Shown here one piece after another: positions 1 to 64,000 of a stretch of DNA of 64,000 bases. A program made the translations under genes and the position numbers. How positions within the stretch are numbered: position 1 is the first letter of the stretch; each line of letters begins with the position of its first letter. Below the pieces are notes generated by a model. That model was given only the letters and a program-made list of their open reading frames with translations. It ran no database searches and was not told the DNA's origin. The DNA is from Ileibacterium valens (GTDB lineage: Bacteria > Bacillota_I > Bacilli_A > Erysipelotrichales > Erysipelotrichaceae), in NCBI RefSeq assembly GCF_001945525.1, contig NZ_MPJW01000260.1, positions 1-64,000 of the forward strand, given 5' to 3'.

Positions 1-144
1 GCCAATGAATATATGCGGCGAAAGTATTACAGACTAATACGCAAAGGAAAAAAGCACAATATAGCCGTTACTGCGATTGCGAGAGATCTTTCCTGCTTTG
101 TCTGGGGACTTATGACGGATAACATTTGCATTGCCAGAAACTGA
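1..144 (+). CDS. IS110-family transposase, C-terminal end (partial)
   Basis: The reading frame is open from the first base and stops at TGA 142-144, giving 47 residues. The tail has the pattern RKYYRLIRKGKKHN followed by a hydrophobic stretch ending in VWGLM, the usual C-terminus of IS110/IS116/IS902 (Transposase_20) enzymes, which use an N-terminal DEDD/RuvC-like domain and a C-terminal serine domain. Only the extreme C-terminus lies in the window, so neither catalytic domain is visible and activity cannot be judged. It is the only transposase evidence here. The assignment rests on a short tail and could be a degraded copy. Confidence 0.6.
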   Translation, partial: ANEYMRRKYYRLIRKGKKHNIAVTAIARDLSCFVWGLMTDNICIARN

Positions 145-470
145 GTTTAATAAGAAACAATCTGTTTTAGAATCAACGAGTTTTAACCTGCAATCTACCA
201 TTTTAGTTCAGGTGTTTGACAGCAGTTCAGAGAAGCTGCCTGTGCAAGGTCTGAGTGATGGGCGTTATAACTCTGTTGGCCTGTGTAACAGCAGTGATCC
301 ACGCATTGAGACAGCTCCACTCCTGGCGAACCATTGACCTGTTGGTAACCAATCCACGTATAACAGAGTGGCCAAAAGCCGGGGCCAATTGCCGTGCAGC
401 TTCTGTGAAGTGCTGTCTACCATCGAACCAAAATGAAGACTATCAATGGGGGTAAGGGGGCAATATGTCT
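145..470 (+). mobile_element. Non-coding 3' tail of the IS110-like element, candidate guide RNA region
   Basis: About 330 bases after the transposase stop hold no convincing gene. The stretch is richer in G+C and in short inverted repeats than the following DNA: CTCTGTT at 271-277 can pair with AACAGAG at 362-368, CTGTT 273-277 with AACAG 287-291, and 342-352 is the palindrome TTGGTAACCAA. IS110-family elements are known to carry a structured bridge (seek) RNA in one non-coding end: upstream of the gene in the IS110 group, downstream in the IS1111 group. The right end of the element cannot be placed from one copy. The guide RNA role is inference. Confidence 0.35.
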
Positions 471-560
471 TCTTATTCACTCTTGACAAAGGTCATTTCA
501 TAACAGTTATAGTGTGTTTGGTAATTTTGTTTATTGAGCATGAACATATTTTACCAAAAA

Positions 561-597
561 AGGCACCTCATCCATTACGGATCAGGTGCCTCTTTTT
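561..597. terminator. Bidirectional terminator for rnjA
   Basis: AGGCACCT at 561-568 pairs with AGGTGCCT at 584-591, and the stem can extend to 573/579 with one mismatch. A T-rich run follows on the plus strand (592-597) and a T run precedes it on the minus side (556-560 read in reverse). It lies 27 bases beyond the rnjA stop. Confidence 0.85.
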
Positions 598-617
598 ATT
601 TTTGGACTGTCAGAAAT

Positions 618-2549
618 TTAACAGCCCCTTTTATGATTTGTATGGTTATTTGAAGCTGGTTTCCCTGAATTTTTTAAGGAATGATGAGTGGAACGAGGGT
701 TTTTGACTGTTGCTGCACGGCGTTTATTCATCATCTCTTCCATTGCGGCTTTCGAATTCAGAATCACTGGAATAACGATGGGGTTTCTATGCGTCTTCTT
801 ATACAGGAAAGGTTCAAGTGAAGAGCGAATGCAGTTTTTGATTTCGGCAAAAGTCGTCTTTTCTTTCATTTTTTCTGCCAGCGCATTGCCAACCACATAT
901 TCAGCCTCACGAATGAGCGGCTGAGAATCTTTCAGGAAGACAAAACCTCGTGAGACAATGACCGGACGGCAGAGGATCTTATTTTCCTTGGAATCAATCG
1001 CAATGACTACGGCCACTAAACCATTGTCTGCAAGGATGCGGCGGTCTTTAAGGACTGCGGTTGAAAGTCCGGAAATATCGTTTCCATCGACATAAATGTC
1101 ATCACCCTGAAAGCGCCAGTCAGATGGAATAATCTGATGATCTCTCATCAAAAGAATGTCGCCATTCGAACAGATAAAGATGTTTTCTTCAGGAATTCCA
1201 GTTTCGATTGCTGTCTGGCGATGCTGCATCAGCATTTTATGTTCACCATGAATTGGCATCATGAATTTTGGTTTCAGAAGCTGAATCATCAGTTTCTGTT
1301 CAGACTTTGAAGCATGGCCGGTTGTATGCAGGTTATTTAAAACAGACTTGTTCAGAACGGTAGCTCCTGAACGAAACAGCTTGTCGACGATTCGGTTAAC
1401 GGAAACATCATTTCCCGGGATTGGATTGCTCGAGAAAACAACAGTGTCTGTTGGCTTCAGATGAATATAGCGATGGGTTCCATTGACGATGCGGCTTAAC
1501 GCGGCTAAGGGTTCTCCCTGAGATCCTGTACAGAGGATGCAGACTTTATCATCTGGAGTGTATTTTAACTGATCAGGAGACAGCAGTTCATCATTGGAAA
1601 TGTGAATAACGCCCATGTTTCGGGCAATTTCAACAACGTTTTCCATTGAGCGTCCAAAAACGGCTACTTTGCGGCCTGTTTTGCGGGCGGCATCAATAAT
1701 CTGAGCCACTCGATACACATTGGAAGCAAAGGTCGCAACGATAATTCGGTTTTTTGTGCTCTTCATGATCTTCAGAATTTCCCTGGCTACATCCATTTCT
1801 GAAATGGAGAAACCATCCACTCCCGAATTTGTGGAATCCGACATCAATAGATCTGGCTTCATCGTTCCGATAAAAGCCATTTTCTGATAATCGGCATTCT
1901 GTCCCACTGGCGTCAGGTCAAATTTGAAATCTCCGGTGTGAACAGCGGTTCCATTTGGAGTTGTAATAAACACTCCAAGTGAATCTGGGATGGAGTGAAT
2001 GGTATTGAAGAAGCCAATCGTGAAATTTTTCATTTTGACAGAAGAGTCTTCATTGATTTCTATAATTGGAACTTTGGGCGCATCCTTGTGTTCACTGAGT
2101 TTCTTTTCGATCAGAGCCTTTGCAAATCTTGGTGCATAAATCTCTTCAATTCCAACCTGCTTGATCAGAAATGGGATACCGCCAATATGATCTTCATGGC
2201 CATGAGTGATCACAAGTTTTTTGTGTTTTTTGTTATTTCGAATCAGATGATGGTAATCCGGGATGACGTAATCGACCCCGAGCAGATCATCACCAGGGAA
2301 AAGAACTCCGCAGTCAACGATGACAATTTCGTTGCCATGTTCGAAGCAGTACATGTTTTTTCCAACTTCACCCAGACCGCCAAGGGCATAAATCAGAGTG
2401 TCGTTTTTCTGAACTTTATGAATATCGTTATTGGAATTGCTTTGCAAGGCATCCGATTTTTTGCGGATATCTTTATCTTTATCTTTGTCTTTGTCATTAT
2501 GGCGTCCTCGTAAAGAAGAAGCCGGATTTGTATTCTGTTGATTAGGCAT
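618..2549 (-). CDS. rnjA: Ribonuclease J
   Basis: A 643-residue metallo-beta-lactamase-fold RNase with combined endonuclease and 5'-3' exonuclease activity, central to mRNA decay and rRNA maturation in Bacillota. The zinc motif HGHEDH (His116, His118, Asp120, His121) sits in the usual context after LGGLGEVGKNMY at 56-67. The beta-CASP and C-terminal dimerisation regions follow. It is longer than the usual ~555 residues because of a ~50-residue charged N-terminal extension with a (DK)n run at 19-27 and a basic C-terminal tail. The ATG at 2549 is preceded by AGGA (2557-2560) beside a perfect hairpin. J1 versus J2 cannot be decided; rnjA is chosen as the essential paralogue name. Confidence 0.93.
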   Translation of the reverse strand: MPNQQNTNPASSLRGRHNDKDKDKDKDIRKKSDALQSNSNNDIHKVQKNDTLIYALGGLGEVGKNMYCFEHGNEIVIVDCGVLFPGDDLLGVDYVIPDYHHLIRNNKKHKKLVITHGHEDHIGGIPFLIKQVGIEEIYAPRFAKALIEKKLSEHKDAPKVPIIEINEDSSVKMKNFTIGFFNTIHSIPDSLGVFITTPNGTAVHTGDFKFDLTPVGQNADYQKMAFIGTMKPDLLMSDSTNSGVDGFSISEMDVAREILKIMKSTKNRIIVATFASNVYRVAQIIDAARKTGRKVAVFGRSMENVVEIARNMGVIHISNDELLSPDQLKYTPDDKVCILCTGSQGEPLAALSRIVNGTHRYIHLKPTDTVVFSSNPIPGNDVSVNRIVDKLFRSGATVLNKSVLNNLHTTGHASKSEQKLMIQLLKPKFMMPIHGEHKMLMQHRQTAIETGIPEENIFICSNGDILLMRDHQIIPSDWRFQGDDIYVDGNDISGLSTAVLKDRRILADNGLVAVVIAIDSKENKILCRPVIVSRGFVFLKDSQPLIREAEYVVGNALAEKMKEKTTFAEIKNCIRSSLEPFLYKKTHRNPIVIPVILNSKAAMEEMMNKRRAATVKNPRSTHHSLKNSGKPASNNHTNHKRGC

Positions 2550-2561
2550 TAATAAAATCCT

Positions 2562-2576
2562 GAACCGTATCGGTTC
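2562..2576 (-). promoter_or_regulatory. Hairpin in the rnjA leader next to the ribosome binding site
   Basis: GAACCGATACGGTTC (minus strand) is a perfect 6-bp inverted repeat with a 3-base loop, ending two bases before the AGGA that serves rnjA. It could stabilise the mRNA 5' end, modulate initiation, or act as a protein site. A role in RNase J autoregulation is inference. Confidence 0.4.
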
Positions 2577-2724
2577 TTCCTTTCTGTAACAGCCGTAAGC
2601 AAAAGGGATAGATGCATTCTGATTATGAGAAGTAATAAATCGATGAAAACAGATAGCCGGATTTCTGAATCCAAAATGATTCAGCAGCGCAAATGATTAT
2701 TGAATTCTTTTACCAGCAAACTGG

Positions 2725-2940
2725 GGGAGTAAAGCCAAAGATTCCAGGTGCTGATCCATTGGATGATCAAAATGAGTTCTGTCGTATGCCTGCCAAACTA
2801 ATCTCTTTTGAATCGATAGTTGATCTTCAGAGATCAGGCGGCCTGCAGGTTTTCATTCGTTTACGGCAAAGGGATCCAAAGAAGATCAATGTCAGCTTTG
2901 GGAGCTTTTCTTTTTTGCAAATAAGATTGGTAAGATCAGT
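2725..2940 (-). ncRNA. Candidate structured non-coding RNA upstream of rnjA
   Basis: The 484-base gap between rnjA and def has no convincing gene. On the minus strand a TATAAT box (2944-2949) is followed by a stretch whose ends can pair: AAAGC..CCAAAG (2908-2896) with CTTTGGCTTT (2740-2731). Inside are further nested pairings, GCTGA-ATTG-ATC with GATC-CAAT-TCAGC, CCTGC with GCAGG, and the local hairpin TGATC/GATCA, giving a rod-like fold of about 180 bases. Such a rod resembles 6S RNA in outline only; no conserved 6S core was recognised. No good -35 or terminal U run was found. It could simply be a long rnjA leader. Confidence 0.25.
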
Positions 2941-3033
2941 CAGATTATAAGTGAAAGAAAAGCAATTAAAAGTCATGAGTATTGTAACACAATGACAATG
3001 AGGCCTAATTCGTGGAAGAAAAAAACAGTGGAA

Positions 3034-3591
3034 CTATTCAAGCACCACTGCATTGTCCGGAATCTGATAAGGATTCTTCTGATTAATATGATCGTAGTAA
3101 AGTTTTCCACTCAAATGATCGATTTCATGCTGAAGAACAATCGCTGGATAGCCCTCAGCCTTAATTGTCACTTCCTGGTCCGTTAACAGGTCATATCCGC
3201 GAACCTTGATGCGGTTTGAACGGAATACATAGCCTTCCTTGGTTTCAGGAACCGAAAGACAGCCTTCACCTGTCTGTAAAGCGGCCAGTTCGCGGCTTCT
3301 CGAAATAATTTTCGGATTCGCTAAAGCAAATTCAAAAATATGATCTTCATCGATTGGAACCACAACGGCGATCATCTTTTTGGGAATACCGAGCTGAATT
3401 GCCGCAATACCCACGGCAGGCTGAAGATTCTTTACTTCAGCGATTTGTTCGTCCTGACTTTCAGCAACATACTGATGCATTTTAAAGAGCAATTCGGCAT
3501 CTTCCTTACTTAATGGGATATTCACATCAGCGGAATGCTGGCGAATTCTGGGATCATCGTCATGAATCACAGTTTCCATGTTAATTTCCAT
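3034..3591 (-). CDS. def: Peptide deformylase
   Basis: A 185-residue metalloenzyme removing the formyl group from the initiator methionine of nascent proteins. All three family motifs are present: GIAAIQ at 61-66, EGCLSVP with the metal-binding Cys111, and QHEIDHL with His155, Glu156 and His159. The length and the long segment between motifs I and II fit the Gram-positive type 2 enzymes. The start is placed at ATG 3591, because GGAGG lies seven bases upstream. A longer frame from TTG 3606 would place the initiation codon inside the ribosome binding site. It is transcribed toward rnjA, with a 484-base gap between. Confidence 0.95.
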   Translation of the reverse strand: MEINMETVIHDDDPRIRQHSADVNIPLSKEDAELLFKMHQYVAESQDEQIAEVKNLQPAVGIAAIQLGIPKKMIAVVVPIDEDHIFEFALANPKIISRSRELAALQTGEGCLSVPETKEGYVFRSNRIKVRGYDLLTDQEVTIKAEGYPAIVLQHEIDHLSGKLYYDHINQKNPYQIPDNAVVLE

Positions 3592-3879
3592 AGTATAAGC
3601 CTCCAATATTCATCATTCTATCTTGTCCCAATCACTTTTCAAAGCGTTCAGAGAGTTTGCAGATTCTCAGAAATCTCTTCCTCAAAGAAGCTTATACCGC
3701 TTATGTTAGTATTCGTGCATGGAAATCTTTTAAGAAATAGAATAGAATCAGTTTTTGTATTATTTTACTTTTCTGCTTAGTATTCTGTTTCTATTGACAG
3801 TTTCTGTTGGCAGATTTGCAGTTTTGTTTAAGCGATCCAATGACCGAAACGAAATAATGAAAGAATCCGGAAAGGAAAG

Positions 3880-5208
3880 ATGCCTGTGCAGGAGTATTCA
3901 AGTCCTGGTCCAATGCCAAATGCCCATAAAACCAGGAAAAAGAAGCGCCGCTCTCTGTTTTCGAAAAATAAAAGAAGAAAAGAAAAAAAGCCATTCATGG
4001 AACGGATGTTATCAAAACTGATGATGAAATCCGGAAGTGATCCCTGGATCAATGCAAGTGTTTTTTTACTGATGATCTTTGGAACGATTATGGTCATATC
4101 TACAGATCTGGGTCTTCACATCGGTGAGCCCCGTCAGATCCTGATCAGTATTGGCAAACAGCTGCTCTATATGGGTGCTGGCTATTTAAGTATGGTAGCT
4201 GTTTCCAAATTATTCGATTATTCATTGTTTAAAGTTTTTCAGAAGTTTCTTATCATCGTCTTTTTTGGATTGATGATTTGCGTTCTTATTTTTGGAACCA
4301 CTGTTTATGGATCAAAGGCCTGGCTGACCATTGCCGGAATTATTTCCATTCAACCATCTGAATTTGCTAAACCGCTGATCATCTGGATGAGCGCTCTGGC
4401 TGTATACATGACCTGTTATTATCCAAGACGAAGTGAAAGCTTCTGGGTTATGTTTCATGATCCGAATATGTTTTTTATTGGCTGTGCACTTTTTGTCCTG
4501 CTTCAGCATGATTTAGGAACATTAACGATTATCTTTTTGATCTATGTGGTCTGTACTCTGGTTCCAGCTGAAAAAGGCCCCCGGTTCGAAAAGACAAGAA
4601 AGGTTCAGAAATGGATCAAGGGCATAGGTGCTGTTGCAGTCATCTGTGCGACCGTATTCGTCTTTGTCACTGACATAGCGGAAAATGTCACGAGCCAAAT
4701 TACACCCCTCTATCATGTTTCGACCCGTATTCGAAATATGAAAGATCCATATGCGGATGTCTATAATGAAGGCTATCAGCCAGCCAACTCGCTGTATTCC
4801 ATTGGAGATGCCGGTTTATTTGGTAAGGGAATTGGAAACTCGGCCAGAAAATATGGGTATCTTACCCAGGCGGATTCCGATTATATTCTTGCGGTAACCA
4901 TCGAAGAGACAGGAATTCTTGGTCTTGGGCTCATCTTTGTCTTATATCTGATCCTGATTGGCCGCATGTTCTGGTATGCCCTGATGGCTAAGGATTCTTA
5001 CGATAAGGTTCTGCTGGTTGGAACAGCAGCCTATCTGGGAATTCACTTTATTATCAATGTCGGTGGAGTGGGAGCCCTGATTCCAATGACGGGAGTTCCT
5101 TTATTATTTATTTCAGCAGGAGGAACTAGTATCGTCGCTGCAAGCTTAGCTATTGGTGCTGCACAAAGCCGGATTGCGGATATTCGAAAGCAAAACGGAG
5201 AAATATAG
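3880..5208 (+). CDS. ftsW: FtsW/RodA/SpoVE-family (SEDS) peptidoglycan polymerase
   Basis: A 442-residue polytopic membrane protein of the SEDS family, which polymerises lipid II together with a class B penicillin-binding protein in division or elongation. A strongly basic cytoplasmic N-terminus (about residues 17-45) precedes roughly ten hydrophobic segments. Family marks are GSKAW..QPSEFAK in the middle, GDAGLFGKGIGNS, the ADSDYILAV..EETG signature loop, and a C-terminal NVGG..PMTGVPLLFISAGGTS. These look slightly more FtsW-like than RodA-like, but the paralogue call is uncertain without division-cluster neighbours. AAAGGAAAG precedes the ATG. A strong terminator separates it from coaD. Confidence 0.8.
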   Translation: MPVQEYSSPGPMPNAHKTRKKKRRSLFSKNKRRKEKKPFMERMLSKLMMKSGSDPWINASVFLLMIFGTIMVISTDLGLHIGEPRQILISIGKQLLYMGAGYLSMVAVSKLFDYSLFKVFQKFLIIVFFGLMICVLIFGTTVYGSKAWLTIAGIISIQPSEFAKPLIIWMSALAVYMTCYYPRRSESFWVMFHDPNMFFIGCALFVLLQHDLGTLTIIFLIYVVCTLVPAEKGPRFEKTRKVQKWIKGIGAVAVICATVFVFVTDIAENVTSQITPLYHVSTRIRNMKDPYADVYNEGYQPANSLYSIGDAGLFGKGIGNSARKYGYLTQADSDYILAVTIEETGILGLGLIFVLYLILIGRMFWYALMAKDSYDKVLLVGTAAYLGIHFIINVGGVGALIPMTGVPLLFISAGGTSIVAASLAIGAAQSRIADIRKQNGEI

Positions 5209-5241
5209 AACCGGCAGATTACGGAAAATAGGCTATTTGCG

Positions 5242-5288
5242 CCGGAAGATTGTTCATTGAATTCAATGAATGATCTTCCGGTGTTTTT
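5242..5288 (+). terminator. Rho-independent terminator after the SEDS gene
   Basis: A long near-perfect inverted repeat from CCGGAAGAT (5242-5250) to ATCTTCCGG (5273-5281), including TTCATTG/CAATGAA within, is followed by TGTTTTT. Confidence 0.9.
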
Positions 5289-5336
5289 ACCTGATAAGAT
5301 AAAGAATATAGATCATCATGATTAAAAGGAGAATTA

Positions 5337-5828
5337 ATGACGAGAGCAGCTTTTTGCGGATCATTTGATCCGGTAACCGTCGGGCATATTGACCTGATCA
5401 AGCGAGCGGCTCCTCTTTTTGAAGAAGTGATCGTTTTTGTATCGGTCAATTCTTCAAAAAGTGAAGCCTGGTCAGCGGCAACCAGAAAAAGATGGATAGA
5501 AGAAGCCGTCTGCGGCCTGAACAATGTTCGTGTTGAAATTCAAAATGGACTTTCAGTCGATGCCTGCAAACAGGCTGGTGCGAGAGTTCTGCTGCGTGGA
5601 ATTCGTCCGGAAGACAGTGCATATGAAGCAAATATGGCCTATGTGAATTCACAGATTGATCCTTCAATTGAGACCCTTTGTCTGTTTGCTTCAGCCGGAA
5701 TGGAACACATTTCAAGTTCCAATGTCCGGGAAATGCTCCGATATCATGTGAGTATCGAAGGTCTGGTTCCTGATTGTGTCCTAAAGGATCTTCAGCCAGA
5801 TTTCTATCATGGAGAGATAAGCTTATGA
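5337..5828 (+). CDS. coaD: Phosphopantetheine adenylyltransferase
   Basis: A 163-residue enzyme catalysing the penultimate step of coenzyme A synthesis, ATP plus 4'-phosphopantetheine to dephospho-CoA. The nucleotidyltransferase motif GSFDPVTVGH at 8-17, the RGIRPEDSAYE block near residue 84 and the ISSSNVRE block near 125 match the family in order and spacing. GSFDP replaces the more usual GTFDP, a mild variant. AAAGGAGA lies just upstream of the ATG. The stop overlaps the rnc start by four bases (ATGA), so the two genes are translationally coupled. Confidence 0.95.
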   Translation: MTRAAFCGSFDPVTVGHIDLIKRAAPLFEEVIVFVSVNSSKSEAWSAATRKRWIEEAVCGLNNVRVEIQNGLSVDACKQAGARVLLRGIRPEDSAYEANMAYVNSQIDPSIETLCLFASAGMEHISSSNVREMLRYHVSIEGLVPDCVLKDLQPDFYHGEISL

Positions 5829-6511
5829 GAACTTTTACTGACTGGCTTCGCGGTTATGGTCTGGAGCCTAAAGATGTCAAACTGTATTACGAAGCCTGTA
5901 CCCACTCATCGTATGCCAATGAACATCACCATTCGATTCCGGATAACGAACGTCTTGAATTCATGGGGGATGCCGTCCTGCAGATCTGGTCGGCTGAGGC
6001 CCTGTATAACATTCATCCAAAACTTCCGGAAGGAAAGATGACAACAATCCGTGCGCAGACAGTATGCGAAAGCACGCTGGCAAGACTGAATGATCAGCTG
6101 GGCTGGTATGAATTTTTACGGTTAGGAGTTGGAGAAGAAAAATCAGGCGGAAGGCATCGTACTTCCATTCTGGCTGACCAGTTTGAAGCCTGTATTGGAG
6201 CGGTTTATCTGGACTTGGGCTATGAAGCGGTCGAAAAAATCCTGAATGAATATATGAAACCGCTGATCAGCGCCACACACAAACCGGAAGACGTCACCGA
6301 TTATAAAACTCAGCTTCAGGAATTTGTTCAGACGGATAACCGCAAGACCATCCAATACCGCCTGCTCTCGGAGACTGGCCCATCGAATGCTCCAACATTC
6401 AAGATGGGTGTTTTCCTGGACGAAATCTGCATGGGTGTTGGCAGCAGCTCGACCAAGAAAAGAGCAGAACAGAAAGCTGCCAAAGAAGCCTTTGCCAAAC
6501 TGGCTAAATAA
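5825..6511 (+). CDS. rnc: Ribonuclease III
   Basis: A 228-residue double-strand-specific endoribonuclease for rRNA processing and mRNA turnover. The catalytic signature ERLEFMGDAVL lies at 42-52, a second acidic helix (DQFEACIGAVYLD) near 117, and a double-stranded RNA-binding domain from about 155 ends in KKRAEQKAAKEA. The start is set at ATG 5825, which has GGAGAG ahead and overlaps coaD by four bases. An upstream in-frame TTG at 5774 lies inside coaD and adds residues that do not fit the family. A terminator follows about 65 bases downstream. Confidence 0.95.
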   Translation: MRTFTDWLRGYGLEPKDVKLYYEACTHSSYANEHHHSIPDNERLEFMGDAVLQIWSAEALYNIHPKLPEGKMTTIRAQTVCESTLARLNDQLGWYEFLRLGVGEEKSGGRHRTSILADQFEACIGAVYLDLGYEAVEKILNEYMKPLISATHKPEDVTDYKTQLQEFVQTDNRKTIQYRLLSETGPSNAPTFKMGVFLDEICMGVGSSSTKKRAEQKAAKEAFAKLAK

Positions 6512-6575
6512 CCTTTGATTAAAATAGCAATTTATCTGAATAGTGAAGGAAGACGTAATTCTGACTTCAAAAAAA

Positions 6576-6604
6576 AACAGCCGCACATATCCGGCTGTTT
6601 TTTG
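6576..6604 (+). terminator. Terminator after coaD-rnc
   Basis: AACAGCCG (6576-6583) pairs with CGGCTGTT (6592-6599), followed by a run of T. The A run on the other side gives it bidirectional character. Confidence 0.9.
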
Positions 6605-6859
6605 GTTTTTGTGAATTTAAGTCGAATTGATATAATTCTGTTTCAGAACGAAAATTTTCATGACCCTCTATGAAGAACTGAATTTTCACATCAATTAAGC
6701 ATGAGTTTTATCTGTATTCTGGTAAAGCTTTGAATGTTTTTGCTGGAAAGGATCAGACATAGAGGTTTGTGAATCATGAAAAAATAATTTCATAAAATGA
6801 ATAAGAAACAATAGTGAAGAAAAAACAAAAACAAAAACGATGAAAGGAGGAGGGGAGAT

Positions 6860-9800
6860 ATGGGCATGGGATTTAATGATCTCTTAAGAGATTTTTTAAG
6901 TGATGAAATCATAGTTCATACGGACCAGGCGATTCTTTTAGAAAAGCCGGTTTACCATTCAAAAAGCAAAACACTGAATCTGAAGACTGTTTTCGATCAT
7001 CCACTGCCATTTCCGATTTATCAAAAGCTCCTTCATGACTTGAGAATTGCTTTACATGCAGCCATTGATCTGAGTATTCAGGCAAACGAAAAGATGGATG
7101 ATATTAATGAAATTGATCGTTATATTTCCTGGATCACTAGTAAACGTAAATCAGTAGCCTGCTTTCAGGGACTGCATCCATCCTTTTCCCATGAGCTCGA
7201 TCTGAAGTTTTCATCGACTTCGGAAGATCGGATTGCAAAACTCAAGCATGCGGCTCCAGAACTCAAAGAAGAACTGGACAAAGCAGGGATTCATGTTGAA
7301 ATTCTGGTGGAACTGACTGAAGAAACGCCGGATGCAGGAACGGCTTCGATCACATTGCCAAAAGCGGCAGAAAAAACGGGTAATCCTTCCGTAAATGATA
7401 ACCGGCCCCGCTACCGCAATAACAAAAAAGAAGCCATACAGGCTTCCATTGGAGAACTTCAGGTCGGAATGGAGAATGTTGCGCTAACGGGTCATATTTT
7501 TGATCAGGAAATGCGAACTTTCAGAACCGGTAAATCTCTGCAGACGATTTATTTGTCGGATTACGAAAATGCGGTGGCCTGCAAGCGGTTTGAAAATCGA
7601 TTCTGCTCCAAAGAGGATCTTGAATCCATCAAGACGGGTATGTTTGTCCGGGTCACAGGAAACATGGTTTATGACAACTATGCCAGGGATAACGTATTAA
7701 TGATCAGTTCGATCGAACAGATTCCTGCACCTGTGCGCAAAGATGAAAATCCGGAAAAGCGGATTGAATGGCATGTACATACGACTTTTTCTGAAATGGA
7801 TGGAGTCTGTTCGGTTGAAGAATACATTCAACAGGCTTATGACTGGGGAATGGAAGCCATCGCGGTTACTGATCACAATGTCGTTCAGGCTTTCCCTCTT
7901 GCTCAGCATAAAGTAGAGGCTCTGAAGAAGAAAAATCCGGATCGGCCTTTTAAAGTGCTCTATGGCTGCGAGATGAGTATGGTCAATATGGACTATAATC
8001 CAGTCTATAATCCGGCAGAATTGCCGATCGAAGATACTGAATTTGTTGTATTTGACCTTGAAACTACCGGACTGTCCAACCGGCTCGATGACATCATTGA
8101 ATTTGGTGCGGTTCGAATGAAAAACAAGGAAGTGCTTGAGCGTAAACAGTTCTTTATCAATCCAAAAAGACCAATCCCTGCTCATATTTCTGCCTTAACT
8201 CACATTCATCAATCGGATGTGGAAAATGCGAAACCGCTTGAAGAAGCCTTTGAAGATATTCGTGCATTCTGCAAGGATGCGATCTTAGTCGCCCATAATG
8301 CTTCCTTTGACTTTGGCATGCTCAATGCGGCGGCAAGGAAGCTCGGACAGCCAGAATTTGATAATCCAGTGATTGATACATTGCATATGGCCTATTCGAT
8401 GCTCAATCTGAAAGGATATCGTTTAGGAAATCTGTGCCGCCATTATGGGGTTGCCTATGATGGCGAAGGAGCTCATAGGGCTGATTATGATGCTGAGGTT
8501 TTATGCGCGGCCTTTACTCATATGCTCAATGATTTGGGGCCTGAACTTCAGCTGGCCGATATTCTTAAACTAGGCAAGGCCAAGGATCTGCGCGATGCCC
8601 TCAGAAAGAACAGAGCGCATCATATAAATGTCTACGCCAAAAACAAGGAAGGGTTAAAGGAACTATTTGAACTGGTCACTTTGTCTCATACCAAATGTCT
8701 GGCCTATAACCCAAATGGAGGAAGCAACGTTACCGGTGTCCCCCGAATACCCAAAGAAGAGCTTCAAAAAGCGCACGACAGAGGGAATCTGCTTTTTTCT
8801 TCAGCGTGTCAGAATGGAGAAATCTTTGAACTGGCGCATACGCGCAGTGAAAAGGATCTCAAAAAAGCCATGCAGTTTTATGACATGATCGAAGTTCAGC
8901 CGTTGGCCTGCTATAAGAATCTGCTTGACCGTCATGCGGTTGCTTCCAAATCGGATCTGCAGAAAATTCTTCGCTTTATTATCGATGCCGCCAAAGATCT
9001 GAATATCCCTGTGATTGCCTCGAGCGATGCCCATTACGTTCATCCGCATGAAAAAAGAGCCCGCGATGTATATATCAACGCCAAGGCGGGCGGCAACTCA
9101 CGTCATCCGCTCTATAAATTCTCATTGGCTGACAGGCAGTCCATGTCAAACCCCGATCAGCATTTTCTGACAACGGATGAAATGCTGAAAGCTTTTGACT
9201 GGCTTGCAGATGATAAACTGATTTATGAAATTGTGATTGATAACCCAAAGAAAATGGCGGCAGCCATGGATGTGCTCTATCCGGTAAAGGATCGGCTGTA
9301 TCCACCGGATATTGAAGGCAGTGATCAGAAACTTCGCGATATCTGTTATGAGACGGCACGAAATAAGTATGGCGAGCCGCTGCCTGCTCCGGTCAAGGAG
9401 CGTCTGGATCGTGAGCTCGATGCCATTATTGGAGCGGGTTATTATGTGGTTTACTACATTTCTCATCTTCTTGTAAAAAAGAGCAATGAGGATGGATACC
9501 TGGTTGGCTCGCGGGGATCGGTTGGATCTTCATTTGTTGCGACCATGTCCGGAATCACTGAAGTTAACCCCCTCAAGCCGCATTACATCTGCGAAAAATG
9601 CCATCACCTGGAATGGATTGATGATGAAAACATTCATTCAGGTTTTGACCTTCCAGATAAGGTCTGCCCGGATTGCGGTGAAATCATGCGTGGAGATGGT
9701 CAGGATATTCCATTTGAAACTTTCCTGGGGTTTGAAGGAGATAAGGTCCCTGATATCGATTTGAACTTTTCAGGTGAATATCAGCCCAATGCTCATGCCT

Positions 9801-11194
9801 TTACCAAGACGATCTTTGGAGATGATCATGTCTTTCGTGCTGGAACCGTCGGCACGGTTCAGGATAAAACGGCCTATGGTTTCGTTTTGGGTTATGAAGA
9901 AGAACTTGAATTGAATCCTTTTTCAGAGGCGAAGCGAAATGATCTGGCAAAAGCCTGTGAAGGAGTAAAGCGAACAACCGGTCAGCATCCAGGAGGAATC
10001 GTTGTCGTTCCGCTCGATATGGATGTTCATGACTTTACGCCGGTTCAGTTTCCTGCCAATAACCCTTATGCCGAATGGAAGACAACCCATTTTGACTTCC
10101 ATCAGATTCACGACAATATTTTGAAGTTCGATATTTTAGGCCACGTTGATCCCACCGCGATGAAGATGCTTGAACGCATGAGTGGAATTGATGTGACAAC
10201 CATTCCGATGAATGATCCGGAAACCATTTCGATCTTCTCGAGTACAGATGCCCTGAAAGTGGATTCCACCCAGTATCGGGAGTCAACTGGAGCTGCCGGA
10301 ATTCCTGAATTTGGTACGCCTTTTGTCCGCGGGATTCTCGAACTGACCAGGCCGACTACCTTTGCCGAGCTGGTTTCGATTTCCGGTCTGTCTCATGGAA
10401 CCAACGTCTGGCTGACCAATGCCAAGGATCTGATTGATGCGGGAATCTGTACCCTTCGTCAGGTCATTGGATGTCGAGATGACATCATGGTTGACCTGAT
10501 CCGTTATGGCCTTCCTTCCAAAGCCAGCTTCACGATCATGGAAAGTGTCCGAAAAGGCAAAGGACTCAATGATGACTGGGAAAAGCTGATGAAAGAGAAT
10601 CAGGTGCCGGACTGGTATATCGATTCCTGCAAAAAGATCAAATACATGTTCCCAAAAGCGCATGCTGTTGCTTATGTCATCATGGCGGTACGCATTGCCT
10701 GGTTTAAGGTGCATAAACCTTTGATTTACTATTGCCAGTTTTTCTCAATTCGATGCAACGCCTATGACATCCCAACCATGGTTCAGGGAAGAGACGCCAT
10801 TGAAAAGAGAATGTTTGCGATTGAACAGGCTCGCCAGGATAAAACGACTAAAGTATCCGATAAGGAAAATGAAATTTATGATACTCTCGTTTTGGCCTAT
10901 GAGATGGTCATGCGTGGTTATCGTTTTTCCAATCTTTCCATTTCCAGGTCTGCTGCTACTGAATTCAGAGTGGATCCAGATGATGATAAAGCCATCATTC
11001 CTCCGTTTTGTGCGGTGGATTCTCTTGGGGAAAACGTTGCAAAATCCATTGTGGCAGCCAGAGAGCAAAAGCCTTTTTTAAGCAAGGAAGATGTCCTCAA
11101 CCGCACCCAGTTATCCAGAACGCTGCTTGAAAAGCTCGACTTCATGGGAGCTCTTGAAGGTCTTGATGACGAAAATCAGCTGACATTATTCTAG
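6860..11194 (+). CDS. polC: DNA polymerase III alpha subunit, PolC type
   Basis: The 1444-residue Gram-positive replicative polymerase with built-in proofreading. In order: an N-terminal tau-interacting region; an OB-like domain near 200-290; a PHP domain starting at HVHTTFSEMDG (from 305); an inserted DEDD exonuclease with FDLETTG (Asp399, Glu401) to about 560; resumption of the PHP domain with SSDAHYVHPHEKRA; then the polymerase core. The core has GSRGSVGSS, a four-Cys zinc module (CEKC..CPDC, about 910-945), the catalytic PDIDLNF (Asp965, Asp967) and a helix-hairpin-helix C-terminus. Length matches the family. The ATG is preceded by AAAGGAGGAGGGGAGA. No clear terminator was found before 11350. 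Confidence 0.97.
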   Translation: MGMGFNDLLRDFLSDEIIVHTDQAILLEKPVYHSKSKTLNLKTVFDHPLPFPIYQKLLHDLRIALHAAIDLSIQANEKMDDINEIDRYISWITSKRKSVACFQGLHPSFSHELDLKFSSTSEDRIAKLKHAAPELKEELDKAGIHVEILVELTEETPDAGTASITLPKAAEKTGNPSVNDNRPRYRNNKKEAIQASIGELQVGMENVALTGHIFDQEMRTFRTGKSLQTIYLSDYENAVACKRFENRFCSKEDLESIKTGMFVRVTGNMVYDNYARDNVLMISSIEQIPAPVRKDENPEKRIEWHVHTTFSEMDGVCSVEEYIQQAYDWGMEAIAVTDHNVVQAFPLAQHKVEALKKKNPDRPFKVLYGCEMSMVNMDYNPVYNPAELPIEDTEFVVFDLETTGLSNRLDDIIEFGAVRMKNKEVLERKQFFINPKRPIPAHISALTHIHQSDVENAKPLEEAFEDIRAFCKDAILVAHNASFDFGMLNAAARKLGQPEFDNPVIDTLHMAYSMLNLKGYRLGNLCRHYGVAYDGEGAHRADYDAEVLCAAFTHMLNDLGPELQLADILKLGKAKDLRDALRKNRAHHINVYAKNKEGLKELFELVTLSHTKCLAYNPNGGSNVTGVPRIPKEELQKAHDRGNLLFSSACQNGEIFELAHTRSEKDLKKAMQFYDMIEVQPLACYKNLLDRHAVASKSDLQKILRFIIDAAKDLNIPVIASSDAHYVHPHEKRARDVYINAKAGGNSRHPLYKFSLADRQSMSNPDQHFLTTDEMLKAFDWLADDKLIYEIVIDNPKKMAAAMDVLYPVKDRLYPPDIEGSDQKLRDICYETARNKYGEPLPAPVKERLDRELDAIIGAGYYVVYYISHLLVKKSNEDGYLVGSRGSVGSSFVATMSGITEVNPLKPHYICEKCHHLEWIDDENIHSGFDLPDKVCPDCGEIMRGDGQDIPFETFLGFEGDKVPDIDLNFSGEYQPNAHAFTKTIFGDDHVFRAGTVGTVQDKTAYGFVLGYEEELELNPFSEAKRNDLAKACEGVKRTTGQHPGGIVVVPLDMDVHDFTPVQFPANNPYAEWKTTHFDFHQIHDNILKFDILGHVDPTAMKMLERMSGIDVTTIPMNDPETISIFSSTDALKVDSTQYRESTGAAGIPEFGTPFVRGILELTRPTTFAELVSISGLSHGTNVWLTNAKDLIDAGICTLRQVIGCRDDIMVDLIRYGLPSKASFTIMESVRKGKGLNDDWEKLMKENQVPDWYIDSCKKIKYMFPKAHAVAYVIMAVRIAWFKVHKPLIYYCQFFSIRCNAYDIPTMVQGRDAIEKRMFAIEQARQDKTTKVSDKENEIYDTLVLAYEMVMRGYRFSNLSISRSAATEFRVDPDDDKAIIPPFCAVDSLGENVAKSIVAAREQKPFLSKEDVLNRTQLSRTLLEKLDFMGALEGLDDENQLTLF

Positions 11195-11316
11195 ATGCAT
11201 ACTTTTGACCTTTGTTTTAACTCGCAGTTACTGATTTGGAACTTTTTTTGAACTGACAGAAAGATAATCCGTCAGTTAAACAGACGGAAAGCTCTTCATC
11301 ATGCCTGAATGGTCCG

Positions 11317-11325
11317 TGTTATAAT
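11317..11325 (+). promoter_or_regulatory. Extended -10 promoter for the DinJ-like gene
   Basis: TGTTATAAT, an extended -10 element with perfect TATAAT, lies 24 bases before the ATG at 11350. The same nine bases occur upstream of pgk (17252-17260). No good -35 was seen. It implies that the small gene is transcribed independently of polC. Confidence 0.55.
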
Positions 11326-11349
11326 TTTATCCATAAGTGAGGTATCCAT

Positions 11350-11658
11350 ATGGCAGTAACAAATGTCAGCTTTGAAATGAATGACAAACTAAAAAATCAG
11401 ATGGAAGAAATCTGTGAAGATCTTGGTATGAGCATGGATGATGCTTTCCAGATTTTCGCCAGAAAAATGGTAAATGAAGAAGGGCTTCCTTTTGAAGTGA
11501 CTGAAGCGGATTATCCGGTGGATGAAAAAGAAGAAAAACTCAAAAAGGCCTGCGCTATCGCAGCTGCCGCCGCGGCTGTATGTGCATTAATCGCCCTGAT
11601 TGTCCGTCTGTTCCACAAAAAAGAAGAGAAAAAAGAAGAACGTCATTTCTGGTTCTAA
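11350..11658 (+). CDS. RelB/DinJ antitoxin-like protein with C-terminal membrane segment
   Basis: 102 residues. Residues 1-50 resemble the ribbon-helix-helix and early helices of RelB/DinJ antitoxins: a VSFEMNDKLKNQ strand-helix start, an LGMSMDDAFQIF helix, and the conserved LPFEV block at 46-50. Instead of the usual toxin-wrapping tail, residues 67-88 form an alanine-rich hydrophobic segment long enough to span a membrane, flanked by lysines and ending in KKEEKKEE. No toxin-like gene adjoins it, and it has its own promoter and terminator. GAGG lies 6 bases before the ATG. It may be a membrane-tethered regulator or a domesticated antitoxin. Function unknown. Confidence 0.75.
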   Translation: MAVTNVSFEMNDKLKNQMEEICEDLGMSMDDAFQIFARKMVNEEGLPFEVTEADYPVDEKEEKLKKACAIAAAAAAVCALIALIVRLFHKKEEKKEERHFWF

Positions 11659-11698
11659 AGCCAAAAAGACCAGTCAACGTTTTTCAGCTTTCAATTCA

Positions 11699-11730
11699 GG
11701 CAAGATCCGATCATGGGTTTTGCCTTTTTT
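11699..11730 (+). terminator. Terminator after the DinJ-like gene
   Basis: GGCAAGATCC (11699-11708) pairs with GGGTTTTGCC (11715-11724), with two G-U pairs, followed by TTTTTT. Confidence 0.85.
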
Positions 11731-11972
11731 CAATTGGGTTCATTCACTTTTTGGAATAAAAAACGAGAAAAACACAGAAAAAACCATAAACAGAGTCCTA
11801 GATGGGTGTGAATGTGGTAAAAAGGGCAATTAATTTTCCTGACAGGTTTTGTAAAAGCTATGAAATTACAGATTTTTTATCTGAATTTCTTTACAATGGA
11901 CAAAGACCGGCTTTAGCCGTCCACAGACCATGCAAGATGGTTATTCAGAAAAGGAAAGAAAGGAATCTTTGT

Positions 11973-13202
11973 ATGAGAGATTGCGAAATGTTCGAAATTA
12001 TCGAACGCGAAGAAAATCGACAGAAAGACAATGTTGAACTGATTGCATCTGAGAATTTTGTATCATCCGAGGTGAGGGAAGCTCAGGGCTCCGTCCTGAC
12101 CAATAAATATGCTGAAGGCTACCCAGGCAAACGCTACTATGGCGGCTGTGTATATGTCGATCAGGCAGAAGATCTCGCCAGAAAAAGGGCACTTGAACTC
12201 TTTGGCGCAGAGCATGTCAATGTGCAGGCTCATTCCGGATCACAGGCCAATATGTCTGTTTATCAGACCATTCTTGAACCAGGCGATACCGTGCTTGGTA
12301 TGGACCTGACCAGTGGAGGACATCTGACTCATGGCCATCCGCTGAACTTTTCAGGACGCACCTATAATTTTGTTCCTTACAATGTGGATCCAGAAACTGA
12401 ACGGATCGACTACGATACACTTGAAGAACTCGCTCTTGAACACCATCCAAAACTGATCGTTGCCGGAGCTTCTGCTTATCCGCGCACGATTGACTTTGAA
12501 CGTCTTGGTGATATTGCCAGGAAATCAGGCGCTTACCTGATGGTTGACATGGCTCATATTGCCGGACTGGTTGCTGCCGGAGTTCACCCTTCTCCAATCC
12601 CATATGCTGACTTTGTCACTACAACAACCCATAAAACTTTACGCGGTCCTCGCGGCGGTATGGTTTTCTGCAAGGAAGAATTTGCAAAAAAACTTGATTC
12701 AAGAACATTCCCAGGCATTCAGGGCGGACCGCTTGAACATGTTATCGCGGCAAAAGGAATCGCATTGTATGAAGCCAGTCAGCCGGAATTCAAAGAATAC
12801 GCTAAGCAGATCATTAAAAACGTTCAGGTGATGGCAGACGTCTTTAATGAAAATGGTTTCCGCCTGGTTTCAGGAGGAAGCGACAATCACCTGCTTTTAA
12901 TTGATACAATCGCTTCGGTGAATATGACAGGTAAGGATGCGGAAAAACTTCTCGATGAGGCCGGTATTACTGTCAATAAGAACACCATCCCGTTTGATCA
13001 GCAAAAACCATTCATTACCAGTGGAATTCGCTTAGGTTCAGCAGCCATGACTTCGCGGGGATTCAAGGAAGATGAATTCAGAAAAGTTGCCAACTGGATC
13101 GTTGAAGTATTAAAAGCCGGTGATGAAGAGACGGCTTTTCGAGTAAAGGAAGAAGTCGTAGCGCTGACACGTCAGTTCCCAACTGAGGCAGTTCTTGATT
13201 AA
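11973..13202 (+). CDS. glyA: Serine hydroxymethyltransferase
   Basis: A 409-residue pyridoxal-phosphate enzyme converting serine plus tetrahydrofolate to glycine plus methylene-tetrahydrofolate, the main entry to one-carbon units. The sequence has IASENF near the N-terminus, [23 protein letters not shown], and the cofactor-lysine motif [14 protein letters not shown]. The start is ATG 11973 with AAAGGAA just before it; the frame is open upstream to 11802 but those residues are not family-like. The 11731-11972 region has a small CGGC/GCCG hairpin but no folate riboswitch was recognised. It overlaps rlmH by eight bases. Confidence 0.97.
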
Positions 13203-13668
13203 ACTTTTTGCCATCGGAAAAAATAAGGATAAACATCTTCAGGCGTTATGCAATGAATATCTCAAACGGATTACGCCATTTATGAAGATTACCGAAGAAG
13301 AGTTCAGGGATGAACCGGATGTTCATTCTGAAAGAGAAGGGGAAGCCAGACGGATTAAGGAAGCGGAAGGAACCAGGGTTCTTTCAAAAATTAAGCCGCA
13401 GGACTTTGTTGTATTGCTCGATCTGCATGGAAAGATGGTCTCTTCAGAAGAATTTGCCAGACTTCGCGAAGACTGGTCAAGTCGACCAGGTGATCTTGTA
13501 TTTGTGATTGCCGGAAGCCTTGGACCCAGTGAAGATCTGGTAAAAAGAGCCAATTACAGATGGAAGATTTCGGATCTGACCCTGACTCATCTCATGTGCC
13601 GGCTGATTGTTCTTGAACAGATTTATCGATCGTTTATGATTGAAAATCATCGGACTTACCATAAATAG
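13195..13668 (+). CDS. rlmH: 23S rRNA (pseudouridine1915-N3)-methyltransferase RlmH
   Basis: A 157-residue SPOUT-class methyltransferase that modifies pseudouridine 1915 of 23S rRNA on assembled 70S ribosomes. Family marks are [14 protein letters not shown] at the start, a [13 protein letters not shown] segment, the [10 protein letters not shown] cofactor knot, and a C-terminal [18 protein letters not shown]. Translation begins at TTG 13195 inside the end of glyA, preceded by GAGG in glyA coding sequence. No later start would keep the conserved first strand. Co-translation with glyA is likely. Confidence 0.95.
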
Positions 13669-13792
13669 TCATAACATCGTTAAGATAGTATAGAGTGACC
13701 GGTTTTGCCGGGCAGAATGACCTGATGAATTTTTGGAATGTTTTGTAGATTTAGTTTTAAAGATTTAGATGGAAATCACCGATTGCCTTTGA

Positions 13793-15433
13793 ATGGTGAG
13801 GCGATCTTCCGGGATAGAAAAGATCAATGATATGCGACGTAATGTAAAAAATTATTTATGTGTTCTGCTTCTGATTTCGACTGTCTATTTCATGTCGATG
13901 ACTTATCTGCGTGCGGAAGAAACCAGAACACGTCTGATTCGGATCGAACGAACGGAAGATGTCAGTCTGCCTACGGGATGGTATCTTCTGACCGCAGCGC
14001 AGGGTCTGATTATTTTTGTGGATGCCTTTTATCTGATCGCATCGAAGGGGAACCGAAAAACATTCAAACAGACCATGGAATCTGTTCCCGTTCGTGTCAT
14101 CGGAGGACTAAGTGCTCTTGGCGGAGGAAGTGCCGGGATCATGCTTTCTGTTGGGCTGATTGGCGCCATGCCTGCGCTTGAGATGCCGCATTTAAACCTG
14201 CCAGAAGAAAAAGTGGCGCAAGGTGAGCCGGAAGGTGAAGAAGAACAGACCTATGTTTTCCCTGTTCCTGAGCTTCCGCCTTTAATGCCAGTGGAAAATC
14301 TGGCATCACAGGCGAATGGAGTCTTAGTCATCTCTGATGCACAGGATCTTTCGGAGCAGGCAATCAGCGACCAGAGCGATATTTCTGCCATTCTTGCAGC
14401 TCCTGGTGCTCAGTTGTCGCTGGTGGGTTCTTCTATTGTCAAAAGCGGAGATGCCTCTTCGCCGGAGAATGCAATGGCCTATGGACTCAATGCAGGACTA
14501 TTTGTTCGTGAGGGCGCAGCAGCCAATATTATGGGCAGTTTGCTGAGTACGGCTGCAAATGGATCGCCAGGAGCAGCAGCCAATGGTTCTGGCGCGGTTC
14601 TTTCCATATCGGATTCAAATATTTCAACTTCTGGGGCCTTTTCTCCTGCAGTGATGTCTTTGTTTCAGGGAAGTGTCACCTGTGGAAATGATCAGATCAG
14701 TACTTCAGAAGCACAATCACCGGTGCTGGTTGCAAGAGCCAATGGATCAATTAATGCCAGCGGCGGCGGATTATATGCCTATGGACCTCAATCTACTCTG
14801 ATATACGGAGATGGAAAGTTTGAGCTGAATTCGGTCTATGGTCAGTCTTCAGGCGGATCGCTGATGTTTTTGCAGAATGGGGCTGAAGTTTCCTTAAACG
14901 GATGTACTATGAGTGCTTCGGGTCTTTACTCCGATGGTCTCGAAGGTGGAATTTATATTAATGGATTCGATGAAAATGGAAGAGAGAAGAAGATGATGGT
15001 AAATCTGAATTCTAATTCTCTTTCATTAACTCAGAGCGGTAATGGAGATATTCCAATCCCGATGTTTCATACGGTGGGCGGACAGACTCAGATCAATCTT
15101 TCGAACTCTTCCTTAAGAATTCCTTCCGGCTTATTTGGTTATGTTGAAGGTGGGAAGACGGAGATGAATCTGGATATGCAGAGTGCATATGGCTCCTACG
15201 TAGTGGATGGAGCAGCTTCGTTGAACTTACAGCTGCTGAATTCTTCATCCTATACTGGAATTATCAATACTGAAAATACGGGTGCTGAAGTCAATCTTCA
15301 TATCGATGCAAGCAGTACGCTGTCTCTGACAGGTGATATCTATCTGTCGTCCTTTACAGATGATCAGACAGATTATTCAAATATCGCATTTAATGGATAT
15401 ATGATTTATGTTCAGGGAAATCCAATCCTGTAA
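13793..15433 (+). CDS. Predicted membrane-anchored repeat (beta-helix-like) surface protein, function unknown
   Basis: 546 residues, not matched to a named family. Hydrophobic segments lie at about 21-38, 63-83 and 102-125. A Pro/Glu-rich linker (135-165) follows. The remaining ~380 residues are rich in Gly, Ser, Asn and Ala with recurring short strands and turns (for example N-G-S-G-A, S-A-S-G, L-N-G-C), as in right-handed beta-helix or pectate-lyase-like surface proteins. No catalytic motif, sortase signal or lipobox was seen. The start is uncertain: ATG 13793 and ATG 13832 both lack a good ribosome binding site. It is flanked by rlmH and a terminator, so it is probably monocistronic. A binding or adhesion role is inference only. 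Confidence 0.6.
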   Translation: MVRRSSGIEKINDMRRNVKNYLCVLLLISTVYFMSMTYLRAEETRTRLIRIERTEDVSLPTGWYLLTAAQGLIIFVDAFYLIASKGNRKTFKQTMESVPVRVIGGLSALGGGSAGIMLSVGLIGAMPALEMPHLNLPEEKVAQGEPEGEEEQTYVFPVPELPPLMPVENLASQANGVLVISDAQDLSEQAISDQSDISAILAAPGAQLSLVGSSIVKSGDASSPENAMAYGLNAGLFVREGAAANIMGSLLSTAANGSPGAAANGSGAVLSISDSNISTSGAFSPAVMSLFQGSVTCGNDQISTSEAQSPVLVARANGSINASGGGLYAYGPQSTLIYGDGKFELNSVYGQSSGGSLMFLQNGAEVSLNGCTMSASGLYSDGLEGGIYINGFDENGREKKMMVNLNSNSLSLTQSGNGDIPIPMFHTVGGQTQINLSNSSLRIPSGLFGYVEGGKTEMNLDMQSAYGSYVVDGAASLNLQLLNSSSYTGIINTENTGAEVNLHIDASSTLSLTGDIYLSSFTDDQTDYSNIAFNGYMIYVQGNPIL

Positions 15434-15536
15434 GTGATATCGTCCACGAATCAGTTCTCAGACCATCAAAGTGAGAATGAATCCACTGATTCAGTAAGGC
15501 AGATTCAACTTGCTCTGAAAATTAAAAAATGAATAT

Positions 15537-15570
15537 AAAATCCTCCGAATCGGTCGTTCGGAGGATTTTT
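15537..15570 (+). terminator. Terminator after the surface-protein gene
   Basis: TCCTCCGAA (15541-15549) pairs with TTCGGAGGA (15557-15565), extended by A/T pairs and followed by TTTTT. A further inverted repeat (GAATCAGT ... ACTGATTC) lies between the stop codon and this hairpin. Confidence 0.88.
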
Positions 15571-15659
15571 ACTATCAGGAGTTTGAATATTTAGTGATAT
15601 GTATGAAAGCAGGGACAGATTGTCATTATGATTTCATTTTGAATGAATTCCTGAGGCCA

Positions 15660-17027
15660 TCAGCCAAAGTAGCTGACCAGACCGATAATAAAGAGAATCA
15701 AAATAATCACTGGCAGGCCATAAGAACAATAGCCTTTAAGCCATTGAGGAAACCGCAGACCTTTTCCTTCGTTTACCTCATCAGTAAATGCGTTCCATCC
15801 CCAGCCAAGTTTCGAGGTGCAGTAGATCACAAAGATCAATGATCCGATTGGCAGAAGGATATTGGATACTAAAAAGTCTTCAAAATCCAGAATTGTATTT
15901 CCTGCCTTTAATGGTTCAATCCAGGAAAGAACATTAAATCCCAAAGCACATGGCAGGGACAGGAAGAAAACGATAAATGTATTGATCAGACAGGCTTTTG
16001 AACGGCTCCAGCCAGTCAGATCCATTGTTCCCGAAATGATATTCTCGAATACCGCCAATACGGTTGAAAGAGCGGCAAAACTCATGAATACAAAGAATAA
16101 GGCTCCCCATAACTGTCCCATCGGCATGGCGTTAAAGATATTCGGTAAGGTAATAAAGATCAGTGAAGGTCCGGCTGTTACTTCGACGTTGTAGGCAAAG
16201 CAGCTTGGAATAATGATCAGACCTGCAGTAATGGCTACAAAAGTATCCAGCAGGCTTACATTCACTGATTCTGATAGTAATGAATGATCCTTTTGAATGT
16301 AACTGCCAAAGATAGCCATACTTCCCATTCCTAAAGATAAAGAGAAGAAAGCCTGATTCATTGCATTAACAATCACGGTTGCCCAGCCGATTTCGTGTAC
16401 CCTTTGCAGATCAGGCATCAGATAAAACCGCAGTCCTTCTGAAGCCCCCGGCGCAAGCACTGAGTTGATGGCTAACAGGACCATGATTCCAAGAAGGGCA
16501 AGCATCATCCATTTGGTAATTCGTTCAAGCCCATTCTGCAGACCGATGGCACAGATACTAAAACCGGCGACTACGCTGATTCCCATATACAACACCAGTG
16601 AATATGGATCCTGAATCATCTGATCAAAGTGAGCGCTGACTGCCGAAGCATCCATCCCATTGAATGTTCCAGAGGCCATTTCCACAAAGTAGCGAAGCAT
16701 CCATCCGGCTACTGTGGTATAAAACATCATCAGGATATAGTTTCCGGCAAAAGCGATCTTTCCGTGAAGAGGCCAGAACCTCTTTTTTGGTGTCAGGGTT
16801 TCATAAATCCTGACGATGGAGCGTTTGGCACTGCGGCCAATCGCAAATTCCATACACATCACCGGCAATCCAAGGATCACCAGAAAAAAGAGATAAAAAA
16901 GTATGAAGATGGCTCCGCCGTTCTGTCCAGCGACGTATGGAAATTTCCATACGTTTCCAATTCCGATCGCACATCCGGCAGAAAGCAGGATGAACCCCAG
17001 GCGCGAGCCGAGTTTTTCTCGTTCCAT
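15660..17027 (-). CDS. Sodium-dependent transporter, neurotransmitter:sodium symporter (SNF) family
   Basis: A 455-residue LeuT-fold membrane protein with about 11-12 hydrophobic segments. The N-terminal signature GFILLSAGCAIGIGNVWKFPY is the sodium and substrate site of transmembrane helix 1, followed by GGAIFILFYLFFLVILGLPV (helix 2). Bacterial members carry amino acids such as tryptophan, tyrosine or leucine; the substrate cannot be read from sequence. The start is ATG 17027 with AAAGGA nine bases before it. The frame is open a further 88 codons, but that extension is not family-like. It is divergent from pgk across a 287-base gap. The end lies 90 bases beyond the neighbouring plus-strand terminator. 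Confidence 0.92.
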   Translation of the reverse strand: MEREKLGSRLGFILLSAGCAIGIGNVWKFPYVAGQNGGAIFILFYLFFLVILGLPVMCMEFAIGRSAKRSIVRIYETLTPKKRFWPLHGKIAFAGNYILMMFYTTVAGWMLRYFVEMASGTFNGMDASAVSAHFDQMIQDPYSLVLYMGISVVAGFSICAIGLQNGLERITKWMMLALLGIMVLLAINSVLAPGASEGLRFYLMPDLQRVHEIGWATVIVNAMNQAFFSLSLGMGSMAIFGSYIQKDHSLLSESVNVSLLDTFVAITAGLIIIPSCFAYNVEVTAGPSLIFITLPNIFNAMPMGQLWGALFFVFMSFAALSTVLAVFENIISGTMDLTGWSRSKACLINTFIVFFLSLPCALGFNVLSWIEPLKAGNTILDFEDFLVSNILLPIGSLIFVIYCTSKLGWGWNAFTDEVNEGKGLRFPQWLKGYCSYGLPVIILILFIIGLVSYFG

Positions 17028-17251
17028 AAACGATTCCTTTCCATTTTTCTGTCTTTTTAAAGCCTCTGAAGAGATTTTTACAAATGATTCAAAAGACGCT
17101 TTGAGTAAAAAAGACAATAAGAAATAGAGTAACTTGTCAAAGCAAAACAAGCAATGGAAGAATGGACAGGAAAATTGAAAAATTTGTGAAAGCTGTTCTG
17201 AAAACCTGACGGAAACAGTGAAAAGAATCCATAGAATGGGTTTAATGAGGG

Positions 17252-17288
17252 TGTTATAATGAGGAGGACAAATGCTTTGAAAGCATTT
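17252..17288 (+). promoter_or_regulatory. pgk promoter with a 19-bp palindrome at the transcript start
   Basis: TGTTATAAT (17252-17260) is an extended -10 element. Ten bases later, 17270-17288 is the perfect palindrome AAATGCTTTGAAAGCATTT (9+1+9), right where the transcript would begin. It could be an operator for a glycolytic repressor or a 5' mRNA-stabilising hairpin. The ribosome binding site AGGAGG follows downstream. Confidence 0.6.
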
Positions 17289-17314
17289 CAATTATAGGAG
17301 GAAAATTACGCTCT

Positions 17315-18496
17315 ATGGCAAAGAAAACTGTCAAAGATCTGGACGTTAAAGGCAAAAAAGTCATCGTCCGTGCTGACCTGAATGTTCCTCATAAAGGCAG
17401 CGAAATTACCAACGACAATCGGGTTAAGGCAGCCGTTCCTACGCTGAAATATCTGACTGACAATGGTGCAAAAGTTATCCTGATGTCTCATCTTGGCAAA
17501 GTGAAGACTGAAGAAGATAAAGCAAAAAATGATTTAGGTATCGTAGCTCCACGCCTTCAGGAACTCATGCCGGAAGTTAAGGTTGAATTCTGCCCTGTAA
17601 CCCGTGGAAAAGAACTCGAAGACATGGTTGAAGCTCTTGAACCAGGAAACATCCTTCTTGTTCAGAACACCCGTTATGAAAAAGGCGAAAGCAAGAATGA
17701 TCCAGAACTTGGAAAATACTTGGCTTCTTTAGGTGATGTATTTGTAGAAGACGCTTTCGGTTCTGTACACCGCGCCCATGCTTCTACTGTAGGCATCCCT
17801 GAAAACATTGCTGAAAACGGACTTGGATTCCTGGTAGAAAAAGAAGTTGACATGCTTGGCAAAGCAGTTGATGATCCAGTACGTCCATTCGTTGCTATTC
17901 TTGGCGGTGCAAAAGTTTCTGATAAGATTGCCGTTATCGAAAACATGCTCGACAAAGCTGACAAAGTTATCGTTGGCGGTGGAATGGCTTACACATTCGA
18001 AAAAGCGCTCGGTCACGAAGTAGGTAACTCTCTGCTTGAAGAAGACAAGATCGAACTGGCTAAATCCATCCTTGAAAAAGGAAAGGATAAACTCGTTTTA
18101 CCGGTGGATACTGTTGCTGCAGACAAATTCGCCAATGACGCCAACACAATGATCGTTGAAGAAAACATTCCAGATGGCTGGATGGGTCTCGATATTGGAC
18201 CAAAATCCATCGAACTGTTCAAGGATACCCTGCAGGGTGCCAAGACTGTAGTATGGAATGGACCAATGGGTGTATTTGAAATGCCTAACTTTGCCAAAGG
18301 AACTCTTGCTGTATGTGAAGCAATTTCCGAACTGCCAGGTGCAACTACTGTAATTGGCGGTGGTGATTCTGCTGCAGCGGCTATTCAGCTTGGATTTGAA
18401 GACAAATTCAGCCACATTTCTACTGGCGGCGGTGCCAGCCTTGAATACATGGAAGGCAAGACACTCCCAGGTATTGCTGTAATTTCTGAAAAATAA
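17315..18496 (+). CDS. pgk: Phosphoglycerate kinase
   Basis: A 393-residue glycolytic enzyme transferring phosphate from 1,3-bisphosphoglycerate to ADP. The motifs [12 protein letters not shown] near the N-terminus, the SHLGK block, [13 protein letters not shown], the [12 protein letters not shown] hinge, the nucleotide-binding GPMGVFE, and GGGDSAAA near the C-terminus are all in place. Family length is normal. An AGGAGG site stands 13 bases before the ATG, slightly long. It forms an operon with tpiA (19-base gap), and the pair ends in a strong terminator. gap, pgm and eno are not adjacent, so the glycolytic cluster is split in this genome. Confidence 0.97.
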
Positions 18497-18515
18497 GAGA
18501 AGAGGACCCTAACTG

Positions 18516-19262
18516 ATGAGAGATATTATTATTGTCGGCAACTGGAAAATGAATAAGAACAATGCTGAAACAAAAGCATTCTTCGAAGAAGTTGATCCAG
18601 CTGCTAAAACAAGCAAAGGACTGTATGGTGTTGGCGTACCTTTCACTGACCTGAGAACAGCTCTTGATAATGCGGAAAACCTGATCGTTGCCGCTGAAAA
18701 CGTTCATTTTGAAGATTCTGGTGCATTTACTGGTGAAGTTTCTGTACCTATGCTTGAAGAACTGGGCGTAAAATACTGCATTATCGGTCACTCCGAAAGA
18801 CGCTCCATGTTTGGGGATACCGATGAAACAGTGAATAAGAAAGCTAAACGCCTTCTTGAAGCTGGAATCACTCCAATTCTTTGCATTGGTGAAACTGAAG
18901 CTGAATACGATGCTGGTAAAACAAAAGATGTTGTTACAGCTCAGCTGAATGGTTCCTTAAAGGATATTCCTGCTGAAGAATTCGGCAACATCGTTCTTGC
19001 TTATGAACCAATCTGGGCGATTGGAACAGGCAAATCTGCTTCTGTTGAAATCGCAGAAGACTGCTGCAAACTGGTTCGTGATGTAGTCAGAGAAATGGCT
19101 GGTGACGAAGCCGCTGAAAAAGTAAGAATTCAGTACGGCGGTTCTGTTAAACCTGGAAACATCGTTGAATACATGGCTCAGCCAGATATCGATGGTGCTT
19201 TAATTGGTGGAGCATCCCTTAAACCAGATTCTTTCCTGGAAATCATTGAAAAAACAAAATAA
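18516..19262 (+). CDS. tpiA: Triosephosphate isomerase
   Basis: A 248-residue TIM-barrel enzyme interconverting dihydroxyacetone phosphate and glyceraldehyde 3-phosphate. The N-terminal GNWKMNK carries the catalytic Asn and Lys, IIGHSERR carries the electrophilic His, and AYEPIWAIGTGK carries the catalytic Glu and flexible loop 6. YGGSVKPGN and GALIGGASL close the phosphate site. The ribosome binding site AGAAGAGGA lies just upstream, 19 bases after pgk, so the two genes are co-transcribed. Confidence 0.97.
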   Translation: MRDIIIVGNWKMNKNNAETKAFFEEVDPAAKTSKGLYGVGVPFTDLRTALDNAENLIVAAENVHFEDSGAFTGEVSVPMLEELGVKYCIIGHSERRSMFGDTDETVNKKAKRLLEAGITPILCIGETEAEYDAGKTKDVVTAQLNGSLKDIPAEEFGNIVLAYEPIWAIGTGKSASVEIAEDCCKLVRDVVREMAGDEAAEKVRIQYGGSVKPGNIVEYMAQPDIDGALIGGASLKPDSFLEIIEKTK

Positions 19263-19308
19263 GTAATTTCAATGGATAATTACTCTGTAAAATAAACTGA
19301 TTCGACAA

Positions 19309-19338
19309 AACCCGGTTGATTCTTCTTCCGGGTTTTTT
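19309..19338 (+). terminator. Terminator after pgk-tpiA
   Basis: AACCCGG (19309-19315) pairs with CCGGGTT (19328-19334), followed by a run of T. Confidence 0.9.
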
Positions 19339-19525
19339 TGCGGTTGAATCTTTGTCTGGTTTGTGTTGAAAACGCTTTGGAAAAGTAATGGCTGTGGATT
19401 TGATCGTGGTCTGTGAGGTCCTCGTACGCAAAACCCAATTGAGAATTGACGTTCTATTAAGAATAGGTTAGAAATGGATACAGAAATGAATTAACCTGGA
19501 AAAAGGAAGAGGCTGGTAAGAGAAA

Positions 19526-20293
19526 ATGAAAATTTTAGCAAGTGATTTTGATGGAACCATCTGCTTTCGAGTCAATGATGAACATTGCTACAGAGATGAA
19601 GACATTAAAGCGATCTCTGAATTTCAGAAAAAAGGAAATAAGTTTGGATTGAATACAGGGCGTTCGCTGCTTACTTTGGATAACGTTCATCCAAAGACAG
19701 ATGGAGTAATTCCATTTGACTTTTTCGTGGTGGATTCTGGCGCACTTGTAGCGGATCAGAATAAAACCCCTATTTTTGAAGATTGGATTGATTCAAAAGC
19801 TGCAAGGAAAGCCATGAACATTGGAAATATTGATAATGTATTTTTTTCGACAGAAGATGGATATGTATCGTTTAAAAATACGGTGCCGCAGCTCCCTTGC
19901 AGAATTCTTGATTCTGAATCGGATTTGAATGATTTGCATATTCGCAGTATGTGTCTTGAACCAGATGATTTGAAGATTGCTGCAATGATCAGTCAGCGAA
20001 TTAGTGAAGCTGGACTTCCACTTACCGTTCAGCAGAATTGGACATCTGTGGATATTTCTCCAGAAGGCTGCTCAAAAGGAACTGCACTCGCAAGGATTGC
20101 AGACCATTACAAAGTGGAGCTGAAGGATGTAGCAGCTATTGGAGATGGCCTGAATGATCTGTCTGCCATAAAGGCCGCCGGAATTTCCTTTGCGATGGAA
20201 AATGCTCCAGAGCAGTTAAAAGCAGCTGCTGATTATACAGTGGATAGTGTTGCCAAGGCGATTGAGATCCTGGAAGAATTGGAAAAGAACTGA
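19526..20293 (+). CDS. HAD-superfamily Cof-type phosphatase
   Basis: 255 residues of the haloacid dehalogenase superfamily, class IIB (Cof/YbjI-like), which dephosphorylates sugar phosphates, nucleotides or similar small molecules in the cytosol. Motif I is DFDGT near residue 7 (nucleophile and acid Asp), motif II is NTGRS, a conserved Lys lies in SPEGCSKGTAL, and motif IV is GDGLNDLSAI. Substrate cannot be inferred. A second HAD gene (20980) lies downstream with the same architecture but low identity, so these look like an old paralogous pair. It is followed by a very strong bidirectional terminator. Confidence 0.9.
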   Translation: MKILASDFDGTICFRVNDEHCYRDEDIKAISEFQKKGNKFGLNTGRSLLTLDNVHPKTDGVIPFDFFVVDSGALVADQNKTPIFEDWIDSKAARKAMNIGNIDNVFFSTEDGYVSFKNTVPQLPCRILDSESDLNDLHIRSMCLEPDDLKIAAMISQRISEAGLPLTVQQNWTSVDISPEGCSKGTALARIADHYKVELKDVAAIGDGLNDLSAIKAAGISFAMENAPEQLKAAADYTVDSVAKAIEILEELEKN

Positions 20294-20298
20294 ATATC

Positions 20299-20347
20299 AA
20301 AGTCAAAATGGAGCATCAGATGATGCTCCGTTTTGACTTTTTTTGGA
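20299..20347. terminator. Strong bidirectional terminator
   Basis: A 19-bp stem with one mismatch, AAAGTCAAAATGGAGCATC (20299-20317) against 20322-20340, is followed by more T. Confidence 0.92.
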
Positions 20348-20979
20348 CAGACGATGAGATATCAATCCGAAAAAGTCGAATCATCTGCCCGGATAATCCA
20401 TGAAAAAATGTAGGAAAATTGCCATATTTCCAAATAGGGAAATGTTTGAAAACCCCAGGAAAAATTAGCCGTTATAATTGTCAGTACAAATTAAATATTA
20501 CAGCGAATATGGAAAAAATTCGGGAAAATTTTATTAATCAAGCAATATACATGTTAAATAAATTTAATTTTTGCTTCAGTTGGAGTGAATTTAAATTAAA
20601 TTGTCATTATTTTTGCTGATTTATAAATGAGAGAAAAGAAAACTTTTTCAATTTACACATTCTAATTAAATCTTATATTTGATGTGAATAAATAAATAGC
20701 AGCCAACCTATTTAGTTCAAAATGTAGATTGAATTCAAATCCCTGATGTGCATGATTGCAATAATTTCATTAATCCTTACCGGTGATTGAATTTCTGTTG
20801 CATTATTATCGATTGGTGAAAGGGATTTCTGGTCAAACTAGAAAATGAAGCTCGGAAGCATCATATAAGAGACATGGATAATGATAAAATTGGTGCAAAT
20901 CTTACAAATTGAATCTTTATTTTTTGCATGTTTCAATGGGAACGTGCCAGATTCAGAAATAAATTTTGAGAGGAACCAG
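20348..20979. other. AT-rich intergenic region, no gene recognised
   Basis: About 630 bases of A+T-rich DNA between two HAD genes. Short open frames exist (for example 20419-20619) but lack a ribosome binding site and protein-like composition. No tRNA, terminator or repeat was recognised. It may contain the promoter of the second HAD gene. Confidence 0.5.
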
Positions 20980-21801
20980 ATGATGGACCAGACAGTGCAT
21001 GAATCAGAGTACGCTACGAATTCAAAGAAAATCGATTGCCGCAAGATCGTCTTTGCTTCAGATTTTGATGATACCCTATATCACCACGATAAAAGAGGCC
21101 TTTTAGAATCAGACGTTGAGGCGATCGAAAAATTTCAGAAAGCTGGAAATATCTTCGTCCTGTGTACCGGTCGTCCAGCTATTTTAAGGGATGATATTCA
21201 GGACTTAATCAAAGACCGGATCCGATTTGACTATGAGATTTATTCATGTGGATCCATGATTCTTGATCAAAACCAGCAAGTGATCTTAAGCCGAGCTCTT
21301 CCGGAAACTTTTGTAAGAAAAGCGGCAGAACTTACAGGGCATGTTCCTTTTAAGGCTCATCAAAAAGGCAGGATTTTATATTCAGCGAATATGGACTCTC
21401 TTGATGCTGATCAGGGTGTGAACATGAAAGATCCTGATCTTCTTCTTGAAGATGAGGTTTATGAGATCTCTTTTCCAAAGAATGATCCCCTGGCCAGACA
21501 GGCTATCAAAGCCCTGAAGCTGGTTCCAGGAGCTGCCTGTTATGAAAATGCAGTGGTCGCGGATTTTGTAAGAGATGATGTTTCTAAAGCGACAGGATTG
21601 GATTTTATTTGTACACTGGAACATGTATTGTCTGAAAACAGCGCTGCGATGGGAGATTCATTTAATGATTTCTCCATGATCGAACATGCGAAAACTGGAT
21701 TTACTTTTCCTGATGCTGATCAAAAGCTAAAAGAGATTGCCGATTTTGAAGCTCAATCGGTTGGCGAAGCTTTACTAAAGCTGATGGACAACAGAGATTA
21801 A
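20980..21801 (+). CDS. HAD-superfamily Cof-like phosphatase
   Basis: 273 residues. Motif I is DFDDTLY (the second Asp replaces the common Gly, still D-x-D-x-T), motif II is CTGRP, and motif IV is GDSFNDFSMIEHA. The cap region between motifs II and III fits class IIB hydrolases acting on phosphorylated metabolites. The start is set at ATG 20980, with GAGAGGAA immediately upstream; the frame opens earlier (20881) but without a comparable site. The first ~20 residues are polar and less conserved. Specificity unknown. Confidence 0.85.
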   Translation: MMDQTVHESEYATNSKKIDCRKIVFASDFDDTLYHHDKRGLLESDVEAIEKFQKAGNIFVLCTGRPAILRDDIQDLIKDRIRFDYEIYSCGSMILDQNQQVILSRALPETFVRKAAELTGHVPFKAHQKGRILYSANMDSLDADQGVNMKDPDLLLEDEVYEISFPKNDPLARQAIKALKLVPGAACYENAVVADFVRDDVSKATGLDFICTLEHVLSENSAAMGDSFNDFSMIEHAKTGFTFPDADQKLKEIADFEAQSVGEALLKLMDNRD

Positions 21802-22008
21802 TCTGCCCGAAAATCGGTTGAAGTCCAACATCGAAACTCTGTCACTTCGAGCTGGTACAATCCTGAGAAGTTGGCAGCCAAACACATTCTGGTGGATCAA
21901 TTTAGCCTCGCGGTATAGAGGAATCCGAGGCGGGATGATATTCTTATTTGTAGAACTTTATTCAGGTAAACAAACATTTTTAAGGTTGAATGACAGGGGG
22001 GAAATGCC
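21802..22008 (+). promoter_or_regulatory. Structured leader of the NlpC/P60-like gene, type not identified
   Basis: The 207 bases ahead of the secreted-peptidase gene can form several hairpins, notably GCCTCG with CGAGGC around 21907-21933 and TTGGCAGCCAA near 21871-21881, and are richer in G+C than nearby intergenic DNA. Cell-wall hydrolase genes in Bacillota are often under c-di-AMP (ydaO) riboswitches, but the conserved core of that class was not found. Whether this is a riboswitch, another leader or simple untranslated sequence is open. Confidence 0.3.
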
Positions 22009-23307
22009 ATGAACTCAATCGAAAAACATGGAAAGTCTATAGCTTTTGCATTATGCGCCGCTTCATTTGCTCCAGTAGCTTTTACAGTTTTGGCTGCTGA
22101 AGAAAATCCGGTACTTGAAGGCCCGATTTTAAGCGCTGCTATCCCGCAAAGCGAGAAATCTGATGACAGAACGCCAGCTGTTACAGATGATTATTACATC
22201 AGTGAAGAAGTACCTGCTGCTCCAGTAGAAGAAGCTGCACCTGCAGCCGCTGTTCCAGCCGCTCAGTATTCCATGAAGTCTGAACTTCAAAATACTGCCG
22301 CAGCCGCAATCACTGAAATTGAAGAAACGCCAGTACCAATCGAAACTGTACAGATTCCTGAGGAAACGGAAACCGTGATCGCAACGGCTGAAGTAGAATC
22401 CGTGCCTGAAGAACCTGTATATGAAGTACCTGCAGAAGAAATAATCCCGGAACTGCCTGCAGCAGAAACGATCGATTACAATGCACCTGTTGAAGAGCAG
22501 ATTGCTGCTGACCAGAATGTTGTCGAAGAAACACTCCGGCAGGAACCCGTTTATGAACAGGCTCCTGTAGAAAATACAGTGGTTTATGAAGAAGCACCTG
22601 TAGTCGAAGCACCTGTTTATACAGAAACAGTTGCTCCAGTCGTTGAAGAAGTGCCTGTAGTTGAAGAAGCACCGGTGATTGAAGAAGTGCCTGTAGTTGA
22701 AGAAGCACCGGTGATTGAAGAAGTGCCTGTAGTTGAAGAAGTACCGGTGATTGAAGAAGTGCCTGTAGTTGAAGAAGCACCGGTGATTGAAGAAGTGCCT
22801 GTAGTTGAAGAAGCACCGGTGATTGAAGAAGTGCCTGTAGTTGAAGAAACACCGGTGATTGAAGAAGTTCCTGTGGTTGAAGAAACACCAGTGATCGAGG
22901 AAGTGCCTGTAGTTGAAGAAACTCCGATCGTTGAAGAAGTCGTTGATCCAAACGCAGCTTTAAATGAATCCATCCGCCAGGCCGCTTTGGGTCTGGTTGG
23001 AACAACGGACGGTATGCAGTGTACAGAAGTCGCTGCATTAGCCCTGCAGCAGTCTGGTGTTGATGCAATCAGTCTGTGGCCGGATGAATTTGCCGGAGCT
23101 TATGGCTATTACACAGATACTCCTCAGGCTGGAAACCTGGTTTACTACGATAACGGCGGCCGTGGAGTTGACCATATTGCGGTTTATATCGGAGATGGCC
23201 AGGCTGTTCATGGAAACTACTCGATTAACGGAGATTCCTATACGGTTGTTGCCTCTGTTGAAGTATCTGAAGGTGGAGTTCCACAATATATTCAGGTCAA
23301 TCCATAA
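22009..23307 (+). CDS. Secreted NlpC/P60-like cysteine peptidase with Val-Pro-Glu repeats
   Basis: 432 residues. A signal peptide (about 1-30, cut near AFTVLAA) leads to an acidic, Pro/Glu/Val-rich stalk. Residues 215-310 are eight copies of a 12-residue unit of the form [12 protein letters not shown]. The C-terminal ~115 residues resemble an NlpC/P60 or CHAP amidase/endopeptidase fold: Cys338 (MQCTEV), the AGNLVYYD strand, and His389 ([11 protein letters not shown]) with His401. It probably cleaves peptidoglycan outside the membrane, with the stalk reaching through or lying in the wall. GGGGGG lies eight bases before the ATG. No sortase motif follows the domain. Confidence 0.8.
22651..22938 (+). 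repeat. 36-bp in-frame tandem repeat, eight units
   Basis: Eight consecutive 36-base units encode VPVVEE(A/V/T)PVIEE. Most copies differ by only a few bases, so the array looks recently expanded and prone to length change without loss of frame. Confidence 0.95.
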
Positions 23308-23430
23308 AGGAATATAGGAGGTCAAAGCTCAGGTTGAACAAAACATAAATATCCGAAATGAAACGTGATATTGAGCTCTCACAATCGAAGCAGGATCCAG
23401 GTGGGATCATAATCACAAATTAGAAAGAAT

Positions 23431-23458
23431 AACGGTCTGTTGCTTCAGACCGTTTTTT
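23431..23458 (+). terminator. Terminator after the NlpC/P60-like gene
   Basis: AACGGTCTG (23431-23439) pairs with CAGACCGTT (23446-23454), followed by TTTT. It lies 124 bases after the stop. Confidence 0.9.
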
Positions 23459-23729
23459 CTTGTTCTGGTTGACCAGAAAATCCACAATTTCAATCACCGT
23501 ACTTGATGCTTAACTAACCGTGTGAATCCCTATCCTTTGTTATATCCGTAAGGAGAGTCAAGAAGACATCAAGAAGATATAGAGTGAAGAAGAACAGAGC
23601 TCTTTGCAGTAAAACGCCTGTTGGTCTGATTCTGGTGCTCTTCTTCTAACCTGATTCAGTCATAAAATTCAGATTTGGTAAGATATGTATGACAAAGTTT
23701 TTTTCGCAAAAGATGGAAAGGATACGCAA

Positions 23730-24281
23730 ATGAATGAAGAAAATCTGAGCGCCTATGATCTGCTTTTAAAAAGAAGGTCAGTGCGCGCCTATACTGACAA
23801 ACCAGTCTCCAATAAACAAATCGAAAAAATTCTGACAGCTGCTTCTTATGCACCGAGCGCTAAGGGTCGTCAGCCTTTTGCATTTTTAGCAGTGACCAAT
23901 CCGAAAATTATTCAGACTCTTTCACAGCTCAACGCGGATGTGATGAGAAAAGCCAATCCAGACTATCAGGGAGACCCGTTTTACGGAGCCCCCTGTGTGT
24001 TTGGGGTCCTGGTTTTAAAGGATCTGCCAACCAGAGAGCTGGACGGAGCGGCTGCAATCGAGAATATGCTGCTGGCAGCCTGTTCATTAGGTCTGGGCAG
24101 CTGCTGGATTAACCGGGCCAGAGAGGTCTTTGAAACCAGAGAAGGCAAGGAAATTTTAAATCAGGCTGGCATTGATTCAGAGGCCTATACAGGAATTGGA
24201 TTTGTGATTGCAGGAGAAGCAGCGAATGGAGTTTCGTATGAAGCTGCTTCAAGAAAGAGTGTGATCGGGGTGATTCAATGA
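23730..24281 (+). CDS. Nitroreductase-family flavoprotein
   Basis: 183 residues of the nitroreductase (NfsB-like) superfamily, FMN-dependent NAD(P)H oxidoreductases acting on nitro compounds, quinones or flavins. The N-terminal LLLKRRSVRAY and SYAPSAKGRQPF blocks bind FMN, and the GLGSCWI..R motif near 120 is typical. The start is ATG 23730 with GGAAAGGA ahead; an in-frame ATG at 23685 lacks such a site. It overlaps ispF by four bases (ATGA), so the two are translationally coupled, although no functional link is evident. The physiological substrate is unknown. Confidence 0.9.
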   Translation: MNEENLSAYDLLLKRRSVRAYTDKPVSNKQIEKILTAASYAPSAKGRQPFAFLAVTNPKIIQTLSQLNADVMRKANPDYQGDPFYGAPCVFGVLVLKDLPTRELDGAAAIENMLLAACSLGLGSCWINRAREVFETREGKEILNQAGIDSEAYTGIGFVIAGEAANGVSYEAASRKSVIGVIQ

Positions 24282-24763
24282 TTCGCATCGGACAGTCTAT
24301 TGACATTCATCAGCTTGTAGAAGGCCGTCCGCTGATCCTGGGCGGAGTTTCCATACCCTTTGAAAAAGGCCTTCTGGGTCATTCGGATGCAGATGTTTTA
24401 CTTCATGCTATTGCTGAAAGCATTTTAGGCGCGTTGGCTCTGGGCGATTTAGGACATCATTTTCCCGATACGGATCCGGCTTATAAAGGAATGGATTCCA
24501 AAGAGATTCTTAAAAGAACGGTCGGACTGATGGAAGATGAGGGGTATCGGATTGGAAATCTGGATGCCACTGTTCTGGCTGAAAAGCCAAAACTTAAAGA
24601 TTATGTTGAATCAATGCGCTACAATGTAGCTCAGATCGCAAAATGTGATCTCAGCCAGGTTTCCATCAAGGCAACCCGCGGCGAAAAAATGGGTTTTGTA
24701 GGCCGGCAGGAAGGGATTGCTGCTCTTTGTGTCTGTCTGCTGACTAAAAAGGATGATGAATAA
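24278..24763 (+). CDS. ispF: 2-C-methyl-D-erythritol 2,4-cyclodiphosphate synthase
   Basis: A 161-residue trimeric zinc enzyme of the MEP isoprenoid pathway. Metal ligands Asp9 and His11 (DIH) and His43 (LLHAI) are present. GHSDADV, HHFPDTDP, the VLAEKPKL block and the C-terminal GFVGRQEGIAA motif are standard. Its presence argues that the organism makes isoprenoids by the MEP route; no other MEP gene is in the window. Translation is coupled to the upstream nitroreductase. Length is normal. Confidence 0.96.
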   Translation: MIRIGQSIDIHQLVEGRPLILGGVSIPFEKGLLGHSDADVLLHAIAESILGALALGDLGHHFPDTDPAYKGMDSKEILKRTVGLMEDEGYRIGNLDATVLAEKPKLKDYVESMRYNVAQIAKCDLSQVSIKATRGEKMGFVGRQEGIAALCVCLLTKKDDE

Positions 24764-24905
24764 TTCAAACAGAGTTCAAATAGAATCTCATAATCAACCT
24801 TATCGGAATGGCATCGGTTGAGATCATTCTTACAGCACATTATCCATCTTCTCAGGTCTGAAACCCGTCATTAGAGAAAAAGAAGTGAACGAGAGGAATA
24901 TTTCG

Positions 24906-25766
24906 ATGATTATTTATGGAAGTGAACTTTCAAGCCGGCTCAAATCAGAAATGGCTGCAGAAGTTGAAGCCTTAAAAAAAGAAGGCAGAAGAGTCCCGGG
25001 ACTTTCGGTCATTCTGGTCGGGGATAATCCTGCCAGTCAGTCCTATGTCAAGAGTAAAGGAAATGCCTGCCATGCAGTAGGCATGGAAAATCGAACCATC
25101 GTTCTGGACGGCAACATTTCCCAGAAAGAATTAACAGAAGTCATCGCAAAAGAAAATGCCGATCCAGAAGTCGATGGAATTCTGGTTCAGCTGCCCCTTC
25201 CTGAACACCTAAGTGAAAGAGAAGCGGTTCATGCCATTTCACCAGACAAGGATGTGGATGGTCTTCATCCGGTAAATGCCGGAGCTTTGCTTTTAGGTGA
25301 AGAAGGGTTTGTACCATGCACTCCAAAAGGTGTAATGGAAATTCTTAAAGAAGCCGGTTTAGAAGATCTTTCCGGCAAAACAGCGGTTGTCTGTGGACGC
25401 AGCAATCTGGTGGGCAAGCCTTTGGCTCTGCTGCTTCAGAAGGCCAATGCGACGGTAACCACCGTACATTCCAGGACTCCGAATATGAAAGAAATCTGCA
25501 GACAGGCCGATATTCTGGTTGCAGCCATTGGTGTTCCGGAAATGATTGACGAAGAGTATGTAAAAGATGGAGCAGTTGTCATTGATGTTGGAATCAACCG
25601 GGTTGATGGCAAACTGAAAGGAGATGTCGCATTTGATCGCGTCAGGGACCTTGCAAGCGTTATTACGCCGGTTCCCAAAGGGGTTGGTCCAATGACAGTC
25701 TGCATGCTGCTTGCCAATACGCTTGGGGCGTACAAGCGTCACGAGAAGGAAACTGTTCATGAATAA
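24906..25766 (+). CDS. folD: Bifunctional methylene-tetrahydrofolate dehydrogenase / cyclohydrolase
   Basis: A 286-residue cytosolic enzyme linking methylene- and formyl-tetrahydrofolate, working downstream of GlyA in one-carbon metabolism. SYVKSKGNA carries the catalytic Tyr and Lys, VQLPLPEHL the substrate site, DVDGLHP the conserved loop, and GRSNLVGKP the NADP-binding turn. The C-terminal motif reads TPVPKGVGPMT, with Lys where Gly is usual. The start is ATG 24906, placed after GAGAGGA; an in-frame GTG at 24885 lies ahead of that site. It overlaps the DUF951 gene by eight bases. No riboswitch was recognised upstream. Confidence 0.96.
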   Translation: MIIYGSELSSRLKSEMAAEVEALKKEGRRVPGLSVILVGDNPASQSYVKSKGNACHAVGMENRTIVLDGNISQKELTEVIAKENADPEVDGILVQLPLPEHLSEREAVHAISPDKDVDGLHPVNAGALLLGEEGFVPCTPKGVMEILKEAGLEDLSGKTAVVCGRSNLVGKPLALLLQKANATVTTVHSRTPNMKEICRQADILVAAIGVPEMIDEEYVKDGAVVIDVGINRVDGKLKGDVAFDRVRDLASVITPVPKGVGPMTVCMLLANTLGAYKRHEKETVHE

Positions 25767-25971
25767 GATCGATTATGGTCTTGGCGATATCGTCGAGATG
25801 AAAAAGGAGCATCCCTGCAAAAAATCGAAAGAATTTAAAATCATTCGAATGGGTGCAGATATCCGCATCAAATGCCAGGGATGTCAAACCAGCATTCTGA
25901 TGAGCCGTCAGGATTTTGACCGTAAGATCAAACGGATCGTCAAAAAAGCTGAATCAGTAGAGGAGAATTAA
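25759..25971 (+). CDS. DUF951-family small protein
   Basis: A 70-residue protein with the DUF951 pattern: GDIVEMKKEHPCKK, then IRMGADIRIKCQGCQ, then LMSRQDFDRKIK. The two close Cys (CQGC) and an upstream Cys could bind a metal. Its function is not known. In Bacillota it often sits just before ychF, as here, which suggests a translation-related job (inference). The start at ATG 25759 overlaps folD by eight bases and has AGAAGGA ahead. Bacillus YyzM is thought to be an equivalent. Confidence 0.88.
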   Translation: MNKIDYGLGDIVEMKKEHPCKKSKEFKIIRMGADIRIKCQGCQTSILMSRQDFDRKIKRIVKKAESVEEN

Positions 25972-25974
25972 ATT

Positions 25975-27078
25975 ATGGCTTTAACCGCAGGTATTGTTGG
26001 ACTTCCAAACGTTGGTAAGTCCACCCTGTTTAATGCGATTACCAAATCGCAAGTTGAGGCGGCAAACTATCCATTTGCCACCATTGCTCCAAATGTCGGA
26101 GTTGTTGAAGTGCCGGACAAAAGAATTGATCGTCTCAGAGAAATTTTTAATCCGAAAAAAACAATCTATACCACCTTTGAATTTACAGACATCGCCGGTC
26201 TGGTAAAAGGTGCTTCCAAAGGCGAAGGGCTGGGAAACCAGTTTCTTTCAAACATTCGGCTGACGGATGCAATCTGTCACGTTGTCCGCTGCTTTGAAGA
26301 TGCAAACATCACTCATGTGGAAAACAGTGTTGACCCGGTTCGTGATGCCGAGATTATCAATCTCGAACTGATTCTGGCTGACCTTTCAACCGTAGAAAAC
26401 CGAATTGGTAAGGTGGCCCGTAAAGCTCAGTCAAGCAAGGATAAGGAGATCAGGCAGGAATACGATTTGCTGATGAAGCTCAAGCCGCATCTTGAATCTG
26501 AAAAGCCGGCTCGTTCATTAGAACTGAATGATGATGAAAAACTGCTGATGAATCAGTACAATTTGTTAACCGCAAAGCCGGTCATCTATGTGGCCAATCT
26601 GGATGAAGAAGGTATTTCTGATCCAGAATCTTCCAGACATTATCAGGCGCTGGCTGCCAAAGCCAAAGAAGAAGGAGCAGAAATCGTTCCAGTCTGTGCC
26701 AAGATTGAAGAAGATCTGGCTTCTCTGGATAAGGAAGAAAAGGATGCCTTCCTCGATGATCTTGGTCTTCCTCATTCGGGACTCGATGCCTTGATTACGA
26801 CCGCCTATCACATTCTTGGATTATCTACCTTCCTGACGGCAGGAGAAGATGAATGCCGCGCCTGGACTTTCCATAATGGAATGAAGGCGCCAGAATGCGC
26901 TGGAGTCATTCACACAGACTTTCAGAGAGGATTTATCCGGGCTGAAGTTTACCGCTTCGAAGACATGGATGAACTGGAAAGCGAACAGGCGATTAAGGAA
27001 GCTGGGAAAATGTGTCTTGAAGGAAAAGATTACGTCGTTCAGGATGGCGATGTGATGCATTTCAGGTTTAACGTATGA
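25975..27078 (+). CDS. ychF: Redox-regulated ATPase YchF (Obg family)
   Basis: A 367-residue P-loop protein of the Obg/HflX class that prefers ATP over GTP and associates with ribosomes. The Walker A is GLPNVGKST near residue 8, followed by the switch FTDIAGLVKGAS and the NLDE motif (VIYVANLDEEG), whose NxxE form explains the altered nucleotide preference. The C-terminus is a TGS domain (THFQRGF-like segment here IHTDFQRGFIRAEVY, then DYVVQDGDVMHFRF). It lies three bases after the DUF951 gene and overlaps the M50 protease gene by four bases. Confidence 0.97.
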   Translation: MALTAGIVGLPNVGKSTLFNAITKSQVEAANYPFATIAPNVGVVEVPDKRIDRLREIFNPKKTIYTTFEFTDIAGLVKGASKGEGLGNQFLSNIRLTDAICHVVRCFEDANITHVENSVDPVRDAEIINLELILADLSTVENRIGKVARKAQSSKDKEIRQEYDLLMKLKPHLESEKPARSLELNDDEKLLMNQYNLLTAKPVIYVANLDEEGISDPESSRHYQALAAKAKEEGAEIVPVCAKIEEDLASLDKEEKDAFLDDLGLPHSGLDALITTAYHILGLSTFLTAGEDECRAWTFHNGMKAPECAGVIHTDFQRGFIRAEVYRFEDMDELESEQAIKEAGKMCLEGKDYVVQDGDVMHFRFNV

Positions 27079-27740
27079 TTTCATCGCTGATGCGAATGGA
27101 TCTGCTGAGTATTCTGGTCACAGTGATTGCGGTCGTTTTATCCATGTCCGTCCATGAAATGGCTCATGGACTGGTTTCGGCATGGCTTGGAGATCCAACC
27201 GCAAAAATCAGAGGACGGCTTTCTCTGAATCCTCTGGCTCATATCGATTGGACAGGTCTTTTATGCCTGATGCTCTTTGGATTTGGATGGGCTAAACCGG
27301 TTCCGATTGATCCATCCTATTACAAGGATCAGAAGACAGGGATTATCTGGACTTCTTTTGCAGGTCCAGTCGCTAACTTTCTTCTGGCTTTTGTCTTTTT
27401 GCTGATCTATACCCTGTTGTCATTTTTTGCTCCGGCTTTTGTCAGCAGCGGATTTGGAGCCTTCATAGCAGCTGTCCTGATGAATACAGCGGTGATCTCG
27501 ATTGGATTTGGAATCTTTAACCTGATTCCGATTCCACCGCTCGATGGAGCAAAGATCTTCTGGTCTTTTCTACCGGATCGTGAATATTACCGGATGATGG
27601 CAGGCTCGCAATGGACGACGCTGTTATTTATTCTGTTAATCGCAACGGGTGTTCTCAGCAGACCATTGGTGATGATGAGACAGACCATGCTTGGCTGGAT
27701 GCTGCAGGCATGTATCGGACTGATCGGCCTGTTTATTTAA
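27075..27740 (+). CDS. Site-2-protease-type (M50) membrane metalloprotease
   Basis: A 221-residue integral membrane protein of the M50/YwhC-like group. The zinc motif HEMAH (His27, Glu28, His31) lies in the first membrane segment, and the second ligand block is NLIPIPPLDGAK near 150. About five or six hydrophobic segments are visible. Members cut transmembrane substrates, but the target of this small subgroup is not known. Its start overlaps the ychF stop (ATGA), so it is the last gene of the folD-DUF951-ychF chain; the terminator at 27822 follows. Confidence 0.9.
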   Translation: MISSLMRMDLLSILVTVIAVVLSMSVHEMAHGLVSAWLGDPTAKIRGRLSLNPLAHIDWTGLLCLMLFGFGWAKPVPIDPSYYKDQKTGIIWTSFAGPVANFLLAFVFLLIYTLLSFFAPAFVSSGFGAFIAAVLMNTAVISIGFGIFNLIPIPPLDGAKIFWSFLPDREYYRMMAGSQWTTLLFILLIATGVLSRPLVMMRQTMLGWMLQACIGLIGLFI

Positions 27741-27821
27741 TCCGAAGCGGATTAATAACAATAAAAATGCCATTGGCAAGTGGAATGACTGAGTGCAAAT
27801 GTAAGCATTTACCTCATTCAT

Positions 27822-27857
27822 AAAGGCAATCTCCTGAAAGGGAATTGCCTTTTTTTC
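27822..27857 (+). terminator. Terminator after the M50 gene
   Basis: AAAGGCAAT (27822-27830) pairs with ATTGCCTTT (27844-27852) followed by T. A small AAATG/CATTT hairpin lies just upstream near 27798-27811. Confidence 0.9.
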
Positions 27858-27983
27858 TGAAAACTTTTCCTACTCTTTCGAAAATTTTCAATTTCGGATT
27901 GTTATTATGGGAAAATGTGTTTAAGATCATGAATATAATTTGTTAAGGAATTAAGAATTCGAAATAGAAAGAGGAAATGAGAA

Positions 27984-29210
27984 ATGAATTTCGATGTGAC
28001 AAAGAAATCAGCAGCGGTTTTTCTCTCGGCTGCTATGCTCGCAGGCTGCTCAAGTGCTCCTGCTGATTCGAGTTCTGATGCTGCCGACAGTAATGCTGGC
28101 TCAGAAACGAACACTGAACAGGCTTCTGGAAACAAGGTTTCTGATACTGTAAAAATCGGTCTGAACTTTGAGCTAACCGGTGAACTGTCCGACTATGGAA
28201 TCAAGGAACTGAACGGTGCCAAAATTGCAATCAAACACTTCAATGAACGCGAAGATAAACCATTCACTGTTGAAGGTGTTGAAATTGATGACAAGGGAGA
28301 TACTCAGGAATCCATCACTGCAATCACTCGCCTGGTTGAGCAGGACGGTGTTGTGGGCGTAGTAGGTCCAGCGACTTCCGGAGCTTCCATTGCTACTTAT
28401 GACTTTGCTTCTCAGAAAGCAACTCCTGTCATTTCACCATCAGCTACCCAGGTGAACGCCATGATGAAAGCGGATGGAACTCCTTATGAATACGCATGGC
28501 GCGTATGTTTCGAAGACTCTGTTCAGGGAGCTGGTATGGCTGTCTATGACTATGAGACTCTTGGAGCTAAAAAAGTTGTAATCTTCAATGCCAACTCTGA
28601 CTATGGACGCGGCCTTGCTGATGCATTCAAAACGAAATTTACTGAACTTGGCGGAGAAATTGTAGATACTGTTGAATTTGGTGCCGGAGATAAAGACTTC
28701 TCAAGTTATGTTACCCGCATTAAATCTCTTGATTATGACTGCATCTACATTGCAGGTTATTACAACGAAAGTGCTCAGATCGTAAATCAGCTGAAAGCAG
28801 ATGGCGTATCTGTACCAATCACAGGTGCTGATGGATTTGACTCCGCAGACTTCCGTAATCAGATTGGCAAGGACAATGCAAACGACATCTTCTATACCAC
28901 TGCTTATACTTCAGCAGATCCAAGCGATGAACTGAAAAAATTCATCGATGATTATCAGGCTGAATATGGCGAAGAACCGGGAATGTTTGCCGCTCTTTCC
29001 TACGATGCGACAAACCTGCTGTTAAGCTCTCTGGAAGCAACTGGCGAAGATGGAGCTGCTTTAAACAAGGAAATCGAGAACGCTAACTTCAGCGGTATTA
29101 CCGGATCCTTCACTTTTGACAAGGATACTCATACTCCTAACAAGTCCATCCTGATTGTTGAACTCGTTGATGGAGAACAGGCTAATACGACAGAACAGAA
29201 AGTAGACTGA
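27984..29210 (+). CDS. livJ: Branched-chain amino acid ABC transporter, substrate-binding lipoprotein
   Basis: A 408-residue periplasmic-binding-type lipoprotein. The signal ends in a lipobox (LAGC, Cys near 22), followed by a Ser/Asp-rich linker to residue ~50. The mature part begins VKIGLNFELTGELSDYG and includes GVVGPATSGAS and ISPSATQ, the ligand-binding loops of the LivJ/LivK class (type 1 fold). It is the first gene of a complete liv operon. A terminator directly after it should raise its level over the permease genes. The exact ligand (Leu/Ile/Val or another amino acid) is not proven by sequence. Confidence 0.93.
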   Translation: MNFDVTKKSAAVFLSAAMLAGCSSAPADSSSDAADSNAGSETNTEQASGNKVSDTVKIGLNFELTGELSDYGIKELNGAKIAIKHFNEREDKPFTVEGVEIDDKGDTQESITAITRLVEQDGVVGVVGPATSGASIATYDFASQKATPVISPSATQVNAMMKADGTPYEYAWRVCFEDSVQGAGMAVYDYETLGAKKVVIFNANSDYGRGLADAFKTKFTELGGEIVDTVEFGAGDKDFSSYVTRIKSLDYDCIYIAGYYNESAQIVNQLKADGVSVPITGADGFDSADFRNQIGKDNANDIFYTTAYTSADPSDELKKFIDDYQAEYGEEPGMFAALSYDATNLLLSSLEATGEDGAALNKEIENANFSGITGSFTFDKDTHTPNKSILIVELVDGEQANTTEQKVD

Positions 29211-29228
29211 TTCGGATTCGAAAACTGA

Positions 29229-29260
29229 GCAGAGGAGTCCATCCTCTGCTTTTGTTCTTT
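29229..29260 (+). terminator. Intra-operon terminator between livJ and livH
   Basis: GCAGAGGA (29229-29236) pairs with TCCTCTGC (29242-29249), then TTTTGTTCTTTTT. Partial read-through would give livJ in excess. Confidence 0.85.
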
Positions 29261-29357
29261 TTCAGTCAACCCGGCGCTGTTTTATGCAAATCACTCCGGT
29301 TTTACTGAACGCCAAGAAAGGAAATTCTGATCAATTCACGAAAGGAAACATTTATAT

Positions 29358-30236
29358 ATGGATCAATTTCTTCAGCAGCTGGTCAATGGACTTTCACTGG
29401 GCAGCATTTACGCGCTGGTGGCTCTGGGATACACCATGGTTTATGGCATCATCAAGCTGATTAACTTCGCTCATGGCGATGTATATATGATTGGCGCCTA
29501 TACCGCCTATTGGGTAACGACCTATTTTGGGTTGAGCTTTTTGCCTGCGCTGCTTGTTTGTATGGTGGTCTGCGGACTGCTTGGAGTTTTAATTGAACGC
29601 ATTGCGTACAAGCCTTTGCGCAAAGCTCCAAGGATTACCGCTTTAATCACCGCGATCGGTGTCAGCTACGTCATCGAGTACACAACACAGTTTTTCATGG
29701 GTACGTCAGTTCGAACCTATCCACCACTCCTGCCAAACCAGTCGTGGACTTTTGGACCGATCACCATCACTTATCTGCAGTTTGTCATATTCTCAGTCAC
29801 TCTGGTTTTATGTGTGCTTCTGACTCTGATCATTCAGAAAACAAAAATCGGGCGGGCTATGCGTGCGGTCTCAGCTGACGAAAACGCGGCCAAGCTGATG
29901 GGAATTTCAGTAGATAACACCATTTCGTTTACATTCTTCCTGGGTTCGGCTTTGGCTGGAGCCGCTGGAATTCTTGTCGGAATCTATTACAATTCAGCCA
30001 CTCCGCTGATGGGGATGGTTCCTGGATTAAAGGCATTTGTTGCAGCAGTATTTGGTGGAATTGGATCGATTCCTGGCGCCATGGTCGGAGGACTCTTTAT
30101 CGGAATCTGTGAAACCCTGGTAACCGCCTATGGAAACTCGATGTATCGGGATGCGATTGTCTATGGAATTCTGATTCTTGTTTTGATTATCCGCCCGGCT
30201 GGATTATTTGGAAAAGCAGAAAAGGAAAAGGTATAA
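29358..30236 (+). CDS. livH: Branched-chain amino acid ABC transporter permease LivH
   Basis: A 292-residue membrane protein with about eight hydrophobic segments. It begins LVNGLSLGSIYALVALGYTMVYGIIKLINFAHG, typical of LivH, and has the EAA-like loop AVSADENAAKLMGI around 175. The C-terminal part AVFGGIGSIPGAMVGG is also diagnostic. With LivM it forms the transmembrane channel. AAAGGAAA lies ten bases before the ATG. Only three bases separate it from livM. Confidence 0.95.
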   Translation: MDQFLQQLVNGLSLGSIYALVALGYTMVYGIIKLINFAHGDVYMIGAYTAYWVTTYFGLSFLPALLVCMVVCGLLGVLIERIAYKPLRKAPRITALITAIGVSYVIEYTTQFFMGTSVRTYPPLLPNQSWTFGPITITYLQFVIFSVTLVLCVLLTLIIQKTKIGRAMRAVSADENAAKLMGISVDNTISFTFFLGSALAGAAGILVGIYYNSATPLMGMVPGLKAFVAAVFGGIGSIPGAMVGGLFIGICETLVTAYGNSMYRDAIVYGILILVLIIRPAGLFGKAEKEKV

Positions 30237-30239
30237 GCC

Positions 30240-31226
30240 ATGTCGAAGAATTTGTTGAGCAGAACCAACATAATCTGGACTGTTCTTGTCCTGGTTCTTT
30301 TTGCCCTGATGACCCTTCTGATGCAGATGGGAATCATCAACAGCTATTATCAGTCCGTAATTTTCAATATATGCATCAATATTATTCTGGCGGTCTCCTT
30401 AAACCTGATCGTCGGAATCTGTGGTCAGTTCTCTTTAGGCCATGCTGGATTCATGGCAATTGGAGCTTACAGCGCCGGAATCATTACCAAGATGATTCCC
30501 AATTACTGGGGAATGCTGTTAGGAATTCTTGTGGGCTTTGTGATTTCAACGGTTGCTGCCTTAATCGTCTCCATTCCAACCCTGCGGCTGAAAGGGGACT
30601 ATCTGGCGATCGCCACATTAGGTTTTTCTGAGATTATTCGTATCTGCATTCAGAACATGAAGATTACGAATGGGGCAGCCGGCCTTACGGGGATTCCGCA
30701 GCTGACGACATGGCCGATTTTCTTCTTCTGCATGATTCTTGCAATCATGATTTGTACAAGCTTTGTTAAAAGTGCTCCCGGACGAGCCTGCATTGCAATC
30801 AATGATGACGAAATCGCTGCTGAGGCCATGGGAATTAATACAACCCGCTTTAAGGTTATTGCCTTCGTAGTTGGAGCTATTCTTGCGTCCTTGGCTGGAG
30901 CCATCATGGCAAACTACTTCTATGTACTGACTCCAGGACAGTTCACCTTCAACCGTTCAATTGATATTCTCGTTATGGTGGTTTTTGGTGGTATGGGCAG
31001 TATGTCTGCTTCTGTCATTGCGGCTATTCTGATTGGATTGCTCAATATGTATCTGCAGCAGTTTACCGATCTTCGAATGATCATTTATGGTGCGGCCCTG
31101 GTATTAATGATGATTTTCCGTCCACAGGGAATTCTTGGAACCTGGGAATTCTCACTCGAAAAACTTCTGGAAAAATGGAAAGCCCGTGCATCCAATAAGG
31201 GATCAAGGAGAAGGTATTATGGCTGA
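30240..31226 (+). CDS. livM: Branched-chain amino acid ABC transporter permease LivM
   Basis: A 328-residue membrane permease. NLIVGICGQFSLGHAGFMAIGAY is the LivM signature near residue 55, and IAINDDEIAAEAMGI near 185 is the cytoplasmic coupling loop. The C-terminal VMVVFGGMGSMSASVIAA mirrors LivH. Roughly nine to ten membrane segments are visible. It is translated from an AAGGAAAAGG site lying in the end of livH, and its own end overlaps livG by eight bases. Confidence 0.95.
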   Translation: MSKNLLSRTNIIWTVLVLVLFALMTLLMQMGIINSYYQSVIFNICINIILAVSLNLIVGICGQFSLGHAGFMAIGAYSAGIITKMIPNYWGMLLGILVGFVISTVAALIVSIPTLRLKGDYLAIATLGFSEIIRICIQNMKITNGAAGLTGIPQLTTWPIFFFCMILAIMICTSFVKSAPGRACIAINDDEIAAEAMGINTTRFKVIAFVVGAILASLAGAIMANYFYVLTPGQFTFNRSIDILVMVVFGGMGSMSASVIAAILIGLLNMYLQQFTDLRMIIYGAALVLMMIFRPQGILGTWEFSLEKLLEKWKARASNKGSRRRYYG

Positions 31227-31998
31227 GTTACTCAAAGTAAGTTCACTATCCAAAAACTTTGGCGGTTTGGCTGCAGTCTCCGGAATTAACATGTCAATTA
31301 ATGAAGGGGAGCTCATCGGCCTGATCGGACCGAATGGGGCCGGTAAGACAACGCTCTTTAACCTGCTGACAGGAGTATATACGCCAAGTGAAGGTTTGAT
31401 TGAACTTGAAACCACACAGGGAAAAAAACAGATCGGTGGTCTTGCTCCTTACAAGATTACAGAACTTGGTTTAGCAAGAACTTTTCAGAACATCCGTCTT
31501 TTCAAGAGTATGAGTGTTCTCGATAATGTCAAAACCGCCATGCAGAAAAATGTCGGTTATGGAGTCCCTTCAGCCCTGTTAAGAACCGCAAAGTTTTATA
31601 ATGCGGAGCGCTGGGTTGAAGAAAAGGCTGAAGAATACCTGAAGGATGTTGGACTTTATAAAAAACGCTTTGAAGCAGCAGATAATCTGCCCTATGGTGA
31701 GCAGCGTCGTCTGGAGATTGCCCGGGCTCTGGCAACCGAACCAAAGATCCTGTTTCTTGACGAACCAGCAGCTGGTATGAACCCACAGGAAACAGCTGAA
31801 CTGACGGATCTGATTGATCATCTTCGCAAGAAGTACAATCTGACAGTAATTCTGATCGAACATGACATGTCGCTGGTTATGAATGTGTGTGAACGGATTT
31901 ATGTTTTAAATTATGGAAAGCTGATCGCTTCAGGATCTCCTGAAGAAATTCAGAACAATGAATTCGTAATCAGCGCATATCTTGGGGAGGAAATCTGA
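31219..31998 (+). CDS. livG: Branched-chain amino acid ABC transporter ATPase LivG
   Basis: A 259-residue ABC ATPase with Walker A GPNGAGKTT, Q-loop ARTFQNIRLF, a signature region LPYGEQRRLEIARAL and Walker B ILFLDEPAAGMNP, where AGMN is the LivG-type wording. The H-loop His lies in LIEHDMSLV. The start is ATG 31219 after AAGGAGAAGG; this overlaps livM by eight bases. An earlier in-frame ATG (31135) lies within livM. It works as a pair with LivF. Confidence 0.96.
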   Translation: MAELLKVSSLSKNFGGLAAVSGINMSINEGELIGLIGPNGAGKTTLFNLLTGVYTPSEGLIELETTQGKKQIGGLAPYKITELGLARTFQNIRLFKSMSVLDNVKTAMQKNVGYGVPSALLRTAKFYNAERWVEEKAEEYLKDVGLYKKRFEAADNLPYGEQRRLEIARALATEPKILFLDEPAAGMNPQETAELTDLIDHLRKKYNLTVILIEHDMSLVMNVCERIYVLNYGKLIASGSPEEIQNNEFVISAYLGEEI

Positions 31999-32711
31999 TG
32001 GCGATGCTCGACGTTAAGGATCTTCATGTCCATTATGGAGCCATAGAGGCTTTAAAAGGAGTTTCCCTGAAAGTTGAACCTGGACAGATTGTGTCCTTGA
32101 TCGGTGCCAATGGCGCTGGGAAGACTTCACTGCTTCAGGCAATCAGTGGAATCGTCAAAAAGAGCGGTGGAGAAGTCGTCTTTGAAGATGATTCCATCTA
32201 TAAAGTTTCGCCCCGGAAAATCGTCAGTTCCGGTCTGGTTCAGGTGCCTGAAGGACGTCATGTTTTTCCAGGCCTTTCCGTTTATGAAAATCTCATGATG
32301 GGTGCTTATCTTCGAAAGGATAAGCAGGGAATTAACGAAGATCTCAAGAAGATTTATGAAAGGTTTCCAATTCTTGAAAAAAGAAAAAATCAGGATGCTT
32401 CCACTCTGTCCGGCGGAGAACAGCAGATGCTGGCGATGGGCAGAGCGCTGATGGCTAAACCCAAACTGCTTTTGCTAGATGAGCCTTCCATGGGGCTTGC
32501 TCCAATTCTGGTCAAGGAAATTTTTTCGATTATCAAAGACATCAATGAAGCTGGAACAACCATTCTGCTTGTTGAACAGAATGCGAGAATGGCTTTGCAG
32601 ATCGCAGACTATGCCTATGTTATGGAAACAGGAAATGTAGCTCTTGAAGGTCCAGCCAGTGAACTGGCCAGCTCCAAAGCCGTTCAGGAAGCTTATCTTG
32701 GTGGAGCTTAG
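31998..32711 (+). CDS. livF: Branched-chain amino acid ABC transporter ATPase LivF
   Basis: A 237-residue ABC ATPase. Walker A is GANGAGKTS, the Q-loop region reads QVPEGRHVFPGLSVYENL (a LivF hallmark), the signature is LSGGEQQMLAMGRAL, and Walker B is LLLLDEPSMGLAP. The His switch is replaced by the common LivF form LVEQNA. ATG shares one base with the livG stop (TGATG), with GGGGAGGAA ahead. It is the last gene of the operon; no strong terminator was seen before the next gene's leader. Confidence 0.96.
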   Translation: MAMLDVKDLHVHYGAIEALKGVSLKVEPGQIVSLIGANGAGKTSLLQAISGIVKKSGGEVVFEDDSIYKVSPRKIVSSGLVQVPEGRHVFPGLSVYENLMMGAYLRKDKQGINEDLKKIYERFPILEKRKNQDASTLSGGEQQMLAMGRALMAKPKLLLLDEPSMGLAPILVKEIFSIIKDINEAGTTILLVEQNARMALQIADYAYVMETGNVALEGPASELASSKAVQEAYLGGA

Positions 32712-32884
32712 AGCCTAGATCAATCGGAATTGATCTGTACATATCAGCGTAATCTGAATCAAGAAGAGAATTTGAGCGGCTTATTTCCTATTTGATTGAA
32801 TGGATTGAAGAAATGATCACGATGATTTCTGATTTCTGAAGAATTATTATTCAATTAAAATGGTTGTTTAAAGAGCCAAAAGAA

Positions 32885-32933
32885 AAGGAGAAGTCCGAAA
32901 TCTTCGAACTGCAGAGTTCGAAGATTGACGGAC
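32885..32933 (+). promoter_or_regulatory. Ribosome binding site separated from its start by a long hairpin
   Basis: AAGGAG (32885-32890) is followed by a perfect 12-bp inverted repeat (32899-32910 against 32915-32926) with an outer GTCCG/CGGAC pair (32893-32897 / 32929-32933). The ATG is at 32944. When folded, the hairpin would bring AAGGAG to about 12 bases from the ATG; unfolded it is over 50 bases away. A protein operator is the alternative reading. Confidence 0.6.
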
Positions 32934-32943
32934 AGGTTAAAAC

Positions 32944-33579
32944 ATGTTTCGCGTCAAAGACTTTATGACAAAAGATCCATTTACAGTGGATCCGGCTGAG
33001 AAAATTTCAGCTGTAATTGACCTGATGAAATTCCACAAAATTCATCGCGTTCCCGTTGTAGATTCTCATAATCGCCTGGTTGGACTAATTACCGAAGGAA
33101 TGATTGCTGCTGACAATACGGCAACTTCATTAAGTATTTATGAGCTGAATTACCTGTTATCCAAAACAGAAGTAAAGACAGTGATGGTAAAACATCCAGT
33201 ATATGTGAATGAGAATGATCTGATGGAACAGGCCACAGAAAAACTTCTCAAAAATGATATTGGATGTCTTCCGGTCGTTAATGATGACAAGAAGGTCACA
33301 GGAATCTTAACGCAAAATGACATTTTTAAAGCGTTTCTTGAAATGCTTGGGTGGTCTTCAAAAGGAAGTCGAATTTTATTGAATGCAAACGAACAGGTTG
33401 GCGTGCTCGAAAAAATTGCTTCCCTGTTTGCGCAAGCAGGGATTTCGATCCGCAATCTCTCTGTATATGGCTATTCAAGTGATGTTGCCAAGATTTTAAT
33501 CCGCACCGTTCAGCCGGTGGATGAGGCCTTAATTGAGGCATTGAAAAAATCTGGCTACAGCGTCATTGAATGGGAATAA
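32944..33579 (+). CDS. CBS-domain pair with C-terminal ACT-like domain (AcuB-like)
   Basis: 211 residues. Two CBS motifs occupy about 1-60 (FMTKDPFTV..HRVPVVD..LVGLITEG) and 72-135 (VMVKHPVYV..IGCLPVVND..VTGILTQND). The final ~70 residues (RILLNANEQVGVLEKIASLFAQAGISIRNL) form an ACT-like fold. Such proteins sense adenine nucleotides and small ligands; the arrangement matches proteins annotated AcuB, but the link to acetoin is weak here and no acu genes adjoin. The unusual leader hairpin suggests post-transcriptional control. It may be partly transcribed with the liv operon. Confidence 0.85.
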   Translation: MFRVKDFMTKDPFTVDPAEKISAVIDLMKFHKIHRVPVVDSHNRLVGLITEGMIAADNTATSLSIYELNYLLSKTEVKTVMVKHPVYVNENDLMEQATEKLLKNDIGCLPVVNDDKKVTGILTQNDIFKAFLEMLGWSSKGSRILLNANEQVGVLEKIASLFAQAGISIRNLSVYGYSSDVAKILIRTVQPVDEALIEALKKSGYSVIEWE

Positions 33580-33630
33580 CCTGGAGTTAATCTATTCCCA
33601 GAATGATAACCTCAAAAACAAATAAAAAGA

Positions 33631-33671
33631 ACCGATGCTCCTGGTCTATGATCGAAGGCATCGGTTTTTTG
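33631..33671. terminator. Convergent bidirectional terminator
   Basis: AACCGATGC (33631-33639) pairs with GCATCGGTT (33659-33667) followed by T. It lies between the CBS gene (plus) and sdaA (minus), with a weaker T-rich run on the minus side. Confidence 0.88.
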
Positions 33672-33696
33672 TCAGTGATCTGAAATTTTAAAAAGA

Positions 33697-34926
33697 CTAT
33701 TTAGCGAGTTTCTTTCTGGCTTCTTCAGCCGGGACAACGACGGCAAGACCATCAAGCGAGGTTTCCTTTAATTCCATAGGAAGTTTTTTACCCGTCAGAT
33801 TCATCGTCTTAACAACCATATCAAAAGAGACACGATTTTTCTTCACATTGCGGATGTATTTAGCCAGTCTGGCCGCATCAACGGACCGGGTGACTGCAAC
33901 TGCATTTCGTTCGATGCAGGGAATCATAACATAGCCGCCCACAGGATCGCAGGTCAGTCCAAGATGGTGTTCAAGCCCGATTTCAGCTGCGCATTCAACC
34001 TGTTCGTTGCTTAAACGCTGACAGCTGGCGGCAAAAGCAGCACCCATGGCGCAGGCAGCCCCAACTTCAGCCTGGCAGCCAGCCTTGGCACCGGAAATAG
34101 TTGCGTTTTCCTGAATTAAGGCCCCAATCAAACCTGCAGTCTTTAAGGCATTCAGAATGATTCGCTTAGGATAATGGAGATCTTCCGAGTAATGGTAGAC
34201 AAGGGCAGGCATAACACCGCAGCTGCCCATGGTAGGAGCGGTCACAACGATTCCTCCAGAAGCATTCTGTTCACTGGCTGCATAAGCATATGATTGTAAA
34301 AGCAGGGCATTTTTATCACTTTCAACATCACAGGAGAGAGCTGATTCATAAAGTGCATAGGCAATGCGGTCAAGCTTGAGCGAACCAGGTAAAGTTCCGG
34401 TCTTGGAGAGTCCTTTACGGACAGATTGAATCATTGCCTTATAAATTTTAGTCATATAGGCATCAAAGTCCTTATCTTCAATACTGCTTACGTATTCATC
34501 CAGTCGAAGATGATTCTTTCGGCAATAAGCCTGAATGTCATCAAGCGTAGTATGAGGATAGATTTCCCTGGCATCAGCAGGTTTGTTCTGATCGATGATG
34601 ATTTTCCCTCCGCCAATCGATATGTATTCGTGAATGCCCAATGATTTTCCATCCTTAAAAGCTTCGATCGTCATCGTATTGGGGTGTTCTGGACGGGAAT
34701 TGAAATCAAATTCAATTTCTATTTCTTTTGGACGAAGAGTTTTCTTAATGATTTTGTCAGTCAGGTGGCCTTTTCCAGTCAGGGCAAGCGATCCCATCAG
34801 TCGGATTTTAAAATGATCCGCATCAGGATGTTTAGCTAATACGTCCTGACTGGCTTTCATTGGTCCAAAGGTATGTGAACTTGAAGGACCTGGGCCGATC
34901 TTATAAAGTTCTTTAATAGTCTGCAT
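33697..34926 (-). CDS. sdaA: L-serine dehydratase, iron-sulfur type, single chain
   Basis: A 409-residue oxygen-sensitive enzyme converting L-serine to pyruvate and ammonia. The N-terminal beta-type half begins IGPGPSSSHTFGPMKA; the alpha-type half carries the [4Fe-4S] Cys residues in MGSCGVMP, AGCQAEVGAACAMG and LTCDPVGG..IPCIERN. Both halves are fused in one chain, as in E. coli SdaA, whereas Bacillus uses two genes. It is somewhat shorter than E. coli SdaA (about 450). GAGGAAAAG precedes the ATG. With GlyA it places serine at a metabolic fork: glycine and one-carbon units, or pyruvate. Confidence 0.93.
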   Translation of the reverse strand: MQTIKELYKIGPGPSSSHTFGPMKASQDVLAKHPDADHFKIRLMGSLALTGKGHLTDKIIKKTLRPKEIEIEFDFNSRPEHPNTMTIEAFKDGKSLGIHEYISIGGGKIIIDQNKPADAREIYPHTTLDDIQAYCRKNHLRLDEYVSSIEDKDFDAYMTKIYKAMIQSVRKGLSKTGTLPGSLKLDRIAYALYESALSCDVESDKNALLLQSYAYAASEQNASGGIVVTAPTMGSCGVMPALVYHYSEDLHYPKRIILNALKTAGLIGALIQENATISGAKAGCQAEVGAACAMGAAFAASCQRLSNEQVECAAEIGLEHHLGLTCDPVGGYVMIPCIERNAVAVTRSVDAARLAKYIRNVKKNRVSFDMVVKTMNLTGKKLPMELKETSLDGLAVVVPAEEARKKLAK

Positions 34927-35164
34927 GTTTCTTTTCCTCGATTAAATGGTAAAATTTTTATTTGAGTCTCACTGCCTGAATGGGCCAGCTGCTACAATCA
35001 GGCAGTAACTACCTGATCTCTGGTATTCAATTAAGCACTTTCATTATAAGATTCTTCTGTCGATGATTTGAAAAAAATTTTTGTGATCTATATTTGAAAA
35101 AAGAACAATTCTATGAACATGAAATTCGCTCATGAATAAATGGCGGTAAAATGAGTCAAACCAT

Positions 35165-35188
35165 AAAAAAAGCCCCGATATCCCGGGA
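35165..35188 (-). terminator. Probable terminator of the lipoprotein gene
   Basis: On the minus strand a short CCCG/CGGG hairpin (35184-35187 with 35174-35177) is followed by seven T. The stem is short, so the call is moderate. Confidence 0.5.
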
Positions 35189-35226
35189 CAAAAATTGGAT
35201 AAATCAGATTGTCATGTTTGGTGGAT

Positions 35227-35973
35227 CTATTCAGCTTCTTCTGTCTTGTAGCTGTCAAGATCTGTAGGCCATGGAATATCAAGCGGCTGGTTCATGGAAA
35301 CAACTTCAAGTGAAATAAACATCTTCAGGTTGTTTCCGGGTAAAAGCGGCGAGCGCACATCCGCTTTGAAGACCATTTGCTTTACCTGATCGCCATCCAG
35401 TGTGACTGCCAGACTGGCCTGCTTTACGCCGACTCCGCCAAAATTGTCAAGGACGGTAGCCATTGCATGTTTATTAATATCAAGGGTATAGGTATCTCCG
35501 CTTACACTGACGGCATTGAAGATCTCGTCACGTTCTTCAGCTGACATATCAAGCAGTGGATTATAGAAGTCCATAGGAACATCTGGATCGATGCCGATGT
35601 TTTCTGCGACAGACTGAGACTTTGTACCAAAGTAGTTCAGATAGGTTTTCCCATCTTTGAGATAGAAGCCAAGATCATTGGAGTCATCAGCCTGAATGGC
35701 CATCTGAAACTGGTTTTCGTTATCAATCCATACGGTAATATCGCCTTTACCAAAAGCGGTGATATCGAATGAGCCTTTCGCTTCGAGCGTCTTTGCTTCA
35801 GTCAGATGATTGATTGCCGTAAAAACTCGGTCAATCTCTGCTTTTTGTGCGGGTTTGCCTGAACATCCCGTCATAATAATGGCCGGCACCATTATAATAA
35901 GAGAAAAAATCAGAGAAAATAACCGACGTTTTTTGGATGGCAATACAGAACGGTTTGATGTTTTCTTTTTCAC
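35227..35973 (-). CDS. Predicted lipoprotein, function unknown
   Basis: 248 residues. A long basic N-terminus (about 18 residues) leads to a hydrophobic signal and a lipobox MTGC (Cys near 37), so the mature protein would be lipid-anchored on the outer face of the membrane. The rest is a soluble, strand-rich domain (GSFDITAFGKGDITVWID, then MVFKADVRSP), somewhat like LolA/LppX-type lipid-carrier folds; this is by look only. It starts at GTG 35973 after GAGGAGG. It is monocistronic with its own terminator. Confidence 0.75.
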   Translation of the reverse strand: MKKKTSNRSVLPSKKRRLFSLIFSLIIMVPAIIMTGCSGKPAQKAEIDRVFTAINHLTEAKTLEAKGSFDITAFGKGDITVWIDNENQFQMAIQADDSNDLGFYLKDGKTYLNYFGTKSQSVAENIGIDPDVPMDFYNPLLDMSAEERDEIFNAVSVSGDTYTLDINKHAMATVLDNFGGVGVKQASLAVTLDGDQVKQMVFKADVRSPLLPGNNLKMFISLEVVSMNQPLDIPWPTDLDSYKTEEAE

Positions 35974-36195
35974 AAATCAAATCCTCCTCTTAAAATGATT
36001 AAAATCATGAAAATACAATGGTTTTATCAAGCATTCGGCTAACGCCTGCAAACCTATGCCATGATATTAACAGATTTCGCGCTATGATAAATCCTGTTCA
36101 GGCGACATCCTTGACATATTTCTTACAAATTCCATGATGACAGAATGTGAGAAACTCAAATGAAGAAACTCATATGAAATAGAAAAGAGGGCTTT

Positions 36196-36774
36196 ATGAT
36201 ACTTATTTACGAAGGAAGTCATTTCAGGGATCCTAAGGAAAGAAAAAAAATAGAAAGTTTATTCAAGGATCAGAAGATTCGATGGATCTCAGAATCAATG
36301 CTCGACCATACGATTGATGAACTCTTAAAAGCTCCTGATGATCAGGTGACTGAAAGTCCAGTCCAGAATGCTGTAGCTTCATCTTTAAGCAAGAAGGTTT
36401 ATCCGAATAAAAAGCATGGCAATCCCGCCTTAATCTATGTGACGGATATGCCTAGAGAGCGGCTTGAAAAGATTCCGGATCTGCTGGATAAAAATGGATT
36501 TGATGATCTGTTTATTGCGGTTCAAACTCCTGCAAACCAGTCCTGGACTCTGAAAGAACTGCTTGATGAAATGAAAAAAGAACAGGCTTATTTTGATAAG
36601 CGCAAAGTTCTTGAATCCTTAATACAGGCTGCCAATCCGGAGCGTATGAAAACTGAGCCCAAATATGCCGAGGCGGTCATGACCTGCTGGAATATGCTCA
36701 GACAGCCAGAGTTTCCAGAAAGACTGCTCGATATGGCCATCGAGATGCTCGATGCCGCAAACCGTGACATCTGA
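36196..36774 (+). CDS. DUF3783-like protein
   Basis: 192 residues. The central part, around LFIAVQTPANQSWTLKELLDEM (about 105-127), resembles the DUF3783 family, whose members have a conserved T-x-x-N-x-x-W-x-L-x-x-L block. No catalytic motif is visible. The N-terminus (MILIYEG) could be a short Rossmann-like strand. It ends 38 bases before trkA and may share its transcript, though a potassium-related role is not supported by sequence. GAGGG precedes the ATG. Confidence 0.65.
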   Translation: MILIYEGSHFRDPKERKKIESLFKDQKIRWISESMLDHTIDELLKAPDDQVTESPVQNAVASSLSKKVYPNKKHGNPALIYVTDMPRERLEKIPDLLDKNGFDDLFIAVQTPANQSWTLKELLDEMKKEQAYFDKRKVLESLIQAANPERMKTEPKYAEAVMTCWNMLRQPEFPERLLDMAIEMLDAANRDI

Positions 36775-36812
36775 ATTAAAGAATAACCATAGAAGAGAAG
36801 GGGTCATTAATT

Positions 36813-38183
36813 ATGAAGATTATGATTATTGGCTGTGGGAAGGTAGGAACTTCGCTGGTTCGGGAATTGAGTCGGGAAGAACATGAAGTCACTGTGATTG
36901 ATAATCGAGCGGATCGGGCCAAGGGAATTGTTGGGGAATACGATGTGATGGGGCTGGTCGGATCAGGAATGGATCACAGCCTTTTACAGGAAGGCGGTAT
37001 CGATCAGACGGATCTGTTTATTGCGGTAACTGGGAATGATGAATTAAACCTGCTGTGTTGTCTGCTGGCCAGAAAACTTTGTGAAAATATCCAGACGATT
37101 GCCAGGGTTCGCTCACCGGAATATTCAGAAACGATCATGGATCTTCAAAGTGACCTGGGAGTTTCGGTCATCATCAATCCGGAACTTGCAGCAGCCAGAG
37201 AAGTATTTAAGGCCATTTCGCTTCCCCCGACTGTTTCTGCAGAAACTTTTTCATCGGATGCTTCTGAGATTTATAAACTGAAAATTCCAAAAGGGTCTGT
37301 CCTGGAAGGAATGGCCATTAAGGATATTCCCCATAAACTGAAAAGCGATATTCTGATCTGTATGGTCGAAAGAAAGGACGATCTTTTTATTCCAGATGGA
37401 GAATTTATACTGCATGAAAAAGATCTGATCTCTATTACCGGACAGCCGAAAAAGAGAATGCAGTTTTTTAAAAAAATTGGGATCAAATCGAATAACGTCC
37501 ATAACGTCATGGTTATTGGAGCCGGAAAACTGGCGTTTTATCTGGCCAAAATGCTCGAGAAGACAAACATCAATCTGACGCTGGTCGATAATAATCGGGC
37601 AACCTGCGAAAAAATGGCCACTTTCTTTCCAAATGCTACGATTATCGAAGGAAATGGTTCCGATCGGGAAATGTTGGCGGATGAAGGTCTTGAAAACATG
37701 GACGCATTTGTCTCGTTGACCGGTATTGATGAAGAAAACATCATTCTTTCTTTATATATCCGCTCGATTATGCCAATCAAGACCATTACGAAGATCAATC
37801 GAATCTCATTTGATGATGTGATCAATGCTTTGGATCTTGATACGATCATCAACCCCAAAAAGCTGACCTCAGAAACAATTATCCGTTATGTACGGGCAGC
37901 GGAAGGTGGAATGGGATCCAACGTGGAAACCGTGCATCGTCTGGCTCAGGATCGGGCAGAAGCCCTGGAGTTTTATATCAGAGAAAAATCAAGAGCGACC
38001 AATATACCATTGATGAATTTAAAGACGAGAAGCGATACCCTGGCAGCTTTAATCGTCCGCGATGGCAAAGCGATTCTGCCGCGAGGAACAGATGAAATTC
38101 GAGTAGGAGACAGCGTGATCTTCATTACCACCCATACTGGCCTTTGCACGTTGGATGATGTGCTTGATGAGGATGTATTATGA
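36813..38183 (+). CDS. trkA: Trk-type potassium uptake regulatory subunit TrkA
   Basis: 456 residues made of two RCK halves. Each begins with a Rossmann turn (MIIGCGKVGTSLVREL at 4-19, and VMVIGAGKLAFYLAKML near 231) for NAD(H)/ATP, followed by RCK_C domains. It gates the TrkH channel from the cytoplasmic side in response to nucleotide. The second turn reads GAGKLA instead of GGGxxG, still a nucleotide-binding pattern. AAGAGAAGGGGT lies ahead of the ATG. The stop overlaps trkH by four bases, so the two subunits are made together. Confidence 0.95.
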   Translation: MKIMIIGCGKVGTSLVRELSREEHEVTVIDNRADRAKGIVGEYDVMGLVGSGMDHSLLQEGGIDQTDLFIAVTGNDELNLLCCLLARKLCENIQTIARVRSPEYSETIMDLQSDLGVSVIINPELAAAREVFKAISLPPTVSAETFSSDASEIYKLKIPKGSVLEGMAIKDIPHKLKSDILICMVERKDDLFIPDGEFILHEKDLISITGQPKKRMQFFKKIGIKSNNVHNVMVIGAGKLAFYLAKMLEKTNINLTLVDNNRATCEKMATFFPNATIIEGNGSDREMLADEGLENMDAFVSLTGIDEENIILSLYIRSIMPIKTITKINRISFDDVINALDLDTIINPKKLTSETIIRYVRAAEGGMGSNVETVHRLAQDRAEALEFYIREKSRATNIPLMNLKTRSDTLAALIVRDGKAILPRGTDEIRVGDSVIFITTHTGLCTLDDVLDEDVL

Positions 38184-39643
38184 ATTATCTTGTCCTGGCT
38201 TATGTACTCGGTGTCGTCTGCCTGTTTGAGGCCGCATTCATGCTTGTCCCACTAATTACTGCTCTGATTTACAAAGAGGGCAGTATAGCTGTGGTCTATT
38301 TGCTGTCGACTTTGATCTGTACGACGATTGGGGCTGTCCTGGTGATTATTTCGGGTAAGAATCGAAAGATCCGGGCCAAAGAAGGAATGATTGCCGTGGC
38401 CCTGAGCTGGATTGTCATGTCGCTTTTAGGCGCTTTGCCGTTTTTTATTTCTGGGGAGATTCCAAAGTATGTTGATGCGTTTTTTGAAACAGTCTCAGGA
38501 TTTACGACAACCGGCAGCACGATTTTAACGAATGTCAGCAAGCTTTCCTATGCCAATCGGATGTGGAGATCCTTTACGCATTGGGTTGGGGGAATGGGCG
38601 TTATTGTTTTCATTCTCTCGCTTTTGCCTTCTGCGGGTGGAAGTTTTATGAATCTGATGGCCGCTGAATCACCTGGTCCGGATGTATCCAAAATCGTGCC
38701 CAAGGTTAGAGATACCGCAAAGACGCTTTACCGAATCTATATCGGAATGACACTGATTCAGCTTGTGCTTCTGCTTCTGGCCGGAATGAATGCCTTTGAT
38801 GCGATTACTCTGACGATGGGAACGGCTGGAACGGGTGGATTTGCGGTTCGTTCGGATGGCTTTGATTCTTACACCCTGCTGCAAACCGGAATTATTGCGG
38901 TTTTCATGCTTCTGTTTGGAATCAACTTTAATTTTTATGTTCTCTTATTAAGAGGAAAAAGAAAACAGGCTTTTCGAATGGAAGAAGTAGTCAGCTACAT
39001 TGGAATCATTCTTGCAGCGACCACAGTGATCGTCATTTCTGTTCAGAGTCTGTTTCCAGATCTGTTTCTGGCGATTCATCATGTTTTCTTTACCGTCTCT
39101 TCGATCATTACAACCACCGGATATGCTACTGTTGATTTCAACCTCTGGACACCGATTGCCCAGATTATTCTGGTTTTGTTAATGATATGCGGAGCGTGTG
39201 CTGGATCGACAGGCGGCGGTTTTAAGGTATCAAGAATTAATATCATCCTGAAAGGAGTTAAAAAAGAGTTTTCGACTCTGGTTCATCCTCGTTCAGTCAA
39301 AAAAGTCCGTATGGATGGAAAACCCATCGCGCATGAAATTGTGCGAAGTGTCAATGTATTTCTGGCGATCTATATATCCATTTTTGTATTCAGCCTGATT
39401 CTGATTGCTTTGGATGGAAAAGATCTGGTGACGAATTTTACTTCTGTGGCCGCGACACTAAACAATATAGGTCCTGGACTTGGTGAAGTGGGTCCGATGG
39501 GCAGCTTCGCAGACTTTTCGCCATTTGCCAAACTGGTTTTCTGTTTTGATATGCTGGCTGGACGTTTGGAGCTCTTGCCGATTCTGCTTCTTTTTCTTCC
39601 TTCCATGTGGTTTCGAAGAAACAGACGCATAGTTTCGCAATAA
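38180..39643 (+). CDS. trkH: Trk-type potassium uptake channel TrkH
   Basis: 487 residues, about ten membrane segments arranged as four M1-P-M2 units. The selectivity-loop sequences are visible as TVSGFTTTGSTIL (near 110), GTAGTGGFAVRSD (near 215), SSIITTTGYATVD (near 305) and AATLNNIGPGLGEVGP (near 420). HWVGGMGVIVF and CGACAGSTGGGFKVSRI are TrkH hallmarks. It imports potassium with TrkA as gating partner. Translation is coupled through ATGA overlap. Confidence 0.95.
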   Translation: MNYLVLAYVLGVVCLFEAAFMLVPLITALIYKEGSIAVVYLLSTLICTTIGAVLVIISGKNRKIRAKEGMIAVALSWIVMSLLGALPFFISGEIPKYVDAFFETVSGFTTTGSTILTNVSKLSYANRMWRSFTHWVGGMGVIVFILSLLPSAGGSFMNLMAAESPGPDVSKIVPKVRDTAKTLYRIYIGMTLIQLVLLLLAGMNAFDAITLTMGTAGTGGFAVRSDGFDSYTLLQTGIIAVFMLLFGINFNFYVLLLRGKRKQAFRMEEVVSYIGIILAATTVIVISVQSLFPDLFLAIHHVFFTVSSIITTTGYATVDFNLWTPIAQIILVLLMICGACAGSTGGGFKVSRINIILKGVKKEFSTLVHPRSVKKVRMDGKPIAHEIVRSVNVFLAIYISIFVFSLILIALDGKDLVTNFTSVAATLNNIGPGLGEVGPMGSFADFSPFAKLVFCFDMLAGRLELLPILLLFLPSMWFRRNRRIVSQ

Positions 39644-39747
39644 AAAAAAACAGACTGCATCACTCAGGTTTCCTGTTTCCAAAAAAGCTGCTGATAAACA
39701 TTTCGGATAATTTTCATACAGAAAAAATTCAACGATTCATACATATG

Positions 39748-39818
39748 AAGGTTTCGGTAAGCCGCTGCAGTTGCAGCGATAGCCAAAGATGTGGCTTCTT
39801 ACTGAAACCTTTTGTTTA
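39748..39818 (+). other. Three-way-junction inverted-repeat element between trkH and rpoB
   Basis: AAGGTTTCGGTAAG (39748-39761) pairs over 14 bases with 39798-39811 (one G-U). Inside are two perfect hairpins: CGCTGC/GCAGCG (39763-39768 / 39773-39778, loop AGTT) and AGCCA/TGGCT (39781-39785 / 39792-39796). The closing stem is followed by TTTTGTTT, so it could be an elaborate trkAH terminator. It lies upstream of the predicted rpoB promoter. A small mobile or regulatory element is the alternative. Confidence 0.55.
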
Positions 39819-40104
39819 CTTGTAAAAGGAAATTATTCATTAGTGAGCAGCAAGAGAACAACAGACCATAGCGAAAAGTTTAAACAAAGTCTGAACCATT
39901 CAATCTGCCATTTACAGAACCTACGAGAATAACAGAAATGAACGTACAGGAAATGCAAAAAAAACTGGAAAATGAACTCTCTGAAGCAAGAGTGGTCACA
40001 GAAAAGGAAAAAAATGAAATGTCAACGACAAAATGAGCAAAAAAGAATAACCCTGAAAATGTCTAGTCTAGAATATGGATGACTTATGCCAATTTGATTC
40101 GAGT

Positions 40105-40133
40105 TTGACATATGGATTTTAATCTTATATTAT
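40105..40133 (+). promoter_or_regulatory. rpoB promoter
   Basis: TTGACA (40105-40110), a 17-base spacer, and TATTAT (40128-40133). The transcript would start near 40140 and carry a small AGTCT/AGACT hairpin (40149-40164) ahead of the ribosome binding site. Confidence 0.75.
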
Positions 40134-40199
40134 TGTAAATTGCATGATAGTCTAAAGAAAGACTGTTTGTGGACCCTAGATACGAAAGGAAGGCGCGAA

Positions 40200-43100
40200 G
40201 TGGAGAATAACAAATCTTATAAAATTGTCCCTGAAGGCAAGAAAGCTGTCCGACGGGATTATTCAAAAGTGTCCGGAAATTTGGAACTCCCAAACCTGGT
40301 AGAAATCCAGACCGATTCATTTGACTGGTTCAAAGCCAAGGGGATCCAGGAAGTCTTCGATGAGATTTTCCCAATCGAAAACTATAACAAGGATATCAAA
40401 CTGAATTTCAAAGGATACACCTTTGAAAAACCGAAATACGACGCCGAACAGTCCATGTACAGAGAATGCAACTATGCTGCGCCTCTGTATGCTCAGATGG
40501 AACTTGAAATAACTAACGACAATGGTGAAGTCATTACGAGAAACGAGGATGTGTTCCTGGGTGATTTCCCGCTGATGACCGATACCGGTACATTTATTAT
40601 CAACGGAGCTGAACGTGTAATCGTCAGCCAGATCGTCCGTTCCCCCGGAGTTTATTTTTCTGAAAGCTTCGATGTAAAAACAGGTAAGCAGAACTATGAT
40701 TCTGAACTGATCCCAAGCCGGGGAACCTGGCTTGAATTCAATACGGAGCAAAAGAAGAACTCACTAGGACGTACCTTTAATGTTTCCATTGACCGCAGAA
40801 GAAAAGTGCTTTTCTCAATCCTTTTCAAAGCTCTTGGAATGAGCTTCGGAATTGAAAAAGGCGAAGATTCTCGTGATGTAAAACCGCTTGAAACATTCCT
40901 GAAAGCTATGGGCAAAACCTGGAATGATGTAATGCAGGATCCAGAAGGCCGTGAATACATGGACCTTTACCTGACCCTCTATAATTCCTTCTTTGGAAAA
41001 TACGAAGAAATTGAGAATACTCTGCTCAATGACAAAGTAAAAACCACAGAAGAAGCTCTGCTTTCCTTCTATGAAAACCAGCGCAGTGATGAAATTCCAA
41101 CACTGGATGGATCCATTTCACTGATGCAGGCTAAATTCTTTGATCACCGCCGCTACGACTTAACGAAGGCTGGACGCTACAAATTAGGCAAAAAGCTGAA
41201 TGCGGTTGCGCGTACCATGAATACAAACTTAGCCCATGACATTCTTGATGTCAACGGCAATCTGTTTATGAAGAAGGGTACACACATTACGCGTGATGAA
41301 AGAAACGCTTTAAAGGAAGTTCTTAGCAAGGGCGGATACATGAATCCGTTCCCGTTCCGTTCTGAATTCCATGAAGAAGATATCGTCGAAATTCCGGCAT
41401 CCTACAATTCCGGATTAATCGGCCGTATTCTTGCGGATGACATCGAAATCAATGGAGTTCTTTACGAAGCAGGACAGGTGCTTTCTGATCAGGATGTGGC
41501 TGAAATTTATCGTTTTGGCAAACCGGTCAAAATCTATGCCGGTCTGATTGCTAAACCTGTATTGCTGACGGAAGAAAATATTGATCCGGTTCTGAATTAT
41601 GGACAGCGTCTGTTTGCTTTAGGACGCCTGACCAATGATGCCGGAGCTGACATCATTTCCGAAGAAATGCAGGAACCAATTGTTAACCGCTATGAACCAG
41701 GGGTGGCTCCAGAACGTCTTGATGATGCAGCCATCTTTGAAATCAAGGGCGAAAGTCAGAAACAGGATGTTTATGCCTGGCTGATTGGTGCGGCTGTTCA
41801 GGAAATTGATGTAGAAGACCGCAATGGAAATCTGATCCACATTATTGGTAACGATCCATTTGCCAACAAATACACAGTAACCATTCCTGATATTTATGCT
41901 TTCTTCTCCTATGACCTGAACGTTATGGATGGAATCGGAGAAACCGATGATATCGATATGCTTGGCAACCGTCGAATCCGCGCCGTAGGTGAATTGATTC
42001 AGAACCAGTTCCGTATCGGTTTATCCCGTATGGAACGCGTTGTTAAGGAAAGAATGTCCATTCAGGAAAAGGACAATATCACTCCAAGAAAATTAACGAA
42101 CATTCGTCCGCTGACTGCAGCGATCAAGGAATTCTTCTCTTCTTCGCAGCTGTCACAGTTTATGGACCAGCAGAACCCATTAGCTGAATTAACCAATAAA
42201 CGCCGTATTTCTGCATTAGGACCTGGTGGTCTTTCCAGAGAACGCGCCGGATTTGAAGTTCGTGACGTACATTCTTCTCACTATGGAAGAATTTGTCCAA
42301 TTGAAACCCCTGAAGGTCCAAACATCGGTCTGATCTCTAACCTGACAACATATGCCAAGATCAACCAGTATGGATTTATTCAGACTCCATATCGTCCGGT
42401 TAATCCGGATGGAACCGTATCTGAAGAAGCGGTATACCTTTCTGCAGATGAAGAAGCCGATTACGTTATTGCTCAGGCCAACGAAGTCCGCAACGGCCGT
42501 CTGATTAATGAACGTGTCGTTGCCAGAAAGAATGGCGATACCATCATCGCAGCAAGAGAAGATGTAGAGCTCGCTGACGTCAGTCCAAAACAGATCGTAT
42601 CGGTTGCGACTGCCTGCGTTCCGTTCCTCGAAAACGACGATGCTTCCCGTGCCCTGATGGGTGCCAACATGCAGCGTCAGGCTGTACCACTTTTAGTTCC
42701 GCATTCTCCATATGTAGGAACTGGTATTGAATATAAGATCGCCAAGGACTCCGGTGTCGGTATCGTTGCCCGTGAAGACGGGGAAATTACTTACGTCGAT
42801 TCACTGCGAATTGTAAATACAGATTCCAAAGGCGTTAACCATACTTACCAGCTGCGTAAATTCAGCCGTTCAAATGCTTCGACCTGTATTAACCAGCGTC
42901 CAATTGTTAAAGTTGGCGAAAAGGTTGAAAAGGGAGACATCCTTGCGGATGGGCCATCCATGGAAAATGGTGAACTTGCATTAGGACAGAACGTAACCAT
43001 CGCCTACATGACCTGGTATGGATACAACTATGAAGATGCCATCATCATGTCTGAACGTATGGTTGCTGATGATGTGTACACTTCCATTCACCTTGAGGAA

Positions 43101-44339
43101 TATGACATCGATTGCCGCGATACCAAGCTTGGACCAGAAGAAATCACTCGTGACATTCCAAACGTGGGTGAAAATGCAGTGAAGAAACTGGATGCCAATG
43201 GCGTCATCATGGTTGGTGCGGAAGTTCGCGAAGGCGATATTCTGGTTGGTAAAGTCACTCCAAAAGGACAGAGTGAAGTTTCTCCGGAAGAAAAACTTCT
43301 GCTTGCGATCTTTGGTGAAAAATCCAGAGAAGTTCGCGACAACTCCCTGAAAGTACCTCATGGTGGTGCTGGTATCGTTCATTCCATCCGCACATTCAAA
43401 CGCGGCGATGGAAGCGACCTTCCACCAGGAGTCAACGAACGCATTAAAGTTTATATCGCCCAGAAACGTAAGATTTCTGAAGGGGATAAGATGTCCGGAC
43501 GTCATGGTAACAAAGGTGTTATCTCCAAGATTCTGCCGCTTGAAGACATGCCGTTTATGGCGGATGGAACGCCAATCGATATCATTCTGAATCCATTTGG
43601 TGTGCCTTCCCGTATGAATATCGGACAGATTCTTGAAATCCATCTTGGTTATGCAGCCAAGAAGCTCAACCAGAAGTTTGCGACTCCAGTATTCGATGGT
43701 CTTTCCAACGAAGATCTGGCTGATGTCATGAAAGAAGCACAGATGACAGTCGATGGAAAACAGGTTCTTTATGATGGTCAGACGGGTCTGCCATTTGATG
43801 AACGTATTTCTGTTGGTGTCATGTACATGATCAAGCTGGCTCACATGGTTGACGATAAACTGCATGCCCGTGCAACTGGTCCATATTCCATGGTTACTCA
43901 GCAGCCGCTTGGTGGTAAAGCTCAGAATGGTGGACAGAGATTTGGTGAAATGGAAGTCTGGGCTCTTGAAGCTTATGGAGCTTCCCATACCCTTCAGGAA
44001 ATCCTGACCATCAAGTCTGACGACATTCAGGGACGTATCAAGACCTATGAAGCCATCATTAAAGGCAAGGATATTCCAGAACCAGGTGTTCCAGAATCCT
44101 TCAGAGTACTGATGCACGAACTGCAGGGTCTTGCTATTGACGTGCGTCTGCTTGATGAAAACAACAACGAAGTAGATATCAATACCGATGACGATGATGA
44201 GGGAATCATCACCGTTGAGGCTCATGAACATACAGAGGAAGAGCAGGAAGTTCCAGCATCGGAACAGCTTGAAAACGACCTCGAAGACGACCTGAACAAT
44301 GGAGGATTCTCCATTGTAGATGAAGAACAGGAGGCTTAA
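40200..44339 (+). CDS. rpoB: DNA-directed RNA polymerase beta subunit
   Basis: A 1379-residue core subunit. Family blocks include the [19 protein letters not shown] strand, the rifampicin-region segment [44 protein letters not shown] (around 660-705), [20 protein letters not shown], and the C-terminal [33 protein letters not shown]. In the first of these the resistance-hotspot positions carry the common sensitive residues as far as seen. A ~60-residue acidic tail follows. It begins at GTG 40200 after AAAGGAAGG; an upstream TTG (40140) lies ahead of that site. rpoC follows two bases later. Confidence 0.98.
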
Positions 44340-44341
44340 TT

Positions 44342-47300
44342 TTGAGCGTAAACAACTTTGCCTCAATTCAGGTAAGCCTTGCCTCTCCGGAAACCATTCT
44401 GAAATGGTCTCATGGAGAAGTAACTAAACCTGAAACAATCAACTACCGCTCTCAGAAAGCGGAAAAAGACGGTTTATTCTGTGAAAGAATTTTCGGACCG
44501 ACAAAGGACTGGGAATGCGCCTGCGGAAAATATAAAAAAGTCCGCTTTAAAGGTGTAGTCTGCGACCGATGCGGAGTCGAAATCACAAAATCGAGCGTAC
44601 GCCGTGAGCGCATGGGACACATCTCCCTTGCGGCTCCGGTCGCTCATATCTGGTATCTGCGCGGTATTCCAAGCCGTATGGCCTTACTGCTTGATATCAC
44701 CCCAAAACAGCTTGAAGAAGTTGTTTATTTTGTCAGCTATATCGTCACAGATCCTATGGACACTGACCTGCAGTATAAGCAGGTTCTTTCCGAAAAGGAA
44801 TTCCGTGAAGCTCAGGCAACCTATGGCCCTGGTGCTTTCAAAGCCCAGACCGGTGCTGAAGCTGTTTTAAAACTGCTTCAGGATATCGATCTGGAAAAGG
44901 AATATGACGATGTTCAAAAGGCTCTTGAAAAAGCGACGGGTGAAAAACGAAAAAAGCTGATCAAACGTCTGGATACAATCAATTCATTCCGTCATTCCGA
45001 CAACAAACCTGAATGGATGATTCTGACAAATATTCCAGTTATACCACCTGATCTGCGTCCAATGCTTCAGCTGGATGGCGGACGCTTTGCAACCTCTGAT
45101 TTAAATGACCTTTATCGTCGTGTCATTACCCGTAATAATCGTCTGCGCAAGCTGCTCGATCTGGGAACTCCAAATATCATCGTTCAGAACGAAAAACGTA
45201 TGCTTCAGGAAGCGGTTGATGCTCTGATCGATAATGGTCGCCGTTCCAAACCAATCACGGGTGCTGGTGGACGTGCTCTTAAATCCCTTTCTCATTCTCT
45301 GAAAGGTAAACAGGGACGTTTCCGTCAGAATCTTCTTGGTAAACGTGTTGACTTCTCCGGACGTTCTGTAATCGCAGTAGGACCAGATCTGAAGATGTAC
45401 CAGTGCGGTATTCCGCGCGAAATGGCTATCAATCTGTTTAAGCCATTTGTTATTAACGAAATCGTGAATCAGCATCTGGTAAGCAATCCGAAGAACGCTG
45501 AAAAGATGATTGAACGCCGCGATCCTCGAATCTGGGATATCGTTGAAAAGGTCATCGATGGTTATCCAGTTCTGTTAAACCGTGCGCCTACGCTGCACCG
45601 ATTAGGTATTCAGGCCTTCCTGCCTAAACTGGTAGAAGGAAGAGCCATGCGTCTGCACCCATTGGTATGTACTGCCTTCAACGCAGACTTCGATGGTGAC
45701 CAGATGGCCATTCACGTACCTCTTGGTGAAGAAGCACGTGCGGAAGCACTCGTTATGATGCTTGGTTCTCATAACATTCTTGGACCTAAGGATGGAAAAC
45801 CAATCGTTACTCCAGGTCAGGACATGGTTATGGGTAACTTCTATCTGACGATGGAAGAAACCAAACAGGAACTTCTTGAAGAAGCAGAACGCTACCGCAA
45901 AGTCGGCGAAGAAAAAGAAGCTGCTGCATGGGAACGCTATGCCAATGCAGAAGGTACTGTCTACGCTGATGTGGATGAGGTTATGCTTGCTTACAATACA
46001 AATCAGGTACACCTGCATTCCCGTATTGCTCTGCCTGTATCTGGTCTGAAGAAATCTTCCTTCAAGGAAGAACATGAAAATGATTACCTGATTACTACAC
46101 CAGGAAAAATCATCTTCAACTCGATGTTCCCAGAGGATTTCCCATTTATCAATGAGGTATCTGCAGCGAACTTCGAAGCCACTCCTGATAAATACTTCGC
46201 TGCTCCAGGTGAAGACATCAAGGAAAAAATCGCAGGTCTTGAAATTACCGAAGCCGTTAAGAAAAAAGACCTCGGAAAAGTTATTGCCGAAGTCTTCAAA
46301 CGTTATCCGGTAGACGATACAGCTGAAATTCTTGACCAGATCAAATCTCTTGGATTCAAGTATTCCACTGTAGCTGGTATTACCGTTGCGCTTTCTGATA
46401 TCGAAGTGGCTCCAAACAAGGAAGAACACGTGGCTTACGGCCGTGAAAAGGCTGACCAGCTTAAACGCCTTCAGCAAAAAGGAATGCTAACCATGGAAGA
46501 ATGGGAACGCCACCTGAACAAACTGTGGGCTGATGTCAAGGACGATATCGTTGAAGAGCTGATGAGTAATCTGCCTCGTAAGAACCCAATCAACATGATG
46601 GCGACTTCCGGTGCACGTGGTAATACTTCCAACTTTACCCAGCTGGCTGGAATGCGTGGTCTGATGGCTCGACCTGCTAAAGGTAAATCCCGTGCTGGTG
46701 AATATGTTCCATCCATCATCGAAGTACCGATCTATTCCTGCTTCCGTGAAGGACTCAATGTATCCGAGTTCTTTATTTCTACCCATGGTGTGCGTAAAGG
46801 TCTGACCGATACCGCGCTGAAGACGGCTGAATCTGGATACCTGACTCGTCGTCTGGTTGACGTAGCACAGGATGTCATCATTAAGGAAGACGACTGTGGA
46901 ACAGATAAGGGATTCCTGGTAGAAGACCTGGTAGACCGTAAAACCGATACGATCATTGAACCTCTCTATGATCGTCTGGTTGGACGTTACTCCAAAGAAG
47001 ATGTTTACGATCCGAAGACCAATGAACTGATCATTGAATCGGATAAATATATAACTGAAGATCTGGCTCATAAGATTGTCGATGCCGGCATTACTCAGAT
47101 GCTGATCCGTTCACCATTTACCTGCAAATCCACTAACGGTATCTGCCGTATGTGCTATGGCAAGAACATGGCGACTGGACGTGATGTTGAAGTCGGTGAA
47201 GCTGTTGGTACAATGGCTGCCCAGTCAATCGGTGAACCTGGTACTCAGCTGACCATGCGTACCTTCCATACCGGTGGTGTTGCCGGTGGTGATGGTGGAG

Positions 47301-48256
47301 ACATCACTCAGGGTCTTCCTCGTGTTGAAGAGCTGTTCGAAGCCCGTCATCCAAAAGGTGTTGCCGTCATTGCTCAGATTTCTGGTCAGATTACATCGAT
47401 CGAACGTATCGATGGTACTCTGCGTCAGGAAATTATTGTTACAAACGACACTGAATCTGTTTCCCATAAGATCAATGCCAATCAGACATTACGTCCATGG
47501 GTAACTGTTGGTGCTGAAATTGAAGCCGGTCAGCCAATGACAGAAGGACCACTCGATCCGAAGGAACTTCTTGCCGTTGCCGGTGTTAATGAAGTTCAGA
47601 ACTATATTCTGAAAGAAGTTAAGAAGGTTTATCAGTCTCAGGGTATCGAAATTTCCGATAAACACCTTGAAGTTATGATTCGCCAGATGATGAAGAAAGT
47701 TATCGTAACCGATCCGGGAGATACTGATCTGAATGTTGGAGTTCAGCTTTCCCTGAATAACATTACGAAGATTAACAAGGATGCTTTACTTTCCGGTAAA
47801 ACTCCTGCAACCTTCAAACCGGTTCTGCTTGGTATTTCCAAGTCTTCTGTTGAAACTGATTCCTTCTTATCTGCTGCATCCTTCCAGGAAACCACAAAGG
47901 TTCTTACCGATGCAACAATCAAGGGTAAAGTCGATCACCTGATCGGTCTGAAGGAAAATGTTATCATTGGTAAACTGATTCCTGCTGGAACCGGATGCAA
48001 GGGCGACCGTCCTCAGAACCTGCTGGTTGCTGAAAAAGCAGCTCAGTTAAGGGCAAAACGTCTGGCTCGAGTTGAAGAAGCAAAGAGTGAAGACGAAGAA
48101 TTCGACAAGATTGTTCAGAATTCGATGCCTGTAGTTGAAGAGGCTCCAGAACTTCCAGAACCAGCTGATGATTTTTCCTTAATGGAAAATGATAATATCC
48201 TCAATGACCCACAGGGTTTTGCGGAAGCTCTTTCCCATATGGATGATCTGAAGTAA
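44342..48256 (+). CDS. rpoC: DNA-directed RNA polymerase beta' subunit
   Basis: A 1304-residue core subunit. The N-terminal zinc ribbon is [22 protein letters not shown] (about 60-81), the catalytic magnesium loop is [15 protein letters not shown] (near 450), the trigger-loop region contains [16 protein letters not shown], and a second Cys cluster ends in CRMCYG. The start is TTG 44342 with AGGAGG about ten bases before; no ATG or GTG fits better. A short acidic C-terminal tail follows the last conserved block. A strong terminator ends the operon, and no rpsL or other ribosomal gene follows. Confidence 0.98.
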
Positions 48257-48274
48257 AAAAACAATATGAGCTGT

Positions 48275-48315
48275 AAAGGGCAGAATATCCAGGTCAGGAT
48301 ATTCTGCCCTTTTTT
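48275..48315 (+). terminator. rpoBC terminator
   Basis: AAAGGGCAGAATATCC (48275-48290) pairs perfectly with 48297-48312, followed by T to 48315. Confidence 0.95.
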
Positions 48316-48319
48316 AATT

Positions 48320-48462
48320 GTGTACCGGGCATGGCACGTAGCTTGCTGATGGAAGTCCAGCCACAGGTTTCATCGCCGAGTGTAGAGAAGCGCAAGCGGT
48401 CCAACCGTAAGGAGGGTCGTGAAGGAAGCGAGTATCAAAATTTCGAGCCTATGAACAAAAAC
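48320..48462 (+). mobile_element. Group II intron-like 5' fragment, no reverse transcriptase
   Basis: Directly after the rpoC terminator begins GTGTACCGGGCATGG, close to the GUGYG start of bacterial group II introns. The following ~140 bases read like intron domain I: GAAGTCCAGCC, GCGGTCCAACCGTAAGG, GTCGTGAAGGAAGC, and CGAGCC..ATGAACAAAAA. They are clearly richer in G+C than flanking DNA. No reverse transcriptase ORF and no domain V were found, so only a truncated 5' piece remains. Class C introns insert just after terminators, which fits the location. The identification is from memory of consensus sequences and needs a covariance search. Confidence 0.45.
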
Positions 48463-48495
48463 TAGAATCTGATAAGAATTAGAATCTGATAAGAA
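48463..48495 (+). repeat. Two direct copies of TAGAATCTGATAAGAA
   Basis: TAGAATCTGATAAGAA occurs at 48463-48478 and 48480-48495, with a further partial copy (CTCTGATAA) at 48501-48509. The array sits at the 3' edge of the intron-like fragment. Confidence 0.85.
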
Positions 48496-48532
48496 ATAAA
48501 CTCTGATAATCATTTGAATCTCGACTATTAAT

Positions 48533-48559
48533 GAAAAAAGCAGCGAAAGCTGCTTTTTT
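48533..48559. terminator. Terminator downstream of the AraC pseudogene
   Basis: AGCAGC (48539-48544) pairs with GCTGCT (48549-48554), extended by A/T pairs, with T on both strands. It lies 200 bases after the minus-strand AraC gene; 48560-48758 between them holds no recognised feature. Confidence 0.8.
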
Positions 48560-48758
48560 CATGCTTGATCGAATGTTCAGACTGATCCTCTTCGGTTTGA
48601 AGAAGGCATCATGGATTGGAATCAAAAAACCGGATTTGATGATATTTTTCTGATGATCAGAACGCTTTGGCTTATGATTGTTTTGTAGCTTCTGATGATT
48701 CTGCGGATTTTTCAGTTCTTTGCGATTTTGAGGATCCAGCCTCTGATAATTCAGGATC

Positions 48759-49609
48759 TTAAATTGAATCAGGAGCCTGCAGATGCTGATATTCTTTCTG
48801 GCGGATTTCACGATAATTTGATGGCGACAATCCTTTCTTCTTTCGAAACAGCTTAGAAAAGTAAAGAACATCGTCATATCCAACGGATCGGGCGATATCG
48901 TTGATCGAAAGATCTGTATAGATCAGATAATAACAGGCATTGGTCAGCCGCAGCGGTAAATATACTCTTTAACAGACATATCCATCTTTTTCTTGAAGAT
49001 TCGATGAACGTAGCTGCGGTCTAATGAAAGATGGTCTGCGATCTCCTGAACGCTGATGGATTCTTCAAAATGCTGTCCAACATAGGTCAGGATCAGTTCA
49101 ACATAATCCGCAGCACTCAGATCTTTTGTGTTTTTATTGGCAGGAACTTCCTGTGAAAGCTGATAGACCATATCCCAGGCACAGGAGTTATAAAGAAGGT
49201 CTGAATTATCTGTCATTCTTCCAGTCTGCAGGCGAGAAAAGATCGCTGGGATTCGGCTGGTTTCTGGCAGGTGAACCACCAGATCTTCGAAAATGGTGCT
49301 TCGGCCAATGGTTTCTTCAGCCTTTAATCCTTTTAAGCCGATCCATGAATACTCCCAGGGATCATCCTGATCCGCTTCATAATAAATTCTTTCCTGAGGA
49401 ATCATCAGAAACATATCACCAGCTTTTAAATGCCAGGTTTTATCGCGGCATTTATAGATTCCTTTGCCCGAATGGATGTAATGGAACATATACGAAGTTC
49501 TGACGACAGGCCCATAGCTGTGAGAAGGTTCACATTTCTCATGGCCTGAAGTGTAGACCATCAGGTCAATATTTTTATAAAAGTCATTTGAGAAAATATA
49601 GTTCTGCAT
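48759..49609 (-). pseudogene. AraC/XylS-family transcription regulator, frameshifted
   Basis: The first frame gives 221 residues: a cupin-type sensory N-terminus (FHYIHSGKGIYKCRDKTWHLKAGDMFLMIP) and the first helix-turn-helix (ISVQEIADHLSLDRSYVHRIFKKKM). It breaks at TGA 48944 right after KEYIYR. A second frame continues exactly where the family does, LRLTNACYYL then DIARSVGYDDVLYFSKLFRKKKGLSPSNYR, to TAA at 48759-48761. Adding one base near 48950-48957 would restore a 283-residue protein. It is therefore a recent pseudogene, a phase-switched gene, or a sequencing error. Cupin-containing AraC proteins usually sense sugars. AAGGAAAGGG precedes the ATG. Confidence 0.85.
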
Positions 49610-49810
49610 AATTTTCCCTTTCCTTCTTAAAGTATAACCAGATTCAGAAAGATTACTATCCTATCTGTGATCTTAATAAGATTGCTGGGCCAGGATGATA
49701 TAAGAAAGAGATTTTTTGCAGGCAGTGGTGATGATTGATTCCTTTGAAGAATATTAAAATTCCTTTAGAAGGCTCGAAAGCTTATGAGCAGCCAGAGCAT
49801 CATAAAAGGT

Positions 49811-49819
49811 TGCTATAAT
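49811..49819 (+). promoter_or_regulatory. Extended -10 promoter upstream of the phosphohexomutase gene
   Basis: TTGCTATAAT contains TGCTATAAT with consensus -10 hexamer, about 95 bases before the ATG. No good -35 was seen. The leader between has no recognised structure. Confidence 0.5.
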
Positions 49820-49914
49820 TGAATTACTTACGAAACGAACAAGGCAGGAAGCCGATTGAAATACAGATCAGAAAATCCTGCTGCTGTTCACATGTATAGA
49901 TTGGAGCATCAAAA

Positions 49915-51426
49915 ATGAGCAATTTAAGAGAACTTCAAAATGGAAGCGACATTCGAGGTGTTGCGTTAAATACCGATCCAAATCTTCCAGTTAATTTATC
50001 TGAAAAGGAAGTCTATGATTTGGCCAGAGCTTTTGCCGCCTGGCTTCGCAGGAAGCTTAAAAAGAAAGATCTGACTGTAGCAGTTGGAAGAGATTCAAGA
50101 CTTTCCGGACCCTCTTTAAGCCAGGCAGTGGATGATGGTCTGATTTTTGATGGGGTGGATGTACTTGATACTGGATTATCGAGTACCCCGGCGATGTTCA
50201 TGGCCACGGTATTTGATGAAGTCAATGCGGATGGGGCCATCATGCTGACAGCAAGTCACATGCCGGAAAACAGAAATGGAATGAAATTTTTCTATAAGGG
50301 CGGTGGTTTAGATGCCAAAGATGTCACTGAGATAATCGATATCGCCATTAAAGAAGATTTTGAACATTTGAGCGGCGGCTCCTTAACGGGCTACGATCTG
50401 ATGAAAATTTATGCCGAACATTTAAGAAACCTGATTTCAGAGCGAATTGACTCGGACTCTGATAAACCGCTGGAAGGATTGCATATTGTAGTCGATGCCG
50501 GAAATGGGGCTGGCGGTTTCTTTGCGACCCAGATTTTGGCTCCATTAGGCGCTAATATTGAAGGAAGTCAGTTTTTGAATCCGGATGGATCATTTCCAAA
50601 CCACATTCCAAATCCGGAAAATAAGGAAGCCATGAATTCGCTGGTTGAAGCCGTAAAGAAAAATCATGCGGATCTGGGTCTGATCTTTGATACGGATGTT
50701 GACCGCTCAAGTGCGGTGGATGAAAACGGCAATCCAATTGGCGGAAACGATCTGGTGGCACTGGCAGCCCTGCTTGCCAGCAGAGCTCATCCGAATCTGA
50801 CAGTTGTTACTGACTCTGTCACTTCCGATGAACTGAAAGATTTCCTTGAAAAGAAGGGGATTCATCAGCATCGTTTCAAAAGAGGTTATCGAAACGTAAT
50901 CAATGAGGCCAAGCGATTATGCGACGAAGGAGAAGATGCTGCTTTAGCCATTGAAACCAGTGGCCATGCGGCGTTTGCGGATAACTACTTCCTGGATGAT
51001 GGAGCATATCTTGCCGCTCAGATTGTTGTTGAGGCGGCCAGCCAATCCATTTCAGATCTTATAAGTGAATTAAAACATCCAGCAATGACGGAAGATTTCA
51101 GGCTTCCGGTAAGCGAAAAAGCTTTTCGGGCTTATGGTGAACAGGTCATTGAAGATCTCAAGAATTTTGCCAGAGAAAGCGAAACCATCGAGCTTGTAGA
51201 GCCAAACTATGAAGGAGCAAGAATCCGCTTTACGACTCCTTATGGAAAGGGTTGGGCGCTTATTCGGGTAAGCCTTCATGAATCTTTGCTTCCTGTGCAT
51301 CTTGAATCGGATCAACCGGAAGCAGCTGCTTATATGGCTAAGGAACTGCTTGAATTTCTTTCGCAGTATCCATCTTTGGATCTCAACGATCTGCGGGATT
51401 ATATCGCCGATAACAGCAATGAATAA
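49915..51426 (+). CDS. Phosphoglucomutase / phosphomannomutase family protein
   Basis: 503 residues of the alpha-D-phosphohexomutase superfamily, interconverting 1- and 6-phosphosugars for cell-wall and glycan precursors. The phosphoserine loop is TASHMPENRNG (Ser near 122), the magnesium site is DTDVDRS, and the sugar loop is ETSGHAAF. TASHMP and DTDVDR depart from the usual TASHNP and DGDxDR; similar wording occurs in a divergent subgroup of ~500-residue mutases found in bacteria and plants. Whether glucose or mannose phosphate is preferred is not clear. It starts at ATG 49915, with no strong ribosome binding site visible, and has its own terminator. Confidence 0.88.
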   Translation: MSNLRELQNGSDIRGVALNTDPNLPVNLSEKEVYDLARAFAAWLRRKLKKKDLTVAVGRDSRLSGPSLSQAVDDGLIFDGVDVLDTGLSSTPAMFMATVFDEVNADGAIMLTASHMPENRNGMKFFYKGGGLDAKDVTEIIDIAIKEDFEHLSGGSLTGYDLMKIYAEHLRNLISERIDSDSDKPLEGLHIVVDAGNGAGGFFATQILAPLGANIEGSQFLNPDGSFPNHIPNPENKEAMNSLVEAVKKNHADLGLIFDTDVDRSSAVDENGNPIGGNDLVALAALLASRAHPNLTVVTDSVTSDELKDFLEKKGIHQHRFKRGYRNVINEAKRLCDEGEDAALAIETSGHAAFADNYFLDDGAYLAAQIVVEAASQSISDLISELKHPAMTEDFRLPVSEKAFRAYGEQVIEDLKNFARESETIELVEPNYEGARIRFTTPYGKGWALIRVSLHESLLPVHLESDQPEAAAYMAKELLEFLSQYPSLDLNDLRDYIADNSNE

Positions 51427-51560
51427 TAACGATTTAGACTGTGCCGACTTAACCGTTAGTCATCTAATCAAAAAGATATAATCAGAAACATTGCTTTCAG
51501 CTGAAGATTTCTTTCTAAACTATCCAATAAAACTCCCATGAATGACCAGGATAATAAAAA

Positions 51561-51604
51561 AACTCTTTGAACGCAGGAATAACCTGAGATCAAAGAGTTT
51601 TTTT
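51561..51604 (+). terminator. Terminator after the phosphohexomutase gene
   Basis: AACTCTTTGA (51561-51570) pairs with TCAAAGAGTT (51590-51599), with an inner CAGG/CCTG pairing, then a T run. Confidence 0.92.
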
Positions 51605-51685
51605 CATTGGCCACCCGGACTGAAAAGTTACAATCCAGAGTATTTCAAAAAGATAGAATCTGAAGAATTATCCAGCGATGAACTT

Positions 51686-52351
51686 TCAGCGCAGATCCTG
51701 TCTCGAAAGGACTAAAGGCATAATGATCATGGAAGCAAGAAACAATATAAAGCTGCCGGCTGCAAAGGCGCTTAATAATGGAGTATTCATATTCACTTCA
51801 ACATAAGACATCGATTGATCAACGCTGATGGTATTGGTGACCATTGTCGTTGACCAGTAGTAAAGCACCAATACGGACGGTAATAGAGAAGCAATCACTA
51901 CAATGAATTCCTGATTCTTTTTCATCGCGTAAGAAAGGGGAATGACAATAGCGGTTGATGAAAACAGAATCAGACAGGCAATACAAAAATTCACCTGAAA
52001 TGTTTCGGCAGTATTGCCCTGTACATTTCCATTGAGCAGAGTATAGATCCAGTACATTGCCAGACCTATAATAAATCCAGTTGTTCCAAGTGCTAACGTT
52101 AAAAAATATTTGCTGCGAATCAGCTGTGGTCTTGTAAATGGAAAAGTCACAGACATTCGAGTCCATCCGCTTGCTTTATCGGCAAAAATTGTACTTGTCG
52201 CCTGAAAAGCAAGAAAAATCGGGAAGTAGCTGATTAAGCCAATTGGAGCATCTGCATAAAATAAAGCTGCACAGACAATGACGGATACAGAAAGCAGTAT
52301 AGGCCACAGCATTCGAATCTGGATCAGATCCTTTTTATAAATTCCTGTCAT
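51686..52351 (-). CDS. ABC-2-type transporter permease
   Basis: A 221-residue membrane protein with six hydrophobic segments and the ABC-2 arrangement (FADKASGWTRMSVTFPFTRPQLIRSKY is the conserved cytoplasmic stretch after the second segment). It is the third gene of the minus-strand GntR-ATPase-permease operon and starts in overlap with the ATPase stop (ATGA). Similar YtrA-type operons respond to cell-wall-active antibiotics or modulate membrane processes. The substrate is unknown. Confidence 0.88.
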   Translation of the reverse strand: MTGIYKKDLIQIRMLWPILLSVSVIVCAALFYADAPIGLISYFPIFLAFQATSTIFADKASGWTRMSVTFPFTRPQLIRSKYFLTLALGTTGFIIGLAMYWIYTLLNGNVQGNTAETFQVNFCIACLILFSSTAIVIPLSYAMKKNQEFIVVIASLLPSVLVLYYWSTTMVTNTISVDQSMSYVEVNMNTPLLSAFAAGSFILFLASMIIMPLVLSRQDLR

Positions 52352-53205
52352 AAGGTTTTACCTCGCGTAAACATCAGAACGATCTCATCTAAAGAGGCCG
52401 GACGTAAAGAATAATCCGGATAACGTTTCGAAAATTCAGCTCTGTTCCTGATCAACAAGTCAGTATTCATTGCCTGCTTTCTTAAGCGAACAATGAATTC
52501 ACCCGCAATATACTCAAGCTGATCTGAGCTGACACAGGCCATTCCATATTCAGCAAGCAGAAGATCTTTCTGTTCAATAAAAACGATCTGTCCGTCCTTA
52601 ATGAAAATAATGTAGTCAGCGATTCGTTCAAGATCGGAAGAGATATGACTGGTCATGAGAATCGCATGTTTTTCATCCTGCATGAAGTTCAGAAGCTGAT
52701 CAATCATCTCTTCGCGGATGACTGGATCAAGACCAGCGGTTGCTTCATCTAAAATCAGCAGATCAGCTTCGTGGCAAAGAGCGCAGACGATATCGAGTTT
52801 GGCTTTCATTCCTCTTGAAAAGGTCCGAATTTTCTGATGGAGCGGAATTTTACATTCTTCGATTAAGGCTGAATAAAGAGTTGAATTCCAGTTCTTAAAA
52901 ACGCCTTTGAGAATGGTCTGTAAATCTGCAGCAGTACAGTTTTCTGGAAAAGGACAACTGTCGAAGGCAACGCCGACTAAAGAATGAGCATCAATGTTTT
53001 CCTGAGGATTGATCCCGTAAATGGATATATTTCCTGAATCAGGAATATCGATGCCAAGTATACATTCCAGCGTGCTGCTTTTTCCAGATCCATTTTCTCC
53101 AATAATTGCACAGACTGTTCCTTGTGGAACTTCAAAAGTGATACCTTTCAGAGCAAAAGTTCCAAAGGACTTGTTGAGTCCACGAACAGACAAGGCAGGT
53201 ATCAT
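52348..53205 (-). CDS. ABC transporter ATP-binding protein (exporter type)
   Basis: A 285-residue ATPase. Walker A is GENGSGKSS, the signature is a variant FSRGMKAKLDI in place of LSGGQ (common in YtrB/EcsA-like exporters), and Walker B is LLILDEATAGLDP, followed by LMTSHISSDLERIADYI with the H-loop His. About 65 residues follow the core, typical of drug/bacitracin-like exporters. GAGGAGG lies ahead of the ATG, and the start overlaps the GntR stop by four bases. It pairs with the downstream permease. Confidence 0.93.
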   Translation of the reverse strand: MIPALSVRGLNKSFGTFALKGITFEVPQGTVCAIIGENGSGKSSTLECILGIDIPDSGNISIYGINPQENIDAHSLVGVAFDSCPFPENCTAADLQTILKGVFKNWNSTLYSALIEECKIPLHQKIRTFSRGMKAKLDIVCALCHEADLLILDEATAGLDPVIREEMIDQLLNFMQDEKHAILMTSHISSDLERIADYIIFIKDGQIVFIEQKDLLLAEYGMACVSSDQLEYIAGEFIVRLRKQAMNTDLLIRNRAEFSKRYPDYSLRPASLDEIVLMFTRGKTL

Positions 53206-53591
53206 AAGTTTTCCTCCTCGAAATAAATCATCTTCAGTACTGCGCTTAGATCTTCATAACTTAAATTGCATTCTTTTGAACATTGCACTGCAGCAGTAAG
53301 CAGTTTTTCGAGTTCCTTCATTCGGCTTTCGCGCAATGTGGATGAAGATACTTCGGCTACAATGGTTCCCCGTCCAACTGCTGACTCGATGTATCCTTCC
53401 TTTTTGAGGTCTTCATAAGCTTTTTGTACTGTGATGACGCTGACGCGCAGCATTTTAGCCAGAGCGCGAATACTTGGCAGATCCGAAAGCGGTTCTAGTT
53501 TTCCGGAAATAATCGCCGAACGGATCTGTTCTTCAATCTGAAGATAGATGGGAATTTCGCTTCCTGGCTTAAGAATGATTTCTAGATTCAT
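53202..53591 (-). CDS. GntR-family regulator, YtrA subfamily
   Basis: A 129-residue repressor. The winged helix-turn-helix covers about 10-75 (IPIYLQIEEQIRSAIISGKL, then LPSIRALAKMLRVSVITVQKAYEDLKKEGYIESAVGRGT). The short ~50-residue tail without a sensor domain defines the YtrA class. The start is ATG 53591, preceded by AAAGGATC; an upstream in-frame start lies within the operator. A perfect palindrome between promoter and gene suggests autoregulation of the operon. Confidence 0.93.
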   Translation of the reverse strand: MNLEIILKPGSEIPIYLQIEEQIRSAIISGKLEPLSDLPSIRALAKMLRVSVITVQKAYEDLKKEGYIESAVGRGTIVAEVSSSTLRESRMKELEKLLTAAVQCSKECNLSYEDLSAVLKMIYFEEENL

Positions 53592-53604
53592 AATAAAGAT
53601 CCTT

Positions 53605-53652
53605 TTGTATATATACAATGAGTACAATATAGACAATATTCATTGTTGTCAA
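53605..53652 (-). promoter_or_regulatory. Promoter and putative operator of the GntR-ABC operon
   Basis: On the minus strand TTGACA (53652-53647), a 17-base spacer and TATTGT (53629-53624) form a promoter. TTGTATATATACAA (53605-53618), a perfect 14-bp palindrome, lies over the transcript start, and a second imperfect TTGTCTATATTGTAC copy overlaps the spacer and -10 (53623-53637). This is a good layout for GntR repression. Confidence 0.75.
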
Positions 53653-53783
53653 ATTTTTTCGATTTCATCGAGTTAACGCAAAATACGGCTGCTTCAATAC
53701 AAGAATTTCGGTTTACAGTAAATCTTTCATAGATTTTTTGACTCATGAGTTATCGATATAGACGATTTGTGCGTTAAAAATAA

Positions 53784-53813
53784 AAAGGATTCCAAGTCTT
53801 GGATTGGAATCCT
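53784..53813 (-). terminator. Terminator of the small lipoprotein gene
   Basis: AGGATTCCAA (minus, 53813-53804) pairs with TTGGAATCCT (53795-53786), followed by TTTTTATTTTT on the minus strand. Confidence 0.9.
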
Positions 53814-53844
53814 GTGAAGATTTGAAGGCTTTGATACCGCTAGT

Positions 53845-54099
53845 CTATTCAACAATTTCCAGAGCTTTTTCTTCAAGCGATGAATTTTTTTTCGGTGAGC
53901 CATGCATCGCTTCGTTTTGCATTATCGTCGTTTGATCTGCAGATTTTGATGCTTCTTCTCCGAACTCATTGAAAGCTTCGTGGACACTCTCTTTGGCGTA
54001 ATCCTCAGTTTTTTCAATGGTTTTCTGATCTGGAGCACTGCATCCGCCAAGAAATGCAAGTGAAAGAATTCCAACGGCTAAAAGTTTCAACAACTTCAT
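53845..54099 (-). CDS. Small predicted lipoprotein
   Basis: 84 residues. A short signal peptide ends in the lipobox LGGC (Cys near 20), and the mature ~64 residues are acidic and helix-prone (EDYAKESVHEAFNEFGEEASKSADQ). No family recognised. A GGGGGG-rich site lies a few bases ahead of the ATG, which supports real translation. It has its own terminator. The role is unknown. Confidence 0.75.
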   Translation of the reverse strand: MKLLKLLAVGILSLAFLGGCSAPDQKTIEKTEDYAKESVHEAFNEFGEEASKSADQTTIMQNEAMHGSPKKNSSLEEKALEIVE

Positions 54100-54194
54100 T
54101 TCTATCCCCCCTTTGGGATAGTTTCATTTTAGTTTTTTACGGAATCATTCATCCATGGAAATGACTTTACAAATCATGAAAAGCTCAGTCATTT

Positions 54195-55202
54195 TTACAA
54201 AAGCTGAATTCCTGCTTTTTCACATTGATCAATCATTTCCTGCGGCCATAAGGAAGCCTGAACTTCTCCAATATGGGCTTTTTTTAACAAAAGCATGCAG
54301 AGTCTGGACTGGCCGATTCCTCCGCCAATAGTATAAGGCAGTTCCTGATTTAAAATCGCCTGATGGAAGGGAAGGTTTTCTCTACCAAGCGCATTTTCCT
54401 TTTCAAGCTGAGAATGAAGAGATTGTTCATCCACTCGAATTCCCATACTTGAGATTTCAAGAGCGCACTGAAGCGGTTCATACCAGAATAAAATATCTCC
54501 ATTAAGACTCCAGTCATCGTAGTCAGGAGCTCGGCCATCGTGTTTTTGGCCATCGCTTAGCTTGTCGCCAATCTGCATGACAAAGACTGCACCATACTCT
54601 TTTGCCACTGCATTTTCACGTTCTCTTGGACTTAGATCCGGATAAAGGGTGCAGAGTTCCTGAGAAGTGATGAAATGAATGGAATCAGGCAGATGATTGA
54701 CAGCTTGTGGATACTTGTACCATACTTCGTGTTCCATATGCTTGATGATCGCAAAGATCTGTTCAACATGTGCCTTTAAGACAGGAATTGTTCTTTCTTT
54801 TTTATCGATAACCTTTTCCCAGTCCCACTGATCTACGTAGGATGAGTGAAGATTATCGAGCTCTTCATCTTTACGGATCGCATTCATATTTGTATACAGA
54901 CCCTGATGCATTCCAAAATCATATTTTTTCAGAGCCATTCGTTTCCATTTCGCAAGAGAATGGACGATTTCGATGGGTTCATCACCAATTTCATTCATCG
55001 TAAAGCCAACTGGAAGTTCAACTCCATTGAGATCATCATTAAGACCTGAGTTTTTCGTTACGAAAAGGGGAGCTGAGATTCTTTCTAAATGCATCTTTTT
55101 GCCAAGCTCATGCTGGAAGGTGTCACGTATATATTTAATGGCTTCCTGCGTGGTTCTCACATCAAGAACGGGATCATAGTGATCAGGAATAATCAGATTC
55201 AT
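54195..55202 (-). CDS. asnA: Aspartate-ammonia ligase
   Basis: A 335-residue ammonia-dependent asparagine synthetase related to class II aminoacyl-tRNA synthetases. Marks include ERISAPLFV, the [11 protein letters not shown] motif, DQWDWEK, and the class II-like ending [19 protein letters not shown]. Length is normal. AAAGGA lies ten bases before the ATG. No T-box was found in its leader, but a hairpin (55230-55255) precedes the ribosome binding site. The same window holds an asparaginase, so synthesis and breakdown of asparagine must be separately controlled. Confidence 0.96.
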
Positions 55203-55229
55203 TATTATTCATTCCTTTCATAAATTGAT

Positions 55230-55255
55230 GATTTTCAGAAGGGTTTCTGAAAATC
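55230..55255 (-). promoter_or_regulatory. Hairpin in the asnA leader
   Basis: GATTTTCAGAA (55255-55245, minus strand) pairs perfectly over 11 bases with TTCTGAAAATC, loop ACCC. It sits about 28 bases before the asnA start and has no T run, so it is a possible operator or mRNA element, not a terminator. Confidence 0.5.
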
Positions 55256-55469
55256 GATCGTTTGTTTCAATAAAGAAAACTATATCATAGACAAAACATC
55301 AGCCAAAACATGAATAAGTAAAATTCTGGATTATGTAGAAAATTTACAGTTTTATCATGGGAATTTAATCCCGTTTTGAATAAATAAATACCACAATTGT
55401 CACTTAATTGATCGAGGGATGATTGGTTTTCATTTCTGAAGTGGTTAGAATAGAGCCATCAGGAAAGGA

Positions 55470-56942
55470 ATGTTAAACAAAGTGTCACAGGAAATATCAA
55501 TGACACGTGGAAATATCCCCCGGCAAATGATCGCATTTGCCGTTCCCGTGTTTCTTGGCCAGCTGTTTCAGCAGCTCTACAATACGGTTGATTCTCTGAT
55601 CGTAGGCAATCTGCTTGGAAGCAATGCACTGGCCGCGGTTTCCTCTTCAGGAAACCTGATTTTTTTGCTGGTCGGTTTTTTTAATGGAATGGCCATGGGA
55701 GCCTCCGTCGTCATTTCTCAGGAATTTGGAGCAAAAAATTATAAGAGGCTTTCACAGACTGTTCATACGACGGTCGCCTTAGGGCTGGCCATTTCAGTTG
55801 TTCTGACTGTTTTAGGAACCGTAATGGCACCCATACTTCTGAAATGGATGGGTACTCCAGAAGAAGTCATGGCCTTAAGTGTGGATTACTTTGCGATTTA
55901 TTTTGCAGGGATCAGCGGTCTGATTATGTACAACCTGTTTTCAGGGATTATGCGGGCAGTTGGAGATTCCAAACATCCGCTGTACTTTCTGATTGCTTCA
56001 TCGATTCTGAATGTTTTTTTGGATCTTCTGTTTATCGCCGTTTTAGGATGGGGAGTAGCAGGAGCAGCTTATGCCACGATTTTTTCTCAGATGATCAGTG
56101 CCTTACTGGCCTTAATTACTTTATGCAGACAAAATGGGGCTACGAAGCTGGTTTTATCAAAAGTCCGTTTTCAGCTTGAACCCTTAAAAGCTGTCATTCG
56201 ATATGGTATTCCAACCGGAGTCCAGAACTCGATTATTTCCTTAGCCAATGTGGTTGTACAATCCAATATCAATGCTTTTGGACCGGAAGCCATGGCTGGA
56301 TGCGGTGCCTACTCAAAACTGGAAGGATTTGCGTTCTTACCGATCATGTCCTTCAACATGGCTATTTCAACCTTCGTCGGTCAGAATATTGGGGCTAAGG
56401 ATTATGAACGAACGCTGAAAGGGGCTAAATTTGGAATCTTATGCGGAGTCATTTCGTGTGAACTGGTCGGTCTGATCTTTTTTCTGTTCGCTCCTCAATT
56501 TATTTCAATATTCGATCAGAATCCGGCTGTCATTGCCTATGGAGCCGACCGGGCCAGATGCAATGCGCTGTTCTACTTTCTTCTTGCCTATACTCACGCG
56601 GTTTCCGCGGTTATGCGAGGAGGAGGAAAGCCCGATGTTCCAATGTATGTCATGATGATTACCTGGTGTGCCATTCGCGTTGGATTTTTGGTAGTGACTG
56701 CGCCCTTGCATAATGTCTGGCTGGTTTACTGGGTCTACCCGCTCACATGGTTTTTATCTTCGTGCTTTTTTGCCTGGTATTATCCCCGGAAAACCTGGCT
56801 GTATCCTAAAGAGCTTCACCGCTCGATTCAGGAGAATAAACAGGAATTGGCAAAAGTGGATACTCTATCAGAAAAGAAGATGCTCAATACTCCATGTGGT
56901 TCTGGAAAGTGCCGGATGAATCCATGTTCGAGTGATGAATAA
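55470..56942 (+). CDS. MATE-family efflux transporter
   Basis: A 490-residue membrane protein with twelve hydrophobic segments in two homologous halves. The N-terminal block MTRGNIPRQMIAFAVPVFLGQLFQQLYNTVDSLIVGNLLG is diagnostic of DinF/NorM-like multidrug and metabolite exporters driven by Na+ or H+. Its C-terminal ~45 residues are hydrophilic and end in several Cys (CGSGKCRMNPC), unusual for the family. The start is uncertain: ATG 55470 directly abuts AGGAAAGGA, so GTG 55482 or ATG 55500 may be used. Confidence 0.92.
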   Translation: MLNKVSQEISMTRGNIPRQMIAFAVPVFLGQLFQQLYNTVDSLIVGNLLGSNALAAVSSSGNLIFLLVGFFNGMAMGASVVISQEFGAKNYKRLSQTVHTTVALGLAISVVLTVLGTVMAPILLKWMGTPEEVMALSVDYFAIYFAGISGLIMYNLFSGIMRAVGDSKHPLYFLIASSILNVFLDLLFIAVLGWGVAGAAYATIFSQMISALLALITLCRQNGATKLVLSKVRFQLEPLKAVIRYGIPTGVQNSIISLANVVVQSNINAFGPEAMAGCGAYSKLEGFAFLPIMSFNMAISTFVGQNIGAKDYERTLKGAKFGILCGVISCELVGLIFFLFAPQFISIFDQNPAVIAYGADRARCNALFYFLLAYTHAVSAVMRGGGKPDVPMYVMMITWCAIRVGFLVVTAPLHNVWLVYWVYPLTWFLSSCFFAWYYPRKTWLYPKELHRSIQENKQELAKVDTLSEKKMLNTPCGSGKCRMNPCSSDE

Positions 56943-56965
56943 CCGTCAAATCGTGAAAGAAAATG

Positions 56966-57014
56966 AAATACACCGTCAAGAATTGAAAAATTTTCAAACG
57001 CGGTGTATTTTTTT
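56966..57014 (+). terminator. Terminator after the MATE gene
   Basis: AAATACACCG (56966-56975) pairs with CGGTGTATTT (57001-57010), with an inner TTGAAAA/TTTTCAA pairing, then a T run. Confidence 0.88.
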
Positions 57015-57062
57015 CGTATTGAACTGACTCGATCTGAATCAGGAAAAAGTGAGGAACTGTTT

Positions 57063-58139
57063 ATGGAAATCAAATTTGAAAAAAGACCTGTACTTAAGGA
57101 AAAGCCGCAGGGACCTTTAGGCTTTGGAAAATACTATACTGACTATATGTTTGTGACGGATTACGATGAAGATCAGGGAGGATTTCATGACGCGCGCATC
57201 ATACCATTTGGACCCATTGAGATGGATCCGGCGAGTATGGTCCTGCATTATGCTCAGGAAACATTCGAAGGACTGAAAGCCTATAAAACCGACGACGGCC
57301 GAATTCTGTTATTCCGTCCGGAACGCAATGCAGCTCGTTTTGCAAATTCAAACGATCGTATGTCGATGCCTAAAGTGCCTGAAGACATGTTTGTTGAAGC
57401 CATCGAAGAACTTGTAAAGATTGAAAAAGACTGGATTCCAGAAAATGAAGGCGAATCCCTGTACATTCGTCCATACATGTTTGCAACGGAAGCTCAGGTA
57501 GGCGTTCATCCGGCTAAATCCTATAAGTTCATGATTATCCTTTCACCAGTTGGTGCCTATTATCCAGAAGGTGTCAATCCGATCAAAATCTGGGTAGAAG
57601 ATGAATATGTTCGTGCAGCGCCAGGCGGAACAGGATTTACCAAATGCGGCGGAAACTATGCTGGATCTTTAAAAGCGCAGGAAAAAGCGGAAGAACAGGG
57701 TTATACCCAGGTTCTCTGGCTTGATGGTGTCAATAAAAAGTATGTTGAAGAAGTCGGAAGTATGAATGTTATGTTCCTGATTGATGGAAAGATTTATACC
57801 GCACCGATTGAAGGTACAGTTTTACCTGGTGTAACCCGTGACTCCATGCTCAATCTGCTTCGTGACTGGGGTTATGAAGTTCATGAAGAACATCTTGCTA
57901 TTGATGATCTGATGGCTGCCGCAAAAGATGGACGTCTGCAGGAAGCTTTTGGAACTGGTACAGCAGCCGTTATTTCTCCAATTGGGGAACTGTGCTATAA
58001 AGGGGAAAAAGCGACAATTAATAACTTTGAAACTGGTCCTCTGACGCAGAAACTTTATGATACTCTGACTGGAATTCAGTGGGGCAAGCTTGAAGATCCA
58101 TTTGGATGGACCAGAGAAGTTGTGATTGAAGAAGCTTAA
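57063..58139 (+). CDS. ilvE: Branched-chain amino acid aminotransferase
   Basis: A 358-residue class IV pyridoxal-phosphate aminotransferase exchanging amino groups between Leu/Ile/Val and 2-oxoglutarate. Marks are LHYAQETFEGLKAY, LFRPERNAARF, the cofactor region KCGGNYAGSLKAQ and VEEVGSMNVMF, and GTVLPGVTRDS. It is of the larger, eukaryote-like BCAT type. The start is ATG 57063, with GAGGA nearby. It is a single gene, between two terminators. It matches functionally with the Liv importer, although it lies 24 kb away. Confidence 0.96.
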   Translation: MEIKFEKRPVLKEKPQGPLGFGKYYTDYMFVTDYDEDQGGFHDARIIPFGPIEMDPASMVLHYAQETFEGLKAYKTDDGRILLFRPERNAARFANSNDRMSMPKVPEDMFVEAIEELVKIEKDWIPENEGESLYIRPYMFATEAQVGVHPAKSYKFMIILSPVGAYYPEGVNPIKIWVEDEYVRAAPGGTGFTKCGGNYAGSLKAQEKAEEQGYTQVLWLDGVNKKYVEEVGSMNVMFLIDGKIYTAPIEGTVLPGVTRDSMLNLLRDWGYEVHEEHLAIDDLMAAAKDGRLQEAFGTGTAAVISPIGELCYKGEKATINNFETGPLTQKLYDTLTGIQWGKLEDPFGWTREVVIEEA

Positions 58140-58194
58140 TAGGAATTCACAGCCAGAAGAGTAATTTCTTCGTCGCTCAATAAATAAAAAAATC

Positions 58195-58240
58195 AAAAGA
58201 CGGACTTTCGTTTCATTTTTGAAAGTTTGTCTTTTTTTGT
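58195..58240 (+). terminator. Terminator after ilvE
   Basis: AAAAGACGGACTTTC (58195-58209) pairs with GAAAGTTTGTCTTTT (58221-58235), with two G-U pairs, then T. Confidence 0.88.
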
Positions 58241-58394
58241 AATCATCAGGAATCGGTTGGAAGATCAGATCAGGTTCATAAAAATAGATGAAAAGCAGAA
58301 AATAGAACGAAAAGTTATGTAAAAACGATGTTTTCAGATAATTTTCAGAAAATTTGGCTTCGTTCTTTACAAGGAGAATATTCCGGATTAAGAT

Positions 58395-58696
58395 GCACCC
58401 ATAAACCAATGCGGAAGAGATCAAACAGAAAGAGGTATCTCAAGAGAGTCCGGGACGGTGGAATCCGGATGATGGCCATTCTGCAAATGGACTTCCAAGG
58501 GCGAAATGAACTGCTGATAAGCAAAGTACTTTAGCCGGGACTTTCCCGTTACAGAAAGAAGAATGTGATGGCATTCGTTGAGTGGGCAATGATGGATCGA
58601 TGATCCACAGCCAATACAGGTGGTACCGCAGAATAGGAAAATTCTGTCCTGTTTTTCCAAGTGGAAAATTTCCACGGGGAAAGCAGGACTTTTTTG
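58395..58696 (+). promoter_or_regulatory. T-box leader, tryptophan-type (UGG specifier)
   Basis: Stem I contains the AGAGAG bulge (58443-58448) followed by a GGTGGAAT apical loop between TCCGG and CCGGA. The T-box core AGGTGGTACCGC lies at 58618-58629. The terminator pairs GTCCTG (58646-58651) with CAGGAC (58684-58689) before a T run; the T-box antiterminator competes for its 5' arm. A TGG codon at 58488-58490 (context AAATGGA) is the best specifier candidate, so uncharged tRNA-Trp would switch on the trp importer. The 5' end is approximate. Confidence 0.88.
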
Positions 58697-58876
58697 CATT
58701 TTATCTTAAAAACCTTTGAGATCGTCGATTAGATCAGAAACTCAACAGAGGTTATAAATCAGAGATAAAAGGTGCAAAAACAGAAATATTCCAATGCAAA
58801 AAACGAACCTGCTTTTTTAAGCAGAAGGTCCTCTCAATGATTCGTTTCACATGCATTTCTAAGAGGAGGAAACACG

Positions 58877-59926
58877 ATGAACTGCATGAAAAAAATGTTA
58901 AGCACTCTGTGCGCTGCGACCCTGTTAGCGGGCTGCTCTGCTGGAACTTCGACTCAGACGAACACTGAAAGCACGGACCAAAAATCATATACGATCGGTG
59001 TTGCTCAGCTTGTTGATCACCTTTCATTAAATACAATCCGTGATGCCATGCTCGATGAATTTGAAGAACTCGGCTATAAGGATGGCGAGAATCTGACTAT
59101 TGATTATCAGAATGCTGCCGGGCAGATCAGCAATCTCGATACAATCATGTCTACTTATGCAAACGAAGATGTAGATGCCATTGTGGCTATCGCAACTCCA
59201 ACGGCTCAGGCTGCTCAGAACTATGCAGATTCAGCGCCTGTTATTTTCTCAGCTGTATCCGATCCAGTATCTGCTGGTCTTGTTGAAACGATCGAGGCCC
59301 CTGGTGGAAATATCACTGGAACCAGTGATGAAGTACAGGTGGATCAGATCGTAGATCTGATTCTTGAATTGACACCAGAAGCAAAAACCGTTGGGGTTCT
59401 CTACAATGCCGGAGAAGCCAACTCGGTTTCAAATATTAAGCGTTTTAAAGAATATGCTCAAACAAAGGGACTTACTGTAGAAGAAGCAACCGGTACGGAC
59501 CTGACGACTCTGCAGCAGGCGGCCAGTGTTCTTGCAGAAAAGGTGGACGTAATGTTCAGCCCAAATGACAATACGGTCGCTCAGGGATTTGCCGCATTAA
59601 GCAAAATCGCATTGGACGCTGGAGTCGCTTACTATGTTGGAGCCGATTCCATGGTCGCTGACGGAGGCTTTGCCACAGTAGGTATTAATTATGAAGAACT
59701 GGGCAGAGAAACAGCCCGCATGACAATCGATATTCTTGAAGGAGCTGATCCGGCTACGACAGCCGTTAAGGTTTATAAAGATGATCTGAATACCTACATT
59801 AATGAAAATGTCTATAACACTCTGAAAGAAAAAGGGAAGACAAAAACGGAAGTGCCAGCTGAGTTGCAGGACAGCGATTCTGTGATCATGGTTACCGGAG
59901 CGGATTCAATCGCCTCAGGAAACTAA
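58877..59926 (+). CDS. trpX: Tryptophan ABC transporter, substrate-binding lipoprotein (TrpX type)
   Basis: 349 residues of the ABC_sub_bind family. A signal with lipobox LAGC (Cys near 20) precedes a Thr-rich linker and a mature domain starting YTIGVAQLVDHLSLNTIRDAMLDEF. The motifs VIFSAVSDPVSAGLV and NNTVAQGF-like MFSPNDNTVAQGF are typical. Orthologues are part of T-box controlled trpXYZ importers; the UGG T-box directly upstream makes tryptophan the likely ligand. A terminator after the gene separates it from trpY. Confidence 0.88.
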   Translation: MNCMKKMLSTLCAATLLAGCSAGTSTQTNTESTDQKSYTIGVAQLVDHLSLNTIRDAMLDEFEELGYKDGENLTIDYQNAAGQISNLDTIMSTYANEDVDAIVAIATPTAQAAQNYADSAPVIFSAVSDPVSAGLVETIEAPGGNITGTSDEVQVDQIVDLILELTPEAKTVGVLYNAGEANSVSNIKRFKEYAQTKGLTVEEATGTDLTTLQQAASVLAEKVDVMFSPNDNTVAQGFAALSKIALDAGVAYYVGADSMVADGGFATVGINYEELGRETARMTIDILEGADPATTAVKVYKDDLNTYINENVYNTLKEKGKTKTEVPAELQDSDSVIMVTGADSIASGN

Positions 59927-59993
59927 AATTCAGATAGTGATCTGAATGATTTAACGCAATTTAGAAATTCACTTCTATGTCCTCGATATTTTG

Positions 59994-60019
59994 AAAGCCG
60001 GTCAATTCTGTCCGGCTTT
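59994..60019 (+). terminator. Intra-operon terminator between trpX and trpY
   Basis: AAAGCCGG (59994-60001) pairs with CCGGCTTT (60012-60019), followed by CTGTCTGTG; the T run is poor, so it probably attenuates only. The rest of the 264-base gap holds nothing else recognised. Confidence 0.65.
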
Positions 60020-60190
60020 CTGTCTGTGAGTTCAAAAGGAATTCAGTACAATGAGTAAGCATTAACTCTCTGACAGATATTCAGTATTTACATTCAGCAT
60101 TCGGATTCAGTAATAAGCATTTGTTTGTGATTATCTGCTTTTCCTGTTCATTCGGATGCTTTATCTAAAAATTTCAGAAAGGAATTGATT

Positions 60191-61066
60191 ATGTCAACAG
60201 CCATCATACTTAGAGCCATACAACTTGGTCTAGTTTTTGCGGTTCTCTCCCTGGGCGAGTACATTACCGTCGGGATTATGGACAATCCGGACTTAACAGT
60301 CGATGGATCATTTGTCACTGGAGGAGCCGTCTGTGCGATGATGACCATCGCGGGATTTCCAAATCTGGGTCTGTTTGCCGCTTTTATTGCTGGAATTCTC
60401 TGCGGCTGTGTAACTGCGTTTTTGCAGACTAAAATGAAAATTCAGCCTCTGTTAGCTGGAATATTGACCATGACGGGTCTTTATTCTGTGAATTTACGAA
60501 TCATGAACGGCAGTCCAAATGTCACTCTTCATGCTTCGGGAATGTCTGATCATACGATTTTATCGAATGATGCAACCAGACTTTACGTACTACTTGCAAT
60601 TGTCATCGCTCTGATTCTTGCGATGTATCTGTTTTTTAAGACAAGCATTGGTCTGATGCTCAGAGCGACTGGAGACAACGAAGAAATGGTCAGCTCGTCT
60701 TCGATCAATGTCGATAATATGAAGTTTTTAGGTCTTGGATTATCGAATGGACTGGTGGCTTTGTCCGGGGCACTTCTGGTTCAGTTTCAGAACTTTGCGG
60801 ATGTGACTGGCGGAACCGGAATGCTGGTATTAGGTCTTGCCGGCATAATTATTGGTGAAGCCATCCTGAGACCAAAAGGAATTGGAATGGGACTGATTGC
60901 CGCGGCGCTTGGCGCAGTACTCTATCGTCTCTTATATACATTCGCCTTACAGTTAGGTTTTGCAGCAACCGATATGAACCTGGTTTCATCCGTACTGGTA
61001 GCGGTCACCATTTCTATTCCATACCTGCAAAAACTTGCGAAGAAAAGGAAGTCAGAACATGCTTGA
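60191..61066 (+). CDS. trpY: Tryptophan ABC transporter permease (TrpY type)
   Basis: A 291-residue membrane protein with about eight to nine hydrophobic segments, of the BPD_transp_2 (LivH-like) class. It begins IQLGLVFAVLSLGEYITVGIMDNPDLTVDGSFVTGG, and has the coupling loop RATGDNEEMVSSSSIN near 160. A single permease gene, unlike liv, suggests a homodimer. The start is ATG 60191 with AAAGGA seven bases upstream; a TTG two codons earlier is less likely. It overlaps trpZ by eight bases. Confidence 0.9.
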   Translation: MSTAIILRAIQLGLVFAVLSLGEYITVGIMDNPDLTVDGSFVTGGAVCAMMTIAGFPNLGLFAAFIAGILCGCVTAFLQTKMKIQPLLAGILTMTGLYSVNLRIMNGSPNVTLHASGMSDHTILSNDATRLYVLLAIVIALILAMYLFFKTSIGLMLRATGDNEEMVSSSSINVDNMKFLGLGLSNGLVALSGALLVQFQNFADVTGGTGMLVLGLAGIIIGEAILRPKGIGMGLIAAALGAVLYRLLYTFALQLGFAATDMNLVSSVLVAVTISIPYLQKLAKKRKSEHA

Positions 61067-61808
61067 ACTCAATAACTGCAGTGTGATCTTCAATGAGGGA
61101 AGCACACTTGAAAAAAAAGCGCTGGATGGTCTTTCAGTCCACATCAAGCCTGGAGAATTCGTGACTATTCTGGGCAGCAATGGAGCAGGAAAATCGACAT
61201 TCTTCAATGTAATCAGCGGGAAGGCCCCTCTAAAAAACGGAAAGATTATTCTGGACGGGCAGGATATTACTTCTCAGAAACCTCATCAGCGTTCAAAAAT
61301 TATTGGCCGTCTGTACCAGGATCCTTCTCAGGGAACAGCTCCTCATTTAACGGTTGAAGAAAACCTGGCATTGGCTAATTCGGGAAATCGAGGAAAATTA
61401 TCTTTTGCGATTCGAAAACAGGAAAGAGAAAAATTCAGAGATCTTCTAAAAGAGCTGGACATGGGACTGGAAGAGAGAATGGGTACTCCTATTGGTCTGC
61501 TTTCAGGAGGCCAACGACAGTCCATCGCCCTGATGATGGCTGTCCTGAATCCCCCAAAACTGATGCTTCTTGATGAGCATACCGCAGCTCTGGACCCAAA
61601 GACGGCTAAAAAAGTCCTGGAACTGACGAATAAGTATATTCGGTCAGAAAAGATCACCGCCTTAATGATTACTCATAACATGCGGGATGCTCTGGAAAAT
61701 GGAGATCGGCTGCTGATTTTCCAGGATGGAAAAATCACCCATGACTTTTCCGGAGAAGAAAAAAAGCGGCTACAGCTCAAAGATCTCATTGAATACTACG
61801 ATGTTTGA
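61059..61808 (+). CDS. trpZ: Tryptophan ABC transporter ATPase (TrpZ type)
   Basis: A 249-residue ATPase. Walker A is GSNGAGKST, the signature is LSGGQRQSIALMMAV and Walker B is LMLLDEHTAALDP, with His in place of the usual Pro, as known in TrpZ-like proteins. The H-loop His lies in LMITHNMRDAL. The start is ATG 61059, with AAGGAAG eight bases before. It completes the trpXYZ importer under the upstream T-box. Confidence 0.92.
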   Translation: MLELNNCSVIFNEGSTLEKKALDGLSVHIKPGEFVTILGSNGAGKSTFFNVISGKAPLKNGKIILDGQDITSQKPHQRSKIIGRLYQDPSQGTAPHLTVEENLALANSGNRGKLSFAIRKQEREKFRDLLKELDMGLEERMGTPIGLLSGGQRQSIALMMAVLNPPKLMLLDEHTAALDPKTAKKVLELTNKYIRSEKITALMITHNMRDALENGDRLLIFQDGKITHDFSGEEKKRLQLKDLIEYYDV

Positions 61809-61854
61809 TTTTCCGGTTATGGAAGGTTAAACTTGTGGATAGAGGATAACTGCT

Positions 61855-62073
61855 ATGAAACCGATTATTGATGAACTTCAAAAAATTAATGTCAGAAAAC
61901 ACGTTGTTACTTCCATCGAGTATGACTGCAAAACCGAAAAAAAGGAAGATGAAGTGTTTGATGCCGTAAGAGATATTTTAAGCAACGACCTGAATTCTTT
62001 TTCAAAAATTACTTACGATCTAAGTCCTGCTGATCATAAAGTTAAAGTTGAAGTCATTCAGAATGTTCGCTAG
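61855..62073 (+). CDS. Small conserved-looking protein, function unknown
   Basis: 72 residues, acidic-basic mixed, with a predicted helix-strand pattern (IDELQKINVRKH, then EVFDAVRDILSNDLNSF, then HKVKVEVIQNV). No family recognised. It starts 46 bases after trpZ, with no strong ribosome binding site visible, and ends before a strong terminator, so it may be the last gene of the trp operon. Coding is plausible but not proven. Confidence 0.5.
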   Translation: MKPIIDELQKINVRKHVVTSIEYDCKTEKKEDEVFDAVRDILSNDLNSFSKITYDLSPADHKVKVEVIQNVR

Positions 62074-62105
62074 ATATTAAAGTCTCAACAATTAAAGTCA
62101 AAGAA

Positions 62106-62150
62106 AAAGAGCTTTTGATTCAGGGAAAATTGAATCAAAGGCTCTTTTTA
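62106..62150 (+). terminator. Terminator at the end of the trpXYZ region
   Basis: AAAGAGCTTTTGATTCA (62106-62122) pairs with TGAATCAAAGGCTCTTT (62131-62147, one mismatch), followed by T. Confidence 0.92.
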
Positions 62151-62196
62151 TCGTTTTGAGATAAATCAATCCCTTAACCATGAATTGAAAACTCAG

Positions 62197-62367
62197 TTAA
62201 TCTTTGGATAACCAAACTTTTTTCTCAGGGATAAGACCAGTTTTGTTAAAAAACACCATAGTTAGGGGAATTACGGCAATCAGAATCAGCTGAATCATGA
62301 TTCCGGATACAGAAAATGCTGAGAACATCTGGTGAAATCGATACTCGATTAAATTCCGGGCACTGAA
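62197..62367 (-). pseudogene. Remnant of a membrane-protein gene (C-terminal piece)
   Basis: On the minus strand, a frame ending at TAA 62197-62199 encodes ARNLIEYRFHQMFSAFSVSG, a hydrophobic stretch (IMIQLILIAVIPLTMVFF) and a short polar tail. It looks like the end of a polytopic transporter, but has no upstream partner: YbaK-like coding sequence takes over at 62373. A one-segment small protein from ATG 62328 (43 residues) is possible, but no ribosome binding site is seen. Confidence 0.35.
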
Positions 62368-62372
62368 AAAAC

Positions 62373-62861
62373 TCAGAATTGAATCAGATTGACAGAATGG
62401 CCATTTTCTTCAAGCAAATGAATCAGATCGTCAGTTTTCAAAGTTACAGTGGCGGTATTGATCATGGGATGACAGGCAATTAATGCTTCATCCTTCAGAA
62501 AATCCTCATCCAGATAAAACTGAACATGATAACCGTCAACATTTAGCAGACCAAAAGGAGTAACGGATCCAGGAGTCAGGTGCAGATATTTATCCAGATC
62601 TGAAGCAGATGTAAAACTGAGAGATCTGGTTTGGTACTTTTGTTTAAACTCTTTCAGGTTGACTCGTTTATTTCCCCGCACAGTAAGCAAATAGTAATTT
62701 CTCTTTTTGTCATCCCGAACGAATAAATTTTTGGCATCCGCTTCAGGATGTGGAAGAGTAAAATCGCGCTCTTCATTCATTAAAAACGTGGCCGGATGAC
62801 TGGTCAGCTCAAATCTGATGTTATTCTCTTCTAAAAATTGCAAAAGTTCGCTTTGATTCAT
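62373..62861 (-). CDS. YbaK/ProX-family aminoacyl-tRNA deacylase
   Basis: 162 residues of the YbaK/ProX (INS-like) fold, which hydrolyses mischarged tRNAs in trans, usually Ala- or Cys-tRNA-Pro. The sequence has HPATFLMNEERDF near 22, GADAKNLFVRDDKK-like DAKNLFVRDDKKRNYYLL (with the catalytic Lys of KNLF), and the loop TPGSVTPFGLLN. It matches the PrdX subgroup. The exact tRNA target is not known. GAGGAGG precedes the ATG. No neighbour hints at function. Confidence 0.9.
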   Translation of the reverse strand: MNQSELLQFLEENNIRFELTSHPATFLMNEERDFTLPHPEADAKNLFVRDDKKRNYYLLTVRGNKRVNLKEFKQKYQTRSLSFTSASDLDKYLHLTPGSVTPFGLLNVDGYHVQFYLDEDFLKDEALIACHPMINTATVTLKTDDLIHLLEENGHSVNLIQF

Positions 62862-63145
62862 GAAAACCTCCTCGATGCTAATCTATCAGATACAGAAGCC
62901 AAACAGTACAATTACAATATGTCATCGCCTTTGATTCATCTCAGAATAAGGCTGAACTGAAGAAGAAGCAGGCATCTGATATAAAAAAGGCAGTCCATAA
63001 AGATGATTAAAGAAAACCAATAACTATTGTTTCAAAAATTTGGCCAAATGCTGTAGCGGATGGACTATGTCTGGCAGGTAAATTAGTCAGACAATCAGTG
63101 ATATGTAAAAACAGACATGGATGAAGGAAAGGACGGTCAGTTTAT

Positions 63146-64000
63146 ATGGAGAATGAAGACAGAAAGAAACCAAAGAAAATTGGATTGATTGCTACTGGTG
63201 GAACGATAGCAGGTACAGGCCGTATTGGAGAAACCGCAGAATACAGGGCGGGTACTTTACCAGTTGAATCCATTATTTCCTCGATACCTCAAATCGCAGA
63301 TCTGGCTGAAATAAAGCAGGTCAACGTATGTACCAAGGATTCGAATGATATCTCAGCTGCTGACATATTCGCAATCAAACAGGCGGCTGAAAAACTTGCA
63401 GAGGATCAAGAAGTCGATGGAATCGTGATTACTCATGGAACGGATACGATGGAAGAAACCGCATTTTTGTTAAATCTGGTTCTTGATGTTGATAAACCCA
63501 TCGTCATTACCGGAGCCATGCGTCCAGCATCAGCTACAAGCGCTGACGGCCCGATGAATCTGTATCAGTCTGTCGCATTAGCCTGTGATTCAAGATGCGC
63601 TGGAATGGGCGTTCTTGCGGTGATCAGCGACACGATTTATTCTGGGCGCGATCTGACCAAGATCAATTCAATTAAAACGGATGCCTTTGAAGTAGGTGAT
63701 CCAGGACCAGTTGGCTATATGCAGGACGATCGAGCTTTTTTGATTCACAGACCTTATCGCAGACATACCATTCATTCCAGATTTTCCAAGGGTCTTGAAG
63801 GAATAAGCAAAAAAGTGGAAATCTTTTATGTTCATGAAGATGCTGATCCCAAGCTGCTTGAATATATGCTTAAAAACTATGATGGAGTTGTTATCGCAGG
63901 AACAGGAGCCGGGAACTATTCTTCAAAAATCCAAAACGTAATTGAAAGTTATGAAGGACCGGCAAAAATTGTCCGCAGCTCCCGTCTGATTGAAGGAGCG
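63146..64000 (+). CDS. ansA: L-asparaginase (partial, runs off the window)
   Basis: 285 codons are visible and the frame is open to the last base. The catalytic motif ATGGTIAG carries the nucleophile Thr20, and HGTDTMEE carries the second active-site Thr and Asp. TGAMRPASATSADGPMNL and the late AGTGAGNY segment fit the family. The motif wording is nearer type II enzymes, but the N-terminus (MENEDRKKPKK) has no signal peptide, so a cytosolic enzyme is likely. AAAGGA lies 12 bases before the ATG. It opposes asnA: asparagine to aspartate and ammonia. Confidence 0.93.
   Translation, partial: MENEDRKKPKKIGLIATGGTIAGTGRIGETAEYRAGTLPVESIISSIPQIADLAEIKQVNVCTKDSNDISAADIFAIKQAAEKLAEDQEVDGIVITHGTDTMEETAFLLNLVLDVDKPIVITGAMRPASATSADGPMNLYQSVALACDSRCAGMGVLAVISDTIYSGRDLTKINSIKTDAFEVGDPGPVGYMQDDRAFLIHRPYRRHTIHSRFSKGLEGISKKVEIFYVHEDADPKLLEYMLKNYDGVVIAGTGAGNYSSKIQNVIESYEGPAKIVRSSRLIEGA

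What the first reader, a model, noticed from the sequence alone, without database searches (positions are those of the whole stretch)
48320..48495. Group II intron-like 5' fragment directly after the rpoC terminator
GTGTACCGGGCATGG and the following ~140 bases look like domain I of a bacterial group II intron, without reverse transcriptase or domain V. Class C introns are known to insert just past terminators, exactly this site. It may be a dead copy, an ORF-less intron trimmed by deletion, or a conserved 3' RNA of rpoBC. Two 16-base direct repeats lie at its 3' edge.
Basis: partly seen in the sequence, partly recalled or inferred. Interest (0 to 1): 0.6.

Follow-up and report, generated by a model that had tools for sequence, protein, structure and literature searches.

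The report
Dead group IIC intron 5' remnant
The 143 bases just past the rpoC stop signal are the broken front end of a common bacterial jumping RNA (a group IIC intron) that typically lands right after such stop signals; it has lost everything needed to splice or move, so it is an ordinary genomic fossil.

Summary
Window 48320-48462 (+) is the first 143 nt (start of domain I) of a group IIC intron. It is 89% identical, from exact first base to breakpoint, to an intact 2.06-kb IIC intron with a 465-aa reverse transcriptase and domain V in a complete genome of the same family (G102). A covariance model built only from 25 relatives gives 117 bits, E about 1e-37. It sits 7 nt past the stem of the rpoC terminator, and 27 other copies examined also sit just past a terminator hairpin. 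Everything after nt 143 is gone: no EBS1 loop, reverse transcriptase or domain V/VI. The finding's last 33 bases are not intron; they are a 17-nt tandem repeat. Rfam's own hit (RF02001, 36 bits) runs past the breakpoint and is real only in its first ~60 bases. The genome holds one other, also wrecked, copy of this intron on contig C247 and no domain V, so no helper intron was found in the assembly. The fragment is absent after rpoC in 29 relatives, so it is not a conserved rpoBC RNA. Truncated IIC introns after terminators are already described as common. Low interest.

The parts
48275..48312 (+). rpoC intrinsic terminator hairpin, the insertion target; T-rich tail and 5' exon end (TTTTTTAATT) run to 48319
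   Evidence: 16 pairs, -26.7 kcal/mol, z -6.6; rpoC ORF 44342-48256
48320..48462 (+). First 143 nt (5' end and proximal domain I) of a group IIC intron, truncated at its 3' side
   Evidence: 89% identity to the intact intron in G102; 85% to multicopy intron in G003; R1 model 117 bits, E 2.1e-37; Rfam RF02001 from 48401
48457..48521 (+). Degenerate tandem array, 3 copies, 17-nt period, around TAGAATCTGATAAGAA, at the breakpoint; the first copy overlaps the last 6 intron bases; probably flank or junction sequence
   Evidence: exact 16-mers at 48463 and 48480; no homology to intact introns beyond 48462
48531..48562 (+). Second terminator-like hairpin downstream of the remnant
   Evidence: 14 perfect pairs, -20.5 kcal/mol, z -5.9

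Best explanation
A mobile group IIC intron retrotransposed into the DNA just 3' of the rpoC terminator hairpin in this lineage. Later deletion or rearrangement removed everything after intron nt 143 (rest of domain I with EBS1, domains II-VI and the reverse transcriptase). What remains is a non-functional pseudo-intron lying behind a strong terminator, so it is little transcribed and presumably neutral. Shown: the identity and exact 5' boundary, the truncation, the target context, the absence in relatives, and a second degraded copy with no intact copy found in the assembly. Inferred: the order of events, the deletion mechanism, low transcription and neutrality.
For: 89% identity from intron base 1 to 144 of an intact homologue. 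That homologue has a 465-aa ORF matching TIGR04416 at 399.7 bits, whose closest solved relatives include the GsI-IIC RT, plus domain V (RF00029, 41.6 bits). Model R1, built without the window, scores 117 bits. The terminator hairpin lies just upstream in 28 of 28 copies. Most relatives' copies continue past the breakpoint; the exceptions end at contig or locus edges or in sensitivity-limited matches. The own genome has only one other copy, on C247, with an internal domain I deletion, an in-frame TGA, a truncated RT and no domain V. None of 29 family relatives has the fragment after rpoC.
Against: The fragment starts GTGTA, not the GUGYG consensus; the G at position 5 is invariant in the 25 relatives aligned. 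Among loci in hand only the two copies of this genome have A there. This suggests decay or a local subfamily, not a different element. No same-genus genome was found, so the empty site could not be shown. The assembly has 291 contigs, and an unassembled intact copy is possible.
Confidence: 0.96

Rival explanations
1. An ORF-less or split (trans-splicing) intron whose remaining domains lie elsewhere in the genome and are supplied in trans.
For: Functional tripartite group II introns have been isolated in a genetic screen (PMC3410883, title and abstract). The degraded C247 copy shows the family once lived here.
Against: No domain V (RF00029) at E<=0.001 in the own genome. A full-length intron query finds only C247 (nt 181-1388) and this fragment. 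The breakpoint lies within domain I, upstream of the presumed EBS1 loop. The invariant G5 is mutated.
Confidence: 0.01
2. A conserved structured RNA in the 3' region of rpoBC.
For: Position directly after rpoC; a second terminator-like hairpin downstream would bound a short RNA.
Against: Absent after rpoC in 29 family relatives. Homologues lie after many unrelated terminators. No sigma-70-like promoter found. The fragment alone folds no better than shuffles (z 0.23).
Confidence: 0.01
3. The remnant, once inserted, was locally co-opted, for example as a spacer or back-up terminator module insulating the downstream genes.
For: Two hairpins now follow rpoC, the second from 48531.
Against: The second hairpin is not intron-derived. 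No conservation data within the genus. The downstream AraC-type gene points the other way and is itself frameshifted.
Confidence: 0.02

Closest known systems
Group IIC (class C) introns with class C reverse transcriptase; terminator insertion reviewed in PMC4424553 and PMC8919778
   Same: 5' sequence, domain I core, insertion immediately after intrinsic terminators
   Different: Only the first 143 nt survive; no EBS1 loop, RT or domains V/VI; G5 to A
Intact intron G102:C1 about 498.8-500.9 kb (L180 about 2010-4072, -)
   Same: 89% identity over the shared 144 nt
   Different: Intact: 465-aa RT and domain V
Rfam RF02001 group-II-D1D4-3
   Same: Window hit at 36 bits, over the cut-off
   Different: Intact relatives score 89-113 bits; only the first ~60 of the window's aligned bases are homologous

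Membership tests
Group IIC intron (as a derived remnant) | Homology to the IIC ribozyme 5' end / domain I | tested here: met
   89% identity to an intact intron; independent covariance model 117 bits
Group IIC intron (as a derived remnant) | Insertion just 3' of an intrinsic terminator hairpin | tested here: met
   Stem ends 48312, intron starts 48320; 28 of 28 copies alike
Group IIC intron (functional) | 5' end GUGYG | tested here: not met
   GTGTA; G5 invariant in 25 relatives; consensus stated in PMC4028801
Group IIC intron (functional) | Domain V | tested here: not met
   No RF00029 hit in window or own genome
Group IIC intron (functional) | Class C RT/maturase ORF | tested here: not met
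   None at this locus; own genome has only a broken one on C247
Group IIC intron (functional) | EBS1-IBS1 pairing with the 5' exon | tested here: inconclusive
   The loop that by alignment should hold EBS1 lies after the breakpoint, so it is missing; its assignment rests on my own knowledge
Conserved rpoBC 3' RNA | Presence after rpoC in relatives | tested here: not met
   0 of 29 family relatives

The most novel reading that the evidence does not exclude
The 5' remnant is retained and used, for instance as half of a trans-splicing intron or as a small RNA bounded by the two hairpins.
Probability: 0.01. Interest if true: 0.5.

Novelty: new member of a known kind. Interest (0 to 1): 0.07.

Why it matters
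It is a tidy fossil of group IIC retrotransposition after a housekeeping-gene terminator, and a caution: the Rfam hit (36 bits) extends about 95 nt past the true breakpoint. It changes nothing about how these elements are understood; the cited literature already says most bacterial copies are truncated (PMC4424553, PMC4028801).

Tried and rejected
The RpoC scan of named genomes returned Erysipelotrichaceae and wider Firmicutes at 45-75% identity, too distant to show an empty site. The rest of the Rfam RF02001 alignment after 48462 was rejected as forced global alignment over AT-rich repeat. Weak Rfam matches STnc150, IS128 and others are all below the curated cut-off. A 14.6-bit R1 match at window 18736-18776 was rejected: 41 nt spread over the whole 147-position model, and no intron-like sequence there. 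The two source papers on terminator insertion and on intron fragments are not held. A microhomology origin of the breakpoint (CTGATA occurs just after nt 143 in the intact intron and in the flanking repeats) is suggestive only.

Full report
Observation. rpoC ends at 48256. A perfect 16-pair terminator hairpin occupies 48275-48312, and GTGTACCGGGC begins at 48320. Rfam at curated thresholds has a single match in the whole 64-kb window, group-II-D1D4-3 (RF02001) at 48401-48557, 36 bits. The alignment shows good matching only in its first ~60 positions.

Identity. A search of 98 related genomes found three copies in G003 with 85-86% identity, all ending near query position 153 (window about 48462). 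Fetching them showed that the G003 copies continue as intron beyond that point; one runs to a reverse-transcriptase start, and the other two stop at identical contig ends, as expected for a multicopy element. A 316-genome search of the order found G102, a one-contig genome of G003's genus, with an 89% match. That copy is intact: it begins GTGTGCCGGGC directly after a terminator, encodes a 465-aa RT/maturase (TIGR04416, 399.7 bits) closest to solved IIC-type RTs, and ends with a domain V (RF00029). The window matches it from its first base to base 144, i.e. window 48320-48462, and not beyond.

Independent test. A covariance model built from 25 relatives' first ~147 nt, without any window sequence, finds the window fragment at 117.2 bits, E 2.1e-37. 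In the whole own genome it finds only that place and C247.

Own-genome state. C247 carries the only other copy: 5' end GTGTACAGGGCAAGG after its own terminator, a deletion of about 100 nt inside domain I, an in-frame TGA in the RT, and loss of the RT C-terminus and domain V. No domain V was found anywhere in the genome. Both own copies share A at position 5, where 25 relatives have G, so the mutation may predate the second insertion, or may be coincident decay. The other RT gene of this genome (L003) is a different type.

Target site. All 28 copies whose upstream flank I folded, including this one, sit 1-10 nt past a terminator hairpin. This is the described habit of IIC introns (PMC4424553, PMC8919778).

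Not a conserved RNA. The 3' flank of rpoC in 29 family relatives was read (up to 420 nt each, less where a contig ends) and never contains this sequence. The fragment alone does not fold better than shuffles.

3' edge. After 48462 comes a degenerate 17-nt tandem array (48457-48521) and a second hairpin (48531-48562), neither related to the intron except for the six bases of overlap. The breakpoint could have arisen by deletion between the intron and this flank; this is inference.

Conclusion. An ordinary, 3'-truncated, dead group IIC intron copy. Such truncation is the usual fate of bacterial group II introns (PMC4424553, PMC4028801).

Noticed in passing
window 48750-49609 (-): AraC-family regulator (AraC_binding plus first HTH) is frameshifted near 48953: the second helix-turn-helix continues in another frame. 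Pseudogene or sequencing error.
   Followed up: partly
L003:1294-2376 (own contig C222): A second, 360-aa reverse transcriptase, only 65 bits to RVT_1, best PADLOC matches 'RT' and an RT-Cas1 model; next to a 342-aa ORF without Pfam match. Type unclear; possibly a CRISPR- or defence-associated RT.
   Followed up: partly
L034 1308-about 2650 (own contig C247): Second degraded group IIC intron copy, also with GTGTA start, an internal domain I deletion and a broken RT.
   Followed up: yes
G039:C20:23582-24391 and 26069-26527: In relative G039 the C-terminal part of rpoC matches twice, about 1.7 kb apart: a partial duplication.
   Followed up: no
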